Positions 1 to 64,000 of a DNA stretch of 64,000 nt are shown here, piece after piece. Source of the stretch: Moniliella sp. 'wahieum' (taxonomy: Eukaryota; Basidiomycota; Moniliellomycetes; Moniliellales; Moniliellaceae); NCBI GenBank assembly GCA_003971905.1, contig RSEE01000001.1:1697036-1761035 (forward strand). The letters run 5' to 3'. Position 1 is the first letter of the stretch. Each line of letters starts with the position of its first letter. The position numbers were made by a program, and so were the translations under genes. The notes under the pieces are model-generated. The model searched no databases, was not told where the DNA came from, and saw nothing but the letters and a program-made list of their open reading frames with translations.

Positions 1-411
1 TCTCTTGAGAAGCACATCCTCCATTCTCCTCCTCTGTCCACCCCATCTCCAAGGCAGCAGACCGCGTGGTGACAGAGGCAAGGGCGATGCGATGCCATGG
101 AGACGACTGGGCCTTTGTGGTTGTGGAGGCCGAGAGGCCTGCTTTGGCTTTGTTGGTCCGGCTGCCCTGCTGAGGCAGGCCAGCGACATCACCCGCTCGT
201 CGAACCCGCCGGATGCTTGACGAAGCAGACAGAAGACACCGATTACGTCACTGCTATCTACGTGCAGTTGCACCGAACAATTTTTTCGCCGACATTGGCT
301 TGTCAGTCAACTGGGCCTCGCGGCTTATATAGCCACCAGCGCTACGCCACCTCGCGCGACCCCACCCCACCACCACACACTTCCTCGGCACATCTGCACC
401 ATGGGCAAAAG

Positions 412-2017
412 ATGGCATCCAAGTCGGTTTCCTCGACCACCAAGGCTCTCGGTACGTCTCTTGGTTCCCTTCCACTGCGTCGCGCTTGTTCTGACTCCCA
501 TCGTGGCCCCTTTCAGCAACCCCAGCCAAACAGAAGAAGGTTCACTTGAGCAAGAAGCACAAGCGAGCTCCCCCTCCCCCCTCTTCTTCTTCCTCTTCCT
601 CCTCATCCGAATCAGAAAGCGATTCCGATTCCGATTCCGATTCTTCGAGCAGCTCCAGCTCAGAAGAGTCAGATGTGGAGATGGCGGAGCTTGTCTTGGT
701 TGCACCCAACAGCAGCTCCGACAGTGACAGCTCCTCCGACTCTGACTCTGACCGACTCCGACTCCGACTCCGACTCGAGTTCCAGCTCGAGTTCTAGCTC
801 CAGCTCGTCCTCCGATTCGGATTCGGATTCTGACTCCGACTCCGACTCCGACTTGAGCGATTCGGACCACCAACCGGGCCAAATTCTCATCTTGCAGCAG
901 GGCCATGAGTCCAGTTCCTCCAGCTCCAGCGACTCTGATTCGGATTCTGACTCTGACTCGGACTCGGACTCGGACTCGGACTCGGACTCTGACTCGGACT
1001 CGGACTCGGATTCTGACTCGGACTCTGACAGCAAGGGCGCCGAGGTTGTGGCTGTGGCCACTGCGGAGGTGAGTTCGTCGGAGTCGGATTCTGATTCTGA
1101 TTCGGATTCCGATTCGGATTCCGATTCGAGTTCCAGCTCCAGCGACTCGGATGATGAGGAAGAGGAAAAAATGGTCCTTGTAGCCCACGAGGTTCCAGAG
1201 GAAGAGTCGGACACTTCAAGCACGTCTACGGGGGAGAGCATCAACACGGCCGAAGCAGCCGCTGTGGTCGTTGCCGAGCCGGACTCGGATTCGGATTCGG
1301 ATTCGGATTCTGATTCGGACTCGTCCAGTGATTCGAGCTCCTCCAGCGACTCGGACTCGGATTCCGACAGCTCTGACTCTGACAACGACGAGCAAGGCGC
1401 GGTGATCGTTGTCCAAACCAAGGGAGAAAGCTCCGATTCGGATTCGGACTCGGATTCGGACTCGGATTCGGACTCGGATTCAGATTCGGACAGCGACGAC
1501 AACGACGCCCACGAGGGTGTAATCATTGTCGACGAAGGGAGACGACTCGGACTCGAGCTCGAGTTCTGACTCTGACTCTGACTCTGACTCTGAATCTTCT
1601 AGTGATTCGAGCTCGGACTCGGACTCGTCTAGCGACTCGAGCTCCGACTCGGACAGTTCGAGCAGTTCGGACTCGGATTCCTCCAGCGATTCGGATTCGG
1701 ACTCGGACTCGGACTCGAACGAAGAGCAAGTGGTATTGATTGTTGAAGAAAACAACTCGTCTTCCGATTCGTCTGATTCTTCATCCGAATCCGACTCTGA
1801 CTCCGACTCTGACTCGTCTTCCTCTTCGGAGGAGGAGGTGCCCCAGAAAAAGGTGGCTGGTCACAAGAGGAAAGCCTCCCCATCTTCGGATTCCGAGTTG
1901 GAGCCAGTAGAATCTGCCAAGAAACGGTCCAAGAAACGTGCGCTTCCTATGCCTGTGCCCCGCGGCCACAAAGAGCGAAAGGGATCCAAGTCGTCGCGCA
2001 AGTCTCAACGGGCCTAA
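412..2017 (+). CDS. Ser/Asp-repeat (SRP40/Nopp140-like) phosphoprotein with repeated hydrophobic cores
   Basis: Exon 1 runs from the ATG at 412 to 451; a 65-bp intron (452-516, GTACGT...TTTCAG) follows, and exon 2 restores the frame. After a basic head ([13 protein letters not shown]) the protein is almost entirely Ser-Asp/Ser-Glu dipeptide runs, typical casein kinase 2 targets, ending in a Lys/Arg-rich tail ([16 protein letters not shown]) with nuclear-localisation character. At about eight places the acidic runs are interrupted by short hydrophobic cores such as [21 protein letters not shown] and [11 protein letters not shown]40 and Nopp140 are nucleolar chaperone-type phosphoproteins with alternating acidic and basic blocks; the hydrophobic spacers here differ. 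I do not see the conserved SRP40 C-terminal domain. The frame shifts by one base near 755 and again near 1540, both inside repeats. Function is inferred from composition only. Confidence 0.75.
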
Positions 2018-2746
2018 ATGGGCAATCTGAAGTGTTTTGGTGGCTTGATGAGTGGCGTCCGAACTTTGAGACATCACTCAACACTCAGTAATGGGCCCAT
2101 GACCGGTTGGGGCCGACTGGGATAGCAGCGTGCCTGAAGACCGAACACTCTTCAAGTGACTATCCCCCCAACCTTTCGAAAATCAACAAAAAGCGGACTC
2201 GTAATTACGGCTCGCACGACCAATCTGGTGGTCGCATAAACATCTTCCACTCCACTCCACGCCCCTATCGTCGCTGTTCCTTATCTTTTGCTCGGCGTTT
2301 TCATCTCTGCTGCTAATATGAGGCTACGATGCCATGCTTTGCCACTAGGATCCAAAGGCGGACAAAGAGAAACATAGTTCGGTAGATTGACTCGGTAGAT
2401 TGACGGTTGCTGCCAATTTGAAGACAGGCCCAGCATCGTAACAGAGAAACGACGGACAATGAAGGGGACAGCGCCAGCCCTTCGGCCTGCGCCCGCGTTG
2501 CCTTTCCGTCGCACAACTGGTCAGGTCTTGTCGTCCAGTTCCATCTCCGAGATAGCCCACAGTTGCTGCTTGTATCTGGCGAAGTGGCGCGCCTGTATGG
2601 CCACCTGTGTTTTCTTTCTCTACTAGCGGCCTATCGTCAACACGAGACTGCCTTTTCAAGAGGCTGGCTCGGGTTAGGGTTAGGTGGTACTTCTGGGTCG
2701 CCTTGTAATGTTGCAACAATCTCAGGTGTTGGGCACATGGAGTTGA
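2018..2746. other. Intergenic region with interstitial telomere-like motif
   Basis: No convincing gene is visible. Positions 2671-2685 hold two and a half GGGTTA units, a telomere-like motif about 80 bp upstream of the open frame of the next gene. The exon that supplies the start codon of that gene could lie here, but I cannot place it. Confidence 0.5.
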
Positions 2747-3786
2747 ACTGGTGACTCGCCACCGCCAGCACCACCACACGAGGTAGCTACGTGGCCAACG
2801 TCCGAGGGCAATGGGAACACCCCCCGTCCGTTTCCCCAGAACCCAGCTGATGGTGGCAATGGTACCGATCCCGATGCACCGCCCTCGTTTCCCCTCCTGA
2901 ATGGACCGCAGGTGGCTGCTGCATCCCGAGCTTCTACCTCCTTGTCGCCCGGCGCCCCCTCTGGCGGTGAGCGGACCGTGGCGAGCGTCGGTTCTTCCTC
3001 GTCCGGCAGAGGAAGTGGTAACCTCATGCCTCCTCCCACGGCATCGGGTCCGAGTGTTCCACGCACCACGCCTCGCTTCACCTCGGCTTCCGCCTCTCCC
3101 TGATGCCCCCGCCACGCACCACAGCCGCCGCGTCGCTCCGCCTTGCCCCCGCGCCAGCTGCTCCCTCACCTGGTCTCCTCGCTGCCGGTGCGCCGCGATC
3201 TAAGCGCGCCAAGGTCGCACTCGCTCCTGGATTTGGACCGCTGGACTGGGCTCGACTCAAGAGCAGTGGAAAGCCTGAGCTGCGAGTACGTCTGGTCTTC
3301 CTTCCTTTTCCGTGCTGCCTAGTCCCCTACGTCCGATACAGGCAAGGCGGGGCAGAAAGGAATAGAACTGACTTGACTGTACCTATCCCTACCCTTCCCC
3401 TTTCCTCTTTGGCAGGCTGGATTTACTGAACTACAACGCATCACGCGCGAAGAGCTCAAGAAACACAATACACCTGACGATGCCTGGTCTGCGTTCCATG
3501 GCAAAGTGTACAACTTGACGCCGTACTTGCGTTACCACCCTGGTGGGGTGGAGGAGCTGATGCGGGTGGCAGGGCGGGATGGGACACGATTGTTCAGTAC
3601 GTTTTACTTCTGGATAGGACTCCACTTTACTGCTGTTACGCATTGCTCGTTGCTCGTTGCTCGTTGGCTAGTTCGCTAGGTGTGCCGCACCCATGCTGAC
3701 GTTGCTGTTCCTCAGTGCTAACCCATTCTTGGGTCAACATTGAGGCTATGATTGATACTACTCTCATCGGCTTCTTGGCCCCTTAA
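2747..3786 (+). CDS. Cytochrome b5-like heme-binding domain protein (Irc21 family)
   Basis: A Pro/Ser-rich N-terminal part (open from 2747, first Met not identified) leads into RSKRAKVALAPGFGPLDWA, the segment that precedes the heme domain in Irc21-type proteins. The cytochrome b5 domain follows, with WSAFHGKVYNLTPYLRYHPG carrying the first heme-ligand His in HPGG, then ELMRVAGRDGTRLF and a second His in LTHSWVN. Introns are 3286-3415 (phase 0) and 3597-3715; the second splits a Met codon (A|TG) and the last exon ends at TAA 3784-3786. A frame change near 3095 separates the Pro-rich head from the rest. Family members bind heme and carry electrons, probably for lipid or DNA-damage-related oxidoreduction; the electron partner is unknown here. 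Family call is firm, the 5' end is not. Confidence 0.8.
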
Positions 3787-4357
3787 GATGCCAGCTGTTT
3801 TGACCAATGTCCAGGTCTGCATATCCTCCCTGCCGTCCAAATATGAACGCGCTCCCCTGTCAACGCCGCCTTAGCTTCGAGGAGCTCGATGGGCGGCTCT
3901 CATGCACTCATGCCCGAAGCCTGAAGCACGGAGAACTCCCACGGCAAATGCTAATCAGATACCTTCCTTCACAAGCCTCTCACTGCACATCGCTCCCACA
4001 GCCTTCCTGCGGGGGCCGTATTCGCGACCACCTGTACGGGGAACAAAATGACGCATGAGCCTTCACATCTAGCCTACGATACCAAAGACAGTTTTTAAGA
4101 CCAAAAGGAATCTTTTGCTTGAGGGAGGGGGAACAATGGTTCGAGAGAGCCATAATCAAGGGGTTGGGATAGACCTAACAGGCCACGGTGCCGAGCAAGG
4201 AAACACTCGCTACGATACGCATGTGCGTGGGAATGGGACAGCCATAAAGGCAACATGGGAGGTGCATGGATGCAAATAGAGACACATTCATCGTTGCGAC
4301 TCAGAAATGGATAAAACACCAATCCAATCGGAACGTGATTGGAAATTCACTTTGCGC
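3787..4357. other. Intergenic region between two convergent genes
   Basis: This is the space between the cytochrome b5 gene (+) and eS30 (-). It should hold both 3' untranslated regions. I see no conserved ORF or repeat. Confidence 0.4.
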
Positions 4358-4801
4358 TTAGGTGTTGGGGTTCATGCGGCGCTTGCCGTTGGGAGCGAGC
4401 GTAGCGTTGACAAAGCTACAAGCAGAGAAGAGTCAGTACGAAAATAACCGATAACGCGAAGACAGGGGTAAACGTACCGGCGCGTGTAGAGCAGGCGCTT
4501 CTTAGCGCGGCCCTTGGGCAGCTTCTTCTTCTCCTGAGGCTCGACCTTGGGGGTCTGACCCTTGACCTTACCGGCACGTGCGAGGGAGCCGTGAACTTTG
4601 CCCCTGCAAAGACGACATTGGTCAGTTCACCCGCGATACAAGGGGGGAGAGAGAGCAGGGATGAGTGCCAGCGTCCGACACATCACTCCAGGCCGAGGGA
4701 ATCGCATCCTCAGGCTTTCGGAGGCACGGCCGCGAGGAGGAGTGATCGGACGGACGCCGGCAGCCCGCGGGCAGCAAAAAGGGGGTGGGAGGGACATACA
4801 T
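4358..4801 (-). CDS. RPS30: 40S ribosomal protein eS30
   Basis: Three exons on the minus strand: 4801-4800, 4603-4478 and 4415-4358, with introns 4799-4604 (GTATGT...TTTGCAG) and 4477-4416 (GTACGT...TTGTAG). The joined product is 61 residues, the normal size for unfused eS30, and carries the family signatures [28 protein letters not shown] and NGKRRMNP. It is a small basic protein of the 40S subunit near the decoding site. Unlike animal FAU there is no ubiquitin-like leader. The first exon contributes only the A and T of the start codon; the G comes from exon 2. That follows from the splice signals and would match the intron-at-start layout of yeast RPS30. The frame is intact through all three exons. 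It shares an upstream region with eS10. Confidence 0.9.
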
Positions 4802-5055
4802 GTTGATGGTCTGGAGGAAAGGTGTGGTGGCAAACCCGAGCGGGCCTTAGCAAGGGCCGAGGCGGCCGCCGTACCCGCTAGGGTTATGACGTTAGCCACT
4901 CAATTTTGCGCCGGCTGCGGCACCAACCCTAACTAGTTTTGCTTGGGCTGCTGCGGCTTCGCCCCCGTTTTTCTCCCGCAGAACTTTGCGCTCGGACAGT
5001 TTACCGCCATCACCACCCCTCCCTCTCACTTTTGCCCGTCTTCGCCGTACCCGTC
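4802..5055. promoter_or_regulatory. Shared divergent promoter of eS30 and eS10 with two inverted telo-boxes
   Basis: The 254 bp between the two start codons contains TAGGGTTA at 4879-4886 and AACCCTAA at 4925-4932, the same octamer family in opposite orientation about 45 bp apart. In several fungi such telomere-like boxes in ribosomal protein promoters are bound by Tbf1/Rap1-type Myb proteins; binding here is inference. Confidence 0.55.
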
Positions 5056-5480
5056 ATGATTATCCCCAAGGACAACCGCAAGAAGATCTACTCGGAGCTG
5101 ATCCAGGAGGGTGTCCTGGTCGCCCCCAAGGACTTTGAGACGACCCACCCGTACCTCGAGCTGCCCAACCTGCAAGTGGTCAAGGCGGCCCAATCGCTCA
5201 CTTCGCGTGGCTACCTCAAGACTCAGTTCAGCTGGCAGTGGTACTACTACACCCTCACTCCGGAGGGTCTGGACTACCTCCGCGAATACCTCCACTTGCC
5301 CGCGGAGATTGTGCCGGCGACGCACAAGCGCCCGGCGCGCCCGGCCCGTGCTGCTGGTCCCCCGGCTGGTGCGCCCGGTGCCTACCGTCCCCTCGTCCTT
5401 CGGGCGCTGGAGAGTACCGTCGCAAGGACGCTGCTCCCTCGGGTGACTACCGCCCCCGCTTCTCGGGCAACCGTGCTTAA
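5056..5480 (+). CDS. RPS10: 40S ribosomal protein eS10
   Basis: The ATG at 5056 opens [20 protein letters not shown], the conserved eS10 N-terminus, followed by the winged-helix core ([58 protein letters not shown]). The C-terminal tail is Pro/Ala/Arg-rich as usual. Near 5385-5390 one base is missing; the downstream frame then reads [20 protein letters not shown] to a TAA at 5478-5480. eS10 sits in the 40S head near the mRNA entry. Total length of about 141 residues fits the fungal family. The gene is divergent from eS30, so the pair is probably co-regulated. Confidence 0.9.
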
Positions 5481-6023
5481 AAAGTTGGCACATGAAGAGG
5501 CCATGCGGTCGTTTCGTTGATTGCACGCTCGGATCCCCGTTTGGATTTCCTGTTTTCGTCCTTGCTGATGCTGCTTTTGTTGCTTCCCCCTCTTAGCTCG
5601 AGCGTCGGGTGGCTAGCCCTTAGCGATCAACGTCGCCCGTGTGGCCTGTACATCTATTCTGGGTGTTCGCATTTGCTTTCATGATACCTCTTGTGGTTGC
5701 AAACTGTGTACGCTTGTTGTTACTTCCCTGTCCCCTTTATGACATGTATGCCTGTATACTGTCCTTAAATGTGTGTGTGTCCTATAGTTTTTGGATGGGG
5801 CGAGGGTGAGAGAACTGGGTATCTCTTACTTGACGGTTAGTTTACCATGTTGCCCACGCGGTGTGGGGGCGGAGGGTCGTAAGGCACCAGGTATGACAAC
5901 CTGAATGAAGGGTGTTAAGTAGTAGCTGCCTCAAGCTTGGCTGAGCGATCAGGCTGATCTCGCACCCATCTCCAATTTCTTCGTCCCCAGCATCTCGCTC
6001 TTTCCCTGTTCCTCCGCTTCGCA
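5481..6023. other. Intergenic region, eS10 3' side
   Basis: Contains the eS10 3' untranslated region and a short GT run near 5772. No gene recognised. The retrotransposon target site CCATG closes it at 6024-6028. Confidence 0.4.
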
Positions 6024-6028
6024 CCATG
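6024..6028. repeat. Target-site duplication CCATG, left copy
   Basis: CCATG immediately precedes the left LTR and recurs immediately after the right LTR at 11473-11477, the 5-bp duplication expected of a Ty1/copia integrase. Confidence 0.9.
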
Positions 6029-6189
6029 TGTCAGCGCCATCATGCATGCAGCTGATCACGCATCACGCATCGCGCTGTTCTATCCGACTCTCCTCTTATG
6101 TTCTGCCCCTAACGGGCTCCTCTCTTGGAATAGATCCATCACCTCCCTCTGTCTTCTTCTTTCCGTAGGCCTTTGTCCTCGCATTAACA
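6029..6189 (+). repeat. Left LTR of the copia element
   Basis: 161 bp, TG...CA ends. Differs from the right LTR only by an extra T in the run near 6097. Confidence 0.93.
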
Positions 6190-6297
6190 GGTTGAGCCCA
6201 CACATCCTCTGAGTAGGCGGAGACTACACCTCTCTCGTCTGCCCGCCTGAGCCCTACTTATATTTTTTTCCCACCTACCCCCACCCCACACGGCTGA

Positions 6298-7744
6298 ATG
6301 CCTGGTCTCCGTTCCGGAGCCGATACTGCTTTTCCACCCCTTTCCAAGAAGAAGCGTAACCCGCGCGCCGAAAGCATGTCTGCCGACGCCATTCTCCCTG
6401 TCGAAGCTACCCATGAGGAGCCCGCAGTTTCCATTCCTCGTGTCGAGGCTACCCAAGAGGAGCCTGCAGTTCCCCACGCCACCCCGCCGCCCCCGAGCGT
6501 CTGGACGGTGAAGACGCCCAAATTGCCCACGATGGCACCCCCCCCTCTGTCGAAGGAAATCACTCCCCGAAAACCAACCTAACCCACCATGAGCTCATGT
6601 TCCTGTTGCATCTTCAAGATTTACACCCCGAGTGGTCTACGGAACAGGCACAAGATGCGATTCACGACCTCGCATTCATGCACGAATTTGCTTACTTTGC
6701 CCGCAAGTACCGCATTCAAGGTACCGCGGCGCTGATTCCCAATTGGTTTCCCCCAGTTCGAACATCTGCCCACAGCCCCAGCAGTGTTGACACTTTCCCA
6801 CCTCTGGAAATCCCTTCTCATCAGACACGTTCTGTGGAGGAGGAGATGATTAGGGCGCTGGCTAAAGGAAACAGCTTACCCTCCTGGGAACTCGGAACGA
6901 CGCACTGGCTTGATTATGACTATGATACGCGCAACCAGCTCTCGGCATACCAGTTCCTGAACCTAGTCGTCAACGGCCCCTCTTCCCCTGAGGAAGAGCT
7001 GATCGACAGGCGGCTCGAGCATGTCCTTTTGACCAAATGTGACTCGACCACGCAGAGTCATGTTGCCTGCGGTTCGGCCTCAGGCCTGTACCGCAAGATG
7101 TGCGAGCGCAATCGTCCCACCCAGGTCAAACTTGAGAGTGATGTCAGTTCCCGCCTGGACACACTTAAGCCTGCGGCGCATGAGACGGCGCGGAAGTTCC
7201 TTGCCCGCATCGAGCGGATCGTGGGTATGGGTGAAATGATTGGACTCCCGCTCAGCGTTCGTGCCTGGAGCGTTCTTGCCAATAGCTGCCCTGAGCCGAA
7301 TCGCGTGAAGGAGCAACAGCTCCAGGGCAAGACCCGGAGCCAAGCGCTGCAGTTCTTGAACATCGAGGACACAGTGCTCGTCACCAAGGCTGTTTCCTCG
7401 CACAAGGGCAAAGGAGGGCGCGCAGAGCGCAATGGTACCTGCCGTCTTCACCCCAATGGCAGACACGCAGAGGCCCAATGCTGGTCACTGCATCCGGAGT
7501 TGAAGAACATGCCGATGTCGAGCAGCTCGAATAACTCCAATACTTCCCATTCGGCCACAGCAGTTAGTCGCTACGCCAGGCAGGAGGAACCCCTCCGCCA
7601 CCGATGTACTCGCCCGGCTATATGCCGACGTACTACCCCTCACCTCTGGTTTTACCAGCTCCGGCATTCCCACAGCCAACTAGCCCTACCGCGAACGCGC
7701 AAGGCCTAGCCCCCGTTTCTTTCCCGCCTCCTGATCGCCAGTAG
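6298..7744 (+). CDS. Copia Gag (capsid/nucleocapsid)
   Basis: Translation probably begins at the ATG at 6298 (MPGLRSGADTAFPPLSKKKR). The conserved copia Gag region follows (QFLNLVVNG, DSTTQSHVACGSASGLYRKM, KFLARIERIVGMGEMIGLPL). A zinc-knuckle-like CRLHPNGRHAEAQCW at about 7438-7482 is the nucleocapsid motif in a variant spacing. Frame changes occur near 6490 and near 7570. The last frame is Pro/Tyr-rich (PPPPMYSPGYMPTYY) and reaches an in-frame TAG at 7742-7744; the same frame then continues straight into protease. Gag packages element RNA into virus-like particles in the cytoplasm. Confidence 0.8.
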
Positions 7745-10700
7745 GAACTCGCGGCAGCCCTGTCACAGGGGTTGCCACCACCCACCACTGCGTCTGCGCT
7801 CCACAAGCTGGTAGTTGACAGCGGCGCGACGCCGAGCATGGTCCGCTCGCCCGAGGGTTTCATTTTCCTCGAGCCTGCGACTGGGTGGGTTGAGTTGGCT
7901 GGCGCGTCCAGGAAGCTTGCGGTGACAGGCTGTGGGGTGAAGCGGGTTCGACTCCCGGCTTCCACAGTCCAAACTGAATGCATCCTTGACTTGTACTGCT
8001 TGCTTGTCCCCCAGTTAGACCATGACTTACTCTCTGTACCGCAGGCAAATGCCGCTGGTCATCGAGTAGAGTTCCTTGCACACCGCCAAGGCGCTGTTAT
8101 CCATAGCGATCCCGCAATTGTTGCTCGCTACGACCGTATCGCTAATGGCTATGTGGTTGATTACCACTGCGACGTCCCCAACGTCCCCATTCAAGCCCAC
8201 GCCCGTGCCGCCGTGGCCGACTATACCCGGATACTGGCTGCTCATGCCCGCCATGGTCATGTTGGTTGGCGCCAGCTTCCCCGCCTCACGGCCACGGGGC
8301 CAGTTGCGCAACGCATCACTTCCACCCAGGCCCATGCAGCCGAGGCCGACGCGGCCTGCGTTTGTCAGGCGTGCGCGGCGGGGCGGGGCACCCGACGCCC
8401 GTTCCCTGAGAGCCACACGGCACGTGCAGCTGCCCCACTGGCGCACTTGCATGCCGATCTAGTGACAGATTGGCCGACGGGGCTGAAGGGTGAGCGCAAT
8501 TTACTTGTCGTAGTCGACGACTGCACCGGCTATCTCTGGGCCATTCCGCTGGTGCGCAAGAGCGACGCTGCAATGGCACTAGCCAACTTAATTCTCCTCG
8601 AGGAGCGCCGCCTCCTCGCCCGCCACGGCGCCAGTCTTTTCCGTCTCCACACCGATGGCGGTACTGAGTTTTCCCGTGTCCCGCACCTCCTCACTGCTGC
8701 CGGTCATGCACCGATCCAGCACACCACCACCACCCCCTACACCTCCCAGCAGAATGGCCACGCCGAGCGCGCCGCTCGCACTATACAGGAGCGTACCCGC
8801 GTCCTCCTCGCCGGCGCCCGCGCACCGTCTCAGTACTGGGCCGACGCCGCTGTCGCGGCAGCTTTGTATGCCAACGTTAGTGTGTCGGCCGCATTGGGCG
8901 CCCCCTCACCATTTGAACGCTATCACGACCGCCCCCTCCCACGCAGCTCTTATTTTGGGGCACCCTGGGGTGCGGCCGGCTGGTGTACTTTGTTAGGTCC
9001 CGAGCGCGGCCACCGCGCCGCCGCGCGCCCGCCCTGGCATGCTAGTCGGATTCGATCCGCTCGGCTCCAAGGGATACGAATTTGAGTTTATCACAGAAGA
9101 CGGCCACAGCTCGTACAGGGCGTGGTGCACCGACGTCATGTGGGATCCCACAAACCCCGGGCTGGCGATACGCCAGGCCCAATCGTTGCCGGGTACGCCA
9201 CCGGATGGGCTTCGCGACCGTCCGGATACACCTGGTGGGGCTGAAGTTTCCACATCTGGTGGGGCTGAAGTTTCCACACCTGGTGGGGCTGAAGTTTCCA
9301 CGCCTGGTGGGGCTGAAGCTGCCCCCCGTCGCAATCCGGCTCGGGCGCGTCCCCCCTGATTTCTATCAACCCAAGGATGCGCATGCGCCTCCCTTGACGG
9401 ATGAGCCGCCAGCCGAGCTTGATCCCGATTGGAGCCCAACGGGCCATGCGCGCACCGCGCGTCATCCCCCTTTGTCCCACCCAATCCCCCCTACTATTAC
9501 TGTTTCTTCCCCTGATCCTGCCACCGCATCCCTTACACCAAGCCCGAAAAAGAAAGCCATTCCCCGCCGGCAACGCCGTTTCGCATCCCTCCCCCGACTG
9601 TCGGCACCACTGCTGACGGTGTGCCCCTTGCCCCTCGGACCGAGCGTGAAGCAATGGCCACCTCTGAGTGGCCCCAGTGGCGCCAGGCCGAACACATTGA
9701 GCTTGACGGGCTCAGATCCATGGATGCCTTTGAAGAAGTGCCACGCCCTCCGGCCGGAACGAAGATCTTGGGTGCCCGCACCGTCTACAGTGTTGGCGTC
9801 ACCCCAGAGAATATGTTCCTCAAACGGAAAGCCCGTATTGTGGTTCAAGGAAACCAGGAGGATACAAGTGAGTTGCCCAAGGCCCTCACATTCTCGAGTG
9901 GCGCAGCACATCAGTCTTTTCGCACCGTAGCCGTGGGAGGTAAAGCGCAAGGCCTCCAGGCATATTATTTTGACTGCAAGAGTGCATATCTCCATGCACC
10001 CATTCCCTATGAGGTATACGTTAAGCCTCCCGATCGTTTTCTCACCGACAAAGCAAACGTTTGGCGACTCAAGAAGTCCCTCTATGGCCTTGCAGCCTCC
10101 GGCGCTGCGTGGCACCGCCACCTCGCCAGCAAGCTACGAGATATTGGTTTCCGCTCGACGGTAACAGAACAGGACGTATGGATACGCAAACGAGCGAATA
10201 CGACCATCATGCTCGCAATATACTGTGATGACGGAATGGCCATGGCCCCGTCCCAAGCTGCTTTTGACGCATTCATGGACGAACTCGGTCTCAACATCAA
10301 GATTGGCGACAAGGGTCCTCTCAGTAAGATGCTGGGTGTGCACTATGTTACTCGCCCTGATGGTTTTGACTGCGACCAGCGTGCATTTCTGTTAGCTTTA
10401 CTCGCCCGCACCGACATGCTCGAGTGCAACCCTGTTCGTTTGCCTATCAATCCTGATACACCTCTCCCGCCACGTCCACCAGACGAAGCTCCTGCCACTG
10501 TCGCCGAGCATAAGCGCTATATGTCGATTGTGCAGAGCCTCAGCTGGGCCGCGCAGACCTGCCGGCCCGACCTGTCATTTGTCGTACATCTTCTCAGTCG
10601 TTGGAACAAGGATCCCTCTGCTGCACACCGCAGCGCCGCACAACATGTCCTGCGCTACCTCCGTGGTACATTGGATTGGTCTCTGCGTCTCAGGATCAAT

Positions 10701-11246
10701 CGAACGGCACCTCCTATTGCCGTATTTACCGATAGCGATTGGGGCGGCGACAAGGTCACACGCAAGTCGGTAACAGGGGTCGCTGTGTTTGTTTTTGGCG
10801 CCCTAGTGCACTGGCGCAGCGCCCAGCAGACCACTACGGCAATGTCGACCGCTGAAGCTGAGATGATGGCTATTAGAGAGGGCGCCCGCGACGCTCTCCG
10901 CATTCGTAACCTCATGGTCGAGCTTCAACTAGTACCTTCCAACTGTCCGGTGGATCTCTATAGCGACTCGGCTGTTGCCCTGTCAATTATCTCTCGCCCT
11001 GGTTTCATTGGACGCCTTCGTCATATGGACATTCGCAACCATTGGTTCCGCGAGCATGTCGATTCGGGGCGCATTTTGTGGCACAAGGTTCTTGGAACCG
11101 AGAACCCCGCGAATGATTTTACCAAGCTCCTACCGTATACGGTTCAACGCTCCAGTGTAGGTCGCTACCTCACGCTCACGCCGGATCCTGGTGGGGCTGA
11201 GGAGACTTCCCGCATCAAGCCCATTTTCGGCTCAGATTCCTCCTAG
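7745..11246 (+). CDS. Copia Pol: protease, integrase, reverse transcriptase, RNase H
   Basis: Protease: aspartyl active site VVDSGATPS near 7813. A GAG-pre-integrase segment (HARHGHVGWRQLPRL) precedes the integrase core with its D, D, E residues in HLHADLV, LHTDGGTEF and NGHAERAARTI (about 8440-8790). A copia-type GKLD-like region follows (GMLVGFDPLGSKGYEFEF). Reverse transcriptase occupies the frame from about 9621, with AYYFDCKSAYLHAPI and the catalytic box IYCDDGM, where Cys replaces the usual Val. RNase H shows FTDSDWGGD, STAEAEMMAI and the YSDSAVALSI box; stop at 11244-11246. Frames change near 9000 and 9400. A 24-bp unit is repeated about four times at 9232-9321 between integrase and reverse transcriptase. 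Confidence 0.88.
9232..9321 (+). repeat. 24-bp tandem repeat in pol carrying GGTGGGGCTG
   Basis: Four consecutive units (the last partial) encode a PGGAEVST-type repeat. Each contains the decamer GGTGGGGCTG that also forms the polypurine tract/LTR junction at 11305-11314. Confidence 0.9.
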
Positions 11247-11304
11247 CCAGCTGGCTCTTGATTTGTCACTCTTCCAATCTCGTCGGATCCTAGCGTCGAG
11301 TCGT

Positions 11305-11312
11305 GGTGGGGC
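11305..11312 (+). other. Polypurine tract of the copia element
   Basis: GGTGGGGC lies directly against the first TG of the right LTR, the position where plus-strand synthesis is primed in LTR elements. Confidence 0.75.
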
Positions 11313-11472
11313 TGTCAGCGCCATCATGCATGCAGCTGATCACGCATCACGCATCGCGCTGTTCTATCCGACTCTCCTCTATGTTCTGCCCCTAACGGGC
11401 TCCTCTCTTGGAATAGATCCATCACCTCCCTCTGTCTTCTTCTTTCCGTAGGCCTTTGTCCTCGCATTAACA
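11313..11472 (+). repeat. Right LTR of the copia element
   Basis: 160 bp, TG...CA ends, identical to the left LTR apart from a single-base gap. Confidence 0.93.
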
Positions 11473-11477
11473 CCATG
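11473..11477. repeat. Target-site duplication CCATG, right copy
   Basis: Matches 6024-6028 exactly. Confidence 0.9.
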
Positions 11478-13843
11478 CCCTCTGCTCTTGCTTCTTGCCC
11501 ACGAATGATTGCTACATCCCTTGACCTAGTCTCGACTGTGGTCTCCCTGTCCCTCACCCTAGCCCCGACTGTGATAGTAACCCATTAGGACGGTCGCACC
11601 TTCTCGGCCTTGGGCGGTCGCACCTAACCCTCATACAGGTCTCGACGTCTCAACTTTGGAAGGACCCCCCACCTTCTAAAATTCGTTCAACGTTCCAGCT
11701 TCAAGCTTCAAGCTTGAAGCTTCCATTCTTTACAGCTTAGGCTTACCTTATCGACTTTTTCAACGTTCATTCAATGTTCAACGTTCAATCAACGTTCAAA
11801 CTCCTATCCAACGAGCCCTACGGCCTAAGGACAAGACCTCCGACCTAAGACCTGGAAGCTCTGAGGATCTGAGGATGTGGATATCTACTCGTACTCAGCG
11901 CGGAGGCTCAGCGCGAGCGAGCTTCGGGGCCTCTGGGCCTCTGAGCCTCTTGAAGCTTTTGAAGAGCTTCCGGCTTTTGAAGAGCTTGAAGCTAGCGAAG
12001 CTTGAAGGCGTTGGCGCCTGCTGAGCGCTGAGCGCGCTGAGCGCTGCCATGCATGATATGTGACACACTGGTGCAGAAGTGCCTAGTGCCCAAGCTTGAG
12101 TTTCAAGCCCCGTTGTTCCAAAGCCACGCTGCCACACTCTGCCACACGTCACATGTCACAATCTTGTGCGTCCATCGATTTGGCTGAGCGCTGCTCAGGC
12201 GCTGACGCACTGAGACGGGCGGGAAAGGTGTTTAGGTTGCTCTTACGGGGTACTAATAGTGGCTGCAAGCGAGAAACGGGCGTTCCTGTCCACTGTAAGC
12301 TTACTGACAACGTACGTACCGTCTTGTGTACGTACTCAAACTACGCCACGCGGACCACGTTCTCCACATCACAAGTTCAAACGCTAAACTGTGTAACTGA
12401 GTGTTGGGGTTTGGGATCCTACCTCAAGGGTTGTCCAGGGGCCAGCAACCCATTGGGGGGAGCGTGCCCATTCCAACCTATCCCAACCTGTCCTATCCCA
12501 ATCCTTCCTCCCGGCAAGGTGCAGCAGGGTGCAGGAAGGGTAATCAGTACGTACAATCAGTGACCACTAAGCGCCTAAGCACTAACAAGCCTTGTATGGC
12601 AGAGAGGTGTGGCAGATGCAGCAGGGTGTCGCAGGGTGTAGCCCGCATTTAGCAGTATCCGGTTGCCCGGTGAGGCTGAGGCCTGTGGCTAGTAAGCCTG
12701 TAGGAACTGAGAACTAAAGTTATGCGTTACGCGTTACCGATCCGGTCCCCTGCCTCCCTGTGGTTCTCAGTATCGAATCGATAGTCGGAGCTGTTTGAAG
12801 CTTGAAGCTTGGTAGGATACGAAGTTGCTACCAGCACTTACTAATGATTTATGACGAACCTTGACTAGCTGGTTGCTAGTTGTCGTTGCTAGCAGCGAAA
12901 AGTAGAGGGTTACCGGTTACTGGTTACGGTTACGGTTACTAGGTTACCGTTACTGATCACGTCGATCATCGATCACGAAAACAATCATAGAAACCATCGC
13001 ATCATTGCATCATCGACCACCAATCATACGTCGGACCGTCCCGTCTGGTCTGTCAGAAAGATCCACAGAGACGGGTACCGATCGGAAGTTTCCATGCCCA
13101 TCAGCCTCAGCCTCTTGGATCTCAGAATTCAGCCCCACTAGCCACTAGGCCCCACTCGGCCTAATCCATAATCCTGTAACAGGTACCCTGGCTCGGGCCT
13201 TGGCTACCCTGTCCCAGCCAAGGGGTGGCGTAGTGTCGGGGTTCCACATTGCGGTGACCTGTGTTGCCCAATCATCCATCCTTGAAAAGCAACCACGCTT
13301 ACGACACCTTGCCACGAGGACACCCTTGGCGGGCGATGCGGCTGGTGCGGCTGGTGTGGCTGGGCGGTGCGGCTGAGTGGGGAAAGGTGCAGCCGTCGAG
13401 GCCGGAAGCGGGATCGATCCTAGATCTGTGAAATCGGCGTCTAAAGATCTGAGGATCTGAGATGTGATGCACATGCATGGTGCAGATGCCCGATATACAC
13501 GGCAGAGTGTATAGCCGTTAGCCGTTCCGGAGCTGCGCCAGTAGCCGCCGGCTGGTTGCGACAGCCACTTGCCGGGTGGAGAGCTGGGATAGGATGCGAC
13601 CAGTATGGCTTCTTGGTCCTAGTAATCTCCCTCGGGCCGCCTAAACCCGAGGGGCTGTGCTGCTTTATGCTTGTGCTTAGTTGTGCTTTGCATTGCATTG
13701 CTTTATCGCGTTGCTTTGCACTTTGTAACTGCTCATACGTTTCCTCCTACTGCATCCCCGCTTACCACCATCACCATCCGTCACCTAGTCACGCTGGTCA
13801 CTCCAACCAATCCCCCCCTCGCCCGCCGTCCTCGACAAGCTTC
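11478..13843. other. Intergenic region rich in short palindromic repeats
   Basis: No gene recognised. Runs of AAGCTT and AACGTT units occur at about 11700-11800, AGCGCT units at 12015-12050 and GGTTACCGGTTAC-type units at about 12905-12960. The strip just before 13844 is the probable promoter of the next gene. Confidence 0.5.
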
Positions 13844-16798
13844 ATGTCCGACGCCGTCTCCTCCCTCCTCTTCGCGCCCGAGGACTTCAGCTCTCCCTCC
13901 GCGCCCCCCCTGCCCCCCGCCCCGCCCACAACCGCGCCCGCAGCCATGCCAGCCCTGCTCCTCCTCCCCGCCCCTCCCCCGTCTTCCCCTCCCCGCGCCT
14001 CCTGACAGGCCCCCATCTTCCCCGCGTTCCTCCGCCACCAGCCGCCCAGCGCCGCTCGCTTCTCCCCCCACCCCGCCAACCACAGCCAGCAGCCCCATCG
14101 CCCGCAGCACCCGCAACGCCAATCGAAGAACTCGCCGCCTTCCCCTCCCTCCCGTCCCCGTCCCCGTCCCCGTCCCTGTCCCCGTCCCCGTCCGCATCCC
14201 CGTCTCCGTCCCCGTCCGACTCGCCCTCACCGGACCCGGTAGTGGCCGTAGTGCGCAAGGGGGATCGACTGGCCCCGCCCCACTCCCCCCCACTGTCCAC
14301 ATCGGCTTCAACCGTATCCATTTCGCCCGCCTCGCTCACCAGCGTCGGTCCAGCGGCGCCGGTCACGACGACGGCACAAACATCGCCGGTTGCCTCGCCT
14401 GCCTCGTCGGCGCCTGCGCCTTCACTGCCCCCCTGGTCGGACCACGAGGCGCGCACCCGCGCCCTGCGCATTGCCGGGTGGATTGGTACCTCTGTGCCGC
14501 AGGCGATGAAGCGGGTGATGCCTGCCCAGTCGCTTGCTGCTGAATTGGACGCTGATTCAGATGAAGAGCGGAGGGAGGAGATAGAGAGGGAGAGCCGAAT
14601 GAGTCATCTGCCTCCTCCTCCTCTCACTCTTTCTCTTCGGACAGAAGAGATCCCAGTCCGCGTGTCCTCTCCCGCCCTGACGCCCCGCCCTGGCTTTTGG
14701 CCCAGCCCGACCCCCCAGCCACAGCCCCTGGGGAGGCCAAGGAAGTGATGGCTTCCTCTTTGCTCGAGCGCCCTGCCGCCGGTCAACCGTCTTTTCCCAA
14801 CGAGCCGGTGAAGACCAGCCTCGCGCCTCTGGTGGGAGACGAGCCACGGCAACGGAAAACGTCCAGTGTGTTGGTGACTGAGAGTGCGTTGGCAGCGTCA
14901 CGATCTCCCAAGACATTGGCATCAGCTTCAGTCCCATCCTCCGTCTCGGCTTCTGCCATCTCGTCCAGCTCGCTCCATTCCCCTTCCGCAAAATTCTATG
15001 CTCGTGCCCTGGCGGGAATAGACTACCTTTTGACCACGGACCCAGCGCGGTTGGGTGCGCTGGAAACTCGTTTGACCAGCCCCTGGCCTCGCTCCGTTCC
15101 CCTCGCCCGGACGTCGATGCCGTCTCAGCGGCTGCCGCTCCAAGGTCCGTGTCTGGGTCTGGTTTATCCGAGTCGACTTCGGCGCTTGATGCGCCGTCGT
15201 CGTTGGGGTTGGTCCCAACACCCTCTGCGGTCGAAGAAGGTGCCGGGAGTACTGTGTGCCCACCACTCAACTGGTGAACCCTCAGACGAATCCGTCAGCA
15301 CGGCCACCGACCCTGGTTCTTTGAGATCTTCCACCTCAGCCGGTTCGTTATCGTTGCCATCCAGTCGATCTGCCCGTCGACGCCGCAGGGCTGGCACCGC
15401 ATCCTCGCCCCGTCCCAACCGATCGTTCCCTGCGCCTACGTTTATCCTGGCTGGGGGGTCGAGGGGATCGGAAAGGATGATGTGGAAGCCAAAGTGCGTG
15501 GGGTGCCACTGCCTACTGGTAGTGATACCGTCCGCGCCCTACGAGGCTCCAGGTCCCTACATATCGTGTCGTCTTCGAGCCAGAAGGATCGGGAGCGGAC
15601 TAGTGGGTGGCCTCATGGGGATGGCCCGGCAGATACGCTGGCATCATCCATGTCCCCCTCCCCGTCTACTGGGCGCGGTCGTTCGTCGCTTGGTTCGGAC
15701 GCGGCGAGTAGCACGAAACTACTTCCTGTCCCGACTCTTGTGTCTGCCAAGGCAGGCAAGAAATTACGAGGTCTGTTTGCTCCTCATCGTCGCCCCACCG
15801 CACCCGGACCCGGACTCGCCTCACCCACCTCCCCACGCGATGGCGGCCCAACACATGCTCATGCTCATGCCCATGCACCTGTCCCACCGACCCGGTCTGC
15901 ACTGAACACTCATGTCCCCCCACCACCTTTCCACACACAGGAGGACCAGCGGGACCTGAGCAGAACAAGTATTCTGACCACAATGGCTGCCACCCCACCT
16001 CTCGGCTCGGACGAATCGTCAACCTCCCGCCCCACTCACTCTCTCGCCACCCCACGTTCTCCTTACGCCCCCACCCTTCCTCTCCCTCTGCCTTTCCCTC
16101 TCGCGCCCCCGTACCCCACCTCGATACACACAGGAGACGATACGCTCCCCGCCGTCCCGGGTCCCGACGGATTACTTGGCTCGCCCACGCGCGCTCAGCG
16201 TACCTCTTTCCTCGCGAGCGGGAAAGAGCGGAGCGTGGGGTCGGTCGCTGCGCGCAGTATGGCCGGTAAGGATGGTGAAGGTGCAAGTGCAGGGTCCGGG
16301 ACAGCAAGTGGGAAGGTGTTGGATGCCAGTGCGCTGTTCAAGTGGTTAGGCGAGGTGGTGGAAGCGGCGGTGGTCGAGGACCGAGCGATGGATGGGGACG
16401 AACATGATTGGCTGGTACGGGAAACGCAGCAGGTCCGTGTGGCTGCAGTGCAAGTGTTAGGTCAACTTGGCGTGCCCATGTGGAGCGGGAAGCGAAAGAG
16501 CGCGTTGCGGGCTTGTCTGCTTCTACGCGCCGAGGGGCTTGAAGGTCGATGCGAGGCGGCGTCGGTCACCCGCTCAGGTCTCCGTGTGTGGCAGGAAGGG
16601 AGACAGGAGAGGATGAAGGGTGGGCTTGTTAGTTGGGTTTGCTGGGGTCAACGAGAATGTGCTGGTGTGAAAGGAGCTATTAGTTGCTCCGGACGATCGG
16701 TACCCCCCTCCCACCTCTCCCACTGCTTCCTCTGGCGTCTCTGGTCCATTGGCTGTCTTCCATATGCTGGTTGCAGTTTGCACTGTTTTCTCGGCTAA
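13844..16798 (+). CDS. Uncharacterised Ser/Pro-rich protein, frame broken in several places
   Basis: I do not recognise a family. Starting at ATG 13844 (MSDAVSSLLFAPEDF), successive overlapping frames give one long Ser/Pro/Ala-rich reading: a Pro-Ser repeat at about 14155-14235, then WSDHEARTRALRIAGWIG and AQSLAAELDADSDEERREEI (about 14440-14590), FYARALAGIDYLLTTDPARL (about 14990-15050), and a C-terminal part with SGKVLDASALFKWLGEVVEA and TQQVRVAAVQVLGQLGVPMW (about 16300-16490). The conserved-looking islands and even composition argue for coding. Frames change near 14000, 14690, 15090, 15270 and 15480. A large, mostly disordered protein is likely. The exact 3' end (stop 16796-16798) could change if an intron lies near the end. 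Confidence 0.5.
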
Positions 16799-18088
16799 TC
16801 TAGTAGCCTCGTTATCTATTCGTTAGTACTATCCCTGGTCAGCTTCTGCTGCATCATTGACATAACGGCCTGTCGAACACAACAGACTTCGCGCCGCTCT
16901 ACTTGCTTCTACCATGAACAGGTTGAACTCTAGACAGGCTCGATCTGCTGGAAATCCACAGGTGGCAACCAATTAACAACCGTATAGTATACCAGTACTA
17001 GACCTATCCACTGATGACTGATCCTAGCGGTCACCCGCAATAGCCCAAACGACAGAGAACTGAGAACACACCCGCACATGGGCAGGGGGGGCGGGCTGCC
17101 TTATACATCACCTATATCCTATCAGGCCCCCCGCCCCCATGAGGCGAGCGACAGCGACAAAGTAAAAGTTGCACGTTTCCCATCCGTATTCTACTACTAG
17201 TCCTACACGTTCAACGTACGCCGTCCGTCGGAATGGTCAGTACTGCGGACGGCGTACTGAGCACACGCAAGACTGAAAACTGAGAATTGAGCTCACGGAA
17301 GACTGAGAACTGAGAACTGAGGATTGAGCTCACGGAGGACTGAGGACTGAGGCGACTCCCAAGCTTCAAGCTTCAAGCTTCAAGACGAAAACTGTGCCAC
17401 GATGCCACAATGGAATGGAAATGGACTGGGATGGGATGGGATGGGATGGGATGGGATGGGATGGGATGGGATGGGATGGGATGGAATACAAAAACGGTAT
17501 CCACAGGTACAAGCGCCAATTGAATCAAGCGCGCCTAGTCGGAACAGAGCCCCAGATGTGAAGGGACGAGAGGGGACGAGAGGGGACGAGACGAGGGAAA
17601 GGGAGGGAACAGAGGGAGGGAGGGGGAGGGAGGAGGGAACCGCGGGAGATCAACTACAGGAACCAAAAAGGAAAGGATGAGGCGAGATGGCGAGAATGGC
17701 GAGATGAGCCGACGGTGGGAACAGCCGAAGAAGAAGGAAGGAAAGAAAGAAGGGGGATGTAGGTGGGTAGGCGCGGCTAAGCGTGGCGAGGGCACACGAG
17801 CCGTGGTGCCATGGGCGAGGGGAAATGTATTGGGTAGGTGGTAGGTAGAGAGCAAGGCAAGGCGAGGGGAAAAGGTAGCAAGGCAGGGGAAGAGGGAGGG
17901 AAGGAAGGATCGACAATAACAGCAGTAACAACATACCCACCAACCGAGGGGTAAGTTTACACCTCCCTTCCCCCCTCCATTCGGGTCGCAGGCGTGCCTG
18001 TTTACCCTTCCCTATGCTCATGTCCATGCCCATGCTCACAGCTCCCTCCCTCGAACCGACTGGAGGTGCCTTGTGACCTGAGTTCAAG
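16799..18088. other. Intergenic region with GGGAT microsatellite
   Basis: No gene recognised. AAGCTT units occur at 17361-17382, a GGGAT array at 17428-17484, and purine-rich GGGA/GGGAC runs at 17570-17640. The part near 18088 is the 3' side of the Ecd gene. Confidence 0.45.
17428..17484 (+). repeat. (GGGAT)n pentanucleotide microsatellite
   Basis: About eleven nearly perfect GGGAT units on the plus strand. Runs of three G every 5 bp could form a G-quadruplex. Confidence 0.95.
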
Positions 18089-21000
18089 TCAACGGACTGG
18101 GAGCGGGAGGGATCTGGTGGAGCGAATGGCCCGATTGGCGTAACCGCGCGACGAGCGCCTGGACACCGACCATGGCACCTTCCGAAGACGAACCGTGTGC
18201 ATGTGCATGTGCATGGGCATGGGGGGCGCATGTGCATGTGAGTGTGAATGTGGGTGCGTGGGTGGGTGGTCCAAGTGACCCAAGTGACCCAACACCGAGC
18301 CAGCATGCGCATCCAACTCGGCCTGCGACCCGAGCGCAGCCAAGATGGCCATCTCGTCCCCTTTCGCTCCGAGATGAGAAAGTACCTCGGCTTGTTGCGC
18401 CTCCATGTCCATCTCCTCATCGTCCTCCATGGACATGTCCATCTCCTCGTCGTCCTCCATATCTTGCTCGACATCCTCGTCCACCGCACGCGCTTTGCCT
18501 TTACCCTTGCCTTTGCCCTTGGCCTTGGCCTTGGTACTTTCCTTGCCGTTCTCCCTTGCCCCGCGCGGCGTTGGCGTACTCGTGCTTCTGGGACCAGAGT
18601 TGGTCGCGCCAGCCGAAGCCGAAGCCAAACCCGAACCCGAAGCCGAAAGCGGGGCGGGGTTGCGTTGGGCCAAGTGCGCATCCATCTTATCCATCACTTG
18701 GTCAAACGTATCGAGGTGCGCGCCGGGAAGACCCGGGGCAGCGCGTTCGCCCGTCCTAGGATCGTCGCCCGGTACATAGGCTAGACCGAAGACAGAACAA
18801 GAACAAGAGCGTCAGTTTTCCGTTTCTCTAGCACACAGCATGACGCGGAACAAGGGGGACAAGGAGAAAAGAAAATAGGATCGGGGGTAGGGTGGAATGG
18901 AATGGGACGGAATGGAATGGGACGGAATGGAATGGGACGGAATGGAATGGAATGGAATGGAATGGAATGGAATGGGATGGGATGGGATGGGGGGATGGAC
19001 TTACCTCCTCTAGCTCGACGTTCCTCCACAATGGAATTGTACTGTTGCTCATTCAAACCCAGTTGCTCCACCGCAAATCGGAGAAAAGCATCAATCTCCG
19101 AATCGGGAATCGCATCCGGATCCAGATCCGCATCCGCATCCGGGTCGTCCAACCCGTCGACGACGAGGGCGCAGCAGACACCCAAGCTGACTCGGAAGCA
19201 GAAGCAGAAGCAGAAGCAGAAGCAGAAGCAGAAGCAGAAGCAGAAGTAGAAGTAGACAGAACCGGCAGCAGAGGCAGAGGCGGGATGTACCTTCGACCCT
19301 GCCAAACCGGCAAGATCAACACCCACATCTTCGTCCGAGTCTACATCTTCCGCTCCGTCGTACGGCTGGGGCGGGCGTAAGGAAGCGCGCAACGCTTTAA
19401 CTTGGTCCGTTTGCCAGCGTTCCGACCGTTCCAGTCCTCGGTCCAGGTGCTGGTCCAGGGCGCGGTCTTGCGTCCCGCGCGGACGGTTGAGGAACCCGCG
19501 AGCCAAAGTCAGCGGTGCATTGACCTTGGTCGGAGCCGGGTTGGGACGAGTCTTCTTAGCTGGTCGCGCCTGTAGTTGTAATTGTGGTTGTGGTTGTGGT
19601 TGTAGTTGTGGTCGTGGTTCGTCCTTGGCTTGCCCTGGGCTGGTCGGGGCAGTGGATCCGGCCGACACCGAAACCGAACCTGGAACCGAACTCGAACCCA
19701 GACCCGACCCAGACCCGAAGCTGAACCCAGACCCGAAGCTGAACCCGAACCTGTCGAAGAAGAAGTAGGAGGTGCAGTGGTAAATCCCGACGGTCGCCAT
19801 GCTGTCGATGTGACTTGGTCTCCTTTCGACAAGCTCCCGACACTGCCACTACCACTGCCACTGGGGAAGAGCGAAGCCAGTTCGGCCGCGCCGAGCGGTT
19901 GAATAGGAATGTGGGTCAGGTTGGAGGCCGGGGTAGGCGCCGAGGTGGAGAGTAGTTGGGACGCCGGTGGGGTCGGAAGCTCAGCAGGTTGATGTTGTTG
20001 TTGTAGATGATGATGATGATGAGCAACAAGCATTTCTTCTTCTTCTTCCTCATTCTCATTCCCTTTCGCGTTCTCGTTCTCGTTCTCGTTCTGGGTCTGG
20101 ATCAGCTCTTGCTCGGCATCTTGTTCCGCTGCGCCCCACTTACCCTCGAGAGGGGCAACGAGGTTCTTCTGAGCCTCGGCGCGGGCGGTTGGGTCCATAG
20201 CTCGGAGCTGCTCCAACGCAGCCTGACGCGCACGCAGGTCCAACGATCCTTTTCCTTTGGACTGGGGCGACGGAACGTGGCCCAAGGACGTGCCCAAGGA
20301 CGTAGCGCCAAACGACGACCCCATCATCTCCGCATCGTCATCGTGCTCCGAATCTGAAAAGTCCTCTTCCTCCTCATCGTCCTCATCGTCCTCATCCTCA
20401 TCCCCGTCCTCGTCCTCGTCGTCTTTAGCGTCATCATCAAACGTGGCGCCACGGTAATCGGCCGGACGGTGGAGGAACTGGTCCATCTGGTGACCGAGAT
20501 CAGTGAGCATCGCTTGAGCCTCTTGTTCCGCTTCGTGCGCATACTCCCGCTCTTGGTTCTGCTCATCCTGCTGTGCGCGCTGGTGCTCGCGCTCGCGTTC
20601 CCAGGGAGGCGTACCAAACGGACACACGCGCGACGCTTCGAACCATCGTGTCGACGTCTCGTAGTCGCCCTGTTCGACCGGACGGAGCGAGGACAAATCG
20701 TAAGGTGACCCGGTCGTCGCTGTCTCCCCAACACGGTCTACCAACGGTGCAAAATCATCCAGCACAGCCTCCCCTGCACCTGCACCTGCACCCTCCGCCT
20801 CGTCCATCACCGCTGCCCGAGCAATGGTCCGGTCCACCACGGCGGGAGAGGGAGAAACGTACCCCAAGGCCTCGAGGCCAGCACGGCATGCTGTCCTCTG
20901 CTCCTCGGTCGGGGGTAGCGCAGCAGGAGGAGGGGCAAGGTGAAGTGAACGGGACCGATTTCGCCTTTCGAGACTCGCCGCATAAGCCATTTCCATTCCA

Positions 21001-22360
21001 ACGGTCAACTTGGTACCGAGGTCCATGCAGCGACCTACCTCGTAGTGCCGCTGAAGGAACATGTTCAAAGTGCGACACAAGCCCTTGGCTTGTTGGATGA
21101 CGTGCCTACGGAGCCGATGGTAGGCCACCACGCCATCGACCCAGTCCTGCCCAAACGCCGGGGGAGGGACGTACATCTCATCGACCAAGGTGGCGTAGAG
21201 ACGCTTGCTCATCCCGACGGGTACTAGGACCGCATGACCCTGGTCCAGATCCGCACGGGTCATGCCCTGTGGCAGTGGACGCGGCGTGGGCTGCCGCCCG
21301 ACCTGGGGCTGGATCAGCTCGCAAACGCACGTGTCCAGCACGGGCGGGAGGTAGAGCGAGGTACCGTACCAAAGCGGGTCATGCGGTGGGCATGGCGTTG
21401 CTCGTGCCGGTCGCGGGCGAGAAAGACGTGGGCGGCAGTGGAGACGGTTTGCGGGTCAAACTGTAGCACCTTGGCCACCAAGGGCGAGACGAGGGCGAGG
21501 GTAACGTGCTGCGTCGACCGAGCAACGTGCAGCGCAGGTGGCAAGGGAAGCGATAACTGTGCATCCGCTGGGGTGGGGGGCAGCACGCGCGAAAACGCAC
21601 TGGCCTCAACATCGGTTGGCGCACGGCTGTACTGCCGCCAAGCGGGACAGCGTACCATCGCACTACCCACATCGGCGCGCAGAGGGGGAGGGTCCTGCTC
21701 CGCCTCGGCGCGGCGCGAGCCAGAGAGCGAGGGGGCGGTCTGGGGCGCAGACGGGTTGGAGGCCAAGTAGTCCAGCACGGTGCACACGGACGCATTGGGA
21801 GGCGGCTCGTCGTCCCAGTCGACATTGGGGGTGGCGGCGAGGCAGGCGGGGTCGACGCCGGCGGCAGCGGCCACGGCATAGACAAGCGTGGGGGAAACAA
21901 GGTGCAGATGGCTGTCGGCGATCCACACACGGCCGGGGGCCGAGTCGGGGGTGGCCCAGTGGAGCTCGGGATGGGCCTCGAGCGCATCCGCGGCATCGAC
22001 CAGGAGAAACTCGCCGGCCTTGTCGTGGATCTGGGCGGCGGGGGAGAGGATGGTGGCGGCGGGGGTGGCGGTGAGGGTGTGGACGAGGAAGGCGAGCACA
22101 TACTCGTCCTCGATTGCGCCGTCGGTGCGGGTGGCGATGCGCAGCTGGCCGGGGGCGTGGGGACGCAGGGGCTGGCGGGCGCGGACATGGGGCACCTGGC
22201 GCGTCCAGACGTAGGGCTGGGCGGGGCCGCGGGCGGGGTGGCGGCCGGCGAGGTTGAGGGCCCAGTGCTGGAGCGCCTCGAGCTGGGCAGCAAGCGCACG
22301 CAGCGCGTCGCCCTGGGCGGCGACGAAGATGCGTGCGCGCACGCCGTCGATGCGGTCCAT
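18089..22360 (-). CDS. Ecdysoneless/SGT1 family protein
   Basis: Starts at ATG 22360-22358 (MDRIDGVRARIFVAAQG) on the minus strand. Family hallmarks: ILSPAAQIHDKAGEFLLVDA then ADALEAHPELHWATP and GRVWIADSHLHLVSP near the N-terminus, LYLPPVLDTCVCELIQPQVG, and MDLGTKLTVGMEMAYA. A long acidic, low-complexity middle leads to a C-terminal DAIPDSEIDAFLRFAVEQLG. A good intron (19004-18781, GTAAGT...GTCTAG) joins in frame to AYVPGDDPRTGER. A second possible intron, about 19284 to 19187, contains a CTTCTG repeat. Frame changes occur near 21370 and 19720. Ecd proteins act in cell-cycle progression and in pre-mRNA splicing with Prp8; fungal SGT1 was found as a glycolytic-gene activator. Family call firm, exon details moderate. 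Confidence 0.85.
18893..18994. repeat. (GGAAT)n microsatellite inside the Ecd intron
   Basis: GGAAT units interspersed with GGGAC on the plus strand, grading into GGGAT. It lies wholly within the intron 18781-19004, so the transcript carries the complementary ATTCC repeat. Confidence 0.9.
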
Positions 22361-23958
22361 GGGGGGCGGTGGTGGTGGTGGCGGCGGCGGCGGAGGAGAT
22401 GGGATACGATGGGATGGGACGGATGGGCTGCGTTCAGGCTGGGCGGCGTGCAGGCAAGGGACGCTGGCAGGGCGATCTGAAATTAGGGATCGAATGCTGC
22501 AAGGAGGGCGAGGGCAGAGTGCCGGCCAGTGCCGGCCAGTGCGGGCCAGTGAGGGCACAGTGCATGGACGCGACAGGAGAGCGTACGGCCGACACGCGCC
22601 GTCGGCTGCCCCCGTGCCGCTGCCCGCTCCCGCCGCCGCCGTGCCGTCCGGCCGCGCACAGCGCTCCCGGGCCGGGGCAGCGCGCACGGCGGGGGTGTGT
22701 GCCCCTATGCGCGCCGGGCACTGGCCGCGTGCGGGGCGCCCGCGCCGTGGCGAGCGCACGCGACACTGCTCCCGCGCCCACAGAGCCCGCGGCCGGGCGA
22801 AAGACGCAGCGGCGGGAGGGCAGTGTTGGGTGCGGGGAACGGTGAGCGGGGGAGCGGTGAGATCTCAGACGCAGCTGGGCGTGGCGGAATGCGGCGGTAA
22901 GCTGGAAGAGGATCGGATTCCGATCCAGATCCAGACGGCATGCTGGCTCAGCGCTTACTCACGCTCCCTCAGACTCAGATCCCAGTCCCAGCCGGCCCAG
23001 CGCGCCTTCCCATTTGAAATGGCTACTTTCAGCAGTCAGCGCTCGCAATCGAATCGTGCGCAGGGCGTCAGCGCTGAGGCTCAGCGCTCGCCAGCGCACA
23101 ATCCGAACCTGAGCCGCGACAGAACGTTCTCTGGCTCGGCTTGGCGCTCAACATTTCATTGCGCTGCGTGGCAGCCAGGGTGCAGGGTGCACGCACTAGT
23201 GACTAGTGACGTCAACATTCCGCATTCAACTTTCAGCTTTGTATGCCAAGCCATTGACTTACCGCTAACCACTTACCAAGTACCGCTTATCAGCCTCAAC
23301 CGCAAAACGTCCATCCCAACCCACAGGCCAACGTCGCTCGCCCATCGCACCCGCCTCTCAGCATCCCACATCTAATCTCAGCGCTGCCAGCCCAGCCTCA
23401 CCTCACCCCCTTTTCCTGCGCACCCAACACCCCCTCTCCACTCCCCCAACTCCTATTATGCGTTTCGCATTGTTTTCTCTCGATCCATGTGCCAGTGCCA
23501 TCGGCCCTCTCCTTTTCTTTTCCCCCTTTCCGCACCAACTCTCGATATCTACGCGCAAAAGGGGGATCCGTCCCACGCCCTTGCTTCCTCCTTTTCGCAC
23601 ATCTCCAATCGGCACATCGTATCTTCCCACAGGTCTCCTCTTAGATCGTACTAGACCGTACCGCCGTCCGTTGTCTCCCATCGTACTCAGCTCGCTGTGT
23701 TGCTGAAAGTCGAACCAGACCTCAGCCTGAGGGGCATACGCGCTCAGCCTGAACAAATACTTACCTACCCTGGCACCCTCATCAAGTTCTACCGCCCAAA
23801 GTGCCCCGCTTCATCTCTAAGTTCCATATCGGAGGGTGCAAAGAAAATGTGCAACCCTACTGCACCCCCCCACCTGCACGTGACGGCTGGGGGGCTGGCT
23901 GCGCCAATCATCGGGCATATGACAGAGTCGCGTCGACGCGTCCCTCCACCCACTTAAA
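22361..23958. other. GC-rich intergenic region upstream of Ecd
   Basis: The first 500 bp are extremely GC-rich with CGG-type runs and repeated GCCGGCCAGT units near 22520, presumably the Ecd promoter. Long apparent ORFs here are a by-product of composition. No gene recognised to 23958. Confidence 0.45.
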
Positions 23959-24315
23959 ATGCCCCCTACCCGTACTCCCCGCCGGTGCCCCCATTGCGAC
24001 ACCGACGCTCACACTCGCACACGGTGCCCCTTCAATCCACGCCCACGGTTGTGCCCCCACTGCCGTCGACCTGGCCACAAGGCTGCCGCGGAGCGGTGTA
24101 GCAAGTTGAAACAAGCAATTGCGACTCACGGGCTACCTGGTGGATCCGAGCGAGGAAGAGAAGCCTTTGGGCGTGAAGCCGAGGCGGCTGCATGCGTGGC
24201 AAGGCCGCGTATACGCCGGCTGGAGGGTAGTAACGTGTCTGAAACCTCCGGGGCTCAGAGACGGGTAGATGCAGTGGAGCGGACAGACACTGCCAGGGCT
24301 GAGGCATGGCAGTGA
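23959..24315 (+). CDS. Small protein with two zinc knuckles, probably part of a repeat element
   Basis: The 118-residue frame begins MPPTRTPRRCPHCDTDAH and carries CPHCDTDAHTRTRC (C-x2-C-x4-H-x4-C) followed by CPHCRRPGHKAAAERC (C-x2-C-x4-H-x6-C). Such paired CCHC knuckles bind single-stranded nucleic acid and are common in retroelement Gag-like proteins. After residue 55 the frame enters DNA that recurs near 52290-52640, so the ORF end may be accidental. It may be a fragment of a dispersed element rather than a cellular gene. No close family assigned. Confidence 0.45.
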   Translation: MPPTRTPRRCPHCDTDAHTRTRCPFNPRPRLCPHCRRPGHKAAAERCSKLKQAIATHGLPGGSERGREAFGREAEAAACVARPRIRRLEGSNVSETSGAQRRVDAVERTDTARAEAWQ

Positions 24316-24530
24316 CTTGAAAGGAACCCACGCGACATGCTGTGGTACGGGGAACCGACGCGGCTGATGGAAGGCTCGCGCGACTGGGCAGATGGAAAGC
24401 TGGAGGAGGAGGTTGGATGATGAAGATGATGCAGCCAAGTGGAGACGAGAGGTTGCCTGTATTACTGAATCAATTGGCTGGAAACGTTCAGGAGTTGGAC
24501 AGGAAAGGCGGGAAGGGAACGAGAATGGAA
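24124..24530. repeat. Dispersed repeat, copy A
   Basis: Strongly similar in order and sequence to 52290-52640. Shared landmarks include GTGGCAAGG, GTAGTAACGTGT, CCTCCGGG, GGCTCGCGCGACTGG and CAATTGGCTGGAAA. The copies are diverged, with indels. No terminal repeats or certain ORF seen. Confidence 0.7.
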
Positions 24531-24636
24531 GGTGGGATAAAGGATCCCCACCAATCGAGGATGCTGACTGTTGGTTGGCCCCATTTTGGTAACCCCCTTC
24601 TGTCTAAGCCCCATCGCACAGCGAAGCAGACGAAGC

Positions 24637-24880
24637 TGCTATAGAGTGCGACTTGGGAGCACTCGCGATCCTATGGATCAGCTGCAGTGCAGCCTTCAGA
24701 CAAGGCGTGAAAAGGCAAAGTTCAAGCAACATCTGAATTGAAGGGAAGGAGACAGAGAGAGAGAAGGGAGAGATGAAGTGAGCAGGGCGCGCGCGCCCTG
24801 CGAGCGGAACTCTTCCGCCCGGTTAAGTGATCGTCACTGATCCACCAGAGTCGTGCAAGGGAACCCCAGCACTACCCTCC
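24637..24880. repeat. Diverged direct repeat, first copy
   Basis: Starts GCTATAGA and ends near GGGAACCCCAGCACTACCCT. The same landmarks, including GATCCTA.GGATCA and GCAGCCTTCA, recur in order at 25272-25585. Confidence 0.65.
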
Positions 24881-25271
24881 AACAGAAGCAAGTGAAGACC
24901 AGTGGGAAGGCACTAAGAATGTCATCCGATAGCACTTCCTCGTTTCACATGTCACACCCAACTAAGGCCCAGGACCCCGCCTCGCATCACCGGCTCCGTC
25001 GGGGCAAAGGCCAATCAGTAATCAGGGCTCAGTGTTCGAAGTCCAACGGGCGGTCTACATGCAGCGCATGTTATTCCCGTCAAACGCGCCCCCGTGCCCA
25101 CGTCAAGCTCACGTCAAGCTCACGTCAAGCTCACGTCATGCGCGTCAAGCGCGTCAAGTGCGTCAAGCTTCAAGCTTCGAGCTTCAAGCTTCGAGATGGG
25201 TCCGAGGCACGACGGTTACCGGGGTTACCCAGTTACCCAGTTACCGAGTTACCGGTTCCCCCTGTAATTGA

Positions 25272-25585
25272 TGCTATAGACTGGTGCGACTTGACTTGGG
25301 AACATTCGTCCCGATCCTAGGGATCACACTTGCACACAGCTGCAACGCAGCCTTCAAGGTGTGAAGACATGGCAAAGTGTGAGCCACACGAACTACGTCT
25401 TTCCACCAACGTCGGAAGGGAAATGGAAACAGGAAACAGGAGGGAGAGAGGAAGGGGGGGATACATGGTGCATGGTGGAGCGAGCACAGGCGGTGCGCAA
25501 CGTGCGAACGGACCTTTCTCCGCCTGGCCTGGCTAGTAGGCGGGCATAGGGCCGTGCAGGGGAACCCTAGCACTACCCTCTCTCT
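25272..25585. repeat. Diverged direct repeat, second copy
   Basis: Partner of 24637-24880; ends near GGGAACCCTAGCACTACCCT. No coding function recognised. Confidence 0.65.
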
Positions 25586-26609
25586 AGCGCTTGGGCCTTG
25601 TCGTTTTAATAGCGCAGATTAGCACGGCAGGGAACGTAGGTTAATTTTTGGGTGGCTGGGGCGGGGTACGGTCGGTGCGGTTGCAGTTGTGCCCACAGCC
25701 ATCGAGTCATCGACGTCGAGTCATCTAGGCATGGACATGTGTACTGGGGACCAAGGAATCCCACCGTACAAGTACCAAGTACAACTAAGCCCGATAGAGG
25801 CGTTCGGGCGACCGGACGAAAGAGCGGATTAGGTCGACCGTCTATGTCCGCGTATCGCCAAAAAAATCCGTCTACGTCCAGGTATCGCCGTGCTTTCCAT
25901 CCGTGGCTGCGTTGCTCCTTGCTGCGGTGCCCGCTGCCGCGCCACACGCCCTGCCACACACGCCGCAGTCCACCGAGCCGAGGTGGGGCTATGCGAAGCC
26001 GCGAACGGGTTTGAGGAGCTGAGCGGCTGAGCGCTGGCCTCAGCCTCAACATGATGGGCAGAGAGGAAGTACTAGATAGCTGTAGTGCGTTCCGTTCCGG
26101 CACATGTGGGCACGTGGAGCGCGGAGCTCAGAATCCGCGGCTTTCTAGCTGTAGGTCTCCTATCGACTATCGTAGATCGCACCCGAAGGGGGAAGCGTTG
26201 GAGAGGCTATTAGAGCTCAAATTAGGCTCTCAGAGGGAGGGAGAGGGAAGGGGTTGGCTTCTCCTGGGTCAGGCGATGGGGACTCCAACAGATTCCTTCA
26301 GTGTGGCTGGCGATGCATGCCAGCGATGGCTTGGAGTGAGTGTTTTGAGTGTTTGAGTTGAGGCTGAGTCCAATGGCGCCCTCGCACGGACGGGGATAAA
26401 TTGAAGCGCCGAGAGTACGCATTTGGGCTCTCAGACTCAGCTCTGCCTTCCTCCTTTTTTTTCCCTTATATCACCCTGCACTACCCATATGCCCCCCCCA
26501 TCGCACACCTGTTCCCCTCCCGTTTGCTCGGCCCAGCAGGCTTTGCCCACGCCTCTTCCTGTTCTTCCGTGCTGCTACGCGCTGCGTGAACTTGACGACC
26601 ACACGTACC

Positions 26610-27516
26610 ATGGCCACCACTCCGCCGCCTACGTCCCCCCCAAGGTATGGAAGTGGGACCACACCCCCGCACCTTACTCTAACATCAATCGTCCCATTGC
26701 CGGGCCGACATTCGAAGCCGAGCTCCCTCGTGGCTCGACCAAACTGCAGTTGTACAACATGGGCACTTCACCCAACGGGCAGAAAGTGCCTATCCTGCTG
26801 GAAGAGTTGATTGACGCGGGCAAGCTTGACAATTACGATGCGTGGTACCTCAACGTGCGCGAGGGGGTCCAGTTCAGCACAGGCTTTGTCGCGGCCAATC
26901 CCAACTCGAAGATCCCCATATTGGTGGACTATGAGTCAAGGGCGAAGGCGAGGGCGAGGGCGAGGGCGAGGGGTTGCGCGTGTTTGAGTCGTGTTCCATC
27001 TTGCTCTACTTGGCAGACAAGTATAACGGGTTTATCCCGACGGACGTGCGTGGGCGCACCGAGACGCTCAACTGGCTGTTTTGGCAAGCGAGCACAGGCC
27101 CCATCTTTGGCAACTTTGGTCACTTTTATGATTTCTGCACTACCAAACACGAGTATGCTATCAATCGCTTTTCCATGGAGGCTAAGCGGTTGCTCGACGT
27201 GCTCGATCGCCGCTTGGCACATGTTCCCTATGTCGCTGGGACCGAGTACACCATTGCCGACATGGCTATCTGGCCTTGGTTTGGCGCGATGGTCCTGGGC
27301 AAACTGTATGGCGATTCGGCGGTCTTTTTGGCCGTGAACGAGTACCCGCACGTACAAGAATGGGCTAAGCGGATCGCAGCCCGCCCAGCGGTCCAACGCG
27401 GCTACATGGTTAACCGAGATGTAGGTCCGTTGGAGGGACAGCTGCGCGAACGGCACGACCCTTCGGACTTTGCGACGAAAACCCAGGATAAGGTGCAAGC
27501 GGCCAACGCAGCGTAA
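26610..27516 (+). CDS. Glutathione transferase, YghU/Nu-class type, copy 1
   Basis: The ATG at 26610 is followed after one apparent missing base by AAYVPPKVWKWD and NINRPIAGPTFEAELPRG, the YghU-type extension. The thioredoxin-like domain has LQLYNMGTSPNGQKVPILLE and NPNSKIPILVDY; the helical domain has [49 protein letters not shown] and the C-terminal LRERHDPSDFATK. Nu-class enzymes use two glutathiones as disulfide-bond reductases and peroxidases in the cytosol. Between DYES and LRVFES a short Gly-Glu repeat (about 26940-26970) expands the usual loop, and a frame change lies there. Stop at 27514-27516. It is one of a tandem pair with 28084-28992. Confidence 0.88.
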
Positions 27517-28083
27517 CGTCACAGACTTCATATCGAGACAAGAAGTCAGTCCCAGCCTGTTTGATGCTCGTATAGCGCCAATTCATGTGTGGATCTCTGT
27601 TTCGTGTTTCGTTCTTGCACCCCACAGGCTCGGAATCCGGCGTGCATAGCATCATCTCTGCCCGTGTCTCTTTTTAGTCGCTTGCCAAGTGGTGGATGGC
27701 CGTACGGATGAGGAGGGTGGCACGGTGTCCCTGAGAGTCGCGCCTCATGCCATCGTACTGGTTGGTCTCTGTGGCATACGAGTGACTGCGGAACAAGGAA
27801 CCCAGCCCCAACAGACCGAGAACCTCCCCGCAGTTGGCCAGGTGGACCGGTGGGAACGGCCAAACCTGCCCGCCTCCCGCTCCAAATAATATGGCTCACG
27901 GGGGTATCGGCTCAGCGACCCGCAGATAATCCGCCTTAGCTCCGCTGGGGAGACACTACCATTAACCCCGCCATTGACCAGCCCTCTTTGGCTTGGCCTT
28001 GTGCCTGCCACCACCACCTTGGCTGCGTGACTACCATCCCCCGCCCGCGCATCGCCGCCGCCCTCATCCTCGCCGAGTGGACC
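27517..28083. other. Spacer between tandem GST genes
   Basis: No ORF of note. It should hold the terminator of copy 1 and promoter of copy 2. Confidence 0.4.
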
Positions 28084-28992
28084 ATAACCTCTCCCTACGT
28101 TCCTCCCCAAGTATGGAAGCAGCCTCCTGTCGACGCGCCCTTTTCCAACATCAACCGCCCAACGGCCGGAGCAACGTTTGATGCGCCGCTTCCACGGGGC
28201 GCGATGCCGTTGCAGCTGTACAACCTTGGCATCTCGCCCAACGGGCAGAAAGTGACCATCCTACTGGAAGAGTTGATCGAGGTGGGCAAGTTGGACAATT
28301 ACGATGCGTGGCTGATCAAGGTGCTGGAAGGCGAGCAGTTTAGCACGGCTTCGTCGCGGCCAACCCGAATGCGAAGATCCCTGTGCTGCTGGACTATAGC
28401 GCGGCGGGAAAGATGGCCCGGTAAGCGTGTTCGAGTCGGGATCTATCTTGCTCTACCTGGCAGACAAGTACGGTGCCTTCCTTCCCACCGACGTCCGTGG
28501 CCGGACCGAAACGCTCAACTGGCTGTTTTGGCAAATGGGCTGTGCGCCCAGTCTGGGCAACCATGGTCACTTTTACTCGTTTTGCACGACCAATACGAGT
28601 ACCCGATCAACCGCTTTGCCTTGGAGACCAAGCGTCTGTTCGATGTGCTCGACCAGCGCTTGGGGGATGCACCCTACGTGGCTGGAACCGAGTACACGAT
28701 TGCCGACATGGCCATTTGGCCCTGGTTTGGTAACTTGATCCTAGGTCAGCTTTTATTCCGATACCGACCGCTTCTTACAGTTGGACAATACACCCATGTG
28801 TTGGAGTGGGCACGACGGATCCAAGCCCGCCCAGCTGTTCAACGCGGTCGGATCGTCAATTTCACCTCCGGACCGCTCGATCACAGTTGCATGAGCGTCA
28901 CGATCCCAATGACTTTGCCACCAACACAGGACAAGATCCTAGCCGCATCTTCCAAGAAAGATGATGAAACCGCCCCTTCCATCGACCAGTAG
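28084..28992 (+). CDS. Glutathione transferase, YghU/Nu-class type, copy 2, possibly decayed
   Basis: Closely parallels copy 1: [97 protein letters not shown] and [12 protein letters not shown], stop 28990-28992. The triplet aligned with the copy 1 start is ATA (28084-28086), not ATG, and no nearby replacement start is obvious; the in-frame ATG at 27988 would add an atypical leader. Frame changes lie near 28350, 28425, and 28590, and the C-terminal tail diverges from the family end after LDHS. It could be a working gene blurred by sequence error or a decaying duplicate. Confidence 0.75.
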
Positions 28993-29739
28993 ACCTACCA
29001 CTCACCCCACTCACCCCGGTTGGGTGGTATATAAATTTCTCTGCCCGCTGGACAATCCAATGGTGCTTTGGTTTACTGGATCAGTGGACTGTTGGAGCGG
29101 CGAGCGCGGACGAGAGGGACACAAGGCATAGTAATCCGACACTGGAGAAGCGCTGGGGGTGAGGTGTGTGAGGAGGGAGGCGGGCCGAGCCCGCCGGGCT
29201 AAGGTTAATCGGTACACTGCTGTCACGCTGGGTTTCTATGACACGCCAGTCAAGGTCATCGAGAAAAGCCAACGTGCAACAGCCAACGAGCTACAGCCAC
29301 GCAAAATAACAACTCAGTTGCGATAGTTTATTTCACGGGGTAATGGTTAGAGAAACGATACAGAGTGAACGCGAGCAGAGCAATAAGCACAAGGGGGAAT
29401 GAAAGGCACGGAGAAGGCCAAAGGGATGGGGTGGGGTGGGGTAGAGAAAAGAACCAAGAACGGGATCGCCCAAGGCAGGTATTCGATTGGCACACTGCAC
29501 GCTGGTGCACGGTAAATTCTGGGGACACACACTGCTTCAAGCCGAGAGAGGGGAATCCGGGAATCGGCCGTGCCACAACCAAAGTATAGAGGGGAAAAAA
29601 AGAGGAAAGGAAAGAGGGAAGGTGCCAACACTCGCCAAGTAAGCCAAGTAGTCCAATTCTGTTCTTAGCGGCACTGTACGGTGAGCTCAACCCGACTCTT
29701 ACTCTTGATCGCACATCGCACATCGCCTCGTTACACTCG
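28993..29739. other. Intergenic region between GST copy 2 and the RGS gene
   Basis: A TATATAA at 29028-29034 is close after the GST stop. Otherwise no gene or repeat stands out; it should hold 3' ends of both convergent genes. Confidence 0.4.
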
Positions 29740-31993
29740 TTACACAGGCAAAGTGTCCCGTAACGCATCCAGTTCCAGCAACTCGTGTACGCCAGGCGGG
29801 AGACTATCCGACTCGCGCGCGGCCGCTTCCATGACAGCGAGAAAGGCCGGGTCGCGCGCAAAGCGCGGGACCGAGTCGGCGGCCATCAACTGGAAAATGT
29901 GGTCTTGGATTTTCGAGTAGAGGTGCAGCAGTTTGTAACTGCGATGCATGTACCAGTCGTGCCGACGAGCCCATTCGCGCCAACACAAGTTTCTTTCGTT
30001 CTTCGAGCGAGAGCACCGGCACTTTTTTCCCCATTCGCGTCCCTTCTTCCCCTGACAAACTTAGTTCCAGCGACGTCATGCTTGCCCCCTCGGTGGCCCC
30101 GGCAAGTGGAAGCGGACTCTCGTCCACTAAATCGCGCGCTGAGCGCTCGAGCACTTGCGGTGCCGTTTTTTGCATGTAGGTCAACAGTTCGGTGCGGAGC
30201 GAATGCTCAAGGTTGAGTTCGGCCGGCGCTCCGGGCGCAAGGTAGGTGTTGAAGATGAGAAAGGCAATGACGATCAAGTCGAGGTGGTGCCGTTCCATAG
30301 CCGTCATCGTCGGCTCGTCCACTCGCTCGCTTCGGTCGGGCTCGTGAGGTTCAGAAGGGGTTGAGGGGGCAGATTTTTGCCCCAGCTAGAAGGGACGAAT
30401 CGCGGGGTACGGGATGAGGTAGGTTTGTCCGCTTGTCGTTCGGCGTCGAGGGACGTACGGCAGAAGCAGAAGAGGTGGTGGAGAAGCGACGCTTAAAGTC
30501 CTGCACATCCAGATAAAACGATAAGTTTTCTTCGCAAAAGTTACGGCGCAAGTGGTCTTGAACAGTTGGCACAGAACGGGGTCGGCCAGGATCTGGCGCA
30601 ATCGGTTACGTGTGCCTTGGTCGCGTGGTAGGGAGACAGTGGTGGGACCAGAACTTGCCCCGGACGCTTGGGCTCGTTCGGTAAAGCTGCCGGGCCGGGA
30701 TCCGGATCCGAGACGAGAAGACATGTCGGATAAGTGTCCGCGGCTGCCGAGGGAATGGGTTGAACCCGTATCTTCGTCGGCGGAAGAGCGGGGCTCGTCG
30801 GGCGAAGCGGCATTCAGCATGGTTCGTTTGATGGTAGGCAGAGGACCAGCGTGCGAGGTAGCTTGAGGGGAAGGGCGGCGGTAATGACCTTCCCAGCGAG
30901 CCACTTCGCGGCCCCGGTCCGTTAGCGCATAAACCGACTTGTAATGACACCGAAACTCGCCCTCGGTGATCATGCCACCCACATCGGCACCACGTACCGT
31001 GACTTTGTCCGATTCGGTTCGGGCATCCGACCGCGCTCGCGCTGGCCGCGGCTTGTCGACAGCCAACTTGATCAGGTCCACCGTTCAAAGTGAGCCAACA
31101 TCTGCCGCCTCGTCACGGCCACAGACAGTGGTAAAGTCCATGAGCCACTCGGTTGCGCCAATCGCATTAAACGCGTGTCGGACCACTCGTACATCTCCGC
31201 CCCTCAGCCGTTCTACCACATCCGACATCTCGACTCCCGCGACCGATCAAAGCCCGGATCGGAGGGAACGTAGTGTTTGACCCATCGAAGCAAAGTGTTC
31301 GGGGGAAAACTGAGGGGTGCCATACTGCGCTTCTCGGCAAGGGTAATTGGCTTGTTCCAGCAAAGCGGCGAAAGAGATAGTCGAGAAGTGGGAGACGGAC
31401 GTTGATCTCGTCATCGGAAGCACGACGGTCGAGGAAGATAAGGCGGATGGGTGGACGATGGGCCTTCATGGCTGCCTCGAGGTGATCGGCTGAAATGCCA
31501 TTGACCGAGAACAAACCGTTCGAGGAGACAGTAGCCCTTGAGAGTGAGGCACCAGATGCCCTTCACGGAAACTGTGCATCGAAGGGTCGGCTGCATTGGC
31601 AATGAATCGTGCATCAAGAAAGTGTTGGCAGATGCTCTTTGCAATCTCCCGATTCATGGTGAAGGTGGTAGTGGTAGTGGTGGTGATGACTCGACTGGGC
31701 TCGTTGGGATCGGGCTGGCGCGAGGACTGGGGCAAACTTGAGTGCACTCAAGTTGGCCACCGCCTCGTCGGTGGTGAAGAGTAAGGGTAGATCTTGAAGA
31801 GGTCCGATGGGTGATGAGCTGTAGGGAGACGACGAGTGTGGTAAAGAGGTCCTGCAGGTCCTGTGCAGAGCAAAGGGAATCATCAACACACACAACGGGG
31901 GGCGGGGGAGGGTAAACCAACCTTGGAAAATGGGCGGTTGCGTGCGCCCGTCTTCATCACCCGGCTGGACACGTTGGGTGGGGGGGCGGACAT
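29740..31993 (-). CDS. Regulator of G-protein signalling with DEP domains (Sst2/FlbA type)
   Basis: Start at ATG 31993-31991 (MSAPPPNVSSRVMKTGARN), then a 61-bp intron 31921-31861 with exon 2 opening DLQDLFTTLVVSLQL. The first DEP region has MNREIAKSICQHFLDARFIA and TLKGYCLLERFV; NGISADHLEAAM and DRRASDDEINV follow. A second DEP has GGMITEGEFRCHYKSVYALT and DRGREVARWEGHYRR. The RGS domain begins LRQILADPVLCQLF, continues FCEENLSFYLDVQDFKRRF and ends EWARRHDWYMHRSYKLLHLY. Frame changes are numerous (near 31720, 31535, 31240, 31085, 30545, 30330, 29985). Sst2-type proteins are GTPase activators for the pheromone-pathway G-alpha at the plasma membrane; DEP domains tether them to the receptor. 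Family call is firm. Confidence 0.87.
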
Positions 31994-34900
31994 GCTGGTG
32001 GGGACGGCGATGGATGGTGCGGAGGATGTGGTCGTGAGAAGTACAGATGGGGGTGCTGGCGGTGATGCTGGCGGTGGTGCTGGCGGTGGGGATGGTGGGA
32101 GTGCGCTTGGGGGGCAGGATGGGCAGAGGGTGTGGATCGGTGGGTGGGGGCGCGGGGCGTCACGACGCGGGGCCTCCGCAGCGCCCCAGCCCAGGGCCCA
32201 GGAGGGACTCTAATCGGAGCGGGTATACTGGGCTAAGCCTTAGCGCTAAGCCAAGCCAAGCCTTGCTATTGCGGATGCATGATTGGCCTCGCTGCTTTGA
32301 AATTTGACGGCGCAGCCCAAACCAAAACACCCTGCAGGGCCTGATCGATGATCGGCAGCCGCAAGACACGGGCGCAGACAGCCGCCGTGGCAGCGCACGA
32401 CGCAGTCCAGCGTGGCCACGCGAGCCTCAATCGAAGAATCGCTGCTCGGAGCGCTGAGGCTGCACTGCTGCATTCCAATGCATGCGGGTGTCCGCCCGGC
32501 CCGGCCAAGCCGCAGGAGACCACTGTCCTGCTCCCGACACTGAGTACTGCGGGGCCGGGGGAGCCGACTGCAGACTGGCACATCGTGAGCCAGGCACGGC
32601 GCCGCGCTGCGCCACACGTCGCTTCCGCTCGGAGGCTCCGGGCAGCACAGCAGCGCCCGCGAGCGCCGCAGCAAGCAGCCGCAGCGCTGCAGTGTCGCCG
32701 TGCCCGGCAGGGTTACAGGGCGCAGGTGACGCACCCCAGCCGCTGCGCCACATTCGGACGAATGGATGCGCTGGCCTGACTCGCCTGGTGCGGCGCGCTC
32801 CGGTGCGACGCAAGGCACGACGCAAGGCACGACGCACGCAGGCCCAAGCCTGCGCCCCTGCGCTGCCCTCTGCGCGTGTGCTGCCTTCTTTGGAAGGCGG
32901 CTCGCTGCCCCTCAGAGTCTGTCTGTCCCTCTCTTCGGCCTCGCCGAGCCATGCCAGGCCATACACTACCGGGGACATCCTCACTAGTCACTAGGTCACT
33001 CCCGATTACCGGGTACCAGCACCCCTGACCCCCCTCTACATCCACACTGCAACTCCTCTACCGTCAACGTCATAATGTGTAGTCGACGTCAATTCAACAA
33101 GGTCCCGCCGGTTATCGAAATCGATACGAATGTCTTGAGACCCCTGAGGGCCCATTATGTGCATTATGTCTATCCTGGATTCCGGATTCAGTATCCTGTC
33201 TTCGGGCGTTTCTCCATGCACTGCTATTTTCATCCGCCCAGTGTAAGGGTCGGGCGATACGGTGTGAGACCAAGTACCAAGAGGTCGAATGGAGACAAGA
33301 TCGACGAGAAGAGCAGTGAGATCGGTGAGGTCTGGGAATCATTACCTGAATTAGCTAAAGGACCGTGCACCCACAAAGCACGCCTTGCACGCTCCACGCC
33401 TCAGGCTGCCTCAGCTGCGTCTCACCTATATTGGCAGTTTGGGTGCTGCAAGCCACTGCTCGGGTAACACTGCGACTGTGGCGGAGTGGCATGTGGCAGG
33501 TGCAGGTGGCAGGTGCCCTGCCGCTCTCGTCCATGATCTCGATCAATGCTGCGGCGCCCACCCCCATCATGCGTCAGCGCGTCTCCCTGTCACACGCCCA
33601 CCACGGTGTCCAGGACGACGGGACGACGGGACGCGGTTGGGCGTATCATGTTACCCAGGCCATATACCATCGAAACGTTCCAAAAAAGGTTCCAAGAGAT
33701 AGCCTCCCTCCCTTCCTCTTCTGTTCTTTTCTTCTCCATCCGTCTTCCCTTCTTGCTACCCTGGCCTCAGGCCTCAGGCTCAGATTCTCAGAGCAGGGAA
33801 GGGTGGTGAGCCTCAGCGCTGATCCAAATATACATTGAGTGTATTATGCCAGTCTGCCTGGCAAGCCGTTCCGTTGGAGCGTCGCCATCGCGCGCTATCG
33901 ATTATCCATCGTTATCACAGAAAAGAAGAATTCCTCAAGAATCTGGCACCTATCTTTTTCTCTTCTCCTTCCTGCCCCTAACCCTCAGATCTCACGTCGC
34001 TTCCTTTCGTGTCTATATCATGTGTCAAGACTTAAAGTTTGAATGGAGGCAGAGACGCGAGACGCGAGACGCGTCTTGTTCACACCAGGCTACTCTGACA
34101 TATCCAACCGTGCCTTTTGCTGCATCTCCCACCCACGAAAGTATAGTATAGCAGGATCTACCACGTTCATTCGTGTCCACACGCGCTACCTCGGGTACGG
34201 ACTGGATGGCGAGCACCAGAGGTCCTGATATCCTGGCGATCCCCCCGGTTCTAGCATTGGGGGCGCTACCAAGTAACACCCGCAAGATCAACGGGTCGTT
34301 TAGGCGTAGCGTCTCCCTGTCCGGGCTTAACCTCTGGCAGTGATAGACGCAGTACAGCAAATAAAGAGGCCAATCACATTAATGTCGCACAGCAGGTCTC
34401 AAGACCTTGGCCATCCCCGACTTCTCGTCTCCAAATAGGACCTAGTGGGAGACATTTCCCCTTTTGTCAATATAAAAGGCGTCTTCTTTACAACGCTGGT
34501 CACTTTGACTTGGGCACGGCACGCAGCGCGTTAGCATCGATTGGTTCACATGTAGTGCTCTTCTTCCCTCCACGTACTGATTTAGGGCGAGTGCGAACCC
34601 GGCCAAAATCCGCAACATGTGTTGGCTTGTTCTTAGTGGGGAAGAAGCGCAGTACATTGGATCGGAAACGCATAGCAAGGAGAGAACGAAAGGGGGGGCG
34701 GACAACCGAAATGAGACACGAGACGCATAATTGGAAATTGGAACGACCTTCTCAAGAGCTACAAGCTTCTGGAGCTGTACAAGCGAGATCACAGTCTCGC
34801 TGTCACTTAATGATATAGAGGTCGTGCGATGTTTCGCAGGATTGCTGGGGTAAGGTTCGGGCGATGCAAGTAAAAGCCAAGAACCAAAAGGTAGAAAAGA

Positions 34901-37107
34901 ATTCCCGGTAGACCCGGTAGGATCAGAGGACAAAGAAAGGGGAGAGAGAAATCTATGAAAACGAAAGGGAAAAATAACTGTGAGAAGAGAGAGACCGTAT
35001 GTGTGTGCGTGCGTGTGTGCGTGTGCGTGCGTGTGCCTGCGTGTGTGGTGTGAGAGAGAGTATAGCAATCGCATCAGGACTCATGGCTCAGGTGCTAGGA
35101 GGCGGCCAGGGCTGTCCTTAGACTGGATATGTGGGCAGAGGGTTATAGAGACGGGACAGAGGAAGGTATGGGGGGGGGGGTTACATTCGGGTGCGATGCG
35201 AACTCTCCGTAACATACGGCCATTTTGGGACGGTATACCAAAAGAATTGCCCTTTTTGCATGCACGTATCCTCGGGGAGGGAAGAATAATAAGTGTGAAA
35301 TGCATCTGGCAGTCGCTAGATAGTATCCGGTCGACATCCAAAGGTGGGCGTATGCAGCCTACTAAGCCGCCCACGAACACAAAAAAGGGGGGGGCATCTT
35401 CTGCAGGTTGCGACCTTTCAACCGTCGGGGGGCGACGTTGCGTGTGGCCAATTGAAGGAACCATCTTAATGGACCAACTTTACAAACATGATCTTCTTCG
35501 CCAACCATGAAGAGGGGAATTTCCGTGTGGTGCCATGCCGACGACCCCGCGTAAGACCGGTACCGCTCTTGGATTGCTTCCGAGCTGTCGCTTGCAATGA
35601 GCCAAGGAAAGGCGACGGGGAGATAGAGGCTCCTTCCGGCTACCCATCATCTTCAGCCTGCTTCTATCTCTTCGTGGGGCGCCGACCCGTACATGAAGAG
35701 AAAATGGGCGATCCGCTCGTGGTGGAATGAGAGGGCAATAAGGATTCAGATGTCTAGATGCCACCGTCCTGGGCTATGGTTTTATAGGAGCATGGCTTAT
35801 CGGAACGCTGTTCGTCCGGGCAGCAACCAAAAAGGCACTGTCGACATCGGACATCTCTCAGTCTGCCTGGGTCGGTTGATGACCTGCCCGACCACAAGTG
35901 CGAGTGGTACGCCATGTAATACCGCGGCTCATCTTGACACTCATCATTTTGGATCGCATTCCACCAAAAGGCGCGGTCATTAAGGATCCGACGTACTCCA
36001 AGTTCAGTCTTGGCCTACATGGGCAGGCTGTAGATACTTGTACGGACGGGCACGGGCTTCCGGGTTATTCCGCCCCGGTTCCGTTCCCAGTCCGGCGGGT
36101 TCCGTCCTTTCTTCTCTTCAAGCTTCAAGCTTCATCCATCCATTTTCACCTTCTGTCTGCGCTGCGCCCGCACAATACTTCCAGAATATCGATCACCAGA
36201 ACAGAACTGGCTCAAGTTATTCGTTATCTATCTCGCTGCAACTAGTAGTTAGAACACGTGTGACTCCGTCTATCGCGTATCGGGACCGACCGGGAGCGAG
36301 CGTCCGCACTGGGGGGAAACGGGAGATGGACGGGCACTTAAAAGATTACCGGCAGGAGCCGATCTGCATAGTAGGCGTCACCAACAGCATCGCGTGTATA
36401 GCGTACTGTGTGTAAGAAGTTGGACTGCGGAGTACTGATACGAAGGGCCGGTAGAGGCGGGTCCTACCGCAGGTAGGGTGTTCTACCTCAGGCAGACTCA
36501 ACGTACTCAGAACTCAGATCAGACCTCAGCTCCTCAGAAGCCATCACTAGTCACTGGTCGCCGTGGCTGGGCAGCGGGCATGGCATGGGCTGGAATGGAT
36601 GATGCCGGGTTGCTTGGCTGGGGATGCCGGGGATGGGACATGGATACAGCGGCTGGACGGCTGGACCGATGGGATGTTGGAAATGGTCCGAGCGGACATT
36701 TACTGGTTGCCTGGTATCATGGGACTGAGGCACGGGGGCAGTGTTTCCAATGGGCCGCCGGCCACTCTCCCGTGGGGCGACTAGGAAGATTCGAGATTAT
36801 TCCAGCCACGATTATCTCCGTTGGGAAGGCCTATGCTTATGACTGTTGTGGCTGGGGGCCAGCCCTGCGACAGACTGGGGTGACAGGCCGATTTAAAGCC
36901 AGCTCCCCCGGGGCCTGCCGCGCGTCTCTTCTCTCCCCCCACCCTCTGCCTCCTTCGACCTCGCCCTTGTCGTGACGCCGCGCTGCGCTTTTCCGCTTCC
37001 GCGTCATCCTTGAGCGACTAGTTGGTTCTTCCCGCCTCCCGCCACCGCCACCCCAGCCCCAGCCCCAGCCCCAGCCCAAGCCCCCTGATAACTTGCATCA
37101 TCCCATC
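31994..37107. other. Five-kilobase region without a recognisable gene
   Basis: 32000-32160 is a G-rich stretch forming the RGS 5' side. 32200-33000 is GC-rich, with AGCGC-type and GCACGACGCAA repeats. A GTGTGTGCG microsatellite lies at about 34998-35050. 34442-35074 on the minus strand is open for 210 codons but shows no family signature. The last 150 bp hold a CAGCCC repeat (37050-37080) upstream of asparagine synthetase. Confidence 0.45.
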
Positions 37108-39074
37108 ATGGTACGTCCCCTCCCTCCACCCCGCACGCCCCACGTGCCCAGCTCAATGCTTACCCATCCTTCGACCTGGCCAGTGCGGAATTCTCGGTTC
37201 GTGCTTCAACCCCGACTGCCGTTCGGCCCGTGGCCAAATGATTGCCATGTCGCGCCTCCTGCGCCACCGTGGCCCCGACTGGAGCGGCGTCAAGGTCATT
37301 CCGGAAAAGTCGGGCTCGCAAGGCGACATTTTGTGCCACGAGCGTCTTGCCATTGTTGGCGTTGACACGGGTGCCCAGCCGCTCGAGTCGGCTGACGGCA
37401 AGGTATTCCTTGCGGTCAACGGAGAGATCTACAACCATCGGCAACTGCGTCGTCACCTGCCCAACCCGGATGCTGAGTTTGCCACTCACTCGGACTGCGA
37501 GGTGATTTTGCACATGTACCAACAGTCTGGCGGATCGACCGACTTTATCTCCAAGCTCGATGGCATGTTTAGCTTTATCCTTGTTGACCGCTCTTATTCG
37601 CCTCACCGTGTCATTGCGGCGCGCGACCCGATTGGCATCACCACCCTCTACCAGGGCTGGTCGTGGAAGACGCCCGGAGCTGTGTACTTTGCTTCGGAGC
37701 TCAAGGCGATCCACAAGGAATGCGACCGCTTGCGTTCTTTCCCTCCCGGTCACTTTTGGGACTCGAGCCGTCCCAAGGGAGAGGAGACGGTGCAGTACTT
37801 CAACCCCGAGTGGATCAACGAGGATGGCGACGACTCGCCCGTGCCCACCACCCCTGCTGACCTGAAACTGATCCGGGAAACGCTGGAGAAGTCGGTCAAG
37901 AAGCGCCTCATGTCTGAGGTGCCCTACGGCGTGCTCTTGTCTGGTGGTCTGGACTCGTCGCTGATTGCCGCGATTGGCCGCGAGACGGACAAGCTGGCTG
38001 AGCGCCAGTGGGAAGATGAAGCGTCAGCGGCACGAGACGAAGAAGCAGCGTCAAGAGGCAGTCGAGCATCCCAAGAAGTACATGGCTGTCGGTGTCGACG
38101 AGGAGACGATCCGGCTGGATCGACGATTGCCGCTTGGCCTCAGCTCCATTCCTTCTCCATTGGTCTGCCGGGCTCGCCTGACTTGATTGCCGCTCGTCAG
38201 GCGGCTGAGTTCCTCGGCACTCGGCACCACGAGTACACCTTCACTGTGCAGGAGGGACTGGATGCGATCTCGGATGTGATCTACCACCTCGAGACGTATG
38301 ATGTGACGACGGTGCGTGCCTCGACACCCATGTACCTTCTTCGCGCAAGATCAAGGCCATGGGCGTCAAGATGGTGCTTTCGGGTGAAGGATCGGACGAG
38401 ATCTTTGGTGGGTACCTCTACTTCCACGCTGCCCCCGATGCCGCCTCGTTCCACCACGAGACGGTGCGCCGTGTGAAGAACCTGCACACGGCCGACTGTC
38501 TGCGTGCCAACAGTCGACCATGGCGTGGGGCCTGGAGGCACGTGTGCCGTTTTTGGACAAGGAGTTCCTCCAGGTGGCCATGACGACCCGTCCGGAAGAC
38601 AAGCAATTCTCCAAGGGCTCCTGCAGCAGAAGGATGCCGACGGCAAGCCCAAGATGGAGAAGTACTTGCTGCGCAAGGCATTTGATGTGTCTGCGCTGCC
38701 GCCCGAGACGGACGCCAAGACGGGCGAGACGCGGCCTGCGCGGCCCTACTTGCCCGACTCGATTCTGTGGCGGCAAAAGGAACAGTTCTCCGACGGCGTG
38801 GGCTACTCGTGGATTGACGGGATGAAGGAGCATGCGGCCAAGGCCGTGTCGGACGCCAAGTTTGCCGAGCGCGCCGAGCGCTGGAGCCTGGACACTCCCG
38901 ACACGAAGGAGGCGTACTGGATCCGCGAGGTGTTCGAGTCGTACTTCCCGTCCCAGGCGGCGGCCAAGACGGCGGTGCGCTGGTGCCGCGCGGCGACTGG
39001 GGCTGTGCCGCCGACCCCTCGGGCCGCGCGGTGCAGATCACGAGCAGGCATACGAGGAGGGCAAGAAGGCGTAG
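37108..39074 (+). CDS. ASN1: Asparagine synthetase (glutamine-hydrolysing)
   Basis: The start codon at 37108-37110 is the whole coding part of exon 1; intron 37111-37183 follows and exon 2 starts with the codon of the catalytic Cys2 ([18 protein letters not shown]). The glutaminase domain shows [28 protein letters not shown] and LDGMFSF. The synthetase domain has the ATP-pyrophosphatase loop [12 protein letters not shown] and [16 protein letters not shown], then [15 protein letters not shown] and [10 protein letters not shown]. It converts aspartate, glutamine and ATP to asparagine in the cytosol (EC 6.3.5.4). About seven frame changes occur (near 38010, 38130, 38340, 38505, 38612, 38985 and 39040). 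A charged insert [20 protein letters not shown] lies between the loop and the second half. Stop at 39072-39074. Confidence 0.95.
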
Positions 39075-39367
39075 ATCCGCATCTAGTTTTCTCCGATCGC
39101 TCGCCCTGTCCGGTCGCAATGTAATGCTGAATGGCGGCACAAGCCAGCCCAACTAGACACATCTGCTGCTATAGCCACTTCGCTTGAATAATCGAAGTCA
39201 CCTACAACGCCATAGAGAAGAAGACGCGGCAGAAGGGCGGAATGGGCGGAACGAGGATGGGTTCTTCTAATGAGGCCTGAGGCCAGTGGCCACCGGCAGC
39301 CAGTCTCGCTCCCTTGCCTGCGTCTGTCCCTCTATCCCTCCACCACCGCCCCTGCCACTCGCCCGCC

Positions 39368-39797
39368 ATGGTCAGCCTCGGATCCTTCACCGGCAGCAGC
39401 AGCGCCAGCAGCGACGCAAAGCCCTCTCTGCCCAGCAGAAGGAGACCATCAAGGCGCAGGTCTCTGCCGAGCTTGCCATGGCCAACGCCCAAGAACTCAT
39501 CGAAAAGGCCACGTACGTCCGCTTTCCTCTCCCTCGTCTGGCCACGCCCTGCCTGCCTCTGCCCCCCCTCCTGTCGCCCGCCCTTCGATCTGTGTGGCTA
39601 ACCGGTTCCCCTGTGCGCGCTCTAGGCACAAGTGCTACGACAAGTGCGTCACTGCTCCTTCCACCTCGCTCAGCAGCAAGGAGGAGACCTGTCTCTCCCG
39701 CTGCCTCGAGCGCTACTTTGAGGCGTTCAACATTGTTTCCTCTACCTACATCCGCCGTGTGGCTGCAGAGCGCGCAGAGGTGGCCCAGACGCTTTAA
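39368..39797 (+). CDS. TIM13: Mitochondrial small Tim chaperone Tim13
   Basis: MVSLGSFTGSSSASSDA at ATG 39368, then KALSAQQKETIKAQVSAELA, MANAQELIEKAT, intron 39513-39625 (GTACGT...CTCTAG, splitting a Thr codon), and KCYDKCV...TCLSRCLERYFEAFNIV. The twin Cys-x3-Cys motifs are intact (CYDKC and CLSRC). One base is missing near 39415 between the Ser-rich head and the helix. Tim13 works with Tim8 as a hexameric chaperone in the intermembrane space, guiding membrane proteins to the TIM22 or sorting machinery; it is imported by Mia40 through its cysteines. Length of about 95 residues is normal. Stop at 39795-39797. Confidence 0.92.
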
Positions 39798-41108
39798 GCG
39801 CTTCTATCCCACCTCCCAAGCTGTGCCAATCGATCCACATTGCTTGACCCCCTCCCCACTTCTTCCATAGACTCGCAACCGAGGCATCGCGTATCACCAG
39901 ACATGCGGGACCAACGCACAGCATCGCCTCTAGCAGCCTCAACCCGCACCTCACCAATTCCTGGGATCGGGGATCTATGCGTACCCCCGCTTTTGGTGCG
40001 GCGGGGCAGATGGTCCTTTGCTCGCGCCTCCATTCACCGCCGAGAAGAGACAACCGTTTCCACGCTCTAGTCCCGATACGAAAAGGGCAACGCTTAGGGT
40101 AGCAGAGGAGAGATGGAGGAACGGTGCACACAGTTGTTCACGTTTGATAAACCCCGATCTGGGTGCACTGTACGCCTGCTCTGTTGAAAACATGGCAAGC
40201 ATCAATTGGTACCTGCCAGGAGCCTGTGGGCCCCAGAGCAGCTCGCCCTGCTCCGGCACTCATGTCCAGCGGTGGAAGCAGTTGTCTTTTCTTGTATGCA
40301 GGTAGGGTGGACTGCATCGAAAGGGAAAACGTGGAATAGGTCGAACGCAGGCACAGGGGACAGGTGCAGAAGATAGTGTGCTTACCTGTTGTCCCCACCT
40401 TCCCGCATCAGCTTCAGTCCGTCTCAAAAGGGCACCCTCCCGTGGTCCGTCGCCATGAAAAAGAGAAGCGGTGGAACCCCCCACAGATTGGAACGCTGAG
40501 CTCAGTGAGCGCTGCGCGATAACGCTCATCGATCCTCTCACCTGGAATGTCGCATGTCGTCTGTGTCGTCTGTCCCACGGTCGAGCGAGCACGGTTGATG
40601 TGGGCTGGGTCGGCCAACGCACAGCATCATCCAACCGTCCCGTGGGACGGGGGTGGCGGGAGCCAGAGCGGAAGCGCTGCGCGTGGACACTCCGAGTCGG
40701 AGGAGGCCAAGGCTGGCCAAGGCGGAGCGGCGAGCAGAGCAGCGAGTGGGTGTGGCCGGCATTGAAAGTTTGTAGTCGTGGGCGGTGGAACGTGGAACGT
40801 GGGGCTTGGCGGCTCGTAACGCGCGCCTTGGCTTGAAATGGAGGTGGAAGCTTGAGCTTGCTGCCCCACGCCTCCCACGGCTGCTATCCAGCAGACTCAG
40901 TACTCAGTTGCTCAGGCCAGCCGCCTGGCCAGCCGCCAGGCACAGACACCGGCACAGGCCCAGTCACTAGTCCTATTGACTAGACGCTGTCCCTCTAGTC
41001 AAGTAGCTGCCCAAAGTCCCCTCCCGCCGCCCGCCCCCATTCCTTTTCGCTTCCCTTGCTTGTCCGTTCGGCCTTCTTCCTTCGCCCCCCTGCGCCCTCG
41101 CCACCGCC
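39798..41108. other. Intergenic region
   Basis: No gene recognised. The region from 40470 to 40960 is GC-rich with scattered ORFs that show no family features; 40900-41000 lies just upstream of the aldolase gene. Confidence 0.4.
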
Positions 41109-42048
41109 ATGTCTGCCCCCGCGTCCCCGAGTCCATCAACGCCCAGGTCGAGGCGCTGCTCAAGGAACCGTCGATCGCCGACCCCAGCGCCCACCCGCTC
41201 CCCCCGCTCCCGCCCAAGCCCCTGGACCCCACCCAGGTGGCCAAGATCATCGACCACACCTTGCTCGCTCCCGCCGCGACCGATGCGCAGGTGATCCAGG
41301 TGTGCGAGGCCGCTACCAAGCTCGGCACGGCGACCGTGTGTGTGAATAGCAGCATGGTGCCCGTGGCTGCAGCTGCGTTGGCTCGGCTGGGGGGCACCGT
41401 GCCTCCCATCTCGGTTATCGCCTTCCCCTTTGGCGCGTCCAGTACCCAGGCCAAGGTTGCCGAGACAAAGCAGGCAATTGTCGATGGGGCAGCCGAAATT
41501 GACATGGTATATCTTCCCCTTTCCCGGTGGCTGTAGTGGGTGTGGGGTGGCATGAGCGGCAACTAACTTACCCCTCCCCTTCCCTTTCCGCTTCCCCGTT
41601 GGTCCTGTGATGTGCGAATGTAGGTGCAGAATCAAGTCTCGTCAAGAACGGTCAGTACGACCTCTTGTTCCAGGACGTGAAGGCCGTGGTGCAAGCTGCC
41701 GCCCCGGTTCCCGTCAAGGTCATTCTCGAGACGGCCGCTCTGACGTACCAGGAGATTGCTGCTTCTGCTCTGGTCGCTACGCTGGCCGGCGCCGCTTTCT
41801 TAAAACGTCGACGGGTACGGCCCAGGTGGGGCGACGCCCGAGGCCATTCGTTGCTTCGCTATGTGGCCGACCGGTTTGGTGAGGGAAAGACCCAGGTCAA
41901 AGCGTCGGGCGGCATTCGTTCGTGGGAAACGTGTCAGCTGATGGTGGCCAATGGGGCGGATCGGATTGGTGCGTCGGGAACCCAAGCCATTCTTGATGCT
42001 GCACTTGGCACTTCAGCAGCCAACGAAACTGCCGAGGCAGGCTACTGA
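41109..42048 (+). CDS. Deoxyribose-phosphate aldolase
   Basis: After the ATG at 41109 and one frame change near 41130 the protein reads ESINAQVEALLKEPSIA, then VAKIIDHTLLAPAATDAQV, ATVCVNSSMVPVAAAAL, ISVIAFPFGASSTQAK and AAEIDM. Intron 41507-41623 follows. Exon 2 gives NGQYDLLFQDVKAVVQ, VPVKVILETAALTYQEIA, the Schiff-base lysine box FLKTSTG (near 41802), and the second conserved lysine in VKASGGIRSWETCQLM. Frame changes occur at the exon 2 start and near 41815-41865. The enzyme cleaves 2-deoxyribose 5-phosphate to acetaldehyde and glyceraldehyde 3-phosphate (EC 4.1.2.4), feeding deoxynucleoside carbon into glycolysis. Stop at 42046-42048. Confidence 0.92.
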
Positions 42049-42205
42049 GCCTGGGACCTCGATCCATCTACTTTATCTCGCAATGGGTATTATGTCCTGA
42101 CTACGGAACTGACCGAATGGGCTGGGACTAGTCAGCCAGAAGAAGGTGAGACTGGGAAATAGAGTAGATCACAAGTATGCTCCTACCTCCATCATGTGAA
42201 GATGT

Positions 42206-43733
42206 TTAGGCGGAAGGAAGAGCCAGCTCAGCTTGGGCCACCTTTGTTGCGGAAGGGTCGATTGCACCAGACGCCTCTTTGGCAGGTTCCACCGCGACCA
42301 GAGGGGCCAAAGGCGAGGAGGGCAAGACCCAGACCTTGACTGTCCCATCATCGGCACATGTGGCCAGCATGTCGGATGCCTGCACCGTACCCGATCCCGG
42401 CAGCATTGTCTCGTCCTCCTCCGATTCATCCTCCAACCGGCCCGCCAAACCGGCTGCTTTCCTCTTGTTTGCCGCCACATCCGGCCCCCACGTAACACAG
42501 TTGACATCCGACAGACCATGAGCGGCCGGGACGCGAGCGAGGGCCGTCACAGTGGGCACGACCGATTTGGCCAGATCCGCGCCTCCGTCTGAGCAAAAGA
42601 GGCAACAAAAACAAAGAAAACAAACAGATGGAAACCCAAGTGAAGTGTGTCAGATCCCGCCCTTGTGCACCCAGAGCGTCTCTCGGTACTTACCACTTGG
42701 TACACCACGATATTGCCGTCAGAGCCGGTCGAAGCAAGGAGACCCCTATCTTTGCTACCCAGATGCCCGGTCGAGCTCCACGAAACCGAGAGGATGGCAC
42801 GGGTGTGCCAGCCGCGGAGGACGTTGGTGCACTGCCAGCGTTGGTTGGATGGCAACCCTTGGAGCTGGGCTTGATGCTCGGTGAGTCGGCGCCAAATGCG
42901 CACAGTGCGGTCATCGAGGCAGATGCGAGAAAAGTGCCGTCAGGGGAGAAGGAGAGGGACCAGACTGTAGACGTGTGTCCAACCAAGGTCTGGACAACAA
43001 ACCAATCGTCACTAGGATCATCCGCATACAACTTGATCGTGTCATCGTAGCTTGCCGAAGCCAAGAGCTCTTCGCGCGGATGCCAGGCGACGGCTTTGAC
43101 ATCTTGCGAGTGCTCCATCAAGACCGACAAACATCAAACTCCGAGTCCGGCTGAGTCTCCCACACCCACACACTCTTGTCCCGCGAACAGGACGCCAGCA
43201 GCGTTCCATCATGAGAAAATGCCACGCCTTTCACTTCACTATCGTGTCCCTCCAACGTGCCAATACACTCCCATTCGCCCAGGCCCGTCGCATGGCTCCG
43301 CTCCGTCTCCCCTTCCTCGTACTCTTCCAGCGGCTCCCACACGCCAATCGTTGAATCAAACGAAGCAGTGGCCAATACCTGGCCATCGGGCGTCCAGGCC
43401 AGCGCACGTACCGTCCGCCATGGCCCGTGTCGAGGGTAGTCTGCGTTTGGAACACCGCACCTGCGCCTGTCCCGTTCTGCATGCGGTAGCGATGCAGGCG
43501 CACATTCTTATCCGCCGAGCACGAGGCCAAAATGGGCTCGACTGGGTTCCACGCCAGGCCCCAGGCGCGGTCCAGATGGCCTGGCCGAATGCGTCGCGTC
43601 AGTCACTGGTCGCCGCGCGGCACGCGCGCGCACAGAGGGGAAGGGAGGCAGGCGCCAACGTACCTTCCAGCTCGGCGAGGAGGACGAGGCGCGGGAGAGG
43701 GTCGGTTGGTGCTTGCTTGTGCGCAGCGATCAT
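42206..43733 (-). CDS. CIA1: Cytosolic iron-sulfur assembly factor Cia1 (CIAO1), WD40 protein
   Basis: Starts at ATG 43733-43731 ([20 protein letters not shown]); intron 43663-43581; exon 2 continues [22 protein letters not shown] repeats are visible: [44 protein letters not shown] then [31 protein letters not shown] then [39 protein letters not shown], and a last blade [14 protein letters not shown] further intron separates VYQV from [10 protein letters not shown] (about 42698-42591). Frame changes fall near 43430, 43130 and 42915. Cia1 is the seven-bladed docking scaffold of the CIA targeting complex, which delivers Fe-S clusters to cytosolic and nuclear apoproteins. A Glu/Asp-rich insert (DESEEDE) sits in the last blades. 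Confidence 0.92.
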
Positions 43734-43971
43734 CGTTGGAGCAGTGGCTGTGGCGGTGGGGAAATTGCGATCGTCAACGCCGTCTGCCGGAAGGCCGCGA
43801 AAAAGGTGGAGTGAGGCTCGGATTTAAACTCCGGTCTGGTCCGTTTCTGCCGCCGGCAGCTGACAATCGAGAAGGTCTGAGATCGGAGCAACCCAGATCC
43901 CGAGATCCCCACTACCACCCCCCCCCCACCCACCCCCCCCCCCGCGCGCAACCACGACGCCTCCGCCGACC
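43734..43971. promoter_or_regulatory. Shared divergent promoter of Cia1 and the Aim32-ferredoxin gene
   Basis: Only 238 bp separate the two start codons. The region holds a TTTAAA at 43825-43830 and a C-rich tract (43909-43945). No specific iron-responsive site could be recognised. Confidence 0.5.
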
Positions 43972-45688
43972 ATGGCGTCCCGCTCCCTCGCCCCGCTCCT
44001 CTTGCCACTGGCGCGGACGGGGGCGCGGACGGCCCCCGTGCTCCCTGCGCCCATCTGCCTTGGGCGGCCCGCCGGCCGACGCGGCCGGTCGGCTGCGCAT
44101 CGCCGGCGCTCCCCACGCCTCGCGCCGCTGCCTCTCCACGTCGCCAAGCGTGTGCTGGTTGTGGGTCTGGGTCGGTTCCTGTGGATGTGGTGGCGGAACG
44201 CCTCTGCCGTACGACCCGACTCCAGCACTGGACGCCCAAGGCGCCATCCCCATCATGCCCTACGACCAAGCGCCCCTCCCGGCCTCTGCCCCCGAATACA
44301 AGGCCACATTATCATCCATCCCTCTTCGCGCCCACGGCCGGTCAACTCGTGGCCGTCGACATTGGAGAGTATCTCCCCGCTTGTCTCGGAACTTTCTTCT
44401 CGGTCCAAAGCGGGTGGGTCGCTGGAAGGGTACGGAATTAGCTTTGCCGATGGCGAGCTGTCCTACCCCGGCGCTCCGCGCAGCGATCCCTGGTTCACCA
44501 TCGTCTTTCCCTGACTGGGACCCTCATCGCAACAAACTGCTGCGTCCCCTTCCCGGTGATGTGGGCGAGCGAGAAGAGTTTCTATGCATATTTACACACC
44601 GGGCAAGATGGCCACGCTTGGGCCCCTCTCCCTCGACACGGTCGACGAGGGTGCTCCCTTGGCCGAGCGTATCGTCAGCGCCCTTGCATCGGTCCCGGTC
44701 CAGACGGCCCGTTCCAATCCAGGGACAAGGCGCACATTTATGTTTGCGCGCACGGGATGCGCGACTGTCGCTGTGGCGTTGTGGGAGGCACGTTGATTGA
44801 CACGTTGCGCAAGTCGTTTTACGAGGAAAATCTGCGCGCAGAAGGCAAGTTGAAAGACACGCGCATCTACGCCATCTCCCACATTGGCGGACACAAGTGG
44901 GCGGCGAATGGGTTGGTGTACCCGCACGGCGACTGGTACGGCAACTTGCGCCCTATGGATGCTGGCCTGCTGTTGCGCGCCGCTCAAGCCCCATCAACTT
45001 CCCGCTACGACTTGTCGGATGAGCGGGAAAAAATGGTGCATTGGCCTCGCTGGCGTGGCCGCTTGGGTCTGGACCAGAAAGAAATGTCCAACTGTATGAG
45101 ATTTGGGGGCCACCGCTCACCCTCGCTGCCACGTTGACTCCCGCTCGGCGAGTTAAGAGGGCCTCGCCTCTGCCTCTCCGTCTGAGGCAGAGAAAAACGC
45201 CACGTCCGAGGCAGAGGCAAACGCCAAAGCAGCCACGGCGCCTCTGGAACCCGTCCCTTCTGCCGAGGAGCAGACTGCTACGGCAACGACGAGCACCAGC
45301 GCCCAAGAGGAGCCGTCGGTCACATTGAGTTCCGCTCCTTTGACGGGACGTGGTTTGATGTTCCGGCGCAACTAGGGAGAAGTGATGCAGGTGGCGAAGC
45401 GGAATGCGTTGCCTTCGATCGAGGCCACCTGCGGCGGGCAACTGGAGTGTGCAACGTGCCATGCTACCTTGCGCAACCACTGACTGGCCCACGGCGCGCG
45501 CGGGGGAGAGTGACACGACGACCGTCGCCGGAGGAGGCGGTGTGCCACCGCCATCGGAGGCCGAGGAGGACATGCTGGACTATGCCATGGGCCGAGAAGC
45601 GGCGTCGCGGCTGACGTGCCAGCTGACGGTGACGCCCCCTTGGTGAAGTGGATGCGGAAGGCGGGCGATCCAGCTGCCGCGGTTCTGA
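43972..45688 (+). CDS. Aim32/Apd1-type Fe-S protein running into an adrenodoxin-like ferredoxin domain
   Basis: The N-terminus (MASRSLAPLLLPLARTGAR) is Arg/Ser-rich without acids, like a mitochondrial presequence. The Aim32/Apd1 (sucrase/ferredoxin-like) part has GGSLEGYGISFADGELSYPG, KAHIYVCAHGMRDCRCG (Cys-x8-Cys) and ISHIGGHKWAANGLVYPHGD (His-x3-His), the 2Fe-2S ligand pattern of the family. After an Ala/Glu linker (SEAEANAKAATAPLEP, about 45170-45300) comes HIEFRSFDGTWFDVPAQLG, SIEATCGGQLECATCHATL (Cys-x5-Cys-x2-Cys), SEAEEDMLDYAMGREAASRL, a fourth Cys in LTCQL, and IQLPRF before TGA 45686-45688: a complete adrenodoxin-type ferredoxin. Several frame changes occur, including one between the parts. 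No stop-start arrangement or promoter is evident between them, so fusion is inferred. Confidence 0.8.
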
Positions 45689-46354
45689 TCTTGCTCCTCC
45701 CCTGAGCTTGGTCGCCTCACCCCCCCCCCCCCAACCAACCAAAAGGGCCATGGGCCATTGCCCCACGTTACCACTCATATGCCTGCTTTTGTTATTGCTC
45801 CATCTGACCGTAGCCGATCGATGGCGCGCTCAGTGCCTCTCTGGGTGCAGTCCAGCATGCTACCCGTGCCCCCACACTCGGTACGCTCTGTACACATCCA
45901 GGACATTCGTAGGAGCTCTCTCCGCCGTCAATGGAGGGCGAAAAACCCTCATGTAGAAGGCTAGCCCACCACCATACCTACCGCCACATCTTGCGGCAAC
46001 CCCCAACGAAGGACCCAGCCGGATCCATCCCGCTCGGAGCGCCCGCCTGCGCGTCCGACGGGAACGGAGCCGAGAAAGAGAGGACAGGCATCGGGCCAGA
46101 TGGACGCCGGCGTAGGCAACCGTCGTCAGGGGGAATGAATTAGGAACCAAGCGGCGAGTTGAAAGTGGCATATGCAAGCCACGTGGTCCCGCTGCGCTGG
46201 GCCGCTGCAATTGGTTGGATGCGATGTGCCCACGGCCTCTGCCCCACCGCTACCACCAGCGCCTGCTCGCCCCTGCCCGCCCGCCTGCTTGCCCCTGCTC
46301 CCTCTCGCCCCTCCTCCCGCCCCCTTCCAGTGCCTCCCCACACCTCTCTGCCAC
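45689..46354. other. Intergenic region upstream of Arf1
   Basis: No gene recognised. Contains a C tract at 45721-45732. The last part is the pyrimidine-rich Arf1 promoter or leader. Confidence 0.4.
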
Positions 46355-48264
<1,910 letters not shown>

Positions 48265-49146
48265 ATGTCGGTCAAGTACGTCCCTTCTCCCGCCCCCCGC
48301 CCCCTACTCACCTGCTCCGTCGCCGCCTCCCCCCCCCCACAGACTCTCCCCCGGAGCAACTCAACTTTGGCCGCCCACTCACCAAGCTGGGCACCCGCCC
48401 GCTCGAGATCACCAATCCCAACTCCTACCCCCTCGCGTTTAAGATCAAGACCACCTCCCCCCAGCTCTACTGCGTCAAGCCCAATGCCGGCCGCGTCGAA
48501 GCTGGGAAGACGACGGTGGTGCAGGTGATGCACCAGCCCTTGTCCTCTGAACCGGCCGCCGACGCCAAATGCGCCGACAAGTTTCTGATCCAGACGGCGC
48601 AGATTCCGGCATCGTTAGCCTCGGTCGCCCCGATGGACTTTTGGACCGTGGTGGAGAAACAGGACAAGGGCTCGATTCACCAGCACAAACTCCGCGTTCA
48701 CTACTTGCCCCCGCCGGCCTCCGTTGCGGCTACCCCCAAGACTCCTTCAACACCCAAGACGCCCGCGAGTGCCAGGGCGGTGTTGAAGGAGGCACCGCCG
48801 GCCGCTCCAGCTACCCCATCCAAGCTTCAAACTGGACTCGACACGATGCGGGGCCACATGGCCCGGATGCCCCGTGTACCCCCGCTCTTGATTTTCTTGC
48901 TCATCTTCCTGGTTGTTGGACTGGGAGTGGCGGTAGGCCTGACGATCTACTTTGACCTCATTAATCTGTGCGTTGAGCATGACTCGTTGTGCTGGACAGG
49001 GGAGGATGGGTCCCGCAGGCTGACCTTCTCTTTATGTGTGCAGATTTTGGTCCAAGGTGGAACCGAACCGGTACCTCGATTGCCATGCTCGCTTCGCCGT
49101 GTGTGTGTGCAGCAGCTGTTTCCGTATAGGAACATGCCCCCCATGA
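48265..49146 (+). CDS. VAP/Scs2-type ER membrane contact protein
   Basis: ATG 48265 opens MSVK; intron 48276-48342 leads to SPPEQLNFGRPLTKLGTR. The major sperm protein domain has LEITNPNSYPLAFKIKTTSP and YCVKPNAGRVEAGKTT, including the conserved basic groove that binds FFAT motifs, then CADKFLIQTAQIP and DFWTVVEKQ. A Thr/Pro/Ala linker (TPKTPSTPKTPASARA) precedes a C-terminal hydrophobic anchor of about 23 residues (LLIFLLIFLVVGLGVAVGLT). This is a tail-anchored ER protein linking to lipid transfer proteins. A missing C near 48350 is needed to join exon 1 in frame. The 3' end is uncertain: an intron 48968-49043 would give INLFWSKVEPN and a stop at 49144-49146; unspliced, the frame runs to 49352. 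Confidence 0.9.
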
Positions 49147-50211
49147 GCCTTTTTAATCCGTCCATTATATGGCCCACGTCTCTGGGCGTGCTCTCCGATC
49201 TCACAGAAGAACCGGGGTGGCTATTATCTTGCTTGTGTGTAGTGCCCTATGGGGCACTGCTAGAGATTGCGCTTTCTTTTCTACCATGCAAATTTTTTAT
49301 GGCCTCCTATGCAAGTGGGAATCCACATCCTTTTGTGTCTACACCGCCGTAGCGCCGATTTACCAAAACCTGTTAGAACCAATACAAGGAAACCTTGGAG
49401 CGGGGGAAGGGAGGGGTTTTATGAAGAAAGAAGAACTGATGCATATGGCGGGGCGTGGGAACCCCGACAGGGCAAAACGGCCCGCACCAAGTACACGCCA
49501 GAAGAGGAGAAGGCGTTACTCCATGAAGGGAGAACTCTGTTATTTGCTCCGCCGTGACGGTTTTTATCGTTTATCAACGATGAGTGTGCAAGAGGCGCAG
49601 CCCATCTCCATTCTCCAATGCATTGGAAAGACTAAGGAACCATGCCCGTAATCAAAGGTGAAATGATGCTCTGGACGATGGGAGGCCATTAGGTGCGCGC
49701 CTTGAAGCTTTGTCGGCACAACAAGAGCATCAACAAACACCTGCTCCGCCTTGGACAACTCGACTTTCTGCGCGTTCTGAGAGCGCTTTAGACCGCGTTC
49801 CTGGCTTTTTTGCAAGAACCACAGCTAACAGAGACAGTGCTAACACAGGGATGTGTTGGTACAACAGATTAGATTAGCGATGCCAGACAGCCAGGTAAAT
49901 TTGCCCGACAGTCTTTCCGAGTGATCCATGTAAGAACAGCGAAGGTGGACCGGCGGTGAGTGCGCTGCTGTGAAACCAGTGTTGCAGGGGCACAGTAAAC
50001 CTGGAGTCCTTCTTCCATTATGCATCATGCACGCACGCTACGGGACGGGCAAAAAGCTGCAGGTACCAACTCCAAGAGCTCCTTTGGCGGCGTCGCCTCA
50101 GCATCCGTCCCCTGTCTTTCCTCTCTGGTCCTTCGAAACCGACAATCGACTCGCGGGCACTACGGGTGAGGTTCAAGATGCCTCAAAAAGGTGGAGGGCA
50201 ACATAAGAAAG

Positions 50212-50350
50212 CGCCATGTTACAGAGCCATGTTACAGAACCATGTTACAGAGGGGGGAACACAATCGGCGGGGGGCCGAGCTCATACGATCCTCTTGTCT
50301 CCTTCCTTCCCTAGGTTTACGATCCTCTTGTCTCCTTCCTTCCCTAGGTT
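50212..50350. repeat. Small tandem duplications
   Basis: CCATGTTACAGA occurs three times with a 15-bp period (50214-50252). A 33-bp unit ending CCTTCCCTAGGTT is present twice in a row (50286-50350). Confidence 0.85.
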
Positions 50351-52289
50351 AGACCTTCAGGAAGACTTCTGTAGGTCTGAACATCAGACAAAAAAACCAT
50401 ATATACTCCGTTGTTTTTAATAATAAACGAGCATGTTCCCATCGATCTATATGGTCCCTTCCGTACGGCCGAGAGGTGATCGACGATCTGTGGTGTTTGC
50501 TTTTGAAGTCTCGCATTTTACCCTACATCGCGAATAATGTGCTGGGACGTGTTGTGGACGCAGATGAGCGCCGAGCGCTGAGCACGAGCAGGCGCTCAGG
50601 CTAAGCGCTCAGCCTGAGCTCAGCTCTGAGTTGGGCTTCCGCGCCTGTAGGGCTTGCTGACCTGGTCGGCGCGTCTCGTGTATAGCACATGGCGACGCTC
50701 CCTCCTGATGCTCTCCTCCTTTGTACATTGACTATATTCTGGATTTGACCGTTCCCGTTCCAGGCTGTGCGTGTGGGATGCTTTCCCTAATACTTGCTCT
50801 GTGCTCCTTTCTGAGAGCCACTGAGTACTGATCTTGGTTCCTTATCCATTTCTTGGTTGTTTTTGTTTATATTCCTTCTAGATCATGCTTTTTGTAGGAA
50901 CCTTCGCTTGATTCATATGTTCCTTTCCCCCAGCGGGTCATTTTGTCTTCTGTCTTTCTTTTCTCGGTTTGCATCAACGTTATCAACATATATCATTTTC
51001 TCAATCCATCCTTGCCCCAGCAGGCGAATTCCAGTGTCTCTCTCAGTTTACCCTGGCAGAGATCACACCGACCAACAGCTTCCAGGTACCACCTCTTGTT
51101 CTTCCAGTCCCCTCTCGACTGAGCATCTATATTACGGTCGGTTTTCCAGTATCCGGTCTGCACCGTGAGCATCCCGCGTCGAGACATGCTACGAAAATTG
51201 AGCTATTTATGCCCCAGTGATTATCGATTATATTTGTGACAGGAGGGTCTGTCCTACCATGTCTCGTTGCCTGCGTCTCAACCTCCGAGCCAACCTTCCT
51301 GGTTCTGAGACTACAGGCGCGTTTGTTTCGCTCGTTCTGTTCAATTGTGCATGCTCAACCTAAATACCACGCGAGTCAACGCCTCGATTCCAGAGGCTTC
51401 ACCTCGTCTCTCGCTCTCCGTTCCGGGATTCGTTTCGTCGTTTACTGTGTTCAGATGCTCGATCAACTGTGAGTTGCCTCTCTTCTTCCAAGAGAAAGCA
51501 CGTTTTACATTGTGGATCGGACCCCAGTCCGGGCTTTGCCGAGATGACTCGTGTCTGGGGTCTGTAGGGGGGGGTTAGGGACTGTTGTATTCGTAGTGTC
51601 CGTTACGTGTGTGTAAGACGGTACATATATACGGGGGTCAACGCGACGCCGCGCCAATTTAGTACCAGACTCGCTTATCCGTTGCGTGTGCTAGCTTGTG
51701 CCAACTCAATCAATAGGCCAGTGGTGATCTCATACATCAGCAGGTTGGAATGCCCTGTGGCTCCCCCGCCATTCGTTTCCAACTGGATGTTTTGTCCAAG
51801 TAGATTCGAATGCGCGCAACCATCATATGAGCGATGAACCCCTTGTCCCGTGAGATTCTCTCCCAGTGTGTCCTGGCACTTTGTTGGCCGTCTTGCCGGC
51901 ATAGAGTACCCCTCGTTTTGAGGTGTAGTGGCATTACATGTGAAACCACTTGACTTATAGCTTTATCGGCAAAGTCGTTTAGGTATTAAGCGGAGCTATA
52001 GTAGTACTAGCAGTACTATAGTAGTTGCACATGTTCTCCGCCCGCTTGCGCGCTTCGGATTGAATACCATGGCGCATTGCGCCCCTCCTTCTGTTTCTCC
52101 CGGTTACACTCAGGTCAGATTAGGGTCACATGCATCACAACAGTAGCTTACACGACTCAAATTATGTCTCTTGTAAAACTGTTTCCTCCCTGTCATGGGC
52201 GGGCGTCGCCAGGGGGCCCGCCCTGGGGTTTTTTTGGGGTACAATCCCTTAGGCGACGGTAGGTCGACTCACGGTAGTTTCGGGCTTGG

Positions 52290-52700
52290 GCTGGTTGGTG
52301 TATCCGAGCGGAGCTATTAGGGACGAGGAGAGACCTTTGGTGGGGCGGCTACACGTGTGGCAAGGCTGCGTCTGCACCGGCTTGGGCCGTAGTAACGTGT
52401 GTGAAGCCTCCGGGACTTAGGGACGGGAGGAGGAGACAGCGGCGGACAAACACTGCCTCAACTGAGACTGGAAATCGACGCGGCCAGAGGAGGGCTCGCG
52501 CGACTGGACTGACGAATGGCTGGAGGACGAGATCGGAGGAGATGTCGGACGCTAACAAAAGTAGGCTGCCTGTACTGGATCAATTGGCTGGAAAACGGGC
52601 AGGAGTCGGAATGGATAGGCGAGAGGGTAGACGAGGGGTTGAGACGAGAATGGAAGGTGATGGGGGAAAAGATCCCCATCAACCAGGGGTACAGGCAGGA
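52290..52700. repeat. Dispersed repeat, copy B
   Basis: Diverged partner of 24124-24530 in the same orientation, sharing the same ordered landmarks. It lacks an equivalent of the zinc-knuckle ORF that precedes copy A. Confidence 0.7.
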
Positions 52701-53209
52701 TCAAAAGGGAAACGGATACAAGAGGGGGTGTAGAAAGGAAGACATGTCAAAAGCGGGGTTGATCGCCACAGGCGCGACCGAGAAAGGAAAAGGAAACGGG
52801 GACGGGGCGACAGACGTCGCCACGGCACTGGAAGCTCGGTGGCCTGATTTAGGCCGGCCGACTTGGACTTGGGCGGGGGGCGACTATATTGTCGCACGGA
52901 GCATGGCCCTTCTCGGCCACGATACTTAATTTAGCCAACCACTGTCATCACACTTGGTTGGCCTGCGGAGCACGCTCTACTGGGCATGTGCGGAGCAGGC
53001 GGGCCTTAGCTTCGGTCGGACCATCTCGAGTCCGCCGCAGCCCGTGACACTCCCTGAATAGGTGCAATCGTCCGTAGTTATGGGAAAGCCCACTGTCGGT
53101 TAACGGACAACTGCGGTTTGGGGTAGGCCGGTCAGCCCCCCGGTGATCGACGACTCGTCCTCCCACCCCTCGATCTTCCTGCATATGCACGTGCTCTCAG
53201 CAGAATTCC

Positions 53210-56120
53210 TTCAGTCTCGCCAAACGTTAACGTTTAACGCGCCAACGTTCAACGTACGATCAATGTGTACTAGTAACGTGTAACGTGTAACGTTCAACGT
53301 TCAACGCGTAACACATGTGAGGATCGTCAATTCCTATAATATTTTTGAGAAACGTTGGTTCTTTCTTTCGCTTAAGGTTCTCACGCCTTCGGCTTCAACA
53401 CCTTCAAGCTTCAAGCTTCACAAGCTTCAAGCTTCAAACTTCACATGTCACAAGCTTCAAGCTTATTCATGCTTCAAGCTTCAAGCCTTGGAGCCGCTAA
53501 GTGCTCTCAATGCTCAACGTTCAACGTCGTACCCAGGACCCAACGCCCCTAACGTGAGCTCTTGGCCTTGGAGTGTTCGAGTTGTGGTTCAAGCTTTTTT
53601 CTCCTTCCCCACAGCTTCTCATCAGGCCGCTGGATCGACGGTGTGTTGTCCGTTGGTGGTTTAACTACATCCCATCTGCAAGTATGATTCACGAGTTACC
53701 ATATGTGGAGATGGAGATTCTCGAAAGCACTTGGGCACCGACATCTCAGCTGCCCGCGGTATACCCCGCCCTTGATATTGGAATTGAGAGGCCTGAGATC
53801 TGAGAGTTGACCTTCAAACGTTGGTTGAGATCAGAAGAGGTGGATCGCAACTTCGCCAGGAAACGGGGCGTGAACCCCCCCGGGAGATTGATAGTGACTA
53901 GTGACTAGTGACTAGTGACTAGTGACGCTTGACGAGGATGAGCGTGAGCTGATTTCGATCGGACAAGGGAACAAGAGTGTTATACGAGGGGCGAAGTATA
54001 GGCAGAAGGTGGGGCTGGGGAGAGACGGAGTTGAAGAGTGGTGTGGGTGTGGCCAAAATGACGGTAGCCCCGATGGTAGGTGGCACAGTGTCAGCTTGCC
54101 TGTCTCGCGGGGAAGGGAGGTTCGACTGCTCGCGTGTAAGGCCTGTAAGGCCATAACGCGCATAACGTGTATAACGTGCATAACGCGTAACGCCTATGGC
54201 CTTTTTGTTCTAAGGTCTAAGATCTAAGACGGAAAGATGGGGTGGGTGTAGTGGCCGTTCTGAACGTTGAACGTGCTGAACGTTCAGTTGAACATCGAGA
54301 GCACATGATGCATGATGCGTGACAGGACGGAGCGGGCGGGCTGATGCACTGATGAATCATTGCGTGGTTGTGTACTGAGTACCTCAGTACTGACGCGTAA
54401 CGCGTAACGTTCCAGCGCCGGTACGACAGTTTATCCTCAAGGAATCCAGCGCTGGCGCCATCCCACACATGTCGTACAACAGCATGGATGGCCGGATCGG
54501 AATGGGGGGAGATGTGGGTCAATAAAATTGACACGGTCGAGAAGCGATGATCGATGATCGATGATCGATGAACGATAATCGATAATCGATAATCGCGCAT
54601 CATGCATCATGCATCATGTAAGAAGACGACAGGCGATCGATGATCGACGACATGCGAGTGACATGCACGCGACATGTCAGATGATCGATGATCGATTAAT
54701 GATTAGGGAGATGGGGGATTGGTGACCAGTGATCGTCACTGTTGGCCTGAGGGGCGCCTGCGCCACACTCCTGTTGTGCGTTGCTGAGGCTGAGCGCGCT
54801 GGCTGAGCGCTCAGGCTCAGGCTGAGCCAATTGGCCAATGTGACCGATGATCGATGACCGGTGAGCCTGGTACGTTTGAACACGTTTAGTATTTAACGTT
54901 TAACTGTTACCGGTTACCGGGTACAGTTAGGTTACGCGGTTACGCCAGTTACGCTTACGCGTAACGGGTTACCTGGTTACGTATCTGCTGGCGCTGCGCT
55001 TGAAGCTTGAAGCTCTTGAAGATTTGAAGGTTGAACACGTTGAACGTTGAAGACGTTGAAGCATGAGATCTGACAGCTTGAGCTGGTGCGCCGAGCCTGC
55101 TTGAAGCTAGAGCGCTTAAAGCTAGAGCGCTTGAGCGTTCAGGCTGAGGCGCCGAGGCCATAGCCTGAGGCCTGAAGCTTAACGCGGGGACCTCCGCAGC
55201 GGAAGTGCAACGTACCTGCAACGTTGCCCCGCAAATCTTGGGCTGTTGGGGGGGAGAACGGGCACTGTAGCACTGTGGGGAAATGTGACATGAGAGATGT
55301 GAGATGTGAGATGTGGACATGTCAGAGTGACGTGTGATGCATCTGACGTGACGCGTGACGCGTGACACTTCCCGTAAGGCCGCAGAGCAGCACACAGGGC
55401 GAGTGAGCGCTGAGCGGATTTTACTCTGAGATCTGATGGGCCTAGGTGCGGCCACGGCAGCTCAGCTGAGCGGCTCAGCCTCAGCGCACTTGGAACAGAA
55501 CGTCACGCGTCAGGGCTTCTGGCTGCACGCCGTACGTACGGGAGGGCTAGTAGAAAGGGAGGGGATAACGCGCAACGCGTTTTGCTAGCGCTATGCGTTA
55601 GGCGTTAGGCGTTCGTAGTTACTAGTTACTAGTTACTAGTTGGTAGTACCCGCTCGTTCCTGGTCCTGGTGTAGGTACCAGCTGGTACTGCCGAGCGCCA
55701 CAGCCTACCGCCTCAGACCGCCTTCCCGATCTCAGATCTCAGTTAGCCGACAAACTGTCGTGCTGCGGCGGGCATGGCGACACTGTGCGGGCGCGTGCTG
55801 GGTTCAGCTGCACCTGTGCGGTGGTTGAACGTTGGAGGTTGTGCAGTGCCTGACGCGTCTGACGCGTGACGGCCTGGACGCTACGATGCAACATGTAAAA
55901 CGCAGTAGCACTACTCATACTCAGTACTGAGTTACTGGTGCAGACTGCGTTCGCTAAGCGTTACCGTAAAGCCACTACGCGTAACCGTAAACCGTTTACC
56001 GTTACGCGTTAACCTCATTGCCCTGAACGTCTGAGATCTGAGATCTGACATCTGACATCCGAGATCTCAGATCTCAGATCTCTTGACGTCCACGTACCGT
56101 CACATGTCACACGTCACGCG
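53210..56120. repeat. Clustered arrays of self-complementary hexamers with about 7-bp period
   Basis: Examples: AACGTTC units near 53270-53310, AAGCTTC at 53400-53490, ACTAGTG at 53889-53925, ATCGATG then ATCGATA then ATGCATC at 54545-54620, ACGCGTG near 55345, ACTAGTT at 55617-55642 and AGATCTG/AGATCTC at 56035-56085. Each array uses one hexamer of the form A....T plus one spacer base. Confidence 0.8.
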
Positions 56121-56261
56121 TCACGCAGCACTTCATCATCCATCATCGTCATCTGAAGCTTGAGCTGAGCGCTTGAACCTTGGGCCTTCCCACTCGCGTC
56201 CCCACTGGAGCTGTGTCGTCTTGCTTGCTCTGCGCTGCCCTGCCTTGCCCCGCTCAGCCGA

Positions 56262-56270
56262 TATATATAT
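56262..56270 (+). promoter_or_regulatory. TATA-like element
   Basis: TATATATAT about 100 bp upstream of the ATG at 56369. Confidence 0.45.
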
Positions 56271-56368
56271 CCGCATCGCTACCGCGCTGCCCCTCACTGC
56301 CCCCCCCCTCGTCCTAACGCCTCACCCCCCCCCTGCTTCCTCCCTTCTGCCCTCCGCTCACACACGCC

Positions 56369-57136
56369 ATGCACACACACGACCCCCCTCGACCTCTGTG
56401 GGCCTCCGGTGCTCAGCACCAACTTGCTGGGTCTTTACCTGGAGGGCGACCTCCCCATGGTCTACTCTCCCCCTGCTCCTCCCCCACCAGCCGCAGCCTG
56501 GCACGCGCCGCCTCGGACCCCGCCCCGATCTTACCCCCTACTCTGCCCGAGCCTCGCAAGCGGCCTCCTCTCGCCTTGCCCCGCATGTCTTCCGCCCATC
56601 CCCATGCCTTCCCCACCCGCTCCGCATCGCCCCCCGTGGTGTCGGGCAGCCCCCCCGACTGGCACAGCTTTTGCTTCTCAGACGCTGCTCCGTCCCCTCC
56701 GAGCGAAGAGCAGCTCCCCGTGATACCCTTGTGCGCAACCCGCCGGGGCCGCAGGTCGCTTGCTCTCCCTCCTGCCGACCTCCCGCCTGAGCCAATCCAA
56801 CTCGACACCTATTCCGAGCCTCCTACGGACGACCAAACCGATCTTGATGCCGATCCCCTTGTTCCTGCCCACCACCCTCCTCTCCCTTCTTCCCCCGCCT
56901 CATCGTCGGCCCACTTCCCCTCCTCCTTGAGCGAGTTACCCACCCGACCTTCCTCCCCCTCGGTTTCTCACTTTGGACACATGTCCACCTTCTCCTTCTC
57001 CAGCGCCTCTTCTTCGGCCTGGACGTGTGGGACGCATGCAACCAGCACTTACTGGCCCTCGATCTCCTCCCGCTCGTCCTCCTTTAGCGCGCCTTCGGAG
57101 CCCTTTTTTGTCGTCGACAATGGGTCGGCCCCGTAG
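56369..57136 (+). CDS. Uncharacterised Ser/Pro-rich protein
   Basis: An uninterrupted 255-codon frame from ATG 56369 to TAG 57134-57136. It is Pro-rich at first, then RTRSASPPVVSGSPPDWH-like Ser/Pro sequence, an acidic part (DTYSEPPTDDQTDLDADPL) and a Ser-rich end (FSFSSASSSAWTCG) closing with FFVVDNGSAP. No domain recognised; the protein is probably disordered. Support for coding is the length without a break, the TATA-like element upstream, and a composition resembling the 13844-16798 protein. The alternative is chance openness in GC-rich DNA. A first in-frame ATG at 56369 was chosen because a stop lies just upstream in that frame. Confidence 0.5.
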   Translation: MHTHDPPRPLWASGAQHQLAGSLPGGRPPHGLLSPCSSPTSRSLARAASDPAPILPPTLPEPRKRPPLALPRMSSAHPHAFPTRSASPPVVSGSPPDWHSFCFSDAAPSPPSEEQLPVIPLCATRRGRRSLALPPADLPPEPIQLDTYSEPPTDDQTDLDADPLVPAHHPPLPSSPASSSAHFPSSLSELPTRPSSPSVSHFGHMSTFSFSSASSSAWTCGTHATSTYWPSISSRSSSFSAPSEPFFVVDNGSAP

Positions 57137-59949
57137 GCTCAGTTCGTCGGGGATCAAGAACTGCCCCTCGCTGCCGCGCAAGGGCTATCCTTAGCCCCCC
57201 CCCCCTCCCCTCGCTTTCTCCCCGTTTTGCCGTCGCGCTCGCTTGTCCTCTTTCCCAGAGGGCACCAGGGTCGTTGACCTTTACCCCCCCCACCCCCCTG
57301 CAAGGCCGGGCGTGTAGTGTGCCGAGGGACATGGATCGATGCTCCCCACGGCACCAAAGTAGGCAGGGTCGAACGGATCCCTCGTACTACCTGGCAGTCG
57401 GGCCCGATGCAATGCAAAGCAACCATGGGCCGGGGGCTGCCTCATCGTATCGATGTGCATCCTGGCGCGTATGCCTGACCCATGACCCGCCTTTGACTCC
57501 TTCTCTTTCTCTCTCCTACGTTGTGACCTCGTACGTTTTTGACCCCGAGGCCCAGGATGGCCACCACCACCACGGGCACGGGTCGACCGCTGGACCGCTC
57601 CAGTCTGTATTTTTACGTTTACTACCCTTTTCTTCCCCATGGCCTTTTCTCTGTTGGGGTTTCCTCCTATTTCCCGATTCGTCCCCCACCGTCCTGTCGC
57701 ACGCCAGTACGGTGTGGCTTCCTTCCGCCCTGGAGGGGATATGGATTACGGGTGGGTCGGGTTGACGCAATCGGGCCATTTGGAACTCCCCACCCCCCAC
57801 CCCCAATCTGGATTCGCTTGGGTCGGTTGCTCGTGGCTACCCTTTACACGAAAGCGAGTAAACGGACCCTTGATCCATGATCTATGATCCATGATTCATG
57901 ATCCATGATGTGAGGCCGAACGTGGGATCGGTTCCCCTTCGGCTTGATATATTTTGCGTTGGCTTGTGCTCTGCGCTGCACGCTTCTGCTTTTTCTTTTT
58001 TTTTTCTTCTTCTTTTCCTTTCCCTTGGCTTTTGTATCTTCGGCGTGGCTAGTGGGCCCAGTATTACCGAATGATCCCCCTCCCCTCCCCCAGTTTTCTC
58101 CACGCCCCGCGATGTATTTGTACTCTTGTATGTCTCCTCGGGCCTCAGGCCTCACGTCCCGGCGCCGTCATCGCCACTGCCATCGCCCCCGCCTCCGTAC
58201 CCCATTGTGGGCTTATCGATTGAAGAATATCGATATCACGTCGATTTTGTGGCTATAGCGTTTGCACACTTATCAGGCAAGGGGGCCACTCGGGCTAGCG
58301 CGGGGTGGAGAATGGGTAGGTATTTGCAAAAAGATCATATGGATCAGTCGATCCTGGCACACCGGCTTACTCCATTACTGTGGGGCTTTGGAAACAAGGA
58401 TGGCTTAGGCTGGCCCACCCGAGATCAGGCTCACCGCACAGCCGATCCGAACGCCTTTGACGTTTGACGTTTGACGCTTGACGACCTTGACGCTTGATGA
58501 GATTTTTGATACTTGAGGATGGGCTGGGTTGGTGACCCGGTGACATCACCTACGAAGACAGATCAGCCGGTCAGGTGGCCGGGTAAGATCTAAGACCTTG
58601 AAGCTAAGGGTTCCAGTGAAGATGGAATGTGGCCTGTAGATGGCCTATCCCCCATCCTTGCCAGCCGCCACAGTATAGGTGGCTTTCAATGATGATGAAA
58701 CTCAAGAAGCTCAAGCTTGATCGACTTGATCGCATGAGCTTAAGCGCAAGGTCAAAAGCTCAAGGTCGCCAAGTGAGCACCTGAAGTGTCTTACATACTA
58801 TGTTAACGTGTTAACCCCGTGGATATATACCCGATGCCTTAGGTACTAATAAGTACTAAGTATTGCCTTGATAGGCTGATAAGCGCTGAGCTGCCCAAGC
58901 TTCTGCAACCTATTATGCACACTACCACACTGCATGTCCTAAGTAAGTACCGCTTGCAAGCTTCACAACTCCATCTCCTTCTCAACTCTTGGAATGTTGA
59001 AGACCAGAAAGCAGCAGGCGGTTGATGGGTGTGAATCGCATTGCACACGTGCTTCAGAGGCTAGAGTAGGCTATTCTTTCTGGGATATAATCGATAATAC
59101 TTCTGTCCTCCCGGACGGAATATTGGAAGGATCGAGTGCACCAGGAAAAGGACTCGAGCTTGGGCTACCGGCGCCACTACACCAAGGTGGCGTCACATGG
59201 ACCTTGGACCTTGGACCTTGGACCTAAGGCCTAACATGTTACAACACACATCTGTGAGGTGGTAGGCGGTAATACTTTACCTGGCCCCACCAGCTGGTAC
59301 GTGCGGGGTGGGTCCAGGTGTTGAATTTGCACCCGTGTCGGGTGGCGGCAGTGGCGGCGCGAGGTTGGCTTGCCGGCGAAGCAGCGTCAGTGGCGTGAGG
59401 CGTGAGGCATCCGCTGGCGTCCCGCGGTCCCCACTCATTAATCACGCGTTCAGGATCGGACGGATCAGGCCGATCAGGCCGTCACGCGTCAGGTCTCAGT
59501 GTCACGCGCCAGGCCGGTCAGCGCGGTCAGCCGGCCAGATGATCGATGCCGATGATAGATGTCGATGACTCGATGACCGGTGACCTCAGGTGTGACATGT
59601 GACACGTGAGCTGTGACATGTGACATGCGAGCGCTTGGCGCTGAGCCCTTGCGACACGCCTGTGTGCATGTGACATGTGGACCCTTGTGACATGCGACAT
59701 GCACGTGACATTGACCGGTGACCCTCGCGTGCTGAGCGCTGACGTGTCACTAGTCACTGACAGGCTGAGCCGCTCGGGCCGAGCGCGTCGGTGAGCCTCG
59801 GCCTCACCGCTGAGCGACAGTGGCGGGGGCCCCACTGGGGCCTGACCTGACGCGGACGTTAGCACGCGAGCAGCGTCCTCTCGTGTACGTATGGCATGCT
59901 ACACGTGGGCCCTGGATCGGCTAGCCTGTCCAATCTGACATCGAGAGAA
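57137..59949. other. Intergenic region with short repeats
   Basis: No gene recognised. CCATGATC units at 57877-57912, a T/CT-rich tract at 57985-58030, TTGACG(C/T) units at 58457-58496, ACCTTGG units at 59198-59222, and ACATGTG units at 59585-59710 are present. Confidence 0.45.
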
Positions 59950-60258
59950 TCAGTGTATGCACTGTGCATTAATCAGACGAGAAAAAGGAAAAGCCCTGGG
60001 AAGCCACGGTCCTATGCATGCCCTGAACCTTGTGATGAGACCTGGAGTCCAGATGGTCCTCGAGGGTGATGCAATCGCACTAGTGGTGGTGGTGGTGATG
60101 GTCTAAGCCAACCAGCAACGCCTACTGAGGAACACCAAGCAGCGAGTCGCCACCAGGGCTAAGCTGCGGAACAAGGAAAAACAGGAGAGAAAAACAACGG
60201 AACTCCTAGGCCTGAGGAGGAACTGAAGGGACATTGGCCAAAGCACGAGCCACCTGGC

Positions 60259-63035
60259 TCAACACCCCCCCGGGCCAAGGGACCAAAGGAAACCCGTAGG
60301 CCAAAACAAGTTACGAAAAACGAAACGAGAAGAAAGGGGAGCCAAATCGAATTGTTGAGATGTGGAAAGCAGTTTGGGAAGACCAACAGGTTTGGTGAAC
60401 CAATCAGATAAATGATCCACGCCCGGGACATGATGAACGACAAGCTCGCCACAATGGATGCGTTCGCGCACCTCGTGGTACCACACATCGATCTCGCGGA
60501 TCTTACCCAGGCTGCCAAGCTTCTCGGCAAGAGCCTTGGCTGCAGTGTTGTCCACAAAGAGCTGAATCGGGTGTGCAGCAGAACAAATGCCCAGCTCAAA
60601 AAGAATGTTGCGCACAAAGAGTGCATCGCGCAAACCATCACCCATGGCCAAGTATTCGGAAGCGGCTGTGTTGCTCACCCCTTGGTTCTGTGTCTTGGTA
60701 TTCCACGAGACAGGCACACCATACACAAACACAACGTACCCGGAAACAGATCGTGAGCAGCGCTTGTCCGAAGTAAAAGAAGCATCCGTATGTAGTTCAA
60801 GGAGGGGTCTTGCGCGGTCAGATGTTAAGCGGAGAGAATGGTCAGCAGTACCCTTCAGGTATCGCAACAAGCCAACGGCAGCGTCACGGTGAGCACGAGA
60901 AGGGTCATCTAAGAAACGAGCCAAGAAGGTGGCGGCAAACAAGGTGTCGGGACGAGACATGCGAGCCGACCACAAGGCAGACCCGACCATAGAACGGTAG
61001 GCGTGATTCTCGTCGCGTGTGGATCGTGGTTCGTGCTCGGGACGTAGGGGAGGAGGAAGAGTGTGACTGAGCGGGAGACGTCGAGGATGGTCGTGAATCA
61101 TGTCGTGGGTGGCAAGCGTTTCAGCAATGAATTTGGGTTGGCTCACGTAGAGGCGCCCATCAATGCGGTCGTACTGGCACCCGAGATGGAAACGAAGTGG
61201 GCATTGGATTTAATCTCGATATGACGGCGAAGCTCAACAAGAAAGGAGTCGTAGACGTCCGCCGAACGCAAGCAACAAGAAAATCGTCAGTGTGGATGGC
61301 CAAGAGAATGAGATCCAAGGATTGGGTACGACGAATGAAGAGGCAAGGCTCCGACTTGAGACTGGTAAAGCCAAGACGGTCACAAAGGAAAGTACGCAAC
61401 TAATCACCAAAATTGGCCCCACTTTGATGGAGACCATAAAGACTCTTCTTCAGTTTCCAACACTTGCCTTTCCCTTCTGGGAAAAAGGGAGGCGGCCGAA
61501 CATAGACCTCTTCGGTCACGTCCGCATACAGATACGCCGCCTCAACATCGGCTGTAAAGAGCTGGAGCCCTTCCGCCTCTGAGACGGCGATCAAAGTATT
61601 GACGGCGGAGGTGCGAACCGCGGGAGCAAACGACTTGGTCCATGATCCGGGAAGCTGGCGATGTCCTCCACTACATAACGCGCACGATACTTGACAAAGC
61701 GACCCTCAGCATCCGTCTTGGTACTGAGGACCCAAATACCGGGTAACACACGTGCCCCCGGAGGAATGGGCACCACCTCCTTCACCTTGCGAGAATCGAA
61801 ACGCGTCAGTTCAACGCGCATGGCAGCAAGGACGTCATCAAATGCAGGGTGACCGACGAGAGCCCGCACGGACTTGGGCGCCAATGGAACACCATCGGTG
61901 GTAAGAAGGAGTGCGTCCTCGTCTCGCGCGTGGTCGAGAGCAAGGGCAAGAGGAGGTTGAGTGCGGTCCGAGTCGGGGATCATGGAAGTATTGGGCATGG
62001 GACCGAAGATGTTGACAAAAGTGGGTAAGTCAAGAGTGGAAAGTGAGACAGGAGGATGAAAGAGGGTGGGGACCTGTAGGGCAAGGGGAATGAAAGATGG
62101 ATCCTGGGGGTTATCGGGAGCAGGATGAGAGAGATCAAGGGGAGGGGCGTGGAGTCGTGCTCGGCGTCCGGGATTACGACGCAGCGCAGGTTGTTGTTGG
62201 TTAGGAACAGGGACGGTATCAGTAGGAGGTGGGGATACAATGGGAGTAGGAGGAGGATGGGCTACAGTAGGAGAAGCAGGGAAAGGCGGAAGGTTTGGGG
62301 AACTTGCGTCCGGTGCCTCCTCAACCCCCCCGGTCCCGGGAGGAGAAACAATGTGAGAAGGAATAAGGTTGAAATGTGTGGGATGCTCTGCAGTGTAAGA
62401 CAGGTTGGTCCACTTGAACGGTTTCTTCCGCGATAGTAAACTAGGCCAGGGCCGCCATGCAGAGCAAAAAGCCAACCCTTACTACCACGGCGCTCGTCGT
62501 ATCCGATGAGCATGGCAGGAACAGCCCGCGGACCCAACTTGCCGCCGTCACGCTGAGTGGGAAAGAGGTGAAGGTATGCTAGGGTACCGAAACCATGCAT
62601 AGGAAGGGAGGGAGGGAAATCGTGGTAACGGACAAAACGACTGTTGCCGCCCCAACCTTTCGGAGGCACAAGGTTGTGTGTGTACGCCGCAGCGTGAAGA
62701 GCATGATGCCACCAATCTTCGGGATCCAGGCGAGTAGAAGCGAGCAAAGTGCGAGCACGATCCATGATGGATCGGATCGCTCGTTCGGCGATACCATTTG
62801 AAACACTTTCACCTGGATTGGTGGTTTCGGTCACGATACCTTGTTCGTGGTAAAAATCGATCATAGCGGAGGTCAATTCTGGAGCATTGTCGGAGCGGAC
62901 CACCTGGAGGGGCCGTTCAGGGTGCTGACGCTGCTCACGGGTAATAAAGTGGCGAGAGAGGCAGTGGCTTCACCTTTGGAAGAAAGAGGAAGGAAGAAAA
63001 CGTACCGGGTGAAGTCGTCAACGATAACCAAAACC
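60259..63035 (-). pseudogene. Partial copia Pol (integrase to RNase H)
   Basis: Remnant coding region of the truncated element. The RNase H frame ends at 60261-60259 with GPGGC then TGA; the final Cys codon and stop are the first six bases of the LTR. The reverse transcriptase catalytic box reads HTDD rather than the common YVDD. Without Gag, protease and the left LTR the copy cannot be autonomous. Confidence 0.82.
60265..60275 (-). other. Polypurine tract of the second copia element
   Basis: On the minus strand GGCCCGGGGGGG directly precedes TGTTGA at 60264-60259, which has the form of an LTR start. Confidence 0.6.
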
Positions 63036-63327
63036 CACCCTTACAAGGGCATGCCCACCCCACCCATTCAGGGTTGAGACAACTTTTGACTGGAAGACCA
63101 CGGGAGTGAGTTAGTTTGAGTAGCCCAAGGCTGTAGCTATCCACCCCTACCACTCTCACTGTGATGCGACGCCTGGTCTTGGTGTGTCAGGCATGGTGGT
63201 GGGTGAGGGGGTGAGGGTTAGGGTGGGGTGGGTGAGGGGGTGAGGGTTAGGGTGGGGTGGGTGTAACTTTTGAACGGGGCGTCGGATGGGAAACGGAGGC
63301 ATATGCTGCATAGAGCGGACGATTTTA
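63036..63327. other. Subtelomeric DNA with degenerate telomeric repeats
   Basis: GGGTGAGGG, GGGTTAGGG and GGGTGGGGT units at 63186-63260, followed by a block beginning GTAACTT and TCGGATGGGAAA that recurs at 63851-63920. Confidence 0.7.
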
Positions 63328-63779
63328 TAGCGAGCTATCGCCTCGGCATAACTCTCTCCCCTTCGGGTAGCGAGCTATCGCCTCGGCATAACTCTCTCCC
63401 CTTCGGGTAGCGAGCTATCGCCTCGGCATAACTCTCTCCCCTTCGGGTAGCGAGCTATCGCCTCGGCATAACTCTCTCCCCTTTCGGGTAGCGAGCTATC
63501 GCCTCGGCATAACTCTCTCCCCTTCGGGTAGCGAGCTATCGCCTCGGCATAACTCTCTCCCCTTCGGGTAGCGAGCTATCGCCTCGGCATAACTCTCTCC
63601 CCTTCGGGTAGCGAGCTATCGCCTCGGCATAACTCTCTCCCCTTCGGGTAGCGAGCTATCGCCTCGGCATACTCTCTCCCCTTCGGGTAGCGAGCTATCG
63701 CCTCGGCATAACTCTCTCCCCTTCGGGTAGCGAGCTATCGCCTCGGCATAACTCTCTCCCCTTCGGGTAGCGAGCTATC
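63328..63779. repeat. 40-bp subtelomeric satellite, eleven copies
   Basis: The unit starts TAGCGAGCTATCGCC and ends CCCCTTCGGG. Eleven consecutive units are present, nearly identical; one has an extra T (near 63483) and one lacks an A (near 63670). A single further unit lies at 63919-63958 after a second telomeric-type spacer. Confidence 0.95.
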
Positions 63780-64000
63780 TACCCTCGTCCCTCCCCTAGG
63801 GTTAGGGCGGGTTGGTTGGGTAGGGTTGGGTAGGGTTAGGGATGGGTGGGTGTAACTTGTCAACGGTGCGTCGGATGGGAAATCTGAGGCCATATGCTGC
63901 AACGAGCGGACGATTTCGTAGCGAGCTATCGCCTCGGCATAACTCTCTCCCCTTCGGGTAGCTCGCTATCTACCTCGGCCCTCCCTAGGTTAGGTTAGGG
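63780..64000. repeat. Second subtelomeric unit with telomere-like spacer
   Basis: Degenerate TTAGGG-type repeats (63798-63850), the GTAACTT...GGATGGGAAA block, one 40-bp unit, then CCCTAGGTTAGGTTAGGG at the window edge. The G-rich strand runs 5' to 3' rightwards, so the telomere is to the right. Confidence 0.8.

Follow-up and report, generated by a model that had tools for sequence, protein, structure and literature searches.

The proteins closest to the one described here belong to the Aim32/Apd1 family (Suc_Fer, PF06999), whose yeast members Aim32 and Apd1 are mitochondrial and cytosolic, respectively. According to excerpts of the papers cited here and below, the family binds its cluster through the ligand motif C-X8-C-X24-75-H-X-G-G-H (PMC11138216). 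Yeast Apd1 is described as having two ferredoxin-like domains, of which the first (FD1) lacks a metal site and the second (FD2) carries the cluster, and a Trp at its very end is important for how the cytosolic assembly system matures it (excerpt of PMC11126956). For yeast Aim32, Zhang et al. proposed a role in redox homeostasis in the matrix and the intermembrane space (excerpt of PMC8482512). The other point of reference is a fused mitochondrial ferredoxin, etp1 of Schizosaccharomyces pombe. Its fusion partner is, we presume, Cox15. The excerpt of PMC7140478 gives the partner as Arh1. A search of titles and the starts of abstracts, with the primary Apd1/Aim32 paper outside its scope, returned no report of an Aim32-type domain fused to a ferredoxin; such an architecture may already be catalogued in domain databases.

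We analysed a window of 64,000 nucleotides from Moniliella sp. 'wahieum' (contig RSEE01000001.1, positions 1,697,036 to 1,761,035). Its + strand encodes, in this order, a start containing Arg but no acidic residues, a Suc_Fer domain and, beyond a stretch rich in Ala and Glu, an adrenodoxin-like ferredoxin in pieces. A second, collinear copy lies on contig C76 of the same genome, with 95% identity over the 4.6 kb searched, and is most simply the other haplotype. Both copies have the same domain order and both are broken in frame, partly at different places. Our main reading, to which we give a probability of roughly 0.57 from the sequence, is that of one gene encoding a putative mitochondrial two-cluster carrier, made of an Aim32-type protein, a flexible acidic linker and an adrenodoxin-type ferredoxin, the breaks being errors of an unpolished assembly. 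The initial annotation had placed all of these parts on one strand within 1.7 kb. Their order and strand were retained (43972-45688, +), but no single reading frame covers this interval of the window and the domains, which lie in different frames, had to be pieced together. The parts are the following:

43972..45688, + strand: whole Aim32-type/ferredoxin gene region, from the ATG to the stop after IQLPRF; frame broken several times in the assembly
43972..44140, + strand: presequence-like N-terminus; in C76 the initial 28 codons include four for Arg and none for an acidic residue
44150..44714, + strand: N-terminal part of Suc_Fer, at the place of FD1; covered in C76 by a 278-codon open frame (L017:3935-4768)
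44715..45091, + strand: FD2, predicted bis-His thioredoxin-like [2Fe-2S] domain; PF06999 match, ligand codons and alignment to the genome's own Apd1-type protein
about 45120..45330, + strand: linker rich in Ala, Glu, Ser and Thr; in C76 open in the frame of both neighbours, without in-frame ATG
45316..45372, + strand: strands 1-2 of the ferredoxin, read as FRSFDGTWFDVPAQLG in the window (frame 45186-45611) and as SVTLSFRSFDG in C76
45376..45480, + strand: ferredoxin cluster loop C-x5-C-x2-C (CGGQLECATC); PF00111 at 20.0 bits, PDB matches
45545..45688, + strand: acidic helix of the ferredoxin, with its fourth Cys (EEDMLDYA..SRLTCQL, 45545-45637), then IQLPRF and the stop; TIGR02007 match, C76 piece compared with etp1

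The Suc_Fer domain was identified without difficulty. The open frame 44442-45134 matched PF06999 with 84.7 bits and the C76 copy with 84.9 bits, for a cut-off of 34.9 bits. This single frame contains the Cys-x8-Cys and His-x3-His pairs that had been attributed to the Aim32/Apd1 family, in the form C-X8-C-X35-HIGGH (cysteines encoded at 44745 and 44772, histidines at 44880 and 44892), with a WRGRLGL stretch further 3'. Between FD2 and the Apd1-type protein encoded elsewhere in this genome the identity is 36%, and a PDB search with the FD2 frame returned nothing up to an E-value of 10. We infer that FD2 carries a 2Cys-2His [2Fe-2S] cluster. At the place of FD1, C76 has a long open frame, yet without a Pfam match. 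The initial annotation ascribed a single thioredoxin-like Fe-S module to Aim32 and Apd1, which agrees with the excerpt of PMC11126956 for the cluster but not for the fold, since Apd1 has two ferredoxin-like domains. The N-terminus does resemble a presequence, as had been noted: the 28 residues of C76 contain Arg but neither Asp nor Glu, and an RRCLSTS stretch lies further on. It is a putative mitochondrial targeting signal.

The ferredoxin was recovered in pieces. The three cysteines of the cluster loop (codons at 45430, 45448 and 45457) lie in the open frame 45376-45480 and are also found in C76. This 35-residue piece scored just under the 21-bit cut-off of PF00111, and its best PDB matches included 3hui (2.7e-7, the best of all) and ferredoxin VI (3.6e-6). 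The fourth cysteine (codon at 45617) lies in another frame, 45386-45643, in which the NCBIfam model TIGR02007 matched positions 45551-45634 with an E-value of 8.1e-4, below the model cut-off. The corresponding C-terminal piece of C76 matched etp1 (1.6e-5), the adrenodoxin-like protein 2y5c (5.8e-5) and the ferredoxin-2 8rmc (7.5e-5). A Pfam scan of longer, mixed frames gave no ferredoxin family, and the locus was not listed by the PF00111 search of the genome. The description of a full four-cysteine ferredoxin ending in IQLPRF therefore holds for the four cysteines and for the end (the stop closes at 45688), but the frames are split and the third and fourth cysteines are some 51 residues apart. 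This spacing, 157 bases in the window and 152 in C76, or about 51-52 residues, is approximate, with a frame break in between; it falls outside the 35-37 residues of adrenodoxin-type ferredoxins. An intron accounting for the extra residues was considered and rejected, as inspection by eye revealed no GT-AG pair common to both copies.

Other Fe-S proteins are encoded in this genome. PF06999 matched five stretches at four places, namely the two copies of the fused gene (C1, the contig of the window, and C76) and two of an Apd1-type gene, one each on C16 and C92. The C16 copy of the latter (L001, C16:887037-887810) has a 395-codon open frame that closes with GWVSAW and the stop, the last residue being Trp as in yeast Apd1; the C-terminal residue of the fused protein is Phe. 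A separate, intact Yah1 is encoded at C1:1276522-1276800 (TIGR02007, 4.4e-24, below the model cut-off), with a spacing of 36 residues between the third and fourth cysteines. Its best PDB matches were etp1 and the mitochondrial adrenodoxin homolog 2mjd, which we take to be from fission yeast and baker's yeast, respectively. The C-terminal tail after the LP motif matters for the work of a ferredoxin in the ISC pathway. This tail reads LPSATRNMYVDGARAGHGH in the Yah1 of this genome and is missing in the fused protein, which ends with LPRF and the stop. Because a separate Yah1 is encoded, as is an Apd1-type gene, the fused ferredoxin would be an additional one and not the Fe-S assembly ferredoxin. 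Matches to NDUFS1, the 75-kDa subunit of complex I, were found at five places (L008, L009, L011, L013 and L014), as two near-identical pairs and a fifth place 90% identical to one of them, which may mean that larger segments of the genome have been duplicated. The best PDB matches of the 75-kDa subunit were 7zm7 and 6gcs, presumably the fungal structures from Chaetomium and Yarrowia. Together with the Yah1 matches these suggest a fungus; an algal origin was rejected, as the light-harvesting family PF00504 had no match in the genome, and an 18-base rRNA pattern searched with no mismatch allowed was absent.

The surroundings of the gene were also annotated. A CIAO1/Cia1-like WD40 gene (42690-43733, - strand) is arranged divergently from the fused gene, with 238 bases between the two ATGs; its first PDB match with an individually significant stretch was CIAO1 itself (3fm0, 4.9e-41). 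An Fe-S assembly factor and the fused Fe-S protein may therefore share a promoter. Downstream lies an ARF GTPase gene (46700-47080, + strand) of which the genome seems to hold many copies: over roughly the same interval, nine further places share 84-88% of its DNA sequence and another two share 69%. Pieces of a Ty1/copia-like retroelement occupy 7745-11243 (+ strand), with a reverse transcriptase (RVT_2) over the cut-off and an integrase core below it. An Rfam scan of the window gave no match at gathering scores.

To compare the two copies, substitutions were counted in gap-free codons, with frames assigned by family evidence or by the open frame, in nine of ten stretches, the linker being treated apart. 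In the assigned frames there were 14 synonymous and five nonsynonymous substitutions, when about 25% are expected to be synonymous (P = 1.2e-5); in the frames shifted by one or two bases the corresponding counts were 2:16 and 1:17. The values were 1:2 in FD2 and 1:0 in its tail. The folded parts, taken together, behave as coding sequence, with small counts in each part. In a MAFFT alignment of 6.4 kb the copies differed by 183 mismatches and 79 indels, 57 of which were of a single base. The gene as a whole had 21 indels in 1717 bases (12.2 per kb), distributed as 10 in 759 bases of the N-terminal part (13.2 per kb), two in 370 bases of FD2, two in 230 bases of the linker and the remainder in the ferredoxin; the 3' flank had 21 in 1012 bases (20.8 per kb). 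Control coding stretches were affected too. In the same alignment we counted eight indels in 1173 bases of the CIAO1-like region and two in 380 bases of the ARF exon; by blastn there were 15 gap openings in 1188 bases of the Apd1-type gene, six and five in 800 bases for the two NDUFS1 pairs, and two in 800 bases for the 90%-identical NDUFS1 copy. Since indels between copies also strike these stretches, assembly errors are the simplest cause of the frame breaks, and as conserved genes of this assembly are broken as well, no special decay is needed to explain the gene as a whole.

The case for a single protein depends on the stretch between the two domains, and here two other explanations must be weighed. 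The window frame 44442-45134 runs through FD2 on to LDQKEMSN. The C76 frame L017:3343-3927 shares with it, from SRYDLSDE onwards, 30 identical residues in phase, and then continues with LYEIWG, the linker and SVTLSFRSFDGTWFDVPAQLGE. As these overlapping frames tile in phase, FD2, the linker and ferredoxin strand 1 lie in one frame once the private indels are set aside. The Ala/Glu linker proposed by the initial annotation was located, and the stop that would have separated the domains at 45140-45300 was sought: in the C76 frame none follows FD2, and the sequence is open from the Suc_Fer C-terminus into the ferredoxin, whereas the window frame does end at 45134. The same stretch would be seen if a complete Aim32-type gene were followed on the same strand by a separate ferredoxin gene, across a short spacer open by chance. 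The openness of the linker is a weak argument against this, because stop-free runs of 125 codons occur at 10% of the window positions. The linker also showed four nonsynonymous and no synonymous substitutions, compatible with linker disorder but also with a spacer that is noncoding, and a model of codon usage trained on seven stretches gave its expected frame a score of about zero, higher than for the other two forward frames but equalled by one reverse frame, while FD2 and both ferredoxin pieces were positive only in the expected frame or best there. A GTATGAG stretch near 45094, a possible 5' splice site, counts against the fusion as well. Yet a separate ferredoxin gene would need a start, and in C76 the 77 codons ahead of strand 1 contain no ATG in frame, the nearest being at 78 codons, inside the FD2 tail. 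Moreover, the stretch after FD2 remains coding-like (both of its substitutions are synonymous) and only about 200 bases separate the domains. Two adjacent genes are thus improbable. The alternative that the ferredoxin is the decaying remnant of an earlier fusion, disrupted in each copy, has nearly the same low probability. The 358 bases of the ferredoxin hold seven indels (19.6 per kb), a rate close to that of the 3' flank; like the N-terminal part, the ferredoxin exceeds all control coding stretches (2.5-12.6 per kb), which slightly lowers our confidence in the main reading and raises the odds of decay. It also has 27 mismatches, against four in the 370 bases of FD2, although many of them fall together in a single GC-rich segment where the alignment slips. 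The frame changes in both copies near 45373-45385 and within 45480-45545, but the first break differs between them. Decayed ferredoxins do exist in this genome: Yah1-like pieces on C78 (L025) and C74 (L028) have lost cluster residues or frame, and blastn in default mode did not match the one on C78 to the C1 gene. Against decay of the fused domain, all four cysteine codons are kept in both copies and the clean substitutions of the ferredoxin core are all synonymous (4:0, compared with 0:3 in each of the shifted frames). The proposed two-domain fusion is therefore favoured by the open frame of C76 and by the substitutions on both sides of the linker, though not by those within it, and we consider with good confidence that FD2 and the ferredoxin are a single protein.

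The fusion suggests a mechanism. In adrenodoxin the acidic helix, here EEDMLD, serves the contact with the reductase. After import, an Arh1-type ferredoxin reductase of the matrix would reduce the fused ferredoxin through this helix, and the tethered ferredoxin would hand electrons one at a time to the cluster of FD2, in which the His ligands would permit proton-coupled transfer. FD2 might then reduce or monitor thiol groups on target proteins, a role that has been put forward for yeast Aim32. Tentatively, the fused ferredoxin could be a dedicated donor of the Aim32-type domain, such that mitochondrial thiol quality control by Aim32 would be driven by NAD(P)H via a reductase and an adrenodoxin-type ferredoxin, with both clusters in one molecule. 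Only slightly less likely than this, though itself rather unlikely, is that the ferredoxin of this same protein acts independently of FD2 and that the tether does no more than secure import together or equal amounts, a reading to which etp1 is open as well. In its favour, the linker has low complexity and considerable length, and etp1 offers a precedent for a mitochondrial ferredoxin fusion (excerpt of PMC7140478), but a free Yah1 is already present and a second independent ferredoxin would need a task of its own. The sequence would read the same for a donor tether and for a joint-import tether.

Viral contig scans gave no relative, and a plasmid search returned six records at 29-35% identity. 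The scan of prokaryote contigs gave one, a Suc_Fer protein of a planctomycete metagenome-assembled genome (MAG; L032/L033), 51% identical over part of FD2. Its gene (L032, 2650-3291) adjoins genes that resemble those for an ABC transporter and a substrate-binding protein. Unlike the fused protein, it is a single-domain protein of 213 residues without a ferredoxin motif. Among 392 genomes sampled from its phylum, the MAG included, 43 matched PF06999, six of them over the cut-off; in these six loci the HXGGH motif was found in three (L033, L034 and L035), none of which had the ferredoxin cysteine motif.

The fused protein thus combines traits of several known systems. Like yeast Aim32 and Apd1 it has the C-X8-C and HXGGH ligands, and like the mitochondrial member of PF06999 it has a presequence-like start. 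Unlike these yeast proteins, which have one cluster each (excerpts of PMC8482512 and PMC11126956), it adds a C-terminal adrenodoxin-type ferredoxin. Its cluster loop is most similar to those of ferredoxin VI (1e9m), 3hui, terpredoxin and putidaredoxin. These four are free-standing bacterial ferredoxins that, like the fused protein, end soon after the LP motif. The C-terminal piece of the fused protein is instead closer to etp1 and FDX2-type chains. As a natural fusion of an Aim32-type protein with a ferredoxin, it hints that electrons might reach Aim32 from an adrenodoxin-type ferredoxin and, by extension, from the reductase of the latter. A counterpart in architecture is etp1 (ferredoxin domain solved as 2wlb), the best PDB match of its C-terminal piece, in which a mitochondrial adrenodoxin-type ferredoxin is also fused to another protein; here, however, the partner is an Aim32-type domain.
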